The position numbers and the translations under genes were made by a program. The notes beneath the pieces were generated by a model. That model had not been told where the DNA came from, made no database searches, and was given only the letters and a program-made list of their open reading frames with translations. A stretch of 43,912 bases of DNA from an uncultured archaeon (lineage in GTDB: Archaea > Hadarchaeota > Hadarchaeia > Hadarchaeales > WYZ-LMO6), in contig CALJER010000026.1 of the NCBI GenBank assembly GCA_938074535.1, forward strand, positions 1 to 43,912, given 5' to 3'. This document shows positions 1 through 43,912 of this stretch, piece after piece. Each line of letters opens with the position of its first letter. Within the stretch, counting starts at the first letter, position 1.

Positions 1-1
1 G

Positions 2-721
2 AGGCTCACGGGGGTGCCCGTGCCCCCCAACAAGGCCATCGTGGGGGACAACGCCTTTTCCCACGAGTCGGGAATCCACACCCACGGGGTGCTCAGGTTC
101 CCGGGCACCTACGAGCCCCTCTCCCCCGAGCTGGTGGGGCAGAGGAGAAGGTTCGTTTTCGGGAAGCATGTGGGAGCGGCCGCCATCCGAACCGAGCTGA
201 GGAGACTGGGCATAAAGGCCTCCGAAGCCCAGATCAGGGAAATCTTCTCCCAGGTGAAGGCGCTGGGGGACAAAGGCAAGATGGTCACGGATGTGGAGTG
301 GAGGGCCATCGTGGACTCGGTCCTCGGTCGCTCCTTCGAGGAGATCGTCAGGCTGCAGGAGCTGACGGTGGTGAGCGGGAACAGGGTGACCCCCACCGCC
401 TCCGTGCGGCTGCAGGTGGAGGGTAAGGAACTCCTGAACTCGGGGACAGGGGTGGGTCCGGTGGATGCGGCCATGAATGCCATCAGGAAGGTGGTGGAGG
501 GAGTCTCCAACATAAGGCTGCAGGAGTACCACGTGGACGCCATTTCCGGGGGGACGAACGCCGTGGTCAGCGTGGTGGTGAAGCTGACGGACGGGAGGAG
601 GATCATAACGGCCAGGGGCACCTCGAGCGATATCATCATGGCGAGCGTGCAGGCCATGCTGGCGGGGGTTAATAGGTTCCTCTGGGACAGGAGGATGAAG
701 AATGCCAGAAAGAAGAGATGA
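2..721 (+). CDS. 2-isopropylmalate/citramalate synthase family, C-terminal part (5'-truncated by window)
   Basis: The reading frame is open from base 2, so the N-terminal part of the TIM barrel lies outside the window. What remains starts with the end of the catalytic barrel and its linker (GDNAFSHESGIH, then a TYEPLSPELVG stretch), a hallmark of the LeuA/CimA/AksA family that condenses acetyl-CoA with a 2-oxoacid. The last ~115 residues match the LeuA/CimA allosteric regulatory domain (NSGTGVGPVDAA and a GGTNAVVSVVVKL strand), which argues against the shorter homocitrate synthases. That suggests feedback control by leucine or isoleucine. Isopropylmalate and citramalate synthase cannot be told apart here without the substrate-binding residues. 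The end overlaps the eIF1A start by 20 bases. Confidence 0.9.
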   Translation, partial: RLTGVPVPPNKAIVGDNAFSHESGIHTHGVLRFPGTYEPLSPELVGQRRRFVFGKHVGAAAIRTELRRLGIKASEAQIREIFSQVKALGDKGKMVTDVEWRAIVDSVLGRSFEEIVRLQELTVVSGNRVTPTASVRLQVEGKELLNSGTGVGPVDAAMNAIRKVVEGVSNIRLQEYHVDAISGGTNAVVSVVVKLTDGRRIITARGTSSDIIMASVQAMLAGVNRFLWDRRMKNARKKR

Positions 722-992
722 GGAGGGCAGGCTCCGTTTGCCCAGGGAAGGGGAGGTGCTGGGGGTGGTGGAGCAGATAGTGGGCTTCGACAGGCTGAGG
801 GTGAGGTGCAGGGATGGCCACGTAAGGACCTGCAGGATTCCGGGAAAAATGAAGAAGAGGAACTGGGTGCGGGTGGACGATGTGGTGATAGTGGTTCCCT
901 GGGAGGTGGAGGGGGACAGGAAGGGGGACCTCGTCTACCGCTACACGGGGACAGAGGTGGAGTGGCTTAAGAAAAAGGGACTGTGGGAGTGA
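702..992 (+). CDS. eif1A: Translation initiation factor eIF1A
   Basis: A 96-residue protein with the OB-fold (S1-like) core of archaeal aIF1A. It runs GEVLGVVEQIVGFDRLRVRCRDG, then the diagnostic CRIPGKMKKRNWVRVDDVV and a PWEVEGDRKGDLVYRY segment. The family binds the A site of the small ribosomal subunit and helps assemble the initiation complex. Length and order of motifs are normal. The ATG at 702 lies inside the end of the preceding synthase gene. Its TGA overlaps the GTG of rio1, so the run eIF1A-rio1-dim2-top6B is probably translated from one message. This order of an initiation factor and ribosome maturation genes ahead of topoisomerase VI is familiar from euryarchaea. Confidence 0.97.
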   Translation: MPERRDEEGRLRLPREGEVLGVVEQIVGFDRLRVRCRDGHVRTCRIPGKMKKRNWVRVDDVVIVVPWEVEGDRKGDLVYRYTGTEVEWLKKKGLWE

Positions 993-1765
993 GGTTGCCG
1001 GAGGACTTGCAGGAGTTTCTGCCCAAGGGCGAGGGCTGGAAGTACGAGAGGCTTGAGAAGGATTCTGAGATGCGAAAGGTGGTGGAGAGGGTCTTCGACT
1101 CCTCCACCCTCTTGACCCTCTACCGCATGGTCAACCGGGGGAGCATAGACAGGTTCGGAGGGGCGGTGAGCACGGGCAAGGAGGCCCACGTCTTCAGGGC
1201 CCTGAACCGCGAGGGGGAGTACGTGGCGGTTAAAATTTATCGGGTGGCCACCTCCGATTTCAAGAACATGTACCGCTACCTCGTGGCCGACCCCAGGTTC
1301 AGGGGGATCCACAGGGACAGGAGGCAGGTGGTGTACGCCTGGGCTTCCAGGGAGTACAAGAACCTCCAGAGGGCGGGAGAGGCGGGGGTCTCCTCGCCCA
1401 GGGCGCTGGACTATGAGAAGAACGTGCTGGTGATGGAGTTCCTGGGGAAGGAGGGTCTGCCCTACCCCAGGATGAAGGATGTCCCCCCCAAGGATCCGGA
1501 AAGGACCTTCAGGAAGCTGCTGAGGGAGGTGGAGCTCCTCTACCGGGAGGCAAGGCTGGTCCACGCCGACCTGAGCGAGTACAACGTGCTCCTTTCCCCC
1601 GACCCCCTGCTGATAGATTTCTCCCTGGGCACCGACGTTTCCAGCCCCATGGCGGAGGAGTTCCTGAGGAGGGACCTCTCCAACCTCTCCCGCTTCTTCA
1701 GGAAGCAGGGGGCCTCCGTCCCGTCCGTGGAGGAGCTCCTGGCGGTGGTGAAGGGTGAAGGCTGA
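989..1765 (+). CDS. rio1: RIO1-type serine/threonine protein kinase
   Basis: An atypical protein kinase of about 258 residues. Visible motifs are the RIO P-loop STGKEAHVF, the ATP-site lysine in VAVKIYR, the catalytic loop HADLSEYNVLL and the metal-binding aspartate in LLIDFSLGTD. Rio1 acts late in maturation of the small ribosomal subunit. The next gene encodes a Dim2/Pno1-like KH protein that works on the same particle, so the pair makes functional sense. I place the start at the GTG that overlaps the eIF1A stop (GTGA); a GTG two codons upstream at 983 is possible. The end overlaps the next gene by 11 bases. Confidence 0.96.
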   Translation: MRLPEDLQEFLPKGEGWKYERLEKDSEMRKVVERVFDSSTLLTLYRMVNRGSIDRFGGAVSTGKEAHVFRALNREGEYVAVKIYRVATSDFKNMYRYLVADPRFRGIHRDRRQVVYAWASREYKNLQRAGEAGVSSPRALDYEKNVLVMEFLGKEGLPYPRMKDVPPKDPERTFRKLLREVELLYREARLVHADLSEYNVLLSPDPLLIDFSLGTDVSSPMAEEFLRRDLSNLSRFFRKQGASVPSVEELLAVVKGEG

Positions 1766-2303
1766 GGGTCCCTCCGAAAGTCTGAGGCTGCCCAAGGACA
1801 GGGTGGGGGTGGCCATAGGGAAGAAGGGAAGCGTGAAGAGGGAAATCGAGCGCAGGACGGGAGCGAGGCTGGTTTTCGACAGCGAGGAGGGGGTAGTGCA
1901 GATTTTCCCCGGAGAGGACCCCCTCTCCCTGCTGAAGGCCAGGGAGGTCCTGAGGGCCATAGGGAGGGGCTTCAGCCCGGAGAAGGCTTTTACCCTGCTC
2001 GAGGAGGACCATTACCTGGAGGTGATAGAGCTGGAGGACTACGTGGGATCCGAGAAGGCCATGGTCAGGATGAGGGGGAGGGTGATAGGGGAGGAGGGAA
2101 GGGCGAGGAAGACCATAGAGGAGCTCTCCGGCGCCAGGGTTTCGGTGTACGGTAAGACGGTGGCCCTGATAGGAACCCCCGAGCAGCTCAGGAGGGCCAG
2201 GAAGGCCGTGGAGATGCTGCTTGGGGGGGCCGAGCATTCCACGGTTTACAGGTTCCTGGAGAGGGTGCACGCCGAAGAGGACAGGAAGGAGGTGAAGGGG
2301 TGA
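1755..2303 (+). CDS. dim2: KH-domain ribosome biogenesis protein (Dim2/Pno1-like)
   Basis: 182 residues with two KH domains. The first carries the VGVAIGKKGSVKREIE loop and the second VIGEEGRARKTIEELSGA, the GxxG RNA-binding loops, followed by a typical GTPEQLRRARKAVEMLL helix. This arrangement matches archaeal Dim2 (Pno1/Krr1 family), which binds the 3' end of 16S rRNA during small-subunit maturation. The gene sits directly after rio1, its likely partner. GTG at 1755 is the start and the stop overlaps the GTG of top6B. Confidence 0.93.
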   Translation: MKAEGPSESLRLPKDRVGVAIGKKGSVKREIERRTGARLVFDSEEGVVQIFPGEDPLSLLKAREVLRAIGRGFSPEKAFTLLEEDHYLEVIELEDYVGSEKAMVRMRGRVIGEEGRARKTIEELSGARVSVYGKTVALIGTPEQLRRARKAVEMLLGGAEHSTVYRFLERVHAEEDRKEVKG

Positions 2304-3856
2304 AGACCCTGGCGGATGAGCTCTTCAGGGAGTTCAGGGAGCACAGCGTAAGCGAGTTCTTCAGGAAGAACGCGGCCATGCTGGGGTACACCGGGAAGGT
2401 GCGGTCCCTCACCACCGTGGTCCACGAGGCCGTGACCAACTCCCTGGACGCCTGCGAGGAAGCGGGCATCCTTCCCGACATCAAGGTGGAGATCAGGAGG
2501 GTGGACGAGGACCCGGAGCACCTGAGGGTGGCGGTGGAGGACAACGGGCCTGGAATCCCGGAGAAGTTCATACCCAGCGTCTTCGGGAAGATGCTGGCGG
2601 GGACCAAGCTGCACAGGCTCCTGCAGCAGAGGGGCCAGCAGGGGATAGGGATTTCTGGGGCGGTGATGTTCGCGCAGATCACCTCGGGGAAGCCCGCCCT
2701 GGTGAGGACTTCCACGGGCGACGGCAGGGTGGTGGAGGTGGAGGTCTCGATAAACGTGGACAGGAACGAGGGGGAGGTGCACGGCAAGAGGGTGGAGGAG
2801 GGGGGATGGAAGGGCACGAGGGTGGAGCTGGAGCTGAAGGAGGTTGTCTACCAGCGCTCCCGCTACAGTCCCTTCCACTACCTGGAGATGACCTCCGTCG
2901 CCAATCCGCACGCCAGGATCACCCTGGAGGAGCCCGACGGGACGAAGACGGTTTTCGAGAGGGTGGTGAAGGAGGTCCCCCTCCCCCCGGAGCCCATGCC
3001 CCTCTACCCCAAGGGGCTGATGGCCGACGACCTTCTGGTCCTCTGCAGATCCTCGAAGAGCAGGACGCTGGCGGGTGCTCTCACCGGGGAGCTCTCCAGG
3101 ATGACGAAGAAGAAGGTGGAGGAGGTGGAGCGCCTGTCGGGGGTGAGGCTGGACAAAAAGCCCCAGGAGCTGACGTGGGAGGAGGCGGAGAGAATCGTGA
3201 AGGCCTTCAGGCAGATGAAGTTCATGGCACCCTCCTCCAGCGGGCTGAGACCCATCGGCAGGGAGCACATCGAAAAGAGCCTGAGGCGGATGTACGAGCC
3301 GGAGTTCGTGTCGGCCGTGACCAGGGAGCCCAAGTTCTACCGCGGGGGCATACCCTTCGTGGTGGAGGTGGGGATGGCCTACGGAGGGAAGGCCGGGAGG
3401 AAGGAGGAGGGTGAGGGGATGGAGGGAATGGAGCTCCTGAGGTTCGCCAACAGGGCCCCCCTGATTTTCGACCAGGGAGGGTGCGTGATCACCTCCGCCC
3501 TCAGGAGCATAGACTGGGGGAGGTACGGCCTGAACCCGGAGGCTTCCCCCCTCACGGTCTTCGTGAATTTCTGCTCCGCCTACGTCCCCTACACCTCAGC
3601 CGGGAAGCAGTCCATAGCGGAGGAGCCGGAAGTCTACGAGGAGCTCAGGTTCGCGGTGATGGACGTGGCCAGGGAGCTGCGCTTCTACCTGTGCCGCAAG
3701 ACCAGGCAGAAAGAAAAGGAGCAGAGGGCAGGGATCTTCGAGAAGTTTTTGCCCATCATAGCCCAGAAGGCCTCCTCCCTGGCCGGGGAGGAGCCTCCGG
3801 ACATAAGGCCCGTGCTGAAAAAGGTAACGGGGTTGGAGCCCGATGGAGGGGAGTGA
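2300..3856 (+). CDS. top6B: Type II DNA topoisomerase VI subunit B
   Basis: The 518-residue ATPase subunit of topoisomerase VI. The GHKL ATP-binding site is intact: [14 protein letters not shown] (N box), VEDNGPGIP (G1 box) and [17 protein letters not shown] (G2 box). A helix-two-turn-helix and transducer region follow, ending in a C-terminal stretch with [28 protein letters not shown]. The A2B2 enzyme relaxes and decatenates DNA by ATP-driven double-strand passage. Start is the GTG of a GTGA overlap with dim2. The 3' end overlaps top6A by 14 bases, so both subunits are probably made in step. Confidence 0.98.
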
Positions 3857-4925
3857 AGGGGGAAGCAGGAAGCAGAGGACCCTCGAGAAACTCGGGAAGC
3901 TCGGGAAGGGGGTGCTGCAGGAGCTGAGGGAGGGCAGGCCCCCCAGGCTGAAGGTTCCCTCCAGGGGGACCTCCAACATCGTGTACGACGAGAAACACGG
4001 GTACTACGTGCTCGGGCCCAGGTACGAGGTGCGCTCGGCCTCCAGCATGGCACAGGTGAAGAAGTTCGCCCAGACCCTCTGCGTGGCGGATTTCTGCAGG
4101 GAGCTGGTGACGAAGGGGAAGTTCGCCACCCTCAGGGAGATGTACTACACCGCGGAGGGATGGGAGCCGGGGCCCTTCAGGGACCAGGACGAGTCCGACC
4201 TGCTGGTGGAGGACCTTGAGGCCATGCTGGGGGTGAAGAGGGAGGACCTGGCCCTGATGCCCGAGGAGGACGGGGCGGCGGTCTTCGGCGATCTGACGGT
4301 GAGGGAGGAGGGCGTGACGATCAACGCCCTGAAGGCGGGGAGGGGGGGGTACACCATTCCGCCCACCATCGATGAGGTGAAGTTCGTGAAGTGCGGGGCC
4401 AAGAGGGTGATAGCCATAGAGACGATGGGCATGTACCACCGCTTCGTGCAGGAGGAGGCCTGGAAGAAGTTCGAGGCGCTGATCGTGGGGCTGAAGGGGC
4501 AGGCGGCCAGGGCCACCAGGAGGTTTTTGAAGAGGGCGAGGGAGGAGCTCGGTCTGCCGGTTTACCTCTTCTGCGATGGCGACCCCTTCGGCTACCACAT
4601 AGGGATGGTCATCATCTCCGGCAGCGCCAAGCTGGCGTACATCAACCATGAGCTCGCGGTTCCGGATGCGAAGTACATAGGGGTGACGGCCAGCGACATC
4701 ATCGACTACAAGCTTCCCACCGACAAGCTGAGGGAGCTGGACATCGCCCGTCTGAAGCAGCTGCAGAAGGATCCCCGGTACAACACGGAGTTCTGGCAGA
4801 GGGAGATCAGGAAGATGCTGGAGCTGGGGAAGAAGGCCGAGCAGCAGGCCTTCGCCAAGTACGGGCTGGAGTACGTGGTGAGGGAGTACCTGCCCGCCAA
4901 GCTCAGGGAGGTGGAGGGATCCTGA
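3843..4925 (+). CDS. top6A: Type II DNA topoisomerase VI subunit A (Spo11-like)
   Basis: The 360-residue DNA-cleaving subunit. The winged-helix (5Y-CAP) domain carries the catalytic tyrosine in TLREMYYT. The Toprim domain has its glutamate in [12 protein letters not shown] and the metal-binding acidic pair in [13 protein letters not shown]. The length is normal for archaeal Top6A, which is homologous to eukaryotic Spo11. It works with the subunit B encoded just upstream. The ATG at 3843 lies inside the end of top6B. A tRNA gene follows after about 50 bases, so this is probably the last gene of the operon. Confidence 0.98.
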
Positions 4926-4983
4926 CTCAGTTAAGCCTTTATGGGGAGTTGCCTTAGGAAGGGTGCCGGGGAGTGCCGGGGTG

Positions 4984-5002
4984 CTGCTCAGGCAGCCCGA
5001 AA
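4984..5002 (+). other. Putative non-canonical tRNA intron between acceptor and D stem
   Basis: Only two nucleotides (positions 8 and 9) are expected between the acceptor and D stems, but 21 are present. The surplus 19 nt can be placed at 4984-5002 (leaving TG) or 4983-5001 (leaving TA). It folds into a 5-bp hairpin, GCTGC-TCAG-GCAGC (4983-4996). Archaeal tRNA introns outside the anticodon loop are known, but the exact bulge-helix-bulge was not verified here. Confidence 0.6.
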
Positions 5003-5030
5003 GCTCAGCAGGTAGAGCGCTCGGCTGTTA

Positions 5031-5089
5031 AACCCGGTGTGGATGAAGAGCGAGCCTCAAGAGGAAAGGACGACGCACCGGGTGCCGCG
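5031..5089 (+). other. Canonical tRNA-Asn intron in the anticodon loop (37/38)
   Basis: A 59-nt insertion lies between position 37 and position 38 of the anticodon loop, the usual archaeal site. An 8-bp helix closes it: ACCCGGTG (5032-5039) with CACCGGGT (5076-5083). This is what the archaeal tRNA splicing endonuclease would need. The boundaries may shift by one base because A occurs on both sides. Confidence 0.85.
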
Positions 5090-5128
5090 ACCGAGCGGTC
5101 AGAGGTTCGAGTCCTCTCCCCGGCGCCA

Positions 5129-5593
5129 GAACAAGAGGTGAAACCCGAAAAAGCGAAGTGGGCTTAGAATCACCTGTTCTTCCTCTTCTTCTTCAAAAGA
5201 CCACTTCCTCCTCCTTCTTTTCTTCGGCCTCCCTCTCCTTGGGTTTTGTTTTTCAGTTTTCTTTCCTGCTTTCTTAACCATTCTCTTCATCCCTTTTGTT
5301 TTCAACGCGCACATCCGTTTCTTAAAGTTTTTCGCTCAAATTCCTGACCCCAATTCGCTTTTCGGGGGCAGGCATGGTCGAAAGAGGCGAGCTTCAGGAA
5401 AGGATCCGGCAGGTGCGGGGAGGATTCTTTGAGAGAATTCAGGACGTGTTTTAGCGAGGCGTAACTTGCGAGCGAAATCCTTGCATCACCCGAGATGGGA
5501 GCTATGCCAGCGGAGTGCGGTTGCTGGTTTTGGCTTTGCACTTTTACGGTCCCTCGGCGTCATTCTTTTTAGCTTTCACTCCTGAGGAGCTTG
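5129..5593. other. Intergenic region: hairpin, pyrimidine tract, unexplained segment
   Basis: Right after tRNA-Asn an imperfect hairpin pairs GAACA and GGTGA (5129-5141) with TCACCTGTTC (5170-5179). About 120 nt of strongly pyrimidine-rich plus strand follows (about 5175-5300), which could serve as a transcription terminator for the tRNA. From about 5302 to 5541 the base composition changes. A 79-codon minus-strand frame is open there, with protein-like helical stretches such as LASYASLKHVLNSLKE, but no recognised domain and no clear ribosome site. It may be an unannotated RNA, a small protein or a remnant. I do not call a gene. Confidence 0.5.
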
Positions 5594-6574
5594 ATGAGGG
5601 TTTTTCTCCTTCGGGAGAAAGAGATAGGGGAACTCCTCTCCATGCGTGAAGCGATTGCTGCGGTGGAGGAGGCCTTCAGACAGAAGGGGGAGGGAAGAGT
5701 GCAGATGCCGCCCAAGTCCTACATCTTCTTCCCCAAGTATGCAGGGGACTTCCGGGTGATGCCCGCCTATCTGGAGGGGAGTGAGGAGGCCGGGGTCAAG
5801 GTGGTCAACGTTCACCCGGAGAACCCCAGAAGGGGACTGCCCTCGATAATGGCCACCATCCTGCTGCTCGACCCAGCTACGGGGATGCCGGTGGTCCTCA
5901 TGGGTGGTACCCTGATCACCGCCATCAGAACCGGTGCAGCCGGAGGGGTGGCGGCCAAATATCTGGCCAGGAAGGAGAGCAGGGTGGTGGGCATGGTGGG
6001 GGCGGGGGTCCAGGCCAGGGCCCAGCTGGAGGCCCTGAGGGAGGTGCTGGAGGTGGAAAAGGTGAAGGTGGTCTCCGCCCACCCCTCCAAAGCGAGGGAG
6101 TATGCGGAGGAGGCTAGAAAGGAGTACGGCATAGAGGTGGAGGGGATGAAGAGGGTGGAGGAGGTGGTGAGGGGCAGCGACGTCGTGGTGACCACCACCC
6201 CCTCTCGCGCCCCCCTGGTGAGGAGCGAGTGGGTGTCCGAGGGGACCCACCTCAACGCCATAGGTGCCGATGCCCCCGGGAAGCAGGAGGTGGAGCCTGA
6301 ACTCCTCAGGCGCGCCAAGGTGGTGGTGGATGACCTGGAGCAGGCCCTTCACTCGGGGGAGGTGAACGTTCCCTTCTCCCGCGGCCTTTTCAGGAAGGAG
6401 GACATCTACGGGGAGCTCGGGGAGATCGTGATCGGGAAGAAGCAGGGTCGCACCTCCCCCAGTGAAATCACCCTTTTCGACTCCACGGGTCTGGCCATCC
6501 AGGACGTGGTGGTGGCCTGGATGGTTTACCGTAAGGCCAGGAGGCTTGGGAAGGGCGAGGAGATAGAGCTCTAG
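5594..6574 (+). CDS. Ornithine cyclodeaminase / alanine dehydrogenase family (mu-crystallin fold)
   Basis: 326 residues. The N-terminal half holds the substrate domain (MREAIAAVEEAFRQKGEG, MPPKSYIFFP, then the catalytic-site stretch TGMPVVLMGGTLITAIRTGA). A Rossmann NAD(P) site follows at VVGMVGAGVQARAQLEAL. The C-terminal part has the family's GTHLNAIGADAPGKQE and DSTGLAIQD motifs. Members convert ornithine to proline plus ammonia, or make and break alanine with NAD(H). Archaeal members include alanine dehydrogenases, and the sequence alone does not settle which reaction this is. I prefer the ATG at 5594 over the TTG one codon before it, because GAGG at 5584-5587 fits it as a ribosome site. 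The gene converges on the DHH gene with a 1-base gap. Confidence 0.9.
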   Translation: MRVFLLREKEIGELLSMREAIAAVEEAFRQKGEGRVQMPPKSYIFFPKYAGDFRVMPAYLEGSEEAGVKVVNVHPENPRRGLPSIMATILLLDPATGMPVVLMGGTLITAIRTGAAGGVAAKYLARKESRVVGMVGAGVQARAQLEALREVLEVEKVKVVSAHPSKAREYAEEARKEYGIEVEGMKRVEEVVRGSDVVVTTTPSRAPLVRSEWVSEGTHLNAIGADAPGKQEVEPELLRRAKVVVDDLEQALHSGEVNVPFSRGLFRKEDIYGELGEIVIGKKQGRTSPSEITLFDSTGLAIQDVVVAWMVYRKARRLGKGEEIEL

Positions 6575-6575
6575 C

Positions 6576-7559
6576 CTACCTCCTCAGGCTGGTGTCCCGG
6601 GCCAGGATGGGAGAAATCTCCTTCTTGAGGGTCTCGAGGAAGGTGTCGAAGAGCTCCACGGGGACGGAGGCTCCGGCGGCCCCCTCGTGCCCTCCCCCGG
6701 ATCCCCCTATCCTTTCCACTATCCCCCGGAGGAGCTCGTTGAGGTCGATCTTCACCCCTGCTTTTCTCCTGAGGCTCATATCCACCTCTCTCTCCCCCCT
6801 CCTGGTGGCCAGGCCTATGTCGGCCCCCGTGACCCCGATGCAGTGGAAGGCGGCCTTGCTGAGGGAGCCGGAAGGGAGGTCGAGCACCATGGCCAGGTTC
6901 CCCTCCTTTGTCACGTGCTTCTTCACGTACTCCCAGGTTTCCCACTCCCTCTTGGTGGCCTTGGTGGCCCTCTCCACTATCTCCGGGATTTCCATGGGGG
7001 GAGTGTTCTTGGAGAGGAGCTCCACCACATCCCTCTTGTAGTGATAGTCGCCCGGCACTTCTCCCAGGGCCTGGCTCAGAAGGCCGGCTTCCATGTAGAT
7101 GGTGTGCCTGTTGTACTTGTTCAGGGTCTCCAGCACGAACTCGGTCTCCTCGCAGTAGTCCCCTATGGCTCCCCAGAGGGCCACCCGATCCAGATAGGGA
7201 TCGAGGAAGGGCTGAAAAAGCCTGAAGGTTAGTTCGGAGGTGCTGGCTCCTATTTCGTGCACGAACTGGGTGCAGGAGACATCCTTCTTGAGGGTGCGGG
7301 GGGGGAGGGGGTGGTGGTCGATGTAGAGGACCTCCCCCGCGGAGGAGAGCTCCCCCATCCGCTTGAAGATGGTCTCCTTCTGGGTCTCGTTGATGGCTAT
7401 ATCCAGGACGATGACGGTGCTCCCCTCCTCGGCTTCCTCGAGGTCCTTCAGGAGGGTCACGGGCCTTGTGAACCAGACCTCCGCCTTGGGGAAGCGTGCC
7501 TTGGCCAGGGCGGCGGAGCACACCCCGTCCGTGTCCCCGTGGGCCAGGATCTTGATCAT
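6576..7559 (-). CDS. DHH/DHHA1-family phosphoesterase
   Basis: 327 residues. The N-terminal DHH domain shows HGDTDGVCSA, the metal-binding DIAIN and the name-giving IDHHPLPP. The C-terminal DHHA1 domain ends with the substrate-binding glycine motif GGSGGGHEGAAG. Such proteins hydrolyse short oligonucleotides, pAp or cyclic dinucleotides, and some archaeal RecJ-like members act in replication. At this length it resembles stand-alone archaeal DHH proteins more than the larger RecJ-like nucleases. It is transcribed away from the tRNA-Ile gene, with GGAGG just before the ATG and an inverted repeat upstream (7576-7595). Confidence 0.9.
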   Translation of the reverse strand: MIKILAHGDTDGVCSAALAKARFPKAEVWFTRPVTLLKDLEEAEEGSTVIVLDIAINETQKETIFKRMGELSSAGEVLYIDHHPLPPRTLKKDVSCTQFVHEIGASTSELTFRLFQPFLDPYLDRVALWGAIGDYCEETEFVLETLNKYNRHTIYMEAGLLSQALGEVPGDYHYKRDVVELLSKNTPPMEIPEIVERATKATKREWETWEYVKKHVTKEGNLAMVLDLPSGSLSKAAFHCIGVTGADIGLATRRGEREVDMSLRRKAGVKIDLNELLRGIVERIGGSGGGHEGAAGASVPVELFDTFLETLKKEISPILARDTSLRR

Positions 7560-7575
7560 CGTTCTACTTCCTCCT

Positions 7576-7595
7576 CCCGGGATTTAACACCCGGG
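7576..7595. promoter_or_regulatory. CCCGGG inverted repeat at the DHH gene promoter
   Basis: Two CCCGGG hexamers (7576-7581 and 7590-7595) flank an 8-nt AT-rich core, ATTTAACA, in an otherwise GC-rich divergent intergenic region. The core could be the TATA element for the DHH gene, whose ATG is at 7559, so the repeat might be an operator. No binding protein can be named. Confidence 0.4.
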
Positions 7596-7602
7596 CTCAA
7601 AG

Positions 7603-7608
7603 TTAAAT
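7603..7608 (+). promoter_or_regulatory. TATA-like box for tRNA-Ile2
   Basis: TTAAAT lies 27 nt before the first base of the mature tRNA at 7630, the normal archaeal distance between TATA and transcription start. This suggests transcription begins at or next to the 5' end of the tRNA. Confidence 0.55.
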
Positions 7609-7661
7609 CGGCGTTCACCGAGGATAGTTGGGCCCGTAGCTCAGCCAGGTTAGAGCGCCCG

Positions 7662-7682
7662 ACGACCTTCGGGTCGGGCGAG
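7662..7682 (+). other. tRNA intron 1, inside the anticodon stem (29/30 region)
   Basis: A 21-nt insertion splits the 5' strand of the anticodon stem (CCCG at 7658-7661, then G7683). With flanking exon it forms a strong hairpin: CGCCCGAC (7656-7663) pairs with GTCGGGCG (7673-7680). An alternative inner fold has a UUCG loop. Boundaries may slide by one base. Confidence 0.75.
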
Positions 7683-7689
7683 GCTCATA

Positions 7690-7703
7690 GGCTTGGCTGG
7701 GAG
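7690..7703 (+). other. tRNA intron 2, anticodon loop (37/38)
   Basis: A very short, 14-nt insertion follows A7689 (position 37) and precedes A7704 (position 38), the canonical archaeal intron site. CTC (7684-7686) can pair with GAG (7701-7703) across the splice sites. Its small size makes a standard bulge-helix-bulge hard to build, so the motif must be relaxed. Confidence 0.75.
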
Positions 7704-7780
7704 ACCGGGTGGTCGGGCGTTCGAATCGCCCCGGGCCCACCAGCCCAGGATCCTTATAGGAAAGAGGGGGAGGTTTCTTG

Positions 7781-9013
7781 ATGCCCGAGTGGGGGAGGGG
7801 GGTTTCCGCCGACCTCCACCTTCACTCCAGGTACTCCGGAGGGACCTCCTCCAGGATGGAGGTGGACCTCCTCTCCCAGCAGGCCCCCCTGAAGGGCCTG
7901 GGCCTGGTGGGTACGGGGGACATCCTCCATCCGGGCTGGAGAAGGGAGGTCAGGGAAAAGCTGAGGGAGGTGGGGGAGGGAACGCTGGAGCACCCCCGCT
8001 ACGGCACGAGGTTCCTGCTCACCGGGGAGGTGGAGGACAGCAGGAGGGTGCACCACCTCCTCCTCTTTCCCTCCTTCTCCGCCGTGGAGGAGCTGGAGGA
8101 GCGTTTCTCCCGCAGATCGGAGGACCTGGGGAAGGAGGGGAGACCGCACGTGGACCTCTCCCCCCCGGAGCTGGCGGAGGAGGCCCTCTCGGTGGGATGC
8201 CTGCTGGGGCCCTCCCATGCCTTCACTCCCTGGACCAGCCTCTACAAGGAGTTCAACAGCCTGAGGGAATGCTACGGGGACCAGGCGGACAAAATCTCCT
8301 TTCTGGAGCTGGGGCTGAGTGCGGACACCTACATGGCGGACCGCCTCTCCGAGCTCTCCCGCCTGACCTTCCTCTCCAACAGCGATTCCCACAGCCCCTG
8401 GCCCGAAAGACTGGGAAGGGAGTTCAACAGGTTCGGCATCCAGGAGCCCACCTTCGAGGAGGTCAGGAAGGCGGTGGAGAGGAGGGAGGGCAGAAGGGTG
8501 GTCCTCAACGTGGGCTTCGACCCCAGGCTGGGGAAGTACCACCGCACCGCCTGCTCCCGCTGTTTCAAGCAGTTCGAGCTGGAAAGGGCCAGGGAGCTGG
8601 GATGGAGGTGCGACGATTGCGGCGGGTGGGTGAAGAAGGGGGTCTGGGACAGGGTGAACGAGCTGGCCGATCTCCCCGAGCCCTCCTCCCCTCCCCACCG
8701 TCCCCCCTACCTCCGCGTGGCGCCCCTGGCCGAGATCCTGGCCCTGGGCTGGGGAACGGAGGTTCGCGATCCCAGGGTGAGGGAGACCTGGAGGAGGCTG
8801 GTGGAGAGGTTCGGGTCGGAGATAGGGGTGCTGGTGGACGCCCCCCCTGAGGAGATAGAAGAGGTGGTGGGAAGGGAGTTTTCCGGCCTGATCATGGCCT
8901 TCCGCAGGCAGGAGCTCAAGGTCTTCCCCGGAGGTGGGGGGAGGTACGGCAGGCTGGAGCTGCCTCCCCACCTCTCCAAGAGGGGGCAGCGCACGCTGGG
9001 CGACTTCACCTGA
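7781..9013 (+). CDS. Endonuclease Q (PHP-family DNA repair nuclease) with C-terminal PIP box
   Basis: 410 residues. The N-terminal PHP metal site shows ADLHLHSRYSGGTS (residues 10-23), H146 in the GPSHAFTPW stretch and SNSDSHSP (199-206). A zinc-binding unit has Cys258, Cys261, Cys277 and Cys280. This order matches archaeal EndoQ, which nicks DNA 5' of hypoxanthine, uracil and abasic sites. The last eight residues, QRTLGDFT, fit a PCNA-interacting peptide (Q-x-x-L-x-x-F), as expected for an enzyme recruited to the sliding clamp. I chose the ATG at 7781 over the adjacent TTG; a GGGGGAGG ribosome site lies at 7765-7772. The 3' end overlaps convergent lysA by 8 bases. Confidence 0.88.
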   Translation: MPEWGRGVSADLHLHSRYSGGTSSRMEVDLLSQQAPLKGLGLVGTGDILHPGWRREVREKLREVGEGTLEHPRYGTRFLLTGEVEDSRRVHHLLLFPSFSAVEELEERFSRRSEDLGKEGRPHVDLSPPELAEEALSVGCLLGPSHAFTPWTSLYKEFNSLRECYGDQADKISFLELGLSADTYMADRLSELSRLTFLSNSDSHSPWPERLGREFNRFGIQEPTFEEVRKAVERREGRRVVLNVGFDPRLGKYHRTACSRCFKQFELERARELGWRCDDCGGWVKKGVWDRVNELADLPEPSSPPHRPPYLRVAPLAEILALGWGTEVRDPRVRETWRRLVERFGSEIGVLVDAPPEEIEEVVGREFSGLIMAFRRQELKVFPGGGGRYGRLELPPHLSKRGQRTLGDFT

Positions 9014-10304
9014 GCCAGGGCGGAAGGAGGTCCAGCCTGACGAGGTCCCTGAAGGTCTCCCTTTTCCTGATCAGGGCAGCCCTTCCCCTCCTCACCATCA
9101 CCATCGCCGGTCGGGGCTTGGCGGTGTGCTGGCTGGACATGGCGAGCCCGTAGGCCCCCACGTCGAAGATGACGGCGAGGTCCCCCCTCTCCGCCTTAGG
9201 CAGCAGCCTCTCCTTTCCCAGAAAGTCCCCGGATTCGCACAGGGGGCCAGCCACGTTCGTCAGGGTGTCGTTTTTCAGGTTCATCTTGTTCGCCAGCTCG
9301 ATGTGGTGGTAGGCGCCGTACAGGGCGGGTCTTATCAGGGCGTTCATTCCGGCGTCCAGGGAGATCCACCGCGGGAGGCCCCTGCGCTCCTTGGTGTACT
9401 CCACCCTCGCGAGCAGGATTCCGGCATCCCCCACGAGGTACCTGCCGGGCTCGAACACCAGCAGATGCTTCCCCATCCCTTTCTCCTCCTCCACCTCCTC
9501 CACGGCGGAAATCACCCTTTCCGCCAGCTCCTCCAGCCTCACCTCCCTTTCCTCCGGCCTGTAGGGGATGCCCACCCCTCCCCCCAGGTCCACGAACTCC
9601 AGCTCTATCCCCATCTCGTGCAGTTCGGCCACCACCCCCATGACCTTCTCCGCCTCCTCCACGAAGGGGGAGGGATCCAGGATCTGGGAACCTATGTGGG
9701 CGTGGATCCCGACGATTTTCACGTTTTTCATCCCCCTGGCCCTGCGGTACGCCTCCAGCGCCTCGCCGCTTCCCACCTCGAAGCCGAACTTGCTCTCCCT
9801 GAGACCGGTGGCGATGTAGGGATGGGTGGGTGCCCTGAGGTCTGGGTTTATCCTGAAGCTCACCCTGGCTTCGGTCCTCATCCTCTCGGCCAGCCTCCCC
9901 ACCACCTCCAGCTCCTGGAAGTTGTCGATGTTGATGGCCACCCCGTGCCTGAGGGCCAGCTTCAGCTCGGCCTCGGTCTTCAGGTTCCCGTTGAAGACCA
10001 TCTTCTCCCCCTCGATCCCCGCCCGGAGGGCTATCCTCAGCTCGTTCTCGGAGCTCACGTCGGCTCCCGCCCCCTCCTCGGCCAGCACCTTCACCACGGC
10101 GGAGTTGGAGTTGGCCTTCAGCGCATAGCAGAGGCGCACCCTCCTGCGGGAGAAGGCCTTCAGGAACCTCCGGTAGTTGTCCCTGATGCGCTCCTCGTCC
10201 ATTACGTAAAGGGGGGTCCCGAACTCCTCGCACAGTTCGACGGCATCCACCCCCCCGCAGACGAGGTGTCCTGCGGGGTTCACCCTGAAGTGGGGCTTCA
10301 GCAT
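9006..10304 (-). CDS. lysA: Diaminopimelate decarboxylase
   Basis: 432 residues, fold-type III PLP enzyme making lysine from meso-diaminopimelate. Visible motifs are the PLP lysine in CYALKANSN, HIGSQI, the phosphate-binding GGGVGIPY, EPGRYLVG, and the dimer-interface CESGDFLG that supplies the catalytic cysteine. The length is typical. The ATG at 10304 overlaps the TGA of the aminotransferase upstream by one base (TGATG), so the two are translationally coupled; a GTG at 10310 would add two residues. The coupling hints that the aminotransferase also belongs to amino-acid or lysine metabolism. Confidence 0.96.
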   Translation of the reverse strand: MLKPHFRVNPAGHLVCGGVDAVELCEEFGTPLYVMDEERIRDNYRRFLKAFSRRRVRLCYALKANSNSAVVKVLAEEGAGADVSSENELRIALRAGIEGEKMVFNGNLKTEAELKLALRHGVAINIDNFQELEVVGRLAERMRTEARVSFRINPDLRAPTHPYIATGLRESKFGFEVGSGEALEAYRRARGMKNVKIVGIHAHIGSQILDPSPFVEEAEKVMGVVAELHEMGIELEFVDLGGGVGIPYRPEEREVRLEELAERVISAVEEVEEEKGMGKHLLVFEPGRYLVGDAGILLARVEYTKERRGLPRWISLDAGMNALIRPALYGAYHHIELANKMNLKNDTLTNVAGPLCESGDFLGKERLLPKAERGDLAVIFDVGAYGLAMSSQHTAKPRPAMVMVRRGRAALIRKRETFRDLVRLDLLPPWLR

Positions 10305-11659
10305 CAGCACTTCTTCGCTACCTCCTCCACGGCCTCCCTCAGGATGGTAAGACCCTTCTCCAGCTCCTCCTCCGAGATGATCAGCGGCGGGGCTATCCTC
10401 AGGGAGGACCTTCCTCCGCGGAAGAAGATGGCCCCCCTCTTGAGGGTGGCCTGGATGACCATGTCCCTTTCCTTCGTCCCGTCCTTTTTGTTCCCCTTCT
10501 CCTTCACGAATTCCACCGCCAGCATCAGCCCCTTCCCCCTCACCTCCCCCACGATGGGGATTTCCTCCTCCATCTCCCTGAGGTAGCTCAGGGAGCGCTC
10601 CCCCAGTTTCCTCGCCCTCTCCACCAGCCTTTCCTCCTCCAGCAGCTTCAGACCCTCTATGGCGGCCGCGCAGGCCACCAGGTTGCCCCCGAAGGTGGAG
10701 GCATGGGCGCCTGGTTCCCAGTCCATCACCTTGGAGCTGGCGATGGTGGCCCCTATGGGCGCTATCCCTCCCGAAAGGGCCTTGGCCACGCAGACGATTT
10801 CAGGCACGACCCCCCAGTGCTCCACGGCGAACATCTTCCCGCTCCTCCCCAGGCCCGTCTGGATTTCGTCGGCTATCAGCATCCACCCGTGCTCGTCGCA
10901 CAGCTCCCTGAGCATGGGCAGGTACTCAGGCGGGGGGATGATGTACCCTGAGTTCCCCTGGATGGGCTCTATGATTATCCCCGCCACCTCCTCAGGGGGT
11001 ATGACCCTCTTCAGGTACTCCCTTATGAACTCCACGCAGAGGAAGTCGCATCCCGGGTAGCTCTGCTTGAAGAGGCATCTGTAGCAGTAGGGGTAGGGCA
11101 TGAAGCTCACACCGGGCACCAGGGGGAAGAAGTACCGGTGGTGGAGGACGTTGGAAGAGGAAAGGCTCATGGCCCCATAGGTCCTCCCGTGGAAGGCACC
11201 CAGGAAGGAGATGATCCTGGGACGGCGGGTGTGCCACCTCACGCACTTCAAGGCCGCTTCCACGGCCTCCGCCCCGGAGTTTGCCAGGTATACCCTCTTG
11301 GGGAAGCTCCCGGGCGTGATCCTGGTCAGACGCTCGGCCAGCTCCACCTGGCTCTCGTAGTAGAAGTCGGTCCCGGCGAAGTGGGTGAGCCTCTCCAGCT
11401 GTTCTCTCGCCGCCCGAATCAGGCGGGGATTGGAGTACCCGTAGTTGAGGACGAACATCCCAGAGCTCATGTCCAGGAAGACGTTCCCGTCCACGTCCTT
11501 CACGTAGCACCCCCATCCCTCCTGGGCCACCACGGGTTCCGAGCGGGTGTAGGAGGGGGACATCACACGCTCGTCCCTCTCGATGATGGCCCTGGCTCGG
11601 GGACCCGGTATGGGGCCCCTCACCCTGGGCCCCCTGGCCCATCTGGGGCGGGAGGCCAT
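10304..11659 (-). CDS. Class III PLP aminotransferase (GABA/acetylornithine-type or archaeal racemase-type)
   Basis: 451 residues. It has NSGAEAVEAALKCVR (PLP phosphate), the GAFHGRTYGAMSL loop, the IADEIQTGLGRSG aspartate motif and the PLP lysine in VCVAKALSGGIAP. An internal YPYCYRCLFKQSYPGCDFLC insert with several cysteines matches the archaeal subgroup usually annotated 4-aminobutyrate aminotransferase; some characterised members of that subgroup racemise amino acids instead. The start ATG lies 28 nt from a TATA-like element shared with hisH. It is coupled to lysA downstream. Acetyl-lysine or acetylornithine transamination is another option, and the substrate is unsettled. Confidence 0.85.
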   Translation of the reverse strand: MASRPRWARGPRVRGPIPGPRARAIIERDERVMSPSYTRSEPVVAQEGWGCYVKDVDGNVFLDMSSGMFVLNYGYSNPRLIRAAREQLERLTHFAGTDFYYESQVELAERLTRITPGSFPKRVYLANSGAEAVEAALKCVRWHTRRPRIISFLGAFHGRTYGAMSLSSSNVLHHRYFFPLVPGVSFMPYPYCYRCLFKQSYPGCDFLCVEFIREYLKRVIPPEEVAGIIIEPIQGNSGYIIPPPEYLPMLRELCDEHGWMLIADEIQTGLGRSGKMFAVEHWGVVPEIVCVAKALSGGIAPIGATIASSKVMDWEPGAHASTFGGNLVACAAAIEGLKLLEEERLVERARKLGERSLSYLREMEEEIPIVGEVRGKGLMLAVEFVKEKGNKKDGTKERDMVIQATLKRGAIFFRGGRSSLRIAPPLIISEEELEKGLTILREAVEEVAKKC

Positions 11660-11681
11660 CAGGCTAACTCTGAGCCTCCCC

Positions 11682-11690
11682 TTTAAAAAT
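11682..11690. promoter_or_regulatory. Shared divergent TATA-like element (aminotransferase / hisH)
   Basis: TTTAAAAAT is the only AT-rich stretch in the 54-nt gap. It sits 32 nt before the hisH ATG (11714) on the plus strand and about 28 nt before the aminotransferase ATG (11659) on the minus strand. One element could therefore position TBP for either direction, with very short or absent leaders. Confidence 0.5.
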
Positions 11691-11713
11691 AGTTCAGCGG
11701 AGCAGGAAAGAGG

Positions 11714-12313
11714 ATGGGGAAGAGGGTGGCCGTCCTAGATTATGGAATGGGCAACCTCAGGAGCGTCTACAATGCCCTGAAGAGGGTGGGGGCGGATCCC
11801 TTCTGGATGGCCTCACCGGAGGAGGGGGGGAGGGAGGAGTACCTGGTCATCCCTGGGGTGGGTGCGTTCGGCAGGGGCATGGAGAGGCTTGCCCCTTTCG
11901 CGCGGAGGATAAGGGAGGCGGCTGAGGAGGGGGTGCGCCTGCTGGGGGTATGCCTGGGCATGCACGTGATGTTCGAGGGCTCGGAAGAGGCCGGAGGAAC
12001 CAGGGGACTGGGTCTCCTGGGGGGGAGGGTGGAGAGGGTGCCCACCGCCGAAAGACTCCCCCACATGGGGTGGAACTACGTGAGGAAGGTGGCGGAAGCG
12101 CCCCTCCTCCGGGGGCTGGAAGGAGGCTACGCCTACTTCGTCCACTCCTACCACCCCGTGCCCAGGGAAAAGGGGGTGGTGGTGGCTCTGACCGACTACG
12201 GGACGGAGGTCTGCGCGGCGGTCTGGAAGGACAACCTCTTCGGGACCCAGTTCCATCCGGAGAAGAGCGGTCTTTTTGGTCTCAGGGTGCTAAAGAACTT
12301 CCTGGGGACCTGA
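11714..12313 (+). CDS. hisH: Imidazole glycerol phosphate synthase, glutaminase subunit
   Basis: 199 residues, class I glutamine amidotransferase. The catalytic triad is visible: Cys80 in LGVCLGMHV, His181 and Glu183 in TQFHPEKSG. HisH frees ammonia from glutamine and passes it to HisF in histidine biosynthesis. The stop codon is followed immediately by the GTG of hisF, so the two subunits are made together. No other his genes lie in the window, so the histidine pathway is scattered or split in this genome. Confidence 0.96.
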   Translation: MGKRVAVLDYGMGNLRSVYNALKRVGADPFWMASPEEGGREEYLVIPGVGAFGRGMERLAPFARRIREAAEEGVRLLGVCLGMHVMFEGSEEAGGTRGLGLLGGRVERVPTAERLPHMGWNYVRKVAEAPLLRGLEGGYAYFVHSYHPVPREKGVVVALTDYGTEVCAAVWKDNLFGTQFHPEKSGLFGLRVLKNFLGT

Positions 12314-13132
12314 GTGCTCTGCAAGAGGATCATCCCCTGCCTGGACTGCGACCTGGCCGTTCCCATGGGGAGGGTGGTGAAGGGGGTGGAGTTCGAGCGG
12401 ATAAGGTACGCGGGGGTCCCCTGGGAGCTGGCGGCGAAGTACTACAGGGAGGGAGCGGACGAGATAGTGTTTCTGGATATCACGGCCAGCAGGGAGAGGA
12501 GGGAGACGATGGTGCATGTGATCGAGAGGACTTCGGAGGAGGTCTTCGTCCCCCTCACCGTGGGGGGAGGGATAAGGAGCGTGGAGGACGCCCGCAGGGT
12601 CTTCAACGCGGGGGCGGACAAGATAGCGGTGAACACGGCGGCCCTCCAGGAGCCGGAGCTCATCTCCAGGCTGGCCGAGACCTTCGGGAGCCAGGCCTGC
12701 GTGGTGGCGATAGATGCGAAGAGGAGGAGGGCCCGGAAGGGGGAAAGGGAGAAGGTGGTGGTGGAGACCCCTGAGGGCCCGATCTGGTTTGAGTGCTCCA
12801 TCTACGGAGGGAAAAAGTTCACGGGGGTGGACGCGGTCAGGTGGGCGATGGAGGCGGAGAAAAGGGGGGCGGGCGAGATCCTCCTCACCAGCATGGACAG
12901 GGACGGGACCACCGAGGGTTACGACCTGCTCCTCACGAAGGTGGTGAGCGAGGCCGTGGGCATCCCGGTCATAGCCTCGGGTGGCTGCGGTTCGCCGGAA
13001 CACATGTACGAGGTCTTCAGGAGCACCGGGGCCAGTGCGGCCCTCGCCGCCAGCATTTTCCACTACGGAAAGTACGGGATCAAAGAGGTGAAGGAGTACC
13101 TGGCCGGAAAGGGGATCGCCGTCCGCCTCTGA
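12314..13132 (+). CDS. hisF: Imidazole glycerol phosphate synthase, cyclase subunit
   Basis: 272 residues, (beta/alpha)8 barrel. Catalytic aspartates are the one in the N-terminal PCLDCD and the one in VVAIDAK. Phosphate-binding loops TVGGGIRS and [12 protein letters not shown] and the [13 protein letters not shown] stretch are typical. It converts PRFAR plus ammonia from HisH to IGP and AICAR. The first strand reads CLDCD where many homologues have CLDVD, a mild change away from the catalytic residue. GTG start directly abuts the hisH stop. It converges on glnA with a 1-base gap. Confidence 0.96.
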
Positions 13133-13133
13133 C

Positions 13134-14468
13134 TCACAGGATGGGGAGCAGGTTTTGGAGTTCCCAGTCCGTTACCTGCGAGCGGTAGGACTCCCATTCC
13201 TGGGTTTTGATGTAGAGGAAGTGCTCGAAGAGATGGTCCCCGAGGGCCTCCCTCACCAGCTTGCTCCTCTCCATGCACTCCAGGGCCTCCCCGAGGCTGG
13301 AGGGCAGGGGCTCTATCTGGAGCTCCCTCTTCTCCTCTGGGGTCATTCTGAAGATGTTTTTCTCGACAGGCTCGGGCGGGTAAATCTTCTCCTCTATCCC
13401 CCTCAGACCGGCGGCCAGCATCACGGAGAACTGGAGGTAGGGGTTGCCGGCCGGGTCTGGGCTCCTGAGCTCCACTCTGGTCCTCAGCTCCCTCCCGGAG
13501 GGGACCCTTATGTACGCGCTTCTGTTCCTGTTGGCCCAGGAGATGTATACGGGGGCTTCGTACCCAGGCACCAGTCTCTTGTAGGAGTTGACCGAGGAGG
13601 CGAGGATGGCGCACATCTCCCTCGCATATCTCAGCAGGCCACCTATGAAGTACAGGGCGAGCTCGCTTAGCTGGTACTTGCCCTTGGGGTCGTAGAAGAA
13701 GTTCTTCGTGCCGTCGGGGCTCATCAGGGACATGTGGGTGTGCATGCCGGAGCCGTTGACCCCGTAGATGGGCTTCGGCATGAAGGAGGCGAAGAGGCCG
13801 TGCCTGTGGGCTATGAGCTTGGTGGTGTACTTCATCATCATCACCCTGTCGGCGGAGGTGAGGGCGTCAGCGTACCTCAGGTCGATCTCGTGCTGGCCCG
13901 GCGAAACCTCGTGGTGGGAGGCCTCCACCTCGAACCCCATCTTGCTCAGGTGCAGCACGATTTCCTTCCTTATTTCGTCCCCCCTGTCCCTCATCAGGTC
14001 GAAGTACCCCCCGAGGTCGGAGGGCTGCGGGGTGGGTTTTCCGCTTTCGTCCAGCCTGAGGAGGAAGAACTCGTACTCGGGGGCCGTGTTGAACACGTAC
14101 CCTTCCTTCCTGGCTCTTTCAGAGAGCTTCTGCAGGGCGTACCTGGGATCCCCCTCGAAGCGGTTGTTCTTGTGATCGTAAACATCACAGACCATGCACG
14201 CGGTCTTGAGGTTTCCGTTGGTCCAGGGAAGGACGGTGAAGGTCCTGGGATCGGGTATCAGGCGCATGTCGGATTCCTCCACCGTGGCGTATCCGAGCAC
14301 GGAGGATCCGTCGAAGAAGACCCCCTCGGAGAGCGCCCTTTCCAGACGCTCTACAGGCAGGGTGACGTTCTTGACCGTCCCCAAGATGTCCATGAACTGC
14401 ATCTGGATGAACTTCACCCCGGCCTCCCTGGCCTTCTCCACCGTCTCCTTTCTCTCCTTCACGGGCAT
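13134..14468 (-). CDS. glnA: Glutamine synthetase, type I
   Basis: About 444 residues. Motifs include FDGSSVLGYATVEESDM, the ATP/metal residues in NTAPEYEFFL and EVSPGQHEIDLRYADAL, the GVNGSGMHTHMSL stretch, and NRNRSAYIRVP near the glutamate site. The region where bacterial GS-I-beta carries its adenylylation tyrosine reads EKNIFRMTPEEKRE, with no such tyrosine. It is therefore probably not adenylylated and fits the archaeal alpha type. It makes glutamine from glutamate and ammonia, the substrate that HisH next door hydrolyses. I chose the ATG at 14468, with GGAGG three bases before it; the GTG at 14471 leaves no spacing. Confidence 0.96.
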   Translation of the reverse strand: MPVKERKETVEKAREAGVKFIQMQFMDILGTVKNVTLPVERLERALSEGVFFDGSSVLGYATVEESDMRLIPDPRTFTVLPWTNGNLKTACMVCDVYDHKNNRFEGDPRYALQKLSERARKEGYVFNTAPEYEFFLLRLDESGKPTPQPSDLGGYFDLMRDRGDEIRKEIVLHLSKMGFEVEASHHEVSPGQHEIDLRYADALTSADRVMMMKYTTKLIAHRHGLFASFMPKPIYGVNGSGMHTHMSLMSPDGTKNFFYDPKGKYQLSELALYFIGGLLRYAREMCAILASSVNSYKRLVPGYEAPVYISWANRNRSAYIRVPSGRELRTRVELRSPDPAGNPYLQFSVMLAAGLRGIEEKIYPPEPVEKNIFRMTPEEKRELQIEPLPSSLGEALECMERSKLVREALGDHLFEHFLYIKTQEWESYRSQVTDWELQNLLPIL

Positions 14469-14535
14469 CACCCTCCTTGGAGGAAGTGCTTATTAGTTTA
14501 ATCTCCGGGGAGGCCTCCTTTTTTTGGCGCACACC

Positions 14536-14541
14536 TATAAA
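14536..14541 (+). promoter_or_regulatory. TATA box for the ion-channel gene
   Basis: TATAAA lies 30 nt before the ATG at 14566. It sits inside the upstream in-frame extension that begins at TTG 14524, which argues that translation does not start there. AAAGGAG lies between the box and the ATG. Confidence 0.6.
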
Positions 14542-14565
14542 TCGAGGCCGGAGGGAAAGGAGCTG

Positions 14566-15489
14566 ATGGGACGGTACTTGCTGCCGGCACTTCTCCTGAT
14601 TCCCCTCCTGCTCTGGGGTCTGGGCAGCCCGGTGGCGGGGGAGGAGGCGCCGGCCAGGGTGAAAGTGGGAGTCTGGATAAACGCCATCGAGAAGGTGGAC
14701 GTGCCCTCCCAGACCTTCACCGTCGACTTCTACGTCTGGTTCAAATACACGGGGAAGAAACCCGACATCGAGTTCCTCAGAGGGACCCCCACCACCGTGA
14801 GCCTCATCCGGCAGGAGGAAAGGGGGGGAGAGAACTACCTGGAGTACAGGGTCAAGGGTGTTTACGTGAGCTCCCTGAACTTCAGGAACTTCCCCTTCGA
14901 CGAGCACCTCCTCACGGTCGAACTGGAGGACAAGCACCGAGGGCTCTCCGAGCTGGTCTTTGAACCCGATGTGGAGGAAAGCGGCCTGGATCCCAACCTC
15001 ACGGTTCCTGGCTGGGAGGTGAAGGACTTCAGGCTCTGCACGGATCAGCACGTCTATCCGGACGAAAACTACTCCAAGTTCATCTTCGGGGTCACGGTAT
15101 ACCGCTCGAAGATTTCGGCCTTCTTCAAGTACTTCTTCCCCATTCTCATCATCACCCTCATCTCCCTCCTCACGTTTTCCCTCTCGGTCAAGAACTTCGG
15201 ACAGAGGGTGGGGATCTGCGTCACCACCCTCATGTCCGCGGTGGCCTACCACCTGGCTGCTCTGAGCGGCCTCCCCTCCCTGGGATATCTCACCCTCTTC
15301 GACCGGATCATGCTGGTGATCTACACCCTTTTCCTCTACAACCTGGGGGTTTCGGTCCAGGCGATGAGGCTGGTGGAGGCGGGCAGGGTGAAGGAAGCGG
15401 AGGGTTTCGAGACCAGAATGCAAAATCTCCTGCCCTTCCTGACCCTGGGGCTTTTCCTCGTTTACGTGCTTGTCCTCGGTCTGCTCTGA
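14566..15489 (+). CDS. Pentameric ligand-gated ion channel homologue (Cys-loop family)
   Basis: 307 residues. Residues 1-24 are a signal peptide. An all-beta ligand-binding domain spans about 28-183 and includes FRNFPFDEHLLTVELED (107-123), the FPFD motif of prokaryotic channels. It lacks the paired loop cysteines, like other microbial members. Four membrane helices follow: TM1 186-206, the pore-lining TM2 211-231, TM3 242-266 and TM4 287-307. TM2 starts GQRVGICVTTLMSAVAYHLAAL and is followed by LPSLGYLTLFDR, as in bacterial homologues. The TM3-TM4 loop is short. The ligand and ion are unknown. The gene stands alone between glnA and a Nudix gene, and its 3' end overlaps the convergent Nudix gene by 28 bases. 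Confidence 0.9.
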   Translation: MGRYLLPALLLIPLLLWGLGSPVAGEEAPARVKVGVWINAIEKVDVPSQTFTVDFYVWFKYTGKKPDIEFLRGTPTTVSLIRQEERGGENYLEYRVKGVYVSSLNFRNFPFDEHLLTVELEDKHRGLSELVFEPDVEESGLDPNLTVPGWEVKDFRLCTDQHVYPDENYSKFIFGVTVYRSKISAFFKYFFPILIITLISLLTFSLSVKNFGQRVGICVTTLMSAVAYHLAALSGLPSLGYLTLFDRIMLVIYTLFLYNLGVSVQAMRLVEAGRVKEAEGFETRMQNLLPFLTLGLFLVYVLVLGLL

Positions 15490-16013
15490 CTCTTCCTTCC
15501 CGCTCTGCCCTTTGAGGCAAAGTACAGGATGGTGGCAATGGTTTTGGCGTCCTCTATTCTGTTGGACCCGATCATCTCCAGGGCCCTTGAGAGGGTGGTC
15601 TTCACCACTCTGATCTCCTCCCCCCAGTCCCGGTGCGGGGAGGTGGGACGGAGCCCGGAGGCCAGGAAGGAGTGGAGCTTCTCCGTGCTGTATCCGGGGG
15701 CAAGGTACATCTCGAAGAGCTTCTCCATTTTTTCCGCTCTCAGTCCCGTTTCCTCCTCCAGCTCCCTCCTGGCGCACGTCAGGAGGTCTTCCCCCCTCTC
15801 CACGGTTCCGGCCGGTATTTCGTAGATCCACTTTCCTATGACGGGGCGATACTGCCTCAGCAGGAGGATCCTTCCGTCCTCCAGCAGGGGAAGAATGGCC
15901 ACGGCTCCGGGATGCTCCACCACTTCCCTGAACACGCGTTTTCCGGAGGGGAGGGGGAGGCGGGCCAGCTTGACGGAGATGCGCCTGCCCCTGAAGACGT
16001 AGCGTGCCCTCAG
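15462..16013 (-). CDS. Nudix hydrolase, ADP-ribose pyrophosphatase type, apparent CTG start
   Basis: About 183 residues. The Nudix box is complete: G-x5-E-x7-REL-EEETGL, within GTVERGEDLL through RRELEEETGL. N-terminal strands (RYVFRGRRISVKLARLPLPSGKRV, REVVEHPGAVAILPLL) and the LLLRQYRPVIGKWIYEIPAG segment match ADP-ribose pyrophosphatases, which give AMP and ribose 5-phosphate. No ATG, GTG or TTG occurs in frame between the aspS stop and a GTG that would cut into the fold (after SGKR). The codon in the right place is CTG at 16013-16011, overlapping the aspS TGA as CTGA. I use it as the most likely start. A missed start by sequence error is the alternative. Confidence 0.8.
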   Translation of the reverse strand: MRARYVFRGRRISVKLARLPLPSGKRVFREVVEHPGAVAILPLLEDGRILLLRQYRPVIGKWIYEIPAGTVERGEDLLTCARRELEEETGLRAEKMEKLFEMYLAPGYSTEKLHSFLASGLRPTSPHRDWGEEIRVVKTTLSRALEMIGSNRIEDAKTIATILYFASKGRAGRKSQSRPRTST

Positions 16014-17329
16014 GGCGTCAGCCTTCCCCTGTCCCTCGGGAAAAGTACCACCTCCCTTATGTTGCTCACTCCCGTTACGACCATGGTGAGCCTGTCCAGC
16101 CCCAGCCCGAATCCCGCGTGCGGAGGCATACCGTACCTGAAGTTTTTCAGGTGGGACTCGAAGTTTTCGGGCTTCAGGCCCTTTTCCCTCAGCCTCCTGG
16201 TGAGCAGTTCCTCGCGGTGAATTCTCGTGCCCCCTGAGGCCAGCTCCAGTTCCCCGTACATGAGGTCGAAGGCCTCGCACACCTCCTCTCTTCCTTCCCT
16301 GGGCATGATGTAGAAGGGTTTGATGGAGGTGGGCCACTCGGTTATGAAGTATGGTCCCCTCATCAACTCCCCCAACTTCCTTTCGGCGGGTGTGGGCAGG
16401 TCCTCCCCCCACCTGAGCTTCAGTCCATGCTCTTCCAGCCTTCGCAGGACCTCGTCGTAGGTGAGCCTGGGGAAGGGTTTCTCGGGTATTTCCAGGGTCC
16501 TCTCGAGCGTCCGCAGTTCTCCCCCGCACCTTTCCCTTATCCCGGTGAAGATTTCTACCAGCATCTCCTCCAGTATTCCCATCACCTCCTCCTGGGAGAC
16601 GAAGGCGGCTTCCAGGTCGATGGAGGTGGTTTCGTTTAGGTGGCGGGGCGTGTCGTGCTCCTCGGCCCTGAAGATGGGACCTATCTCGAAAACCCTGTCG
16701 AAGCAGCCCGTGAGCACCTCCTTGTAGAGCTGCGGGCTCTGGCTGAGAAAGGCCTCCCTTTCAAAGTAGGTCACCGGAAAGAGGGCCGCACCGCTCTCGG
16801 TGGCCGTGGCCACTATCTTCGGCGTCTGCACCTCAAGGAAGCCTTTCCTCGTCAGGAAGTCGCGCGCGATCCTCACGATCTCGTGCTTTATCTTGAAGAT
16901 GGCCACCTGCCTGGGACGGCGGAGGTCCAGGAGTCTGGAGTCCAGCCTCGTGTCGAGGTTCGATTTGATTTTTCCTGTGGGTTCCAGAGGCAGGGGAGAA
17001 AGGGCCGGATTGAGGAGCTTCACCTCGAGGGGTACGACCTCCACCCCCCTGGGGGCCTGCCTGGCCCTGATTACCCTTCCCCTCACGGCAACGCAGGACT
17101 GGGGCGTCAGCTGGTCTATCCAGGCCAGGATCTCTTCCCCCACTTTTCCCTTAGGCGCCGTTATCTGGAGGTAGCCCTCGCGATCGTGCAGCGTGAAAAA
17201 CTTCAGGCTTCCCAGGTCCCTGATGTTGCCCACGTACCCCATCACCACCACCTCTGCTCCTTCCAGCTCTGGAACCACCTGGGAGGTGAAGTGGGTCCTC
17301 CTCCAGTCACCCAGTCCCGAAGTTTTCAT
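16010..17329 (-). CDS. aspS: Aspartyl-tRNA synthetase (archaeal type)
   Basis: 439 residues, class IIb synthetase. The N-terminal OB-fold (AEVVVMGYVGNIRDLGSLKFFTLHDREG) binds the anticodon. The catalytic domain has motif 2 FRAEEHDTPRHLNE and motif 3 in GFGLGLDRLTMVVTGVSNIREV near the C-terminus. The short, insertion-free form is archaeal. Whether it also charges tRNA-Asn cannot be read here; that depends on whether the genome has AsnRS or GatCAB. The ATG at 17329 follows a TATA-like TTTTTTA at about 17354-17360 on the minus strand. It is coupled to the Nudix gene downstream. Confidence 0.95.
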   Translation of the reverse strand: MKTSGLGDWRRTHFTSQVVPELEGAEVVVMGYVGNIRDLGSLKFFTLHDREGYLQITAPKGKVGEEILAWIDQLTPQSCVAVRGRVIRARQAPRGVEVVPLEVKLLNPALSPLPLEPTGKIKSNLDTRLDSRLLDLRRPRQVAIFKIKHEIVRIARDFLTRKGFLEVQTPKIVATATESGAALFPVTYFEREAFLSQSPQLYKEVLTGCFDRVFEIGPIFRAEEHDTPRHLNETTSIDLEAAFVSQEEVMGILEEMLVEIFTGIRERCGGELRTLERTLEIPEKPFPRLTYDEVLRRLEEHGLKLRWGEDLPTPAERKLGELMRGPYFITEWPTSIKPFYIMPREGREEVCEAFDLMYGELELASGGTRIHREELLTRRLREKGLKPENFESHLKNFRYGMPPHAGFGLGLDRLTMVVTGVSNIREVVLFPRDRGRLTP

Positions 17330-17395
17330 GCAGACTTTCTTCGCCCTCCAAGGTAAAAAACCGAAGGAAAAAAGAAAAAATCTCGGAAAAAGCCT

Positions 17396-17692
17396 TCAGC
17401 TCTTTCCGAGAACGATTTCTATGGTAGATACGTTGATTTTTTCGCCGCTTTCCGTCTGGAGTTCTTCCGTGCCGATGGTTATGTTTTTGGGGACCAGTCC
17501 CTGTATGAAGCGGTTCCTGAGGATTTCTGCCACGTCGACGGCCCTGCTTATGGCCTTTCCCCTGGCCTTCAGCACCACTTCGTTGCCCCCCTGGTTGAAC
17601 TGCGTGATGGCTGCCAGCACGTAGTTCATCACGGGCTTGGTCCCCACGAACACGGCATTGTCAGCGGCGCCTCTCTTTGGCTTTTCTGCCAT
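17396..17692 (-). CDS. alba: Alba DNA/RNA-binding chromatin protein
   Basis: 98 residues with the Alba fold: [46 protein letters not shown], then [11 protein letters not shown] and a C-terminal STIEIVLGK strand. The lysine-rich start ([12 protein letters not shown]) and the GKAISRAVD loop that binds nucleic acid are conserved. The position where Sulfolobus Alba is acetylated falls in the N-terminal KPKRG region. It is a single gene with GGGAGG before the ATG and a TATA-like ATTTAA upstream at about 17730-17737. It compacts DNA as dimers and also binds RNA. Confidence 0.96.
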
Positions 17693-17731
17693 ATCATGCC
17701 TCCCGTTTTTTTAGATGGTCCTTCCCCCCCG

Positions 17732-18154
17732 TTAAATACTTTTCTCCCCCTCCCTCCTCAGGGCCAGGAGCATCCTCCTCTGCAGGTTCTCCTGCACCTC
17801 AAGCGGAGTTTTCCTTCCCTTCCGCATGTCGAGGTAATCCGCCAGATCCTCGAGCACCAGCTCCGCGATTTCCTCTTCCAGCAGCCCCAGGTAGAGGGCA
17901 AGCTCCAGCGTGTAGAAGGCCCGCATCAGCCTCTCCTTCCCCCTCTTCCACCTCTTCCAGGCCCCCGACCTCCCCATGTTCACTTTTCTGGCAATTTCCT
18001 CGAAGCTTCTGGCCCTTTCTGAGTAGTACAGAAGGAGAATTTGGAGGGTTTTTTCGTCCAGCAGGGATTTTTTGAGGAGTATTTTCGCTAAGGGGCTTTT
18101 TTTTACTTCCTTTATTCCGTAATCATTTTTTCTCTCCGCCGTTTTCTCCCTCAA
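17732..18154 (-). CDS. Small helix-turn-helix protein, putative transcription regulator
   Basis: 140 residues, all-helical and charged. I do not recognise the family. Residues about 49-75 (RSFEEIARKVNMGRSGAWKRWKRGKERL) look like a helix-turn-helix of the sigma-region-4 or MarR/TrmB kind. A helical C-terminal part (LELALYLGLLEEEIAELVLEDLADYLDM) could be a dimer interface. The start is a TTG at 18154; no ATG or GTG is available nearby. A TTAAAA box at 18171-18176 and a 7-bp palindrome at 18180-18200 lie directly upstream, suggesting autoregulation. It is divergent from a second regulator at 18429. Confidence 0.7.
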   Translation of the reverse strand: MREKTAERKNDYGIKEVKKSPLAKILLKKSLLDEKTLQILLLYYSERARSFEEIARKVNMGRSGAWKRWKRGKERLMRAFYTLELALYLGLLEEEIAELVLEDLADYLDMRKGRKTPLEVQENLQRRMLLALRREGEKSI

Positions 18155-18179
18155 AAAGATGTTCCTTTCTTTTTAATAG

Positions 18180-18200
18180 TGTTTCCATTATCAGGAAACA
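18180..18200. promoter_or_regulatory. Palindromic operator candidate upstream of the small HTH gene
   Basis: TGTTTCC (18180-18186) and GGAAACA (18194-18200) form a perfect 7-bp dyad around 7 nt. It touches the upstream edge of the minus-strand TATA-like TTAAAA (18171-18176). A dimeric regulator here would block or recruit TFB at the BRE. Confidence 0.55.
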
Positions 18201-18315
18201 AGCGCACTAAGGAACAAAGAGCGCTGGTCTGGCGTGCGAACCTGGGGTTCCATGTTCTCTTTCTGGGTGCATGCCGGAAGCGGTGAGGGACAAAGCTTTT
18301 AATGCAGGCCGCAAG

Positions 18316-18414
18316 CCTACTTTTGTAGGAAAAAAGCCTACAAAAGTAGGATGCGGGCCTACAAAGGTGCAGGAAGAAATCCTGCACTTGTAGGCTTTTG
18401 TCCTACTGCGTAGG
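18316..18414. repeat. Array of five tandem palindromes, about 21 bp apart
   Basis: Five units of the form CCTRC-N3 to 6-GYAGG follow one another: 18316-18329 (CCTACTTTTGTAGG), 18337-18350 (CCTACAAAAGTAGG), 18358-18373, 18381-18394 and 18402-18414 (CCTACTGCGTAGG). Centre-to-centre steps are about 21, 22, 22 and 20.5 bp, two helical turns, so all sites face the same side. Units 1 and 2 are exact reverse complements, as are most of units 3 and 4, so larger hairpins can also form. The array ends 14 nt before the ATG of the HTH/AAA+ pair. A TTTTAA box at about 18297-18302 lies just upstream, so the array could be operators over the start site, an iteron-like binding array or a structured leader. 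Confidence 0.9.
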
Positions 18415-18428
18415 CTGGGGGCCGTCGG

Positions 18429-19004
18429 ATGAAGATAGCCGGGTTCTTCCCCTCGGAGATGCGGGTGGAGATGGTGCGGGAGATGGTGGAGAAGATGGGG
18501 ATCCGCCCGGTTTCCAATTCCATAGGGGTGAACTCCAAAACCGTCTACAAGTACAAGCTGGGGGAGGCGGTTCCTAGGGACGAGACCTTTATCCGGCTCC
18601 TTGAAGTTCTGAGGGAGAAGGACCCGAACACCTTCTGGGGGTATGTGGAGAAACTCCAAAGGGGGTTCGAGGAGGCCCTTTCCTCCTTGAAGAGCGGGGG
18701 GGAAAGGGGGTCCAAAGTTTCACGGGCAGGGGAGACCCAGTTCCCCCTCCAGGAGGCCGGGGAGGTGTCTAGGTTCGAGGTCTACGAAAGGCTGGGGATA
18801 GAGAACCCCTCCGAGCGGGTGAGGCTGGCAAGGGTTCTTTCCTTCCTAGCCACATGTACCGAATTCGGGGCGGAGGAGCTGGAGGAGAGGGTGATGCTTC
18901 CCAGGGATGAAGCGGAGGAGTACCTCAGGAGGCTGGTGCAGCATGGGCTCTTGGAGAGAACCAAGGAAGGGGTTTACAGGGTGAGAATCAGATGCAGGCT
19001 GTGA
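18429..19004 (+). CDS. HTH protein with C-terminal winged-helix-like region, partner of AAA+ ATPase
   Basis: 191 residues; family not recognised. The N-terminal ~60 residues (PSEMRVEMVREMVEKMGIRPVSNSIGVNSKTVYKYKLGEAVPRDETFIRLLEVL) resemble an XRE-type helix-turn-helix used to read short palindromes. A polar linker (about 85-115) follows. The last ~75 residues (NPSERVRLARVLSFLATCTEFGAEELEERVMLPRDEAEEYLRRLVQHGLLERTKEGVYRV) look like a winged helix with a beta hairpin. The five-palindrome array immediately upstream is its obvious candidate target. The stop lies inside the start of the ATPase gene, so both are co-translated. No strong ribosome site is seen before the ATG. Confidence 0.75.
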   Translation: MKIAGFFPSEMRVEMVREMVEKMGIRPVSNSIGVNSKTVYKYKLGEAVPRDETFIRLLEVLREKDPNTFWGYVEKLQRGFEEALSSLKSGGERGSKVSRAGETQFPLQEAGEVSRFEVYERLGIENPSERVRLARVLSFLATCTEFGAEELEERVMLPRDEAEEYLRRLVQHGLLERTKEGVYRVRIRCRL

Positions 19005-19963
19005 AAGGAGAGCGGGCCGGGCTGGAAGGCTTCGGGATGGACTCCTTTGAGCGCAGAAAGGCCTCCTTCTTCAGGAGGTGGGGCTGGAAGTTCCTTCCCT
19101 TTGCTCAGACGGACCCTCTTCCCCACCCCAGGCTCATGGTGCCGCACCAGAAGGAGGAGGTGGTGAAGCTGGTGGACCTCATAAGGGAAGGAGATCTCGT
19201 GACTTTTGTGGTTTCAGAGCTGGGGATGGGAAAAACCACCCTCTGTAAATACCTGTCTGAGGTCCTTCCCCTTCAGGATCCGCAGCTCCTGACGGTTTTC
19301 GTTCCAGCCCAGTCCGTACAGAGCCCGGAGCAGATGTTGCGCATCCTCCTGAACAGGCTGGAGATAGAAGCAGGGGGAGACCTCACCGAGGAGTTCGAGA
19401 AGTTCTACCGCTGGCATCAGGCCTACCCGGCATCCAAATTGGTCGTTTTTGTGGACGAGTTCCCCGAGCTGGATGTGAGGGTGGCGGAGATGATACGGGC
19501 GCTGGCTGACCTCAGGAACATCACCTGGGTCCTGAACGGGAGAAAGGATCAGATCCTGGGCTACCTGCGGGAGCACGTGCCGTCCCTCCTCAGCAGAAAG
19601 AGGTACATGTTGGAGATGAGGCCCCTCTCCCTGGAGGAAGTGCGTGAATTGCTTCTCCTGCGCATGGCCTGGGCGAGAGGGGAAACCAGCCCGAGGGGGG
19701 ATTCCCTTCTCCCCTTCACCCCCTCCAGCCTCAGGAGAATCCACAGGCTTTCCGGTGGGGTCCCTCGCGAGGTTCTGAGGCTGGCAAGCGAAGCGGTTTA
19801 CTCCGCCATAGAGAAAAACGCCACCAAGATCGAGGCCTCCTTGGTGGGGGGGAGGAAGAGGAGGAGCTCGAGGAAAAAGGTGAAGCGCAGGCCTAGGCCC
19901 AGGCGGAGGCGCGTCGGGAAGAGGAGGAAGAAGGCCAGGAGGTTCGGCTTTTTCGGGAGGTAG
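18992..19963 (+). CDS. AAA+ ATPase with an Arg/Lys-rich C-terminal tail
   Basis: Up to 323 residues. Walker A is SELGMGKTT (75-83, first Gly replaced by Ser). Walker B is VVFVDEFPE (151-159), sensor 1 is in WVLNGR (179-184), and a sensor 2-like arginine lies in GGVPREVLRLASEA (255-268). The order recalls Orc1/Cdc6, ExeA and TniB-type ATPases. A full winged helix after the AAA+ module, expected for Orc1/Cdc6, is absent. Residues about 288-323 are mostly Arg and Lys and end FGFFGR, so the tail probably binds nucleic acid. GTG at 19001 (overlapping the previous stop) and ATG at 19037 are alternative starts. A role in DNA maintenance, replication or transposition-like target handling is possible but unproven. 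Confidence 0.8.
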   Translation: MQAVKGERAGLEGFGMDSFERRKASFFRRWGWKFLPFAQTDPLPHPRLMVPHQKEEVVKLVDLIREGDLVTFVVSELGMGKTTLCKYLSEVLPLQDPQLLTVFVPAQSVQSPEQMLRILLNRLEIEAGGDLTEEFEKFYRWHQAYPASKLVVFVDEFPELDVRVAEMIRALADLRNITWVLNGRKDQILGYLREHVPSLLSRKRYMLEMRPLSLEEVRELLLLRMAWARGETSPRGDSLLPFTPSSLRRIHRLSGGVPREVLRLASEAVYSAIEKNATKIEASLVGGRKRRSSRKKVKRRPRPRRRRVGKRRKKARRFGFFGR

Positions 19964-19964
19964 C

Positions 19965-19970
19965 TATAAA
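19965..19970 (+). promoter_or_regulatory. TATA box for the PHP gene
   Basis: TATAAA lies 29 nt before the ATG at 19994. The 23 nt between them are pyrimidine-rich with no ribosome site. This spacing predicts a leaderless message. Confidence 0.6.
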
Positions 19971-19993
19971 CAGGCCCCCTCCCTCTTTTTTTG

Positions 19994-20677
19994 ATGGTTC
20001 CCAAATTCGACCTTCACGTGCATACGGTTTACTCCGACGGTTCCACCACCTTGGAGGCGGTTCTGGAGGAGGCCCGAAGCAGAGGACTGGAGGCCGTGGC
20101 CGTGACCGACCACGGGCCCGGCCTCAGCGTGGGGGCGGAGGCCCCGAGGTTTTTACAGCTCTCCAGCGAGGTGCGGAGAATGCGCGATGAAAACGGTTTT
20201 AAAATCCTCTCGGGTGTGGAGAGCAACATAAACCCCTGGGGGGTCCTGGATCTGGGTGAGGAGGTGAGGGAGAAGCTGGATCTGGTGACGGCTGGAGTGC
20301 ACTATCTGGACTCCAGGGACTGCAAGACCCAGGCGAGGGAATACCTGAGGGCGGTGAGGGAAGCCCTGCGCCACCGCTCCTTCAAGATCCTGGTGCATCC
20401 CCTTTACTACAACAAGTCCCTTCTCCCCTGGATCCCGCGGGAGGAACTGGAGGAATTCACGGAGGAGCTAGCCGAAGCGGGTGTGGCAGTTGAAGTCAAC
20501 TCCAAGTACCGTGCTCCGGATAAGGAGTTCCTCCAGGAGTGCCTCAGGAGGGGAGTGAAGCTGAGCATAGGAACCGATGCTCATCATGCCCAGGAGATAG
20601 GGGCGGTGGACTGGCAGCTTTCCCTGCTGAGACGGCTGGGGGCCGGGAGAGAGGATTTGGTTTTGGATTTCCTCTGA
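19994..20677 (+). CDS. PHP-domain metal-dependent phosphoesterase
   Basis: 227 residues consisting of one PHP domain. Motifs are FDLHVHTVYSDGS (motif I), VTDHGPG (II), a glutamate in SGVESNI, HYLD, the KILVHPLYY histidine (III) and GTDAHHAQEIG (IV). This set of metal ligands is complete. Relatives include histidinol-phosphate phosphatase, the PolX C-terminal exonuclease domain and nucleoside 3',5'-bisphosphate phosphatases. Closest in layout is the stand-alone archaeal/bacterial PHP family next to PolX, but the substrate is open. It converges on the AMMECR1 gene with a 3-base gap. Confidence 0.85.
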   Translation: MVPKFDLHVHTVYSDGSTTLEAVLEEARSRGLEAVAVTDHGPGLSVGAEAPRFLQLSSEVRRMRDENGFKILSGVESNINPWGVLDLGEEVREKLDLVTAGVHYLDSRDCKTQAREYLRAVREALRHRSFKILVHPLYYNKSLLPWIPREELEEFTEELAEAGVAVEVNSKYRAPDKEFLQECLRRGVKLSIGTDAHHAQEIGAVDWQLSLLRRLGAGREDLVLDFL

Positions 20678-20680
20678 TAA

Positions 20681-21286
20681 TTACCGGGTCAGCTTGCGCT
20701 CCTCCACCCTCCCCCCGGGCTCTACTTCGGAAAAGATCTGGGCCGTGAACTTGCTTATCTTTACATCCCTCCTGAGCCAGCAGTCGGCCCCCAAGCCGGC
20801 TTTCATGCAGGTCTGAGAGAGGAACTCCTCTGAGTCCCAGTTCCACTCCACCGCCACCTGGGGCAGGAGGAGACCGGAGAAGCCCCTCCATTCCACGATC
20901 AGTCCGTCCCTGCCCACCTTCACTTGGGAGGGGTACTCGCGCGGGCTTTTCACCAGAATGGGTTCGGGAGGGCTCAGCACGCTGATTTCAAGGCTCACCT
21001 CCCCCATTTCCTCCATTTCCAGCGGCGGGAACCTGGGGTCAGAGGTGGCGGAGGAGATGGCCGCCTTTATCGTGGCTTCCGCGAGGGGGAAGGTGGGGAA
21101 GGGAAAGCCTATGCATCCCCTGAGCTCCCCCTGCTTCGTGAGGGTCACGAAAACTCCCCTGGGCTTTCTCAGTTCCTCGGGCACCTCTCCCTCCTCCAGG
21201 ACCTCGCCCTTCGACAGGTACTCCCTTATGCTTTTTCTGGCGAGCCTGACCAGGAAGGTGCCCTCTTCCAGCGTGAGGGGTCTCAT
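20681..21286 (-). CDS. AMMECR1-domain protein
   Basis: 201 residues with the signature LRGCIGFP at about residues 55-62, followed by LAEATIKAAISSATSDPRFPPL and a SLEISVLSPPEPI segment. A second conserved stretch reads GRDGLIVEWRGFSGLLLPQVAVEWNWDSEEFLSQTC. The family occurs in all domains and is often found beside MEMO-type proteins; its reaction is not established. It lies 4 bases after the Mut7-C gene and is probably its operon partner. Confidence 0.93.
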   Translation of the reverse strand: MRPLTLEEGTFLVRLARKSIREYLSKGEVLEEGEVPEELRKPRGVFVTLTKQGELRGCIGFPFPTFPLAEATIKAAISSATSDPRFPPLEMEEMGEVSLEISVLSPPEPILVKSPREYPSQVKVGRDGLIVEWRGFSGLLLPQVAVEWNWDSEEFLSQTCMKAGLGADCWLRRDVKISKFTAQIFSEVEPGGRVEERKLTR

Positions 21287-21290
21287 GGTT

Positions 21291-21767
21291 TCACCCCGAA
21301 ATCTCCTCAGCGGTTTTCAGAATGTTTTCCCAGTGCCTGCCCCTCCAGTATACCTTGCCGCATCCGGAGCAGACCCAGAAGGGCCCCCTGCCTTTGACGC
21401 CCGCGGGCAAAACACCCTCCACCTCGTCCGCTCCTTTTCTCTTCAGCCTGCCGTTGCACACAGGACATCTTGATTTCTCCTGATTAATCTCTATCCTGCT
21501 GCCGCATTCGGAGGAGATTTCGCGGAGCAGTGAGGGGATAGTGGTCCCCCGGAGGAGGATGGTCCTGATCCCCTCCCTGCAGGCCCTCCGGTAAAGCTCC
21601 ACGTCTTTGGTCAGCAGGATCCGGCGCTCGGTTCTGGCCTTCCTCACCAGATACGAGTCCTGTTCTTCTCCCGGAACCTCCAGCTCCCCCACATACACCA
21701 CATCCTGGCCGGCGAGGCGGAGCCACCTGGTCAGCTTCCCCAGCATTCCGTCGGCCAGGAACCTCAT
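21291..21767 (-). CDS. Mut7-C family RNase (PIN-like) with zinc ribbon
   Basis: 158 residues. The N-terminal part (MRFLADGMLGKLTRWLRLAG, then RILLTKDVELYRRA) carries the acidic residues of the PIN-like Mut7-C fold. A C-terminal zinc ribbon has CPVCNGRLKRKG and CSGCGKVYWRGRHWENI. This is the usual layout for the archaeal/bacterial family related to the C-terminus of Mut-7, predicted to be an RNase. It is the first gene of a two-gene minus-strand unit with AMMECR1. Confidence 0.92.
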   Translation of the reverse strand: MRFLADGMLGKLTRWLRLAGQDVVYVGELEVPGEEQDSYLVRKARTERRILLTKDVELYRRACREGIRTILLRGTTIPSLLREISSECGSRIEINQEKSRCPVCNGRLKRKGADEVEGVLPAGVKGRGPFWVCSGCGKVYWRGRHWENILKTAEEISG

Positions 21768-21843
21768 CCCTTCCCCCTCCGCGGTGGGAAGGGAGAGGTT
21801 TTGATTTTTTCCCTTAATAAAAGCCCCCGGAGAAAGGGAAGGG

Positions 21844-23052
21844 GTGGAGCACTACGATGTGGTGGTGGTGGGGGCGGGCCCGGCAGGGTGCTCGGCGGCC
21901 AGGAAAGCGGCTGAGGAGGGGGGTAAGGTCCTCCTTTTGGAGCTTCAGCCACAGATAGGAGGACCCACGAAGTCGGCCGTCTGGGTGCCCGAGAACTTCC
22001 CGGGGCGCGAGTTCGCGCTGGCAGAGGTCTCGGAGGTGAGCTCCCTTCACCTTCACGCCGCGGGGGAAGAGCTTGCCTTCTCAGCCGGTGGGAGGATCCT
22101 CAACCGGCAGGTTCTGGAGAAGCTCCTGGCGGCGAGGGCGGCGGAGGCAGGGGCGGAGATATGGCTGGGGAGTCCCGTGAAGGAGTTCCTGATGGAAGAG
22201 GGAAGGGTGAGAGGGGTGGTGTTGGAGAGCGGCGATTGGAGGGAGAAGGTGGGGAGCGAGGTGGTCATAGATGCCAGCGGGAGCGGGTGGGAACTCTCCG
22301 GAATTTTCCGCCGCCGCTTCGGGGGATGGAAGAGGGAGGAAGTGATGTTCCTGAGCGAGTACACCATGGCCAACGCCCTTCCCAGGAAAGAGGTGGAGAT
22401 ATGGTTCAACTCCTACTTCGCACCCGGGGGAAAGATTTGGATTTATCCGCTGGGTGATGGGTTCGCCCAGTTCGGCATAAGCGGCCTGCGCCTTCATCCG
22501 GAGGCCGCGCTGGATGAGTTCCTGGGCGTGGAGAATCCCAGAAGACTGGGGCGTTCCGTGCCCGTGGCCTCTTCCAGGGGCCAGTTTCCCATAGAAGACC
22601 CCCTCCTCCCCTCTTGCGGGGATGGCGTGCTCTCGGTGGGTGCGGCTTCCTCCCAAACCAGGATTTTCTCCAGCGGGCTGCCCCTGGCCATGGAATGCGG
22701 GGAGATGGCGGGGGAGGCTGCGGTGAACGGTATAACGGAGGGAGACACCAGCAGGGAAGGGCTTTTGCCCTACGAGAGGAGGTGGAAGGCGAAGTTCCTG
22801 GGGGAGCTGAGGGCGGAGAGGCTGGTCCACCGGTCCCTCTCCGTGGCTTGGGACAGGAAGTTCAAGGAGCTGCTCACACTCGCCAGGGAGGACGCGGAGC
22901 TTCGGCGCTCCTTGCTCCGCCTGATGCAGGGAGAAGAAGTGGGGAGGGCCCTCATGATGATGGTGGAGAGGGAGGAAGTCCGGGAAATCCTTGGTGAGGA
23001 GAGGGCGGGGCGCGTGAAGGCCCTCCTGCGCGGCGAGGGGGTGGAGGAGTGA
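21844..23052 (+). CDS. Geranylgeranyl reductase family flavoprotein
   Basis: 402 residues. The FAD-binding site is VVVVGAGPAGCSAARKAAEEG at the N-terminus, with a conserved VIDASGSGWELS and the GVLSVGAASSQTRIFSSGLPLAMECGEMAG motif near residue 265. The archaeal family saturates the geranylgeranyl chains of membrane lipids (digeranylgeranylglycerophospholipid reductase); paralogues act on other isoprenoids. The region where family members often have PxxYxxWxFP-like substrate contacts (KIWIYPLGDGFAQFG) is present in altered form, so a paralogue is possible. GTG start; TTAATAAAA lies about 25 nt upstream. The stop overlaps the tfb start. Confidence 0.85.
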   Translation: MEHYDVVVVGAGPAGCSAARKAAEEGGKVLLLELQPQIGGPTKSAVWVPENFPGREFALAEVSEVSSLHLHAAGEELAFSAGGRILNRQVLEKLLAARAAEAGAEIWLGSPVKEFLMEEGRVRGVVLESGDWREKVGSEVVIDASGSGWELSGIFRRRFGGWKREEVMFLSEYTMANALPRKEVEIWFNSYFAPGGKIWIYPLGDGFAQFGISGLRLHPEAALDEFLGVENPRRLGRSVPVASSRGQFPIEDPLLPSCGDGVLSVGAASSQTRIFSSGLPLAMECGEMAGEAAVNGITEGDTSREGLLPYERRWKAKFLGELRAERLVHRSLSVAWDRKFKELLTLAREDAELRRSLLRLMQGEEVGRALMMMVEREEVREILGEERAGRVKALLRGEGVEE

Positions 23053-23918
23053 GGTGTCCCTCCTGTGGAAGCACCAGGGTGGTGGAGGATGCCAGCAGGG
23101 GGGAGAGGATCTGCACCTCCTGCGGTCTCGTGTTGATGGAGCATCTAGTTCATCAGAGCTTGCCCTACTCCGAGGGTGAGGAGCCCACAGGTTTCTCCGA
23201 GCTGGATGTAGCTCTGCACGATTTCGGTCTGGGCACCACCTTCAGGGTGGGAAGGGACCTTCCTCCGAGCGAGAGGGCTAAGCTGAGGAGGATGCGTTTT
23301 CTCCAAGAACGCTCCAGGGCCGTGAGGTGGCACGAGAGGAGCCTGAGGGAGGCCCTCATCCAGGTGGGAAGGCTGTGTGAGGCGCTCTCCCTTCCCGACG
23401 AAATCAGGAAGGAGATGAGTCAGCTCTACCGCAGGTGCAGAAAGGAGGGCCTCACGAGGGGGCAGAAGACGGGTCTTTTCGCGGCTTCCCTAGCTTTCGT
23501 GGTGTGCAGGCTCCGCGGTCTGCCCAGAACGGAGAGAGAGGTGGTGAGGGTCCTGAGGGAAAGGGAGGGAATGGAGGAGGGAGAAGCACTGAGGGGCCTG
23601 AGGAGGGTGACGAAGACGCTGATGCGCCGGCTGAACCTCAAGCTCCCGCCCTCTTCGCCCAGGCTCTACGTGGATAGGTTTGCTTCCCAGCTCCGCCTGC
23701 CCGCGGAGGTGGTGAGGAAGGCCCACGAGCTCTGTGCCGGGCTTGAGACGGGCGGGAAGCCGGCCAACCTGGTGGCCGCTGCCCTCCTCTACAACGCCGC
23801 CAGGGAGATGGGGGTAAAGCTCACCCTGAGGGAAGTGGCCAGGGAAGTGGGGGTGGGGGTTTCCAGTCTGTGTAGGGTTTCTCAACGAAGCAGAGAGGTT
23901 AAGAAGTTGCAGGAGTAA
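23049..23918 (+). CDS. tfb: Transcription initiation factor TFB (TFIIB-like)
   Basis: 289 residues. The N-terminal zinc ribbon is CPSCGSTRVV-CTSCGLVL. A B-reader/linker follows (DFGLGTTFRVGRDLPPSERAKLRRMRFLQERSRA), then two cyclin-like repeats, with TRGQKTGLFAASLAFVVCRLRGLPRTEREV in the first and KPANLVAAALLYNAAREMGVKLTLREVAREVGVGVSSLCR with the BRE-reading helix-turn-helix in the second. It recruits RNA polymerase to TBP-bound promoters. Archaea often have several TFBs; this one is shorter and more divergent than a typical main copy. GTG start overlaps the geranylgeranyl reductase stop. Confidence 0.93.
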   Translation: MRCPSCGSTRVVEDASRGERICTSCGLVLMEHLVHQSLPYSEGEEPTGFSELDVALHDFGLGTTFRVGRDLPPSERAKLRRMRFLQERSRAVRWHERSLREALIQVGRLCEALSLPDEIRKEMSQLYRRCRKEGLTRGQKTGLFAASLAFVVCRLRGLPRTEREVVRVLREREGMEEGEALRGLRRVTKTLMRRLNLKLPPSSPRLYVDRFASQLRLPAEVVRKAHELCAGLETGGKPANLVAAALLYNAAREMGVKLTLREVAREVGVGVSSLCRVSQRSREVKKLQE

Positions 23919-24003
23919 CCACTTCATACTTCCTCTCTTGTGGTTGCCAGCTCCAGTCAGGGGGAAACATAATCCTTTTATTCTTTCTTCCCCAGCTTTT
24001 TCT

Positions 24004-24240
24004 GTGGATATTACACCCGCTAAAAAGTTAAATTGTTTAGGCCTTTACTGCCCGGAGCCAGTTTTCCGAACCAGAATGGTATTGGATGAGATGGAGGTGG
24101 GCCAAATTCTGGAAGTTGTAGCAGATGACCCTGCAGCTGAGGAGGACATCAGGAGATTGGCGGAGAATTTGGGTCATAAAATTTTGGATGTGAGCCGCTC
24201 TGGAAATGAAGTTCAAATCTTAATTAAAAAGATGAAATAA
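24004..24240 (+). CDS. TusA/SirA-like sulfur-transfer protein
   Basis: 78 residues. The N-terminal CLGLYCPEPVFRTRMVL matches the TusA CPxP motif, with the sulfur-carrying cysteine at residue 16. The rest (LEVVADDPAAEEDIRRLAENLGHKIL) follows the IF3-like fold. TusA proteins carry persulfide sulfur from a cysteine desulfurase to acceptors. I place the start at GTG 24004, because the longer frame from 23938 adds an unlike leader that overlaps a TTTTATT box at about 23975, which may be the promoter. First gene of an AT-richer sulfur/Fe-S run ending at 26348. Confidence 0.85.
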   Translation: MDITPAKKLNCLGLYCPEPVFRTRMVLDEMEVGQILEVVADDPAAEEDIRRLAENLGHKILDVSRSGNEVQILIKKMK

Positions 24241-24254
24241 AAGGGGAGATGAAA

Positions 24255-24623
24255 ATGTCGAATAAGAAAAAAATTTTATATATACAAACAAGTGGGGTTG
24301 ACAGTCCCGAACGTGCTTATGCACCGTTCATTTTGGCGGCTACAGCAGTTGCGATGGGCGCTGATGCAACCATATATTTTCTGATAAAGGGTGTTACGTT
24401 GGTCAAAAAAGGTGAGGCGGAGAAGATCAAAATCGGTAGTTTTCCATCCCTGAGGGAGGTCATGAATCAGGCGATTGGAGTGGGAGTGAAGCTCATGGTT
24501 TGTGAGCAAAGCTGCATGTTGCTCGGCATACCCAGAGGCGACTTTATACCGGAGGCAAAGATCGTAGGTGCTGCCACTCTCAACGATTTGGCTCTAAATG
24601 CGGATACAGTATTGTGTTTTTGA
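24255..24623 (+). CDS. DsrE/DsrF-like sulfur-relay protein
   Basis: About 122 residues with the DsrE fold: KKKILYIQTSGVDSPERAYAPFILAATAVAMGADATIYFLIKGVTLVKKG, then REVMNQAIGVGVKLMVCEQSCMLLGI. The cysteines in VCEQSCML occupy the place of the persulfide-carrying cysteine. DsrE/TusD proteins accept sulfur from TusA-like carriers, and a TusA-like gene lies just upstream. The ATG at 24249 leaves no distance to GGGGAG, so the ATG at 24255 is preferred. Confidence 0.85.
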   Translation: MSNKKKILYIQTSGVDSPERAYAPFILAATAVAMGADATIYFLIKGVTLVKKGEAEKIKIGSFPSLREVMNQAIGVGVKLMVCEQSCMLLGIPRGDFIPEAKIVGAATLNDLALNADTVLCF

Positions 24624-24631
24624 AGCGGAAG

Positions 24632-25816
24632 ATGTCAGTCCATTCCAGAATTTATATGGATTGTGTATCCGGAAAGCCTGTTGATCCTCGCGTTATAGAT
24701 GCCATGCTACCCTATATGAGAGAATTTTATGGTAATCCATCTTCGGTGCATTCTTTCAGCGGTGAGCCGAGGAGGGCCCTGGAAGAGGCTAGATCTGCAG
24801 TAGCCAGGCTTATCAGTGCTGAAAGGCCGGAGTCCATAATTTTCACTTCCGGGGCCACGGAAAGCAACAACATGGCTATCAAAGGGGTGGCCTTCAGGAA
24901 TGCGGATAGAGGGAAGCACGTGATAACTTCAAGCGTTGAGCACATGTCCGTAATGAATTCATGTAAATACCTCAAAACCAAGGGTTTTGATCTGACGTTT
25001 TTGCCCGTGGATAGATATGGCGTGGTCGACCTGGAGGCTCTGGAACGGGAATTGAGGGAAGACACGGTTCTCGTTTCTATTCAATATGCCAACAGTGAAA
25101 TAGGAACCATCCAGCCCATAAGGGAGGTGGCTCAAATAGTCCATAGAAAAAATGCATATCTTCACGTGGATGCTACAGCCGCTAACGGCAGGCTTCCCAT
25201 CGATGTCCAGAGAGAAGGCATAGATTTGCTTACTCTCTCATCCAACGACATATACGGGCCTAGGGGCGTGGGCGCCCTTTACATTCGTGAGGGGTTGCGC
25301 ATAGAACCCATAATCCACGGTGGAGGTCAGGAAAGAGGGTTGCGTTCTGGGACGGAAAATATCGCTGGCGTAGTTGGATTTGGGAAGGCAGCAGAAATAG
25401 CAATGAACGAAATGCAATCAGAGAGCGAAAAGCTGCGGAAACTGAGGGACAGGCTCATCCGAGGCCTGCTGGACGGTATCCCTTATGCTTTCTTGAACGG
25501 GCACCCGGTGCACCGTCTGCCTGACAACGCCGCGGTGAGATTTAGCTTTATAGAGGGTGAATCCATCCTTCTGAGTCTTGACATGATGGGCGTGGCAGCC
25601 TCTTCTGGTTCTGCTTGCACTGCGAAGACCCTGGAGCCCTCCCATGTGTTGATGGCCACGGGACTGAGGCATGAAGAAGCTCATGGTTCGGTGCTCTTCA
25701 CCCTCGGGAGACATAACACGGAGGAGGAGGTAGACTATGTAGTTCGGATAATGCCGGATATCGTGAAAAGGTTGAGAGCCATGTCTCCCCTAACACCCAA
25801 AGAGGTGCTGTGGTGA
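24632..25816 (+). CDS. iscS: IscS/NifS-type cysteine desulfurase lacking the PLP lysine
   Basis: 394 residues, fold-type I. Family landmarks: NPSSVHSFSGEPRRALEEAR, TSGATESNN (71-79), SVEHMSV, the PLP aspartate in HVDATAA, GGGQERGLRSGT, and the mobile loop with catalytic Cys329 in SSGSACTAKT. Where active homologues have S-x-H-K, this protein reads SSND: Asn205 and Asp206 replace the histidine and the Schiff-base lysine (codon 25247-25249). The N-terminal DNAATT motif is also changed, to DCVSGK. An Archaeoglobus IscS with the same Asp substitution has been described, so this is a known odd subtype, not obviously a dead gene. The TGATG overlap with iscU indicates coupled synthesis. Confidence 0.93.
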   Translation: MSVHSRIYMDCVSGKPVDPRVIDAMLPYMREFYGNPSSVHSFSGEPRRALEEARSAVARLISAERPESIIFTSGATESNNMAIKGVAFRNADRGKHVITSSVEHMSVMNSCKYLKTKGFDLTFLPVDRYGVVDLEALERELREDTVLVSIQYANSEIGTIQPIREVAQIVHRKNAYLHVDATAANGRLPIDVQREGIDLLTLSSNDIYGPRGVGALYIREGLRIEPIIHGGGQERGLRSGTENIAGVVGFGKAAEIAMNEMQSESEKLRKLRDRLIRGLLDGIPYAFLNGHPVHRLPDNAAVRFSFIEGESILLSLDMMGVAASSGSACTAKTLEPSHVLMATGLRHEEAHGSVLFTLGRHNTEEEVDYVVRIMPDIVKRLRAMSPLTPKEVLW

Positions 25817-26196
25817 TGTATAGTCAGAAAGTCCTAGAACATTTCAGAAATCCCAGAAACATGGGAGAAATCAAAGATGCGGACGGCATCGGGACTGTTG
25901 GAAACCCCGTGTGTGGAGACATGATGACTATCTACATAAAGGTGAAGGAGGGACGCATAGAAGACATAAAGTTCAAGACTTTCGGCTGTGGTGCTGCTGT
26001 GGCCACCAGTAGCATGATAACGGAGCTGGCGAAGGGGAAAACCCTTGAAGAGGCGATGAAAATAACGAGGAAAGATGTGGCCGAAGCTTTGGAAGGACTT
26101 CCGCCCGTGAAAATGCATTGCTCCAATCTTGCGGCTGATGCCCTCAAAGCCGCGATTGAGGACTATCGTAAAAAAAGCGGGGAGGTTAAGCTGTGA
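25816..26196 (+). CDS. iscU: IscU/NifU N-terminal-type Fe-S scaffold protein
   Basis: 126 residues with all scaffold ligands: Cys33 and Asp35 in NPVCGD, Cys58 in FGCGAA and Cys102 in HCSNLA. The N-terminal SQKVLEHFRNPRNMGEI is typical. The LPPVK stretch that interacts with HscA-type chaperones in bacteria is also present (LEGLPPVKMHC). It assembles [2Fe-2S]/[4Fe-4S] clusters using sulfur from IscS upstream. ATG overlaps the iscS stop; its own stop overlaps the GTG of a small Cys-rich gene. Confidence 0.96.
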   Translation: MYSQKVLEHFRNPRNMGEIKDADGIGTVGNPVCGDMMTIYIKVKEGRIEDIKFKTFGCGAAVATSSMITELAKGKTLEEAMKITRKDVAEALEGLPPVKMHCSNLAADALKAAIEDYRKKSGEVKL

Positions 26197-26348
26197 AAAA
26201 AGAGTTCATTAAATGCGAGTTCTGCGGAGGACCCATTTCGTCAGAAGTTTGTCAGTTGGCAGTTCATCGCATCATCAGCGGCGGGAAGGAATACATTTTC
26301 TGTTGCGAAAAGTGTGTCAAAAGATACAGAAAGAGGGGAAATAAGTGA
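26193..26348 (+). CDS. Small TRASH/zinc-finger-like Cys-rich protein
   Basis: 51 residues from GTG 26193, in a GTGA overlap with iscU. It has CEFCGG near the N-terminus and FCCEKCVKRY near the C-terminus. This spacing of two Cys pairs, the second followed by aromatic and basic residues, resembles TRASH/MYM-type metal-binding fingers. The tight coupling to iscU suggests a part in Fe-S assembly or metal delivery. The composition is AT-rich like the rest of the island. No other function can be read from it. Confidence 0.75.
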   Translation: MKKEFIKCEFCGGPISSEVCQLAVHRIISGGKEYIFCCEKCVKRYRKRGNK

Positions 26349-26414
26349 GGGAACCCTGAATAGCCAAAGAAGATTCCCAGCGACCGCTTTTCCCGAGCAA
26401 AACTTTTTTGACCC

Positions 26415-26987
26415 CTAAGGAAGCTTTTCTCCGTGGTAGTGTGCCCAGGAGATGGAAGGGATAATGATCCTGCCTCCTTTTTCCCCCACTTCCATCGCCT
26501 TTCCCTGCAAGTAGAGTAAACCAGTTAGGGCGGAGACGCAGGCGTCCAGCTCGTGAGCTCCCGTTCCCCCCCTCACCCTCCATCCCTTTCTCCCCAGAAA
26601 TCTGATCCACTCCTCCCTGTATGGAGTACCGAAGAGGATGCGGCCGGAGGTCCTGGGATGGACCTCGATTACCTTTATCCCTCTTCTCCTGAGCCTCCTA
26701 CGCAGGGAGATTCCCCTGAGGGTGAGGCTCCGCATCCCCGAGAAGGTGGGGGGAAAGACCCTGAATCCCATCCTGATGAGGAGAAGGTCGGAGGGGCGGA
26801 GGGAGCCCCTCTCAGGAAGGGAGAGGGGAGCATCCACAGCAAGCAGCCCCACCTTCTCCCTTTCGCACAGCTCCTCTATCTCCCGGTCCTCGTGCACCAG
26901 TAAGGTGCGCAGGGTGCGCCCGTTCAGCAGCGCCACTCCGCTGGCGTTCTTGGGCACTCCGGCCAGGTCCAGACCCATCACCCTCAC
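26415..26987 (-). CDS. DUF429 family protein (RNase H-like fold)
   Basis: 190 residues. MRVMGLDLAGVPKNASGVALL at the start and LLAVDAPLSLPERG hold the acidic residues of an RNase H-like fold, and VIEVHPRTSGRILFG plus GAHELDACVSALTGLLYLQG complete the DUF429 pattern. It is a predicted nuclease of unknown role. The GTG at 26987 gives the usual N-terminus and lies 4 bases after the tiaS stop, so it is probably co-transcribed with tiaS. A 66-nt gap without genes separates it from the Fe-S island. Confidence 0.85.
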   Translation of the reverse strand: MRVMGLDLAGVPKNASGVALLNGRTLRTLLVHEDREIEELCEREKVGLLAVDAPLSLPERGSLRPSDLLLIRMGFRVFPPTFSGMRSLTLRGISLRRRLRRRGIKVIEVHPRTSGRILFGTPYREEWIRFLGRKGWRVRGGTGAHELDACVSALTGLLYLQGKAMEVGEKGGRIIIPSISWAHYHGEKLP

Positions 26988-26991
26988 TTCA

Positions 26992-28275
26992 TCAGTACTC
27001 CCTGTGGATTTCCCTGACCAGGGGTTTGGCCAGGTGCCTCCTGCAGCGCGGGGGTACCTCAAAGGATCCCCTCTCCACTTTCCTCTCTACCGGGATGAGT
27101 TTCGGTTTGGCGCTGGGAAAGTGCAGACCGCATTTTTTGCAGGAGTATCCCTTTGACCTCCCCTCGGACTTCAGGCTCTTTCCGCACCTGGGGCAGCTCG
27201 GGTTTTTCTTCCTGAAGAGGGGGACCAGCTCCAGGATGGAGAGCTTCTCCAGGTTGATGGTGCGCGGGATTCCCGGTTCTTCCCTCACCCCCCCGCAGAC
27301 CCTCACCCGGTCGCCCTCCCTCAGACCCCTCACCACTTCCCTGAACCGGCGCGTGGGCTCGTAGGCTGCGCAGTCCACGGTTCCGGTTCCGTCGTCCAGG
27401 GTGAAGATCACGTGTCCCCCAGGTATGGTCCTGGGGTTGCTCGCCACCTTTCCCTCCAGGATCACGGAGGTGCAGGGACGTATTTCCGAGATCGTGCTTT
27501 TCTTCAGGTGTTCGTCGGTTCCCTGGTTGGTTCTGTAAACCATGACCAGTTCCACCGGTTCCATCGCCTTTACGAGTTCGTGGGCCCTCAGCACGGCCTC
27601 GGGACTTTCTCCCCGGATGCCGTAGAGCACGGGGCAGGGAGTATGTGGGGTGATCCTTATCTCCCCCGTGCCGTGGTCCAGATTGTCGAAGGTCCGCGGA
27701 TAGGTCAGGCGGTCCATTAGGAGAACGGAGGAGGGGTCTATTCTCCTCGGTTTGCCCCAGTACTCACGGCTGCGGTAGGCGATGAGCTCGTAGGTCCAGT
27801 CCTTTTCCAGGGGATGTCCGACGGCGGCCAGGGCCCCTATGAGCCCCCTGCCCATCTTGAACTTGTGCACCTCTGCCCCCACCTCCCTGGCCAGGGCCTC
27901 CGCCTCCTCCAGCTCCACCACCTCCTGCACCGTCTTCTTGGCGTAGGATTTCAGCTCCTCCGGGATTTTTTCGGAGGCGTAGAAGACCACCCCGGGATTG
28001 GTGGTTTCCACTTCCATTTCCGCCAGCGAGCGCACGGTTTCAAGCACCCTCTCTTTCACGAGGGGCACCTGAGAGGGTGAGACCTCCACGGTGAAGGAAA
28101 TGGCGCAGTTGCCCCTGGTCTTGTGCGGCCACATGGGGTTCAGCCTTATGAGCTTGGGGTAGCCCTTCACCTCCACCCCCTCCTCCTGCAGGGAGCGGAT
28201 GGCCACGGCTCCCACGTAGGTGGTGCACATGCCGCGCTTGGAATCCGTGTCGTCCACTCCTACGTGGAGCTCCAT
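26992..28275 (-). CDS. tiaS: tRNA(Ile2) 2-agmatinylcytidine synthetase TiaS
   Basis: 427 residues. The N-terminal TCKD-type domain begins with the diagnostic HVGVDDTDSKRGMCTTY. It continues with RLNPMWPHKTRGNCAISFTVE and FKMGRGLIGALAAVGHPL. An OB-fold (TSVILEGKVASNPRTIPGGHVIFTLDDGTG) follows, and a C-terminal zinc ribbon (CPRCGKSLKSEG, CKKCG). TiaS attaches agmatine to C34 of the CAT-anticodon tRNA-Ile so that it reads AUA. A matching tRNA candidate lies at 7630-7742. The second of two adjacent ATGs (28275) leaves room for GAAGG; 28278 is the alternative. It is divergent from argS. Confidence 0.95.
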   Translation of the reverse strand: MELHVGVDDTDSKRGMCTTYVGAVAIRSLQEEGVEVKGYPKLIRLNPMWPHKTRGNCAISFTVEVSPSQVPLVKERVLETVRSLAEMEVETTNPGVVFYASEKIPEELKSYAKKTVQEVVELEEAEALAREVGAEVHKFKMGRGLIGALAAVGHPLEKDWTYELIAYRSREYWGKPRRIDPSSVLLMDRLTYPRTFDNLDHGTGEIRITPHTPCPVLYGIRGESPEAVLRAHELVKAMEPVELVMVYRTNQGTDEHLKKSTISEIRPCTSVILEGKVASNPRTIPGGHVIFTLDDGTGTVDCAAYEPTRRFREVVRGLREGDRVRVCGGVREEPGIPRTINLEKLSILELVPLFRKKNPSCPRCGKSLKSEGRSKGYSCKKCGLHFPSAKPKLIPVERKVERGSFEVPPRCRRHLAKPLVREIHREY

Positions 28276-28350
28276 CATCCTTCTAGGGAGCTTGAAATAC
28301 TTTGGGATTACGAGGGGCCAATCCTTAATGGGAGGGGAGGGTCTAGAGGG

Positions 28351-30186
28351 ATGAGGGCTATGGAACCTTGGGGTAGGCTCAAGGAGGAGGTGGTGAGGAC
28401 CATAGAGGCAGCGCTCCGCTCGGCGGGCTGGGAGCCTCCCCGCAGGGTGGAGGAGACCCTCTCCCAGCCCCCGGATCCCGAGCTGGGGGATTTGAGCTCC
28501 ACTCTCTGTCTGGAGCTTTCCAAAAAGCTGGGGAAGCCCCCGCAGGAAGTGGCCCGGGAGATGGTGGGGAGGATGGAGTGCAGAGGGCTGCTGGAGAGGG
28601 TGGAGGAAGTGAGAGGATATCTGAACTTCTTCATCAACCTGCCTTCCTTTGCCAGCCTCACCCTGAAAGAGATAGAGGCGAAGGGCAGGGATTATGGGAA
28701 GGGGAGTGAAGGAAAGGGAAAGAAGGTGGTGATAGAGCACACGAGCGTGAATCCCACCAAGCCCCTCCACATCGGACACGGCAGGAACGCGGTTCTGGGG
28801 GACACCATGGCCAGGGTGCTCAGGGAGAGGGGGTACGAGGTGGAGGTGCACAACTACATCGACGACCTGGGGAGGCAGATGGCGGAAACCCTAGTTTCCC
28901 TGTCGGAGATAAAGGAGAGACCTAAGGGCAAGTTCGATCATGTTTTGGGCAGGCTCTACGCGGAGTTCCACCAACTGCTGGAGAGCCGCCCGGAGCTGGA
29001 GGAAAAAGTGGGAGAGGTGCTGCGGGAGCTGGAGAGGGGAGGGAAGATCTCGAAGAGGGCCAGGGAGATAGCGGAGAAGTGTGTGAAGGCCAACCTCCTC
29101 TCCACCGACAGGCTTGGAATAGGGTACGACCTGCTGGTCTGGGAAAGTGATCTGGTCAGGTCGAGCATCCTGCATGAAACGCTCGAGCGGCTGAAGAAAA
29201 CTCCCTACCTCGTGCAGGGCGAGGGGGAGAAAGCCGGCACCTGGATTCTGCGCCTCCCCGGGGAGGAAGAGAAAGTCCTGATCAGGTCGGATGGGACGGC
29301 GGTCTACACGGCTAGGGACATCTCTTACCAGCTGTGGAAGTTCGGGTGTACCGAGCGGACTTTGAAATTCAGGTTCCACTCCAGGAGGAGCGACGGGACC
29401 AGGACCTACACCACCTCTGGGAAAGGAAGGGTGGTGAGGCGTTTTGGGCATGCTGACGTGGTTATCAACGTGATCGGGGCGGAGCAGAAGTTTCCCCAGA
29501 AGGTGGTCTCCTCCGCCCTGAAAGCCCTGGGCCTTCAGAAGCAGTCAGAAAACTCCCATCATCTCTCCTACGAGCACGTGCGCCTCCCCCAGGAGAGGTT
29601 CTCGGGGAGGAAAGGCACCTGGATAGGGTTCACCGTCGATGAGGTGGTGGAGGAGGCCGTCTCCAGGGCCAGAGGACTGATGAAGGACCGCTCGATCAGG
29701 GGGAGTCTGCGGAAGGAGATCCCCGAGGGGGTGGGGGTGGGAGCCGTGAGGTTCTCACTCCTCGCCACCTCCCCGGATAAGGAGATAGTTTTCAAGTGGG
29801 AGGAGGCTCTCAACTTCGAAAGGAACAGCGGTCCCGCTGTTCAGTACTCCTACGCCAGAGCCTGCAGCATCCTTCGAAAGGCCAGGGGGCGCAGGATCAG
29901 GCCGGTCTCCTTCTTCGAGCTGAAGGAGGAAAAAGAACTCCTGAAACTCCTGGCTCAGTACCCCGAAGTGGTGCGCCTCGTGTGCGAAAGGAGGCAGCCC
30001 AGCCTCCTCGCCAGGTACGCGGCGGACCTCTCCATGAGCTTCAACAAGTTCTATGAGGTGGCCCCCGTCCTAGAGGCTGGAACGGAGGAGCTCAGGAGTT
30101 CACGCTTGAGGTTGGTGAGGGGTACCACGGTAGTCCTGGAGAACGCCATGCGTTTGCTCGGAATCCCCATCCTCCGGAGAATGTAG
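28351..30186 (+). CDS. argS: Arginyl-tRNA synthetase
   Basis: 611 residues, class Ia. The N-terminal Add1 domain contains QPPDPELGDLSSTLCLELSKKLGK. The active site is HTSVNPTKPLHIGHGRNAVLGD with an intact HIGH. GHADVVINVIGAEQKFP follows, and the KMSKS loop has the degenerate form ERFSGRKG, common in ArgRS. The C-terminal anticodon domain includes GPAVQYSYARACSIL, and the protein ends with the family-typical VLENAMRLLGI. Length is normal. An open frame extends further upstream, but the family N-terminus begins near the ATG at 28351. Confidence 0.96.
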   Translation: MRAMEPWGRLKEEVVRTIEAALRSAGWEPPRRVEETLSQPPDPELGDLSSTLCLELSKKLGKPPQEVAREMVGRMECRGLLERVEEVRGYLNFFINLPSFASLTLKEIEAKGRDYGKGSEGKGKKVVIEHTSVNPTKPLHIGHGRNAVLGDTMARVLRERGYEVEVHNYIDDLGRQMAETLVSLSEIKERPKGKFDHVLGRLYAEFHQLLESRPELEEKVGEVLRELERGGKISKRAREIAEKCVKANLLSTDRLGIGYDLLVWESDLVRSSILHETLERLKKTPYLVQGEGEKAGTWILRLPGEEEKVLIRSDGTAVYTARDISYQLWKFGCTERTLKFRFHSRRSDGTRTYTTSGKGRVVRRFGHADVVINVIGAEQKFPQKVVSSALKALGLQKQSENSHHLSYEHVRLPQERFSGRKGTWIGFTVDEVVEEAVSRARGLMKDRSIRGSLRKEIPEGVGVGAVRFSLLATSPDKEIVFKWEEALNFERNSGPAVQYSYARACSILRKARGRRIRPVSFFELKEEKELLKLLAQYPEVVRLVCERRQPSLLARYAADLSMSFNKFYEVAPVLEAGTEELRSSRLRLVRGTTVVLENAMRLLGIPILRRM

Positions 30187-30245
30187 CGCGTAACTTCGTG
30201 CCATCTCTCTCAAAACTTAAGGGACGGGGTGTGAAAAGGGATTGG

Positions 30246-30479
30246 ATGAGGGGGATCAGGATTTTCAGAGGGAGGCTGGACGGGGAGGGAAGGCTTGTCC
30301 TCCCACGTGCCCTCCTGAAGCTTTTTCCCGGCGGGGTCAGGGTGCTGGGCTCCAATCCCATCACGGTGCTCTGTCCGGCGGATATGGACCTGGAGGAGGT
30401 GGAGAGGCACCTCTCCCACCTCCTGATAGAACTCAGGAGGAAACTCAGCGGAATGGAGTTCACCTACATCACCCACTAA
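30246..30479 (+). CDS. Small AbrB/SpoVT-like protein
   Basis: 77 residues from ATG 30246; GTG 30231 would add five. The stretch GRLDGEGRLVLPRALLKLF resembles the swapped-hairpin AbrB/SpoVT fold (G-R-hydrophobic-x-hydrophobic-P-x-x-L), here followed by GGVRVLGSNPITVLCP and a helical tail. Such proteins bind DNA as dimers or act as antitoxins. No toxin-like gene sits beside it. It lies 59 nt after argS and just before the atwA promoter. Confidence 0.6.
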   Translation: MRGIRIFRGRLDGEGRLVLPRALLKLFPGGVRVLGSNPITVLCPADMDLEEVERHLSHLLIELRRKLSGMEFTYITH

Positions 30480-30512
30480 CTTCCTTGTACTCCAATGCGG
30501 TCTGGAAAATTT

Positions 30513-30518
30513 TTTATA
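30513..30518 (+). promoter_or_regulatory. TATA box for atwA
   Basis: TTTATA in an AT-rich stretch, 27 nt before the ATG at 30540. AAAAAGG directly precedes the ATG. Marks the start of the atwA - QueG-like - zinc ribbon unit. Confidence 0.6.
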
Positions 30519-30539
30519 CCTTGATTTAAGAGAAAAAGG

Positions 30540-32156
30540 ATGCCGGAGGATTTCCTGATAGTGAAAGATCTCACCAAGGAGTTCACTCCCGGTCTTCCTG
30601 TGGTTAGAAATATTTCCCTGACCCTCAAGGAGGCCAAGACTTTCGGGCTATTGGGCAAAAGCGGGCAGGGGAAGTCTGTGATCATGCAGTCCATTCGCGG
30701 GATTCCCGAATACGAGCCCACCAGCGGAGAGGTGATCTTCAGGGTGGCCTACTGCCCCAGCTGCCACTGGGTGGAATATCCCTCCAAGGCGGGGGAGGCC
30801 TGCCCCAAGTGCTCCACCAGGATGGAGTTCAGAGAGGTGAATTACTGGGAGGAGCTGAACAGGCAGAGCAGGATCGGGAAGTCTCTGCACGACAGGATAG
30901 CCATCATGCCCCAGAGGGGTTTCTCCCTCTACAGTGAGTTCCCTGCCGTGGAGAACATCAGGAGGATCCTTCTGAGCATAGGCTACCCGGAGGGGGAGGT
31001 GGATCTGAGGGCGGTTGAGCTCCTTTCGGGCGTGAGGCTCCAGCACAGACTCCTTCACCTTGGAAGGGACCTTTCGGGGGGCGAGAAGCAGAGGGTCATC
31101 TTTGCCATGTGCCTAGCCAGGAACCCCCTGCTCTTCCTGGCGGACGAGCCCACCGGGACCCTTGACCCCATCACCAGCGTGGTGGTCTCCGACGTGATAA
31201 AAGAGGCCGTGGAGAAGGACAAAATCTCCCTTCTGCTTACCTCCCACTGGCCCGAGGCCATAAAGATGCTCACCGAGGAGGCCATCCTCCTTGAGAACGG
31301 TGAGGCCGTTATGAGGGGAAAGTCAGAGGACGTGTATAGAGCCTTCATGGAGAAGGTGGAGAAGCTGGAGGTGCAGAGGTTCAAGGGAACAAACCCCGTG
31401 GTGAAGTGCGAGGGCGTGAGGAAATGGTACTACACCTTTGATAGGGGTTTGGTAAAGGCAGTGGATGGGGTTGACCTGGAGATCTATGAGGGGGAGGTCT
31501 TCGGGATAGTGGGGCTCAGCGGTAGCGGTAAGACCACGCTGGCTCACATGATAATAGGTCTCAAACCCGTTACGCAGGGGAAGATCTCCGTCCGGATAGG
31601 GGATGAGTGGATAGACATGGGCATCCCTGGTCCTGACGAGAGAGGCAGGGCCACCGTCTACATGGATATCCTGCATCAGGAGTATACCCTCCACGCCGGG
31701 AGGATCATTTTGGAGAACCTCACAGGGGTGGTGACGGAGCCCCTTCCGGAGGAGGTGAAGACCCAGAGGGCCTACGAGGTCCTGAGGGCGGTCAATTTCA
31801 CCGACCCCGAAATAGACTACCTCCTCTACAAGCTTCCCGACCAGTTGAGCGAGGGTGAGAGGCACAGGGTGTGCATAGCTAGGTCCCTCATGAAGAAGCC
31901 CAAGCTCGTTCTGCTGGATGAGCCCACGGGGACGGCCGATCCCATTACCAGGGTGGAGATAGCCAAGAGCATAAGGAGCGCTAGGGACGCCCTCGGTCAA
32001 ACCTATCTGATCATAAGCCACGACATAGACTTTATGAAGCTGGCCTGCGACAGGGCGGTGTACATGAGGCACGGGAAGATACAGGCGATGGGAGATCCCG
32101 ACGAGATGATCGATCTGATGGTCAAGACAGAGAGGGCGGCCATGGAGAGTGGTTGA
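30540..32156 (+). CDS. atwA: Methyl-coenzyme M reductase activation component A2 (AtwA), double ABC ATPase
   Basis: 538 residues with two ABC ATPase domains and no membrane segment. Domain 1 has Walker A GKSGQGKS, signature LSGGEKQRV and Walker B LFLADEPTGTLDP. Within it, CPSCHWVEYP plus CPKC form a zinc-ribbon insert (about residues 70-97), a trait of AtwA. Domain 2 has GLSGSGKTT, LSEGERHRV and LVLLDEPTGTADP. In methanogens AtwA supplies ATP-dependent reducing power to switch on methyl-CoM reductase (Ni(II) to Ni(I)). No mcr gene is in the window. It heads a unit with a QueG-like Fe-S protein (1-base gap) and a zinc-ribbon protein. Confidence 0.9.
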   Translation: MPEDFLIVKDLTKEFTPGLPVVRNISLTLKEAKTFGLLGKSGQGKSVIMQSIRGIPEYEPTSGEVIFRVAYCPSCHWVEYPSKAGEACPKCSTRMEFREVNYWEELNRQSRIGKSLHDRIAIMPQRGFSLYSEFPAVENIRRILLSIGYPEGEVDLRAVELLSGVRLQHRLLHLGRDLSGGEKQRVIFAMCLARNPLLFLADEPTGTLDPITSVVVSDVIKEAVEKDKISLLLTSHWPEAIKMLTEEAILLENGEAVMRGKSEDVYRAFMEKVEKLEVQRFKGTNPVVKCEGVRKWYYTFDRGLVKAVDGVDLEIYEGEVFGIVGLSGSGKTTLAHMIIGLKPVTQGKISVRIGDEWIDMGIPGPDERGRATVYMDILHQEYTLHAGRIILENLTGVVTEPLPEEVKTQRAYEVLRAVNFTDPEIDYLLYKLPDQLSEGERHRVCIARSLMKKPKLVLLDEPTGTADPITRVEIAKSIRSARDALGQTYLIISHDIDFMKLACDRAVYMRHGKIQAMGDPDEMIDLMVKTERAAMESG

Positions 32157-32157
32157 G

Positions 32158-33000
32158 ATGGCGTACGATGAAGCCCTTACGGAAGAGATAAAGCGCCTGG
32201 CGCTCAGCCTGGGGGCGGACAAGGTGGGGGTGGGGGAAGCAGAGAGGGCGGACAAGACCCCCATGTTTTTCGCGTCTCCCTTCTCCTTCATGAAGGATGC
32301 CAAGGCGGTGGTTTCCCTCTGCATGAGATACCCCGAGGGAGCGCTTGCCTTCTCCAAGGAAGACTTCTTCGTCATTCTCTCCTCCTACGCCTCCGTGAGG
32401 GAGGCCATGCTGAAGAGGCTCAACGAGATAGCCCTGGCCGTCTCCAGGGAGCTCGAGAAGAGAGGATACGGGGCCACCCCGCTGGAGGCCAACCTGCCCG
32501 TGGATGAGAGGCGCTGGGTGAGCTGCCTGCTCTCGCACAGGTACCTTGCCCAGATTTCCGGCCTGGGGGATATAGGCGCCAACAACATGCTCATCACCCC
32601 GGAGTGGGGGCCCAGGGTGGAGCTAGCGAGCGTTATCACCAACGCTCCTCTAAAGCCAGACGGTCCGAAACTGGCGGGCAGGATCTACGAGGAAACCTGC
32701 AAAAACTGCTTCAAATGTGTGGAGGCTTGCCCCACCCAGGCCCTCACCAGGGAAAAGACGCCTCCCTACAACTTCGAGCTGAACAGGTGTCTGTGGGCCA
32801 CCCAGGGCTGGATGATGCTCTCCAAGATTGAGATCCCGCCGGAGGAGTGGATAAGCGCCAGGCCCACCTCGATGGTGATGGTCCCCAAGTACACTGCCAA
32901 GTATCCCTTCATCAAGGTCTACCAGGAGTGGCAGAAGAGGAAAATGGACTTTCCGTGCTGCATCGAGTGCACACTGGCCTGCCCGGTGGGGAAGAGGTAA
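32158..33000 (+). CDS. QueG/reductive-dehalogenase-like 2x[4Fe-4S] protein
   Basis: 280 residues. The C-terminal half has a ferredoxin-type ETCKNCFKCVEACPTQAL and a second cluster motif, CCIECTLACPVGKR. The N-terminal half (EEIKRLALSLGADKVGVGEA, then HRYLAQISGLGDIGANNMLITPEWGPRV) matches the epoxyqueuosine reductase/reductive dehalogenase fold that binds a cobamide. It is shorter than QueG and lacks its C-terminal repeats. The 1-base gap after atwA suggests joint action, perhaps electron delivery to the same target. Epoxyqueuosine reduction is unlikely here because archaea make archaeosine by another route. Confidence 0.8.
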   Translation: MAYDEALTEEIKRLALSLGADKVGVGEAERADKTPMFFASPFSFMKDAKAVVSLCMRYPEGALAFSKEDFFVILSSYASVREAMLKRLNEIALAVSRELEKRGYGATPLEANLPVDERRWVSCLLSHRYLAQISGLGDIGANNMLITPEWGPRVELASVITNAPLKPDGPKLAGRIYEETCKNCFKCVEACPTQALTREKTPPYNFELNRCLWATQGWMMLSKIEIPPEEWISARPTSMVMVPKYTAKYPFIKVYQEWQKRKMDFPCCIECTLACPVGKR

Positions 33001-33009
33001 GGTGAGAGC

Positions 33010-33246
33010 TTGCTGGAGTGTACCTCTTGCGGCTGGAAGGGCCGGGAGGAAGAGACGGCCAAGGTTTACGTATGTCCGGATTGCGGCACGGGGCATCTGA
33101 AGCTCTTTCGTCTTCTCAAGAGAAGGGATGGGAGGTTGCAGTGCCCCAAGTGCACCTGGATAGGGTTGCCTGAAGAGGCACTAAAGGAACCGGAGTGCCC
33201 CAAGTGCGGCAACCCCTATCTGAAGGAGGTCACTGCTACCGTCTGA
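33010..33246 (+). CDS. Small double zinc-ribbon protein
   Basis: 78 residues from TTG 33010, preceded by GGTGAG. Two zinc ribbons are visible: CTSCGWKG with CPDCGTGH, and CPKCTWIG with CPKCGNPY. No catalytic residues are seen. It lies 9 nt after the QueG-like gene and probably belongs to the atwA unit; the AtwA next door carries its own ribbon. It could be an assembly factor or a rubredoxin-like small metal protein. Confidence 0.75.
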   Translation: MLECTSCGWKGREEETAKVYVCPDCGTGHLKLFRLLKRRDGRLQCPKCTWIGLPEEALKEPECPKCGNPYLKEVTATV

Positions 33247-33292
33247 GGACCGGGCGGGCGGAGCTGCGCCATCCATGTCTCAGCGGGAGCCC

Positions 33293-34519
33293 TCACATCG
33301 CGTTTGCCACGAGCTCCGTAAGATCGTATACCCGCAGGGGCAGCTTGGAGGCCTCCACCGCATCGCTCAGGTTTCTCCTGCAGAAGGGGCAGGTGGAGAC
33401 GATGGCCTGGGCCCCTGTCTCCTGGGCTTCCCTGAGTCTTTCCGTCGCGGTCCAGATGGCCCAGTCGGGGTAGGCTGACTTGGCCCCGCCGCCAGCGCCG
33501 CAGCACCACGAAAGCTCCCGGTTGCGGGGCATTTCGGTGAGCTTCACGCCGGGGAGGGCTTTCAGGACGTTCCTGGGGGGCTCAAAGACCTTCTCTTTCT
33601 CCAGCTCGGGGAGGTAAATCGAGACGTGCCTGCCGGAGTGGCAGGGATCGTGGTAGGTCACGTGGAGGTTCAGGGGTTTGGAGAAGCTGAGCTTTCCTTC
33701 TCGCAGGAGGGAATCCAGGAGGTCGGAAGTGGTCAGGATTTCAAAATCGGGTTTTATTCCGAAGAGCTTGGGATAGTCCAGCTTGAGGGTCTTGTAGCAC
33801 CCCGCGCAGGAGGTGATGACCCTCTTTGCACCGGCATCCTTTATGACCTCCACGTTGTGCTTTGCCACTTCCTCCGCCAGCTTCCTCTGCCCGGTGCGGA
33901 GCAGGGGAGAACCGCAGCACCACTCATCCTCTCCCAGCAGACCGAAGTCTATCCCCAGCTTCCTGAAAATTTGCACGGTGGATTGGGCAATCATCTGCTG
34001 GCGGTAGGAGGCGGTGCACCCCACGAAGTAAATGGTCTCAGCCCTCCTCGGATATTTGCTTCCGTTGGCCCAGGCAGCCCGGTTCTGGGCGGGTTCGTAG
34101 TAGGGATTGTGGTTGTTCTTTATGCTCTCTCCGTACTTGGCCTGCACGGGCATGGGTCCCCACCCTATCTCCACCAGGTAGGTGCGGAGATCCTCCATGA
34201 TCTGCACGGTGTCCTCGGCCTTGTATCCCAGCCCGGAGTGGTCTTTGCAGTTCACCGAGCAGGAGCCGCAGAGCGTGCACCCATAGACGACGTTGAGCAG
34301 CCCGTCGGTGGGTCTGGTGATGATGTCCTCGTTGAGCCCCCTCACCAGCTCCATCTTTCCGTAGGAGTAGAAGGCCTCGTGTCCGAAGTAGGTGCCGCTG
34401 GGGCAGTTGTCCATCACCCTACCGAGCTTGTGGTAGTCGCCCACGCTGCAGGCTCTGCAGTGGGCGCAGAGGTAACTTAGCTTATGCCACTTCTTTATCG
34501 TTTCAGTTTTAGGAGGCAC
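33293..34519 (-). CDS. HdrD/GlcF-type iron-sulfur oxidoreductase with two CCG domains
   Basis: 408 residues. An N-terminal Fe-S region has YLCAHCRACSVGDY and YGCTLCGSCSVNC. Two cysteine-rich CCG domains follow: VGCTASYR, WCCGSPLLRTG, SCAGCYKTL, and DPCHSGRH, WCCGAGGGAKSAYP, STCPFCRRN. Such proteins pass electrons between ferredoxin-like clusters and a partner, as in heterodisulfide reductase D or the FeS subunit of glycolate/lactate dehydrogenases. A flavoprotein of the GlcD type is encoded at 35348, so this may be its partner. The start is taken as GTG 34519, because a TTATAAA box at 34541-34547 lies 28 nt upstream inside the longer frame; the longer ATG 34579 lies upstream of that promoter. 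Confidence 0.88.
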   Translation of the reverse strand: MPPKTETIKKWHKLSYLCAHCRACSVGDYHKLGRVMDNCPSGTYFGHEAFYSYGKMELVRGLNEDIITRPTDGLLNVVYGCTLCGSCSVNCKDHSGLGYKAEDTVQIMEDLRTYLVEIGWGPMPVQAKYGESIKNNHNPYYEPAQNRAAWANGSKYPRRAETIYFVGCTASYRQQMIAQSTVQIFRKLGIDFGLLGEDEWCCGSPLLRTGQRKLAEEVAKHNVEVIKDAGAKRVITSCAGCYKTLKLDYPKLFGIKPDFEILTTSDLLDSLLREGKLSFSKPLNLHVTYHDPCHSGRHVSIYLPELEKEKVFEPPRNVLKALPGVKLTEMPRNRELSWCCGAGGGAKSAYPDWAIWTATERLREAQETGAQAIVSTCPFCRRNLSDAVEASKLPLRVYDLTELVANAM

Positions 34520-34540
34520 AAGAATATGGTGCTTGTGTTC

Positions 34541-34547
34541 TTTATAA
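34541..34547 (-). promoter_or_regulatory. TATA box for the HdrD-like gene
   Basis: Read on the minus strand as TTATAAA, 28 nt before the GTG at 34519. It fixes that start and predicts a leaderless message. Confidence 0.6.
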
Positions 34548-34633
34548 GTATTTCGCTTTATGTGTTTTAGAACATGCACAAAGAGGAAGAAAAAGACCTT
34601 TTTTGAGGACGAGAAGGAAGAACATCCGATAAA

Positions 34634-34640
34634 TTTATAA
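34634..34640 (+). promoter_or_regulatory. TATA box for the 34663 gene
   Basis: TTTATAA lies 29 nt before the ATG at 34663, with no ribosome site between. It mirrors the minus-strand box at 34541, giving a divergent promoter pair. Confidence 0.6.
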
Positions 34641-34662
34641 ACGTCCGTGGTAAAAAGAGAGT

Positions 34663-35346
34663 ATGCCTTCGGAGCAGGAGCTGCTTCAGGAAATAGAGCG
34701 CAGAGCCATAGACAACAAGGAAAACGCCCTTCAAGTTCGTGCCGGGAAACTTTCCGGCGACACCGTCATTTACATCGCCTTCTCCCCCTATCTCCCCTGC
34801 CTCATAAGAACGGGTGCCGCGGAGGCCAGGAGCCTTTTCGGGATGAAGGCGGAGATGGCTTGCCACGTGCTGAACGAGGCCAACGAGATCATCTTCTCCT
34901 ACCTGATAAGGTTCGATGAAGGGTACGTCACCGATTACCAGAGATTGGATCTCAACCTCACCCACCCCACCACCGGTACCCCTCTGCGCGATGCCATCAA
35001 GGGGAGGAGCGTTTACTGGAAGAACCCCACTGGGCCGGCCTTTGCGGGAGAAATAGTGGATTCCGTCAGGAAGGACAAAAGTTATAAGCTGTTCACCGGA
35101 GTAGGCTACCTGAAGGACTTCGAGGAGGGCATGGCCATACCGGATGAAAACCTGGAGGCGAAGTGCGCCCTGAACTACGATCTCCTGGAAATAAGGAAGA
35201 GGGCGGCCATCTACCCCATGCCCGCCACCATGAGGGGTTTCTTGCTGATGGGAAGAGCGGACTTTACCGATTGGCTGAGGGAGATCCTGGGAGGGGAGGA
35301 CCTCCTCCCGCTTATTCACACGGTGAGGGAGAGGCTGAGGAGATAG
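34663..35346 (+). CDS. Uncharacterised protein at the head of the redox/CoA cluster
   Basis: 227 residues; I do not recognise a family. No signal peptide, membrane segment or cluster-binding cysteine pattern is present. Notable stretches are TVIYIAFSPYLPCLIRTGAAEARSLFGM, FDEGYVTDYQRLDLNLTHPTTGTPLRDAIKGRSVYWKNP, and AIYPMPATMRGFLLMGRADFTDWLREILGGEDLLP. The mix of conserved-looking aromatic and acidic residues suggests a globular enzyme or binding protein. It is separated from the flavoprotein gene by one base, so it is probably made with it. Confidence 0.8.
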   Translation: MPSEQELLQEIERRAIDNKENALQVRAGKLSGDTVIYIAFSPYLPCLIRTGAAEARSLFGMKAEMACHVLNEANEIIFSYLIRFDEGYVTDYQRLDLNLTHPTTGTPLRDAIKGRSVYWKNPTGPAFAGEIVDSVRKDKSYKLFTGVGYLKDFEEGMAIPDENLEAKCALNYDLLEIRKRAAIYPMPATMRGFLLMGRADFTDWLREILGGEDLLPLIHTVRERLRR

Positions 35347-35347
35347 T

Positions 35348-36820
35348 ATGGAAGCCGAAGTTAAGGACAGGATCCTGGCGCTTCTGCAGGATATCGTGGG
35401 GCCGGAGCACGCCTCCGCGGACCCCGCTCTGCTCATTCCCTATTCCAGAGATCAGCACTGGCCCATAGCCGGCACCCACATGCCGGACTATGTGGTCAGG
35501 CCCAAAACGGTGGAGGAGGTCCAGAAGGTTCTGCGCCTGGCCAACAGGTACAGGATTCCCGTGATACCGGTCAGCAGCAACACCAACATCCGGGGGCTCA
35601 CCATCCCCCACCACGGGGGGATCATGCTGGATCTGAAGAGGATGGATTACCTGGAGATAGATGCAAAGAACAGGGCGGCCGTAGTAGGTCCGGGGGTCAG
35701 CTGTGCCAGGCTGGCGGACGAGGCTGAGAAGTACGGGCTCAGGCCCATCATCCCCGGGGCTCCCTCCACGGTCAACATGCTCTCCAACTGCCTGCTGAGA
35801 GGAGTTTCCAACATAGGCCCCAGGTACGGCCACACCGGCGACCAGGTCCTCGGGATGGAGGTGGTCCTGCCCACGGGGGAGATCCTGTACACGGGGGCGG
35901 CGGCCTTCCCCAACGTGGGGCCCTACTTCAGGTACTTCGGCCCAGACTGGGCGGGTCTCTTCCAGGGGCAGCCCGGGATCATGGGGGTGGTGACCAAGAT
36001 GGCGGTCAGGCTCTACCCCCTCCCCGAGCGCCAGGAGATGTTCATGTGCGGTTTCAACCAGAGGGAGGGCGAGCCGGAGGAGGGCCCCCTGCGCAGGGCC
36101 ATGGCCTTCATGCACGACCTCATGCTCCACGATCCACCCGTCATCACCTTCGGGGTGATCCTCCACTGGGTGGCCGCCGCCATCACCATGGTGGAGAAGA
36201 GGGAGGACATAGACGCCTTCAAGGGGACCCTGGGCGACTGGGTGGTGCTGGGTTCCATCGAGGGCTCCAGGGACTTCGTGAAGTACGCCAGGTCGGTGGT
36301 GGAGAAGGAGATCAAGAAGCACTGGGACAACATAGACGAGGGCAGGGAGGTGGTGCTCATGTCGAAGATGCTGAGGGACGAGCTGAAGGCGGCGCGCAGG
36401 ATCTTCAGGTGGTTCAGGCTGGGGAACTACTACGCTCTGGCCTGGTGGGGGCCGCTGGACAGGTTCGACAGGTACTACTTCGAGGCCCTGAAGGTATGGA
36501 GGGAGCTCGGGATCACGGAGGAGCTTTCCATCGTGGGCATTCCTGCCTACCCCTACGTGGGGCAGCTGACCTATTACGAGTTCGACAGCTTCTGGGACTC
36601 CACGGACGAGAGGAACACGGAGAAGATCAAGAAGTTCACCGAGCTCATGTACCAGAAAATGATCGACTTGGGGATCTACTGCTGGTTCAGACCGTACCCT
36701 GGGGTATACGAGAGCACCATTCCCAGGCTGAAGGGGTGCATGGGCGAGCTCTGGTACAAGGTCAAGAAGCTCCTGGATCCCAACAACATCATGAACCCTG
36801 GCAAGGTCTTCCCCGAGTAG
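35348..36820 (+). CDS. FAD-linked oxidase, GlcD/vanillyl-alcohol oxidase type
   Basis: 490 residues. The PCMH FAD-binding domain is clear: PDYVVRPKTVEEVQKVLRLANRYRIPVIPVSSNTNIRGLTIP, then VVGPGVSCARLADEAEKYGLRPIIPGAPSTV and GHTGDQVLGMEVVLPTGEILYTGA. A C-terminal substrate domain ends RPYPGVYESTIPRLKGCMGELWYKVKKLLDPNNIMNPGKVFP, typical for D-2-hydroxyacid dehydrogenases and 4-cresol dehydrogenase relatives. It would take hydride from a hydroxy acid or phenolic alcohol and pass electrons on, perhaps through the HdrD-like protein divergently encoded at 33293. It is followed after 12 nt by CoA-transferase subunits. Confidence 0.9.
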   Translation: MEAEVKDRILALLQDIVGPEHASADPALLIPYSRDQHWPIAGTHMPDYVVRPKTVEEVQKVLRLANRYRIPVIPVSSNTNIRGLTIPHHGGIMLDLKRMDYLEIDAKNRAAVVGPGVSCARLADEAEKYGLRPIIPGAPSTVNMLSNCLLRGVSNIGPRYGHTGDQVLGMEVVLPTGEILYTGAAAFPNVGPYFRYFGPDWAGLFQGQPGIMGVVTKMAVRLYPLPERQEMFMCGFNQREGEPEEGPLRRAMAFMHDLMLHDPPVITFGVILHWVAAAITMVEKREDIDAFKGTLGDWVVLGSIEGSRDFVKYARSVVEKEIKKHWDNIDEGREVVLMSKMLRDELKAARRIFRWFRLGNYYALAWWGPLDRFDRYYFEALKVWRELGITEELSIVGIPAYPYVGQLTYYEFDSFWDSTDERNTEKIKKFTELMYQKMIDLGIYCWFRPYPGVYESTIPRLKGCMGELWYKVKKLLDPNNIMNPGKVFPE

Positions 36821-36832
36821 GTCGGTGTTAGG

Positions 36833-37867
36833 GTGGCCGAGCCCGACAAACTGATGACGGCCAAAGAGGCCGTTAAAAAGTTTGTGAGGGACGGCTGCAG
36901 CATCACGCTGGCGAACTTCGCCACCTGTGAGCCCTTCGCCCTCGTCCACGAGGTGATAAGGCAGAGGAAGAGGGATCTCTACCTCATCAAGTCCTCGGGC
37001 TTCATGGCCTCGGATCAGTTGCTTGCCGCCGGGTGCCTGAAGAGAATCCTCACCTCCTGGCACCTCCGGATGTCGCCCACCTCCTACTACTCACCCATCG
37101 ACAAGCTCCTGAAGGAGAAGAAGGTGGAGATGGAAGATTACAGCAACTGGACGGTGGCTGCCAGGCTTCTGGCGGGGGCCTGGGGCCTGCCTTTCTTTCC
37201 GGTGAAGGGCAGCTCCCTTCTCCACAGTGATATCTCCAGGGTCAGGAGCTTCGAGGGGGAGAACAAGATGAAGGTGGTGGAGAATCCCTTCAACCCAAAG
37301 GAGAAGGTGGTCCTGGTTCCGCCCCTCAACCCCGACGTGGCCCTCGTTCATGCCCAGCGCGCCGACAGGAACGGCAACGTGCAGCTGTGGGGACCCCTGG
37401 GTGACACGGTGTACGCCGCTCTGGCCAGCAAGGTGATCATCGCCAGCGTGGAGGAGATCGTGGAGGAGGAGAGCATCAGGAGGTCTCCTTTCCTCACGGT
37501 CATCCCAGAGTTCAGGGTCAACGCCCTGGTGCACGAGGAGTGGGGGGCGCACCCCATGGAGTGCCTGGGGTACTACGACATGGACGAGCCCTTCCTCCTC
37601 ATCTGGTACGCCCTGCTCACCAGGAAGATGATGGAGAGCTTCATGGACGAGTGGATCTTCGGGGTGGAGAGCCGCACGGAGTACATAGAGCACTACGTGG
37701 AGAGGTTCGGGATGGAGAAGCTCAACAGCCTGAGGGCCAAGAAGTACCTCTCGGACGCCGTGAACCTGGGATCCACCTTCGAAGGGGACATGAAGAGGTG
37801 GGGAATAGACTGGAGCTTCTTCGAGCAGCCCGTCTCGGAGATGGTGGAGTGGGAGGTGGAGGAATGA
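36833..37867 (+). CDS. Family I CoA-transferase, subunit A (glutaconate CoA-transferase-like)
   Basis: 344 residues. MTAKEAVKKFVRDGCSITLANFATCEPFALVHEVIRQ and KSSGFMASDQLLAAGCLKRI match the N-terminal part of GctA-type subunits. NPFNPKEKVVLVPPLNPDVALVHAQRADRNGNVQLWGP is the conserved family I stretch. The long form and sequence are closer to glutaconate than to acetate or 3-oxoacid CoA-transferases, though members also act on aryl acids. GTG start; its stop overlaps the ATG of subunit B (ATGA). Confidence 0.9.
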   Translation: MAEPDKLMTAKEAVKKFVRDGCSITLANFATCEPFALVHEVIRQRKRDLYLIKSSGFMASDQLLAAGCLKRILTSWHLRMSPTSYYSPIDKLLKEKKVEMEDYSNWTVAARLLAGAWGLPFFPVKGSSLLHSDISRVRSFEGENKMKVVENPFNPKEKVVLVPPLNPDVALVHAQRADRNGNVQLWGPLGDTVYAALASKVIIASVEEIVEEESIRRSPFLTVIPEFRVNALVHEEWGAHPMECLGYYDMDEPFLLIWYALLTRKMMESFMDEWIFGVESRTEYIEHYVERFGMEKLNSLRAKKYLSDAVNLGSTFEGDMKRWGIDWSFFEQPVSEMVEWEVEE

Positions 37868-38820
37868 AGATCAGGATCACCCCGCTGGAGATGCTCGCCT
37901 ATTCGCTGGCCAGGGAGCTCAGGGACGGAGAGGTGGCCTTCGTGGGACAGGGACACCCCATCGTGGCCGCCTGCCTGGCGAAGAAGTTCTTCGCCCCCAA
38001 CCTGAAGATCCTGATGGAGGGAGGGATCTACGGCCCGGAGCCATACCGTCCCCCCTGGCACGTGGCGGACCTCACGGCCACCAGGGGATGTCTGATGCTC
38101 ACGGATTTCGCAGGGGTCTTCCAGTCCATTCTGTCCAGGGGTTTCGTGGACGTGGGGATCCTGGGCTGCTCGCAGGTGGACAAGTACGGAAACATCAACA
38201 CCACGGTGGTGGGCGACTACTTCAGCCCCGTTCTCAGGTTGCCGGGAAGCGGCGGGGGGCACGAAGTCGGGAGCTTCTCGAAGAGGCTCCTCATCACCAT
38301 GGCCGGGGGGAGGTTCGTGGAGAAGCTGGATTACGTGACCACCCCGGGCTGGCTGGAGGGAGGGGATGCCAGGGAGAGGGCGGGCCTGCCCGGGGGCCCG
38401 GCGGCCCTCATAACCAAAAAAGCGATCTTCAGGTTCCATCCCCGGACGAAGGAGATGTACCTGGATGCGAGGTATCCCTGGGTTTCGGTGGAGGAGATAA
38501 GGAAGGAGATCCCCTGGGAGCTGAAGCTGGCCGAAGACGGTGTGAAGGTGGCCCCCCTTCCCAGCCCTGAGGAGCTCAGGTTCATCAGGGAGTTCTCCCC
38601 CCTCACCGCCCTCAGGAGGGACTACTACCTCATGGAGAAGGTCACGGAGAGGCACTGGAGGCTGGAGGCTTCGGATGAGCCCCTCCTCACCAGGATAGTG
38701 GAGATAAGGGACGAGGAGAGGGAGGCCATAAAGAGGAGGATCGCGATGAAGAGGGAGGCGAGGGGGAGCTTCTTCAAGAAGGAAATGGAGAGGTGGAGGG
38801 AGGGCTCAGCGCAGGGGTAG
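37864..38820 (+). CDS. Family I CoA-transferase, subunit B
   Basis: 318 residues. The catalytic glutamate is Glu52 in KILMEGGIYGPEP, close to its position in glutaconate CoA-transferase beta. DVGILGCSQVDKYGNINTTVVGDY, LPGSGGGHEVGSFSKR and KLDYVTTPGWLEGGD are typical. It moves CoA between acids through a glutamyl-CoA thioester. The last ~80 residues (LRRDYYLMEKVTERHW through EMERWREG) extend beyond the common core. It is coupled to subunit A and converges on the AOR gene with a 15-base overlap. Confidence 0.9.
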   Translation: MKIRITPLEMLAYSLARELRDGEVAFVGQGHPIVAACLAKKFFAPNLKILMEGGIYGPEPYRPPWHVADLTATRGCLMLTDFAGVFQSILSRGFVDVGILGCSQVDKYGNINTTVVGDYFSPVLRLPGSGGGHEVGSFSKRLLITMAGGRFVEKLDYVTTPGWLEGGDARERAGLPGGPAALITKKAIFRFHPRTKEMYLDARYPWVSVEEIRKEIPWELKLAEDGVKVAPLPSPEELRFIREFSPLTALRRDYYLMEKVTERHWRLEASDEPLLTRIVEIRDEEREAIKRRIAMKREARGSFFKKEMERWREGSAQG

Positions 38821-40671
38821 GAACTCCCCAAGCCCCAGCTCCCTCACCTTCTCCTCCTTGGGGATCCCCTCCTCGTCCCACCCCACCATCCGGTAGTAGG
38901 CGTCGAGCATCTCCTCGAAGGTCTTCCTGTCGAGCACCTGCCCCCGGGAGAAGCCGTCGGGGAGGGGCTCGGTGAAGAACCTCTCCGGCAGGGTGTCGTC
39001 CTTCCTGGTTATTCCCTCCCTCACGTTGAACAGCCTCTGGAGGGTCCAGATCCTCTCCCCGATCCTGTCCACCTCCCCTTCATCGATCTCCCACCCCGTG
39101 ACGGCGGAGAGGGAGGAGGCCATGAGGGAGGGTGTGAAAACGATGCCGGCGAAGAACTTGCAGAGCACGGCGGACTCCACCACGGTGTACCTGCGCTCCA
39201 GGGCCACCTCGGCCTTCACCTTCTCCAGATCCAGGGCCTGGGGATCTAGCGGGGAGTCCAGGGGGTACATCCAGGTCATCGTTCCTATGTCCAGGTAGAG
39301 CATGCCGGTGGTGATGTGGCATCCCCCCCTGTTGCCCAGGGCGTAGGTGAGGGCCATCCCCTTCATGCCCCTGGGCTCGTAGCCCGCGTACTCCAGTCCT
39401 TTGGTCTGCATGGCGTACTTCTCCGACCCCCTTCCGAGCTTCCTGGCGGCCAGCCTGGTGCCTTCGGCCAGCAGATCCCCTATTCCCCTCCTCTCCCCTA
39501 TCCTCCTCACCAGCTCCACCATGGTTTCCCCGTTCCCCCAGCTGAGATCCAGTCCGTCTGCCTCCTCCCTTTTGAGCAGTCCCTTCTCGTGGCACTCCAT
39601 GGCGAAGGAAATCGCCCTCCCGCAGCTTATCCCGTCCATCCCATACTCGTTGACGAGCTGGTGGCAGATGGAGACGGTTTCCAGATCGGAGTTCCCGCAT
39701 CCGGCCCCGAAGGTGTTGACGTGCTCGTACTCCGGTCCCCAAACCACCATTCCCCGATATGGACCCGATTTCACCACCGAGACCCTGCCGCAGGCTATAG
39801 GGCACCCGAAGCACCCCACCTTCTTCACCAGCAGGGTCCTGGAGAGGGTGGGACCGGAGAGCTTCTCCCACTCCTCGAACCAGCCGCTCTGGAAGTTCCT
39901 GGTGGGGAAAGCGGCGATGCCGCTGGTGAAGGAGGTCATGGCGTCCGTGCCGTAGAGGTGGAGGGAGCGGACGAAGGGCTCGGACTTCCACACCTCATAC
40001 ATCTTCTTCACCACCTCCGAGACCTTTTCGGGCTCCGCCACCTTCACCCCCCCGTGCCCCCTGACCGCCACCGCCTTCAGCTTCTTGGAACCCATCACCG
40101 CCCCCGCCCCGCATCTCCCCGCGGCCCTCCCCTCGTCGTTGATGATGGAGGCGAACCTCACCAGTTTTTCTCCGGCCGGCCCTATGCAGGCCACCCTCAC
40201 CTCCTCGTCCCCTAGTTCCTTCCTTATCCTCTTCTGCGTCTCACCGGTGGTGGCACCCCACAGGTGCTGTGCCTTCCTCAGCTCCACGGAGTCGTCGTCT
40301 ATCCACAGGTAGACGGGTGAGGGCGAGACCCCCTCCACGATCAGGGCATCGTACCCCGCGAACTTCAGCTCGGGTCCCCAGTGTCCCGCCGAGCTGGACC
40401 AGCCCAGGATGGAGGTGAGAGGCGATTTGAAGGTCACCACGTACCTCCCGGTGGGTATCCTGGTGCCGGTGAGGGGGCCGGTGCAGAAGAAGAGCTTGTT
40501 CGACTCGCCCAGGGGGTCCGCCCCGGCTGGGACCTCCTTGAGGAGGAGATAGCTCCCCAGACCCACCCCCCCCAGGAACTTCCTGGCAGGTTCCGGGGGA
40601 AGGCCCTCCTTCACGATTTTACCCGTGGAGAGGTTCACCCTCAGCATCTTTCCCGTGTATCCGCCCTTCAT
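38806..40671 (-). CDS. Tungsten-type aldehyde:ferredoxin oxidoreductase
   Basis: 621 residues. The N-terminal domain starts MKGGYTGKMLRVNLSTGKI and includes FLGGVGLGSYLLL and FFCTGPLTGTRIPTGRYVV. The [4Fe-4S] ligands are in VGCFGCPIACGR (about residue 285) with the fourth cysteine late, in AVLCKFFAG. Pterin-binding stretches include SGIAAFPTRNFQSG, YGMDGISCGRAISFAMEC and YEPRGMKGMALTYALGNRGGCH. Such enzymes oxidise aldehydes to acids with ferredoxin, or run in reverse. The ORF continues upstream, but the family N-terminus starts at ATG 40671, which overlaps the stop of the ferredoxin gene (ATGA). Confidence 0.95.
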   Translation of the reverse strand: MKGGYTGKMLRVNLSTGKIVKEGLPPEPARKFLGGVGLGSYLLLKEVPAGADPLGESNKLFFCTGPLTGTRIPTGRYVVTFKSPLTSILGWSSSAGHWGPELKFAGYDALIVEGVSPSPVYLWIDDDSVELRKAQHLWGATTGETQKRIRKELGDEEVRVACIGPAGEKLVRFASIINDEGRAAGRCGAGAVMGSKKLKAVAVRGHGGVKVAEPEKVSEVVKKMYEVWKSEPFVRSLHLYGTDAMTSFTSGIAAFPTRNFQSGWFEEWEKLSGPTLSRTLLVKKVGCFGCPIACGRVSVVKSGPYRGMVVWGPEYEHVNTFGAGCGNSDLETVSICHQLVNEYGMDGISCGRAISFAMECHEKGLLKREEADGLDLSWGNGETMVELVRRIGERRGIGDLLAEGTRLAARKLGRGSEKYAMQTKGLEYAGYEPRGMKGMALTYALGNRGGCHITTGMLYLDIGTMTWMYPLDSPLDPQALDLEKVKAEVALERRYTVVESAVLCKFFAGIVFTPSLMASSLSAVTGWEIDEGEVDRIGERIWTLQRLFNVREGITRKDDTLPERFFTEPLPDGFSRGQVLDRKTFEEMLDAYYRMVGWDEEGIPKEEKVRELGLGEFLPLR

Positions 40672-41165
40672 CCCTTCACCTCCTTCAGGGCCTCGCCGGA
40701 GAGCATGAGCCCCGCGAGCAATTTCTGGGCCGCGGAGATCCTGTTTTTCAGGCCCGCCGTTTCCGAGGGCACCAGCTCCAGGGCCCCGGTGGGGCAGGCC
40801 TTCGCACACTCCGGGTCGCCGTCGCAGAGGTCGCAGACCCTGACCACGTTGGTTTCCTCGTCGAGCACGATGGCTCCGAACGGGCACACGTTCAGGCACC
40901 AGGTGCATCCTATGCATTTCTGCGGATCCACCTTTATCCTGTGCCTCTCGTCCACCTCCAGCGCCCCTTCCGGACAGGAACTCACGCAGGGCGGTTTCTC
41001 GCAGAACTGGCAGCTGAGGGGAAGGAAGAAGTAGGGCGGTACGAAGGTCACCCTTATCAGGGCCTTTTTGGGGTTGTACTCCTTCTTTTTGGCGTCCAGA
41101 CAGGCGAGTTCGCACGTTCTGCAGCCGGTGCACTTGTCCAGGTCCACCCGGAGGTACAGGCGCAT
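40668..41165 (-). CDS. Four-cluster ferredoxin, AOR electron partner
   Basis: 165 residues with four cysteine groups: KCTGCRTCELACLD, CQFCEKPPCVSSCPEGAL, KCIGCTWCLNVCPFGAI and CDLCDGDPECAKACPTGAL. This is the HycB/FdhB-type layout with four [4Fe-4S] clusters, often encoded next to AOR as its electron carrier. I chose ATG 41165, which has GGGAGG just before it, over the GTG at 41180. TTTTTAA at 41190-41195 lies about 25-30 nt upstream. Co-translated with the AOR gene. Confidence 0.92.
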   Translation of the reverse strand: MRLYLRVDLDKCTGCRTCELACLDAKKKEYNPKKALIRVTFVPPYFFLPLSCQFCEKPPCVSSCPEGALEVDERHRIKVDPQKCIGCTWCLNVCPFGAIVLDEETNVVRVCDLCDGDPECAKACPTGALELVPSETAGLKNRISAAQKLLAGLMLSGEALKEVKG

Positions 41166-41195
41166 TTCCTCCCTTTTCACCCGAAGGTTAAAAAC

Positions 41196-42935
41196 TTATT
41201 TCCCTTCGCCCCCGAGTTCGGAGAGGAACTCGGCGCCGGGCATTTCCCTGAAGCTCCTCACCACCTCCTCCGGGTCACCCTCTTTCACCAGCCTCCCGTC
41301 CAGCATGAGGAGGGCCCTGTGTGAGATCTCACGGACGAAGTCCAGGTGGTGGCTCACCACGATCATGGTGAGGCCCATCTCCCTGTTGAGGAGCTTCAGC
41401 ACGTTGGTCACCCCGCGCAGGGTGAGGGGGTCCAGGTCCCCGAAGGGTTCGTCCAGGAAGAGGAGGCTGGGGCGGAAAAGGAGCTCGAGCGCTATGGCCA
41501 GCCTGATCCTCTCCCCCCAGGAGAGCTCGAAGGTCTTCCTCTCCAGCACCTCCTCGCCGAGCCGGCAGAGCCTCAGGGTGGGCTTTACCACCCTGGAGAC
41601 GGCCTTCCAGGGGGCCACGGGGAAGAGCTCCTCCACCAGGTTCTCCCCCAGCCCGAGCTCCCTCAGCCTTGCCTCCGCCTCCTTCTCCGGGTAGTCGGTG
41701 AGTCTGTAGAGGGCGTCCACCACCTCCTCCCTGAGGCCCAGCTCCCTGGCCTTGAGCCTGGCACGGGCGACCGCCCTCTCCCCCTTCACCCCCATCCTGG
41801 ACATGGCCAGCTCCTTCACCGTGGCGTGGTAGGGGAGGTCCAGCTCCTGGTGGAGCCTCCCTATCCTCCTCCTCACCTCCATCGCCCGGTAGCTCAGCCT
41901 GGTGATGTCCACCGTCCTTCCCCCCATCCTGTACAGGACCTCACCCTCGTCGGGCAGCTCCAGACCCGAGAGAAGCCTGAGCAGGACGGTCTTTCCCACC
42001 CCCGACGGTCCCACGATGGAGAGGATCTCTCCCTCCCTCACGTCGAAGCTCACCCCCCTGAGCTCGAAGGTCTCCCGCAGCACCTCGGCGTGGTACTTCT
42101 TCCTGAGGTTCCTCACCTTCAGGAGGGTTCTGCGCCTGGGAGGGGAGAGGGGAAGGGGCGGCTCGAGCTGGGAGAGGAAGCGTGAAATCACCTCCCTGGG
42201 AGGACCCACCGCGAGGATCCTCCTCTCCAGCCACATCACCCTGTCGGAGAGGGCGAGCAGGAGGGAGGGCAGATGGGAGGCCACGACCACGGAGACCCCC
42301 AGCTTTTCCCTGGCTCTCCTTATCTCGTCCACCGCCTGCTTCTTGGTGGCCGGGCAGGTCATGGTCACGGGCTCGTCCAGCAGGAGGAGGGGCTTCTCCC
42401 CCAGGGCCAGCTGCCTGGCCAGCACCAGCCTCTGCTTTTCCCCCCCGCTGAGGGTGAAGGCGGGATGCCCGGCCTTGTGCAGCAGCCCCACCCTTTCCAG
42501 GAGCTCCCTGCCCTTCCCCTGGAGCCTCTGGAAGTCCTCGGAGTCCTCGGGCGGGAGGGGAGCTGCCTCGTCCCCCGTTTCGAGCGCGTTGAGCCTCCTC
42601 ATCACGTTTTCCAGAACGGTTCCTTCCCAGAGGCCGAAGGAGCGCTGGAGGTGGAGGGCGGTCAGCTCCCTCAGCCTGCTGAAGGCCTCCGGGGGGGAGG
42701 AAGGGGTGACGGTGATTTCCCCCATCCTTATCTCCCCCTTCTCGAAGGGGAGCGAGCCCCTGAGCACGCGGATGAGGGTGCTCTTTCCCCCCCCGCTTCT
42801 GCCTATGACGCCCAGGATCTCCCCCCTCCCCAGGTCGAAGGAAAGGTCCTCGAGGGCCTCCACCCTTCCCCCACCCTCGAGCGAATAGCTCTTGCAAAGG
42901 CCCCTGACGCTGAGGAGAGCGCCCCCTGGCTCCAT
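41196..42935 (-). CDS. AtwA-like double ABC ATPase (divergent paralogue)
   Basis: 579 residues, two ABC domains, no membrane segment. Domain 1: Walker A GRSGGGKST, Q-loop LHLQRSFGL, signature LSGGEKQRL, Walker B LLLLDEPVTM. Domain 2: GPSGVGKTV, LHQELDLPYH, LSWGERIRL and LLFLDEPFGDLDP. The overall layout is that of methyl-CoM reductase component A2, but the zinc-ribbon insert seen in the copy at 30540 is missing and similarity is lower. Domain 1 reads EPVTM where a D is usual after the catalytic glutamate. It is divergent from a B12-binding radical SAM gene 53 nt away. A different activation target is possible. Confidence 0.75.
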   Translation of the reverse strand: MEPGGALLSVRGLCKSYSLEGGGRVEALEDLSFDLGRGEILGVIGRSGGGKSTLIRVLRGSLPFEKGEIRMGEITVTPSSPPEAFSRLRELTALHLQRSFGLWEGTVLENVMRRLNALETGDEAAPLPPEDSEDFQRLQGKGRELLERVGLLHKAGHPAFTLSGGEKQRLVLARQLALGEKPLLLLDEPVTMTCPATKKQAVDEIRRAREKLGVSVVVASHLPSLLLALSDRVMWLERRILAVGPPREVISRFLSQLEPPLPLSPPRRRTLLKVRNLRKKYHAEVLRETFELRGVSFDVREGEILSIVGPSGVGKTVLLRLLSGLELPDEGEVLYRMGGRTVDITRLSYRAMEVRRRIGRLHQELDLPYHATVKELAMSRMGVKGERAVARARLKARELGLREEVVDALYRLTDYPEKEAEARLRELGLGENLVEELFPVAPWKAVSRVVKPTLRLCRLGEEVLERKTFELSWGERIRLAIALELLFRPSLLFLDEPFGDLDPLTLRGVTNVLKLLNREMGLTMIVVSHHLDFVREISHRALLMLDGRLVKEGDPEEVVRSFREMPGAEFLSELGGEGK

Positions 42936-42988
42936 CTCTCCATTTAAACCCTCGATGGGGCTAAAAGGGAAATCCCCCCCATTTGGGT

Positions 42989-43912
42989 GTGAGGACGGTC
43001 ACGCTGGCCTCCCCCGAGGTCTACTCCTACGGTGCCATGCTCATCGGGGGGGTGCTGAGGGAAAGGGGTTACAGGGTCAGGCTGGTCCGCGGGCTGGAGG
43101 GACTCGAGGGAGAGCTGGTGGGCCTGAGCCTGACCTCCCTCTCCCACCTCCGGGAGGCCAGGAGAGTGGTGCCCCTTCTGAGGGGAAGGGGTGCCAGGGT
43201 GGTGGTGGGGGGGCCCATCACGCAGGTGCCCGAGCTGGTCCTGAGGTCCCTTCCGGAGGTGGATGCGGTGGTGGTGGGGGAAGGGGAGAGCACGGCTCCC
43301 GAGCTCTTCGAGGCCCTCTCCTCGGGAAGGGAGCTGGAGGAGGTGGAGGGGCTGGCCTTCCTGAGGAACGGGGAGGAGGTGAGGACCCCTCCTGCGGAGC
43401 CGCCGGAGCTGCGGGGCAGGCCCCTGCCCGAGATACCGCCCGATGTGTGGAAGCAGGACATAAGGGGGGCCCAGGTCTACCTGGAGACCCACAGGGGATG
43501 CCTGGGGGGGTGCGGTTTCTGCCAGGTCCCCTGCTTCTTCGGCCGCAGGGTGAGGTCGAGGCCGCTGGAGGAGATCGTGAGGGAGGCGGAGGCCTTCAGG
43601 GAAAGGGGGGTGAGCAGGATTTCCCTCTTCGGAGGCACCTCCACTCACTACGGCAGGGAGAGGGGCGCGGAGGGGGACTTCATAGAACTCCTGGAAAGGG
43701 TGAGCGGAGTGCTGGGGCCTCGGAACCTCTCCGTTCCGGATCTGAGGGTGGACGAGAGCAGCAGGGAGGTGCTGGAGGCCCTGAAGAGGTACACCATAGG
43801 CTTCGTGCTCTTCGGCATAGAGTCGGGGAGCGAGCGGATGCTGTGGAAGATGAGGAAGGGAATCACGGTGGAGAAGATACGGGAGGGGGTGGAGAGGGCC
43901 AGGGAGGCGGGG
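42989..43912 (+). CDS. B12-binding-domain radical SAM protein, 5' part (cut by window end)
   Basis: 308 codons are present with no stop. The N-terminal ~100 residues (VTLASPEVYSYGAMLIGGVLRERGYRV, VVVGGPITQVPELVL, DAVVVGEGE) form a cobalamin-binding-like Rossmann domain. The radical SAM cluster motif follows in ETHRGCLGGCGFCQVPC (C-x3-C-x2-C), then RISLFGG and VLFGIESGSERML. This matches the methanogen B12/radical SAM families; one such enzyme methylates a glutamine in methyl-CoM reductase. GTG 42989 is used as start; GGCTAAAAGG at about 42959 could be its TATA region. The function here is not determined. Confidence 0.85.
   Translation, partial: MRTVTLASPEVYSYGAMLIGGVLRERGYRVRLVRGLEGLEGELVGLSLTSLSHLREARRVVPLLRGRGARVVVGGPITQVPELVLRSLPEVDAVVVGEGESTAPELFEALSSGRELEEVEGLAFLRNGEEVRTPPAEPPELRGRPLPEIPPDVWKQDIRGAQVYLETHRGCLGGCGFCQVPCFFGRRVRSRPLEEIVREAEAFRERGVSRISLFGGTSTHYGRERGAEGDFIELLERVSGVLGPRNLSVPDLRVDESSREVLEALKRYTIGFVLFGIESGSERMLWKMRKGITVEKIREGVERAREAG

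Follow-up and report, generated by a model that had tools for sequence, protein, structure and literature searches.

Gene A, which encodes a small DNA-binding protein, and the overlapping gene B, which encodes an AAA+ ATPase, are preceded in the Hadarchaeota genome studied here by an array of phased sites that occupies the stretch from the TATA box to the start codon of A. We consider it probable that A, and separately the neighbouring gene C, autoregulates cooperatively through sites of this kind, and that A serves as the DNA adaptor of ATPase B. Since an array always stands before A-B and its sites change with the DNA-binding domain of A, we read the locus as a self-regulating, possibly chromosome-maintaining cassette.

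The window, that is the whole stretch of 43,912 nucleotides that was analysed, makes up contig C26 in a Hadarchaeota assembly of 1.2 Mb, and Hadesarchaea isolate WYZ-LMO6 is a close relative of this genome. The A-B-C locus is part of a Hadarchaeota housekeeping region. On one flank it is accompanied by genes that we take from their sequences to encode glutamine synthetase, aspartyl-tRNA synthetase and Alba; the other flank carries AMMECR1 and TFB genes and a gene read as PHP. The protein encoded beside the glutamine synthetase gene, at positions 14524-15489 (plus strand), is similar to pentameric ligand-gated ion channels, with a Neur_chan_LBD match (E 7e-4) that falls short of the cut-off.

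Of 28 Hadarchaeota genomes, 24 have gene B, among them every one of the 11 good-quality genomes. Gene C was detected with strong scores in 23 genomes of the phylum and nowhere else convincingly, while A and B are kept together and overlapping in nearly all A-bearing genomes. The sequences show that A, B and C form a conserved three-gene cassette, which appears to be chromosomal and vertically inherited. The first-pass annotation of this DNA had proposed the HTH/ATPase pair as a system, and the pair was recovered as described; the third gene and its own operator were absent from that reading. One assembly (G007) holds two cassette copies, L055 on its contig C24 and L051 on its contig C3; the one on C24 belongs to the g6 type and is perhaps contamination.

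The A-B array and the predicted operator of gene C

The array had been described before as five phased CCTRC...GYAGG palindromes ending 14 nt before the HTH gene. The five copies were found again, with starts at 18316, 18337, 18358, 18381 and 18402 and the last one ending 14 nt before the ATG at 18429, but the register had to be changed. In the CCTRC...GYAGG register the inner spacers vary from 3 to 6, whereas GYAGG...CCTRC-like units from the four genomes of the window's family have an N7 spacer in 19 of 20 cases and N8 in one. Because the spacer is constant in this register and variable in the other, the unit is GYAGG-N7-CCTRC, 17 bp long and present in five exact copies and one degenerate copy; the palindromes described earlier are the variable joints between the true units. 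In unit 4 (GCAGG-N7-CCTGC) the change of both arms is symmetric only in the new register. The features of the locus are as follows.

17732..18154, minus strand: gene C, small DNA-binding protein with a sigma-70 region-4-like HTH (best member E 1.8e-6)
18170..18178, minus strand: TATA-like element of gene C, read directly, adjoining the C operator
18181..18199: predicted operator of gene C, GTTTCC-N7-GGAAAC
18296..18303, plus strand: TATA-like element CTTTTAAT of the A-B operon, read directly, its 3' edge abutting site 1
18304..18320: array site 1, GCAGG-N7-CCTAC
18325..18341: array site 2, GTAGG-N7-CCTAC
18346..18362: array site 3, GTAGG-N7-CCTAC
18369..18385: array site 4, GCAGG-N7-CCTGC
18390..18406: array site 5, GTAGG-N7-CCTAC
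18410..18426: array site 6, degenerate, GTAGG-N7-CCGTC, adjoining the start codon
18429..19004, plus strand: gene A, N-terminal XRE-like HTH (HTH_3 E 0.057) and C-terminal winged helix (TrmB 2e-5, IclR 2.6e-5)
18992..19963, plus strand: gene B, AAA+ ATPase (AAA_22; ORC/Cdc6-TnsC clade) with a 36-residue basic tail, overlapping A by 13 nt

Successive units start 21, 21, 23, 21 and 20 bp apart, and these distances of 20-23 bp correspond to about two helical turns. Within the window, five exact units were observed where 0.34 were expected and none of 100 shuffles reached five, so a chance origin of the array is excluded. The strict form GTAGG-N7-CCTAC occurs three times in the whole genome, each time within this array, and the genome-wide search for this strict unit revealed no second array. 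Both the array and its promoter position are conserved in all four genomes of the window's family. At the equivalent position, the three relatives carry the TATA-like elements CTTTTTAG, ACTTAAAT and CTTTAAT, and their arrays also begin at its 3' edge, with the exception of G001, which has an additional site farther upstream. The degenerate last site is retained in these relatives as well.

Gene C lies divergent from A in the window's family and downstream of B in the others. Its predicted operator is the only exact copy in the window genome and is conserved before C across the order. When the upstream DNA of 19 C genes was compared, 14 carried GTTTCC-N7-GGAAAC (counting the C gene of G001, whose called start falls inside the site) and five carried ACTTCC-N7-GGAAGT or a close variant, in which the change is mostly symmetric in both arms. 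The variant form precedes the C gene of G026. In five of six genomes searched the exact operator is present in one copy, always at C. Of the sites at the locus, this one is the clearest example of a putative self-operator, and it supports the same reading of the A array.

DNA-binding domains of A and their site motifs

All A proteins share the C-terminal winged helix (97.4%), and their N-termini differ. The XRE-like assignment of the window protein is weak at HTH_3 E 0.057, and its N-terminus has no significant relative among solved structures. Matches to MerR and HTH_17 were obtained for 16 of the 20 aligned A proteins; the remaining four are those of the window's family. For the MerR-like domain the best solved relative in profile searches is 6ama (E 7e-9), which we take to be BldC. 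A Foldseek search with the gene A model gave no significant match. The structure models were built from the window protein plus L002 only, a shallow alignment, and are poor (pLDDT 52 and 66). In part of the sister family (L039 7510-8307, L051 3182-3970 and similar A genes) the MerR-like HTH and the winged helix are separated by an HNH-nuclease-like domain; its motifs are intact in some genomes and decayed in G026 and G027, and the domain is missing in others.

Every A gene found is preceded by a site array of its own, weakest in two genomes (G009 and G019). The palindrome array itself, whose presence upstream of every homologue had been proposed as a check, precedes A in the four members of the window's family; the other A genes have different phased arrays. 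XRE-like A proteins, with the recognition helix GVNSKTVYKY, go with the GTAGG/CCTAC palindromes. The MerR/BldC-like 'HPNT' proteins (xHPNTxRxW) go with 10-bp direct repeats of GTTAG (GTTA in the comparison of recognition helices), and the MerR-like 'KTI' proteins (xKTI(Q/Y)RW or CSVRTLQRR) with GACA repeats. In this way the type of DNA-binding domain predicts the motif for 23 of 23 A genes. In G009 and G019, both of the KTI type, GACA copies are present without clean 10-bp pairs.

The 10-bp phasing upstream of A is evident for both MerR types, with lag-10 z = 7.8 for GTTAG (six representative genomes) and z = 10.9 for GACA (five genomes). None of 500 shuffles gave a signal as high for either type; the signal is repeated at lag 20, and neighbouring lags show nothing comparable. 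G021, G022 and G024 each contain a single GACA-N6-GACA-N6-GACA, which stands immediately before gene A. In another genome, perfect 20-bp tandem repeats TTGTTAGGAATGGTTAAGGA before gene A form an expanded array (L052 1-80, G006 C26).

Two members of genus g12 differ in both properties, G025 having KTIY with GACA and G026 HPNT with GTTA. On the B tree the labels for A type and motif need five changes where two would suffice, of which the starred branches force only two for each MerR type. This pattern suggests that domain and motif have switched together several times. Because they switch together, the A protein is the likely binder of its array, as the first-pass annotation had supposed for the HTH protein.

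The sister-family A proteins and BldC, a MerR-like family of Streptomyces (PDB 6AMA, 6AMK), share the BldC-like HTH and promoter direct repeats phased at 10 bp. On direct repeats spaced by one helical turn, BldC binds in the form of head-to-tail multimers (PMC5859096), and the lag-10 signal places the sister-family sites at this same distance. In contrast to BldC, A has an additional winged helix, often an HNH domain too, and stands in an operon with an AAA+ ATPase. The BldC-like HTH is confined to the sister family, because the four A proteins of the window's family have no MerR match; the A protein of the window genome has an XRE-like HTH and palindromic sites.

The ATPase and its relatives

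All 21 aligned B homologues match AAA_22. B has intact Walker A (GMGKT) and Walker B (DE) motifs, R202, a G-x-P-R close to its end and, following a strand, an invariant N-G; we assign the roles of these motifs, with N-G presumably at the sensor-1 position, from what is known of AAA+ proteins. The Orc1/Cdc6/TniB-like core reported earlier was borne out by profile searches, in which the closest solved proteins of comparable extent were Drosophila Cdc6, Sulfolobus Orc1-1 and VchTnsC (E 2e-6 to 7e-6; 2qby E 7e-6 over 40-287, VchTnsC E 7e-6). Midasin outscores these matches, but across 82 positions only. Foldseek placed ORC proteins on top, from a weak model. B therefore has an initiator-type AAA+ core. 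It does not reach the cut-off of TIGR02928, and few B proteins of other genomes match that family, below cut-off. Two full Orc1/Cdc6 genes that do exceed it lie elsewhere in the window genome, on contigs C43 and C23.

The last 36 residues of B are a K/R-rich tail, confirming that a basic tail takes the place where relatives carry a winged helix. Only the window's family has a long tail of this kind; the B proteins outside it finish with a short basic-aromatic motif (FPFLR, LPFF or IFLRKR). In G009 the B protein (L044 6385-7335) has a C-terminal hydrophobic segment, possibly a membrane helix or anchor. The deep Hadarchaeota branch G004 has a B protein that keeps the winged helix (95%, hhalign) and has no gene A, whereas in the window's order B has lost the winged helix and A is present as a separate overlapping gene. 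That the winged helix of A is the displaced one of B could not be demonstrated (hhalign 2-48%).

Outside the phylum, small archaeal genomes encode orthologues over most of the length of B (profile E down to 4e-38; hhalign 99.9%), and these end in a winged helix. Upstream of B in 13 archaeal genomes outside the phylum, TTCAC/GTGAA shows the highest enrichment among 512 5-mers, with 46 copies against 6.7 expected (z 13.6); as the motif was found after looking, this is no more than suggestive. At least two copies are present in 10 genomes, and the spacing is often 10-12 bp. Among the few contigs studied in more detail, dense TTCAC clusters surround B and others lie elsewhere. One of these, on G113 C11 (171479-172368; L162 11479-12368), is a second dense TTCAC/GTGAA cluster 20 kb from the ATPase-winged-helix gene; it adjoins a small ORF, and the gene beside it we read as a family-B DNA polymerase. 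On G254 C4 (L190 1391-2296), about 0.9 kb upstream of the ATPase gene contains repeated TTCAC iteron clusters, larger than a promoter operator, and could be origin-like or regulatory. In other small archaeal genomes B lies close to genes for RPA, RadA and a PRC-barrel protein, and to one that we take to be DnaG.

Possible workings of the cassette

In the reading that we prefer, one A dimer would bind each 17-bp unit, cooperatively and every two helical turns, and in the sister family one protomer would bind each 10-bp direct repeat. Bound between TATA box and start codon, A would repress its own operon. It would also bring the co-translated ORC/TnsC-type ATPase B to DNA, supplying the specificity for which B's relatives carry a winged helix. 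C would control its own promoter through a single palindrome. We further infer that B may act on chromosomal DNA, with chromosome maintenance as its output. A five- or six-site operator exceeds the need of simple autorepression, and this counts against the preferred reading.

The same excess weighs on a simpler account, in which A simply represses its own operon in the ordinary way, the array serves transcription only and B is an unrelated passenger. The position of the array, the lack of a second one in the window genome and the same logic at C with a single site would all fit. We nevertheless regard this account as unlikely, since A and B stay together and overlapping in nearly all A-bearing Hadarchaeota genomes and B orthologues with a fused winged helix have a site array too.

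A bolder reading, which we put forward tentatively and think unlikely, is chromosomal DNA maintenance in which an exchangeable HTH adaptor recruits an ORC/TnsC-clade AAA+ ATPase to a single iteron array. This would be a fourth centromere-like or DNA-loading kind beside the ParA-, actin- and tubulin-based ones, with archaea having it either fused, as ATPase-winged helix, or split into adaptor and ATPase.

The cassette also invites comparison with Par-type partition. In TubZRC and ParMRC, iteron centromeres overlap the operon promoter, and the cassette has a like array overlapping the promoter of an operon for a small HTH adaptor, expected to autorepress, and an NTPase. In TubZRC the iterons upstream of the operon are the centromere; the adaptor, a small winged-helix protein, acts as repressor of the operon and also binds the NTPase by its C-terminal tail (PMC5016525). 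By analogy, A on its array could be a centromere-like complex that is moved or anchored by B as the NTPase, in keeping with one array per genome where tested and with the basic-aromatic motif that ends B in most genomes. However, B is an AAA_22 protein of the ORC/TnsC clade and not of the ParA, actin or tubulin type, it is encoded by a chromosomal core gene, and the adaptor motif changes rapidly. We rate a par-like or tethering role as unlikely, and the resemblance to TubZRC is a likeness in working, not membership.

Descent from a transposon target-selection module, with a TnsC-like ATPase and a MerR-type partner, is very unlikely. TnsC/MuB ATPases, which have the MerR-type CvkR as partner in V-K CAST, share with B the AAA+ fold, the size and an HTH partner; B resembles VchTnsC, and in the sister family A combines an IS607/MerR-like HTH with, in many cases, an HNH domain. 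Yet the resemblance to Orc1/Cdc6 is equally strong and the distribution across the phylum is vertical. In neighbourhoods across the phylum, which hold housekeeping genes, we recognised no transposase and no element ends. The cassette proteins had no phage match and two weak bacterial plasmid matches, with no full-length relative among phages or plasmids, and viral contigs gave partial matches only (26-27%). The mobile-element context considered in the first-pass annotation was accordingly rejected.

A replication origin at 18.3 kb, in which an initiator would bind the array, had likewise been raised and now appears highly improbable. Iterons beside an ORC-like ATPase, and the replication and recombination genes and TTCAC clusters near B in other archaea, would suit an origin, and Orc1/Cdc6 with its ORB repeats offers the closest solved folds, a winged helix in B's relatives and arrays near the gene. 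Here, however, B has no winged helix and true Orc1/Cdc6 genes lie elsewhere. As indirect evidence, cumulative GC skew in the relative G003 reaches its minimum at 366 kb, on the same side as Orc1 (318 kb), and the locus at 267 kb sits on a monotone skew slope about 100 kb away. We regard as equally improbable that the repeats act in RNA, as 5' leader hairpins that attenuate translation or bind a protein: folding of the leader is much stronger than that of shuffled sequences (z -7.6 to -9.3), but DNA palindromes fold by necessity, the G003 leader folds differently, the direct repeats of the sister family cannot fold likewise, and Rfam has no family above threshold.

We found no published description of the cassette in a limited search of the open-licence literature, and to our knowledge it is a previously undescribed system of the autoregulated HTH-adaptor plus NTPase type. 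Every well-assembled genome of this uncultured phylum of archaea has ATPase B, and remote relatives of it occur in other small archaeal genomes. The exchanges of DNA-reading domain and site motif that nature has made provide a ready-made code that is testable in vitro. If B acts on chromosomes, the clade of ORC/TnsC ATPases would have a third role, in addition to origin licensing and transposition.
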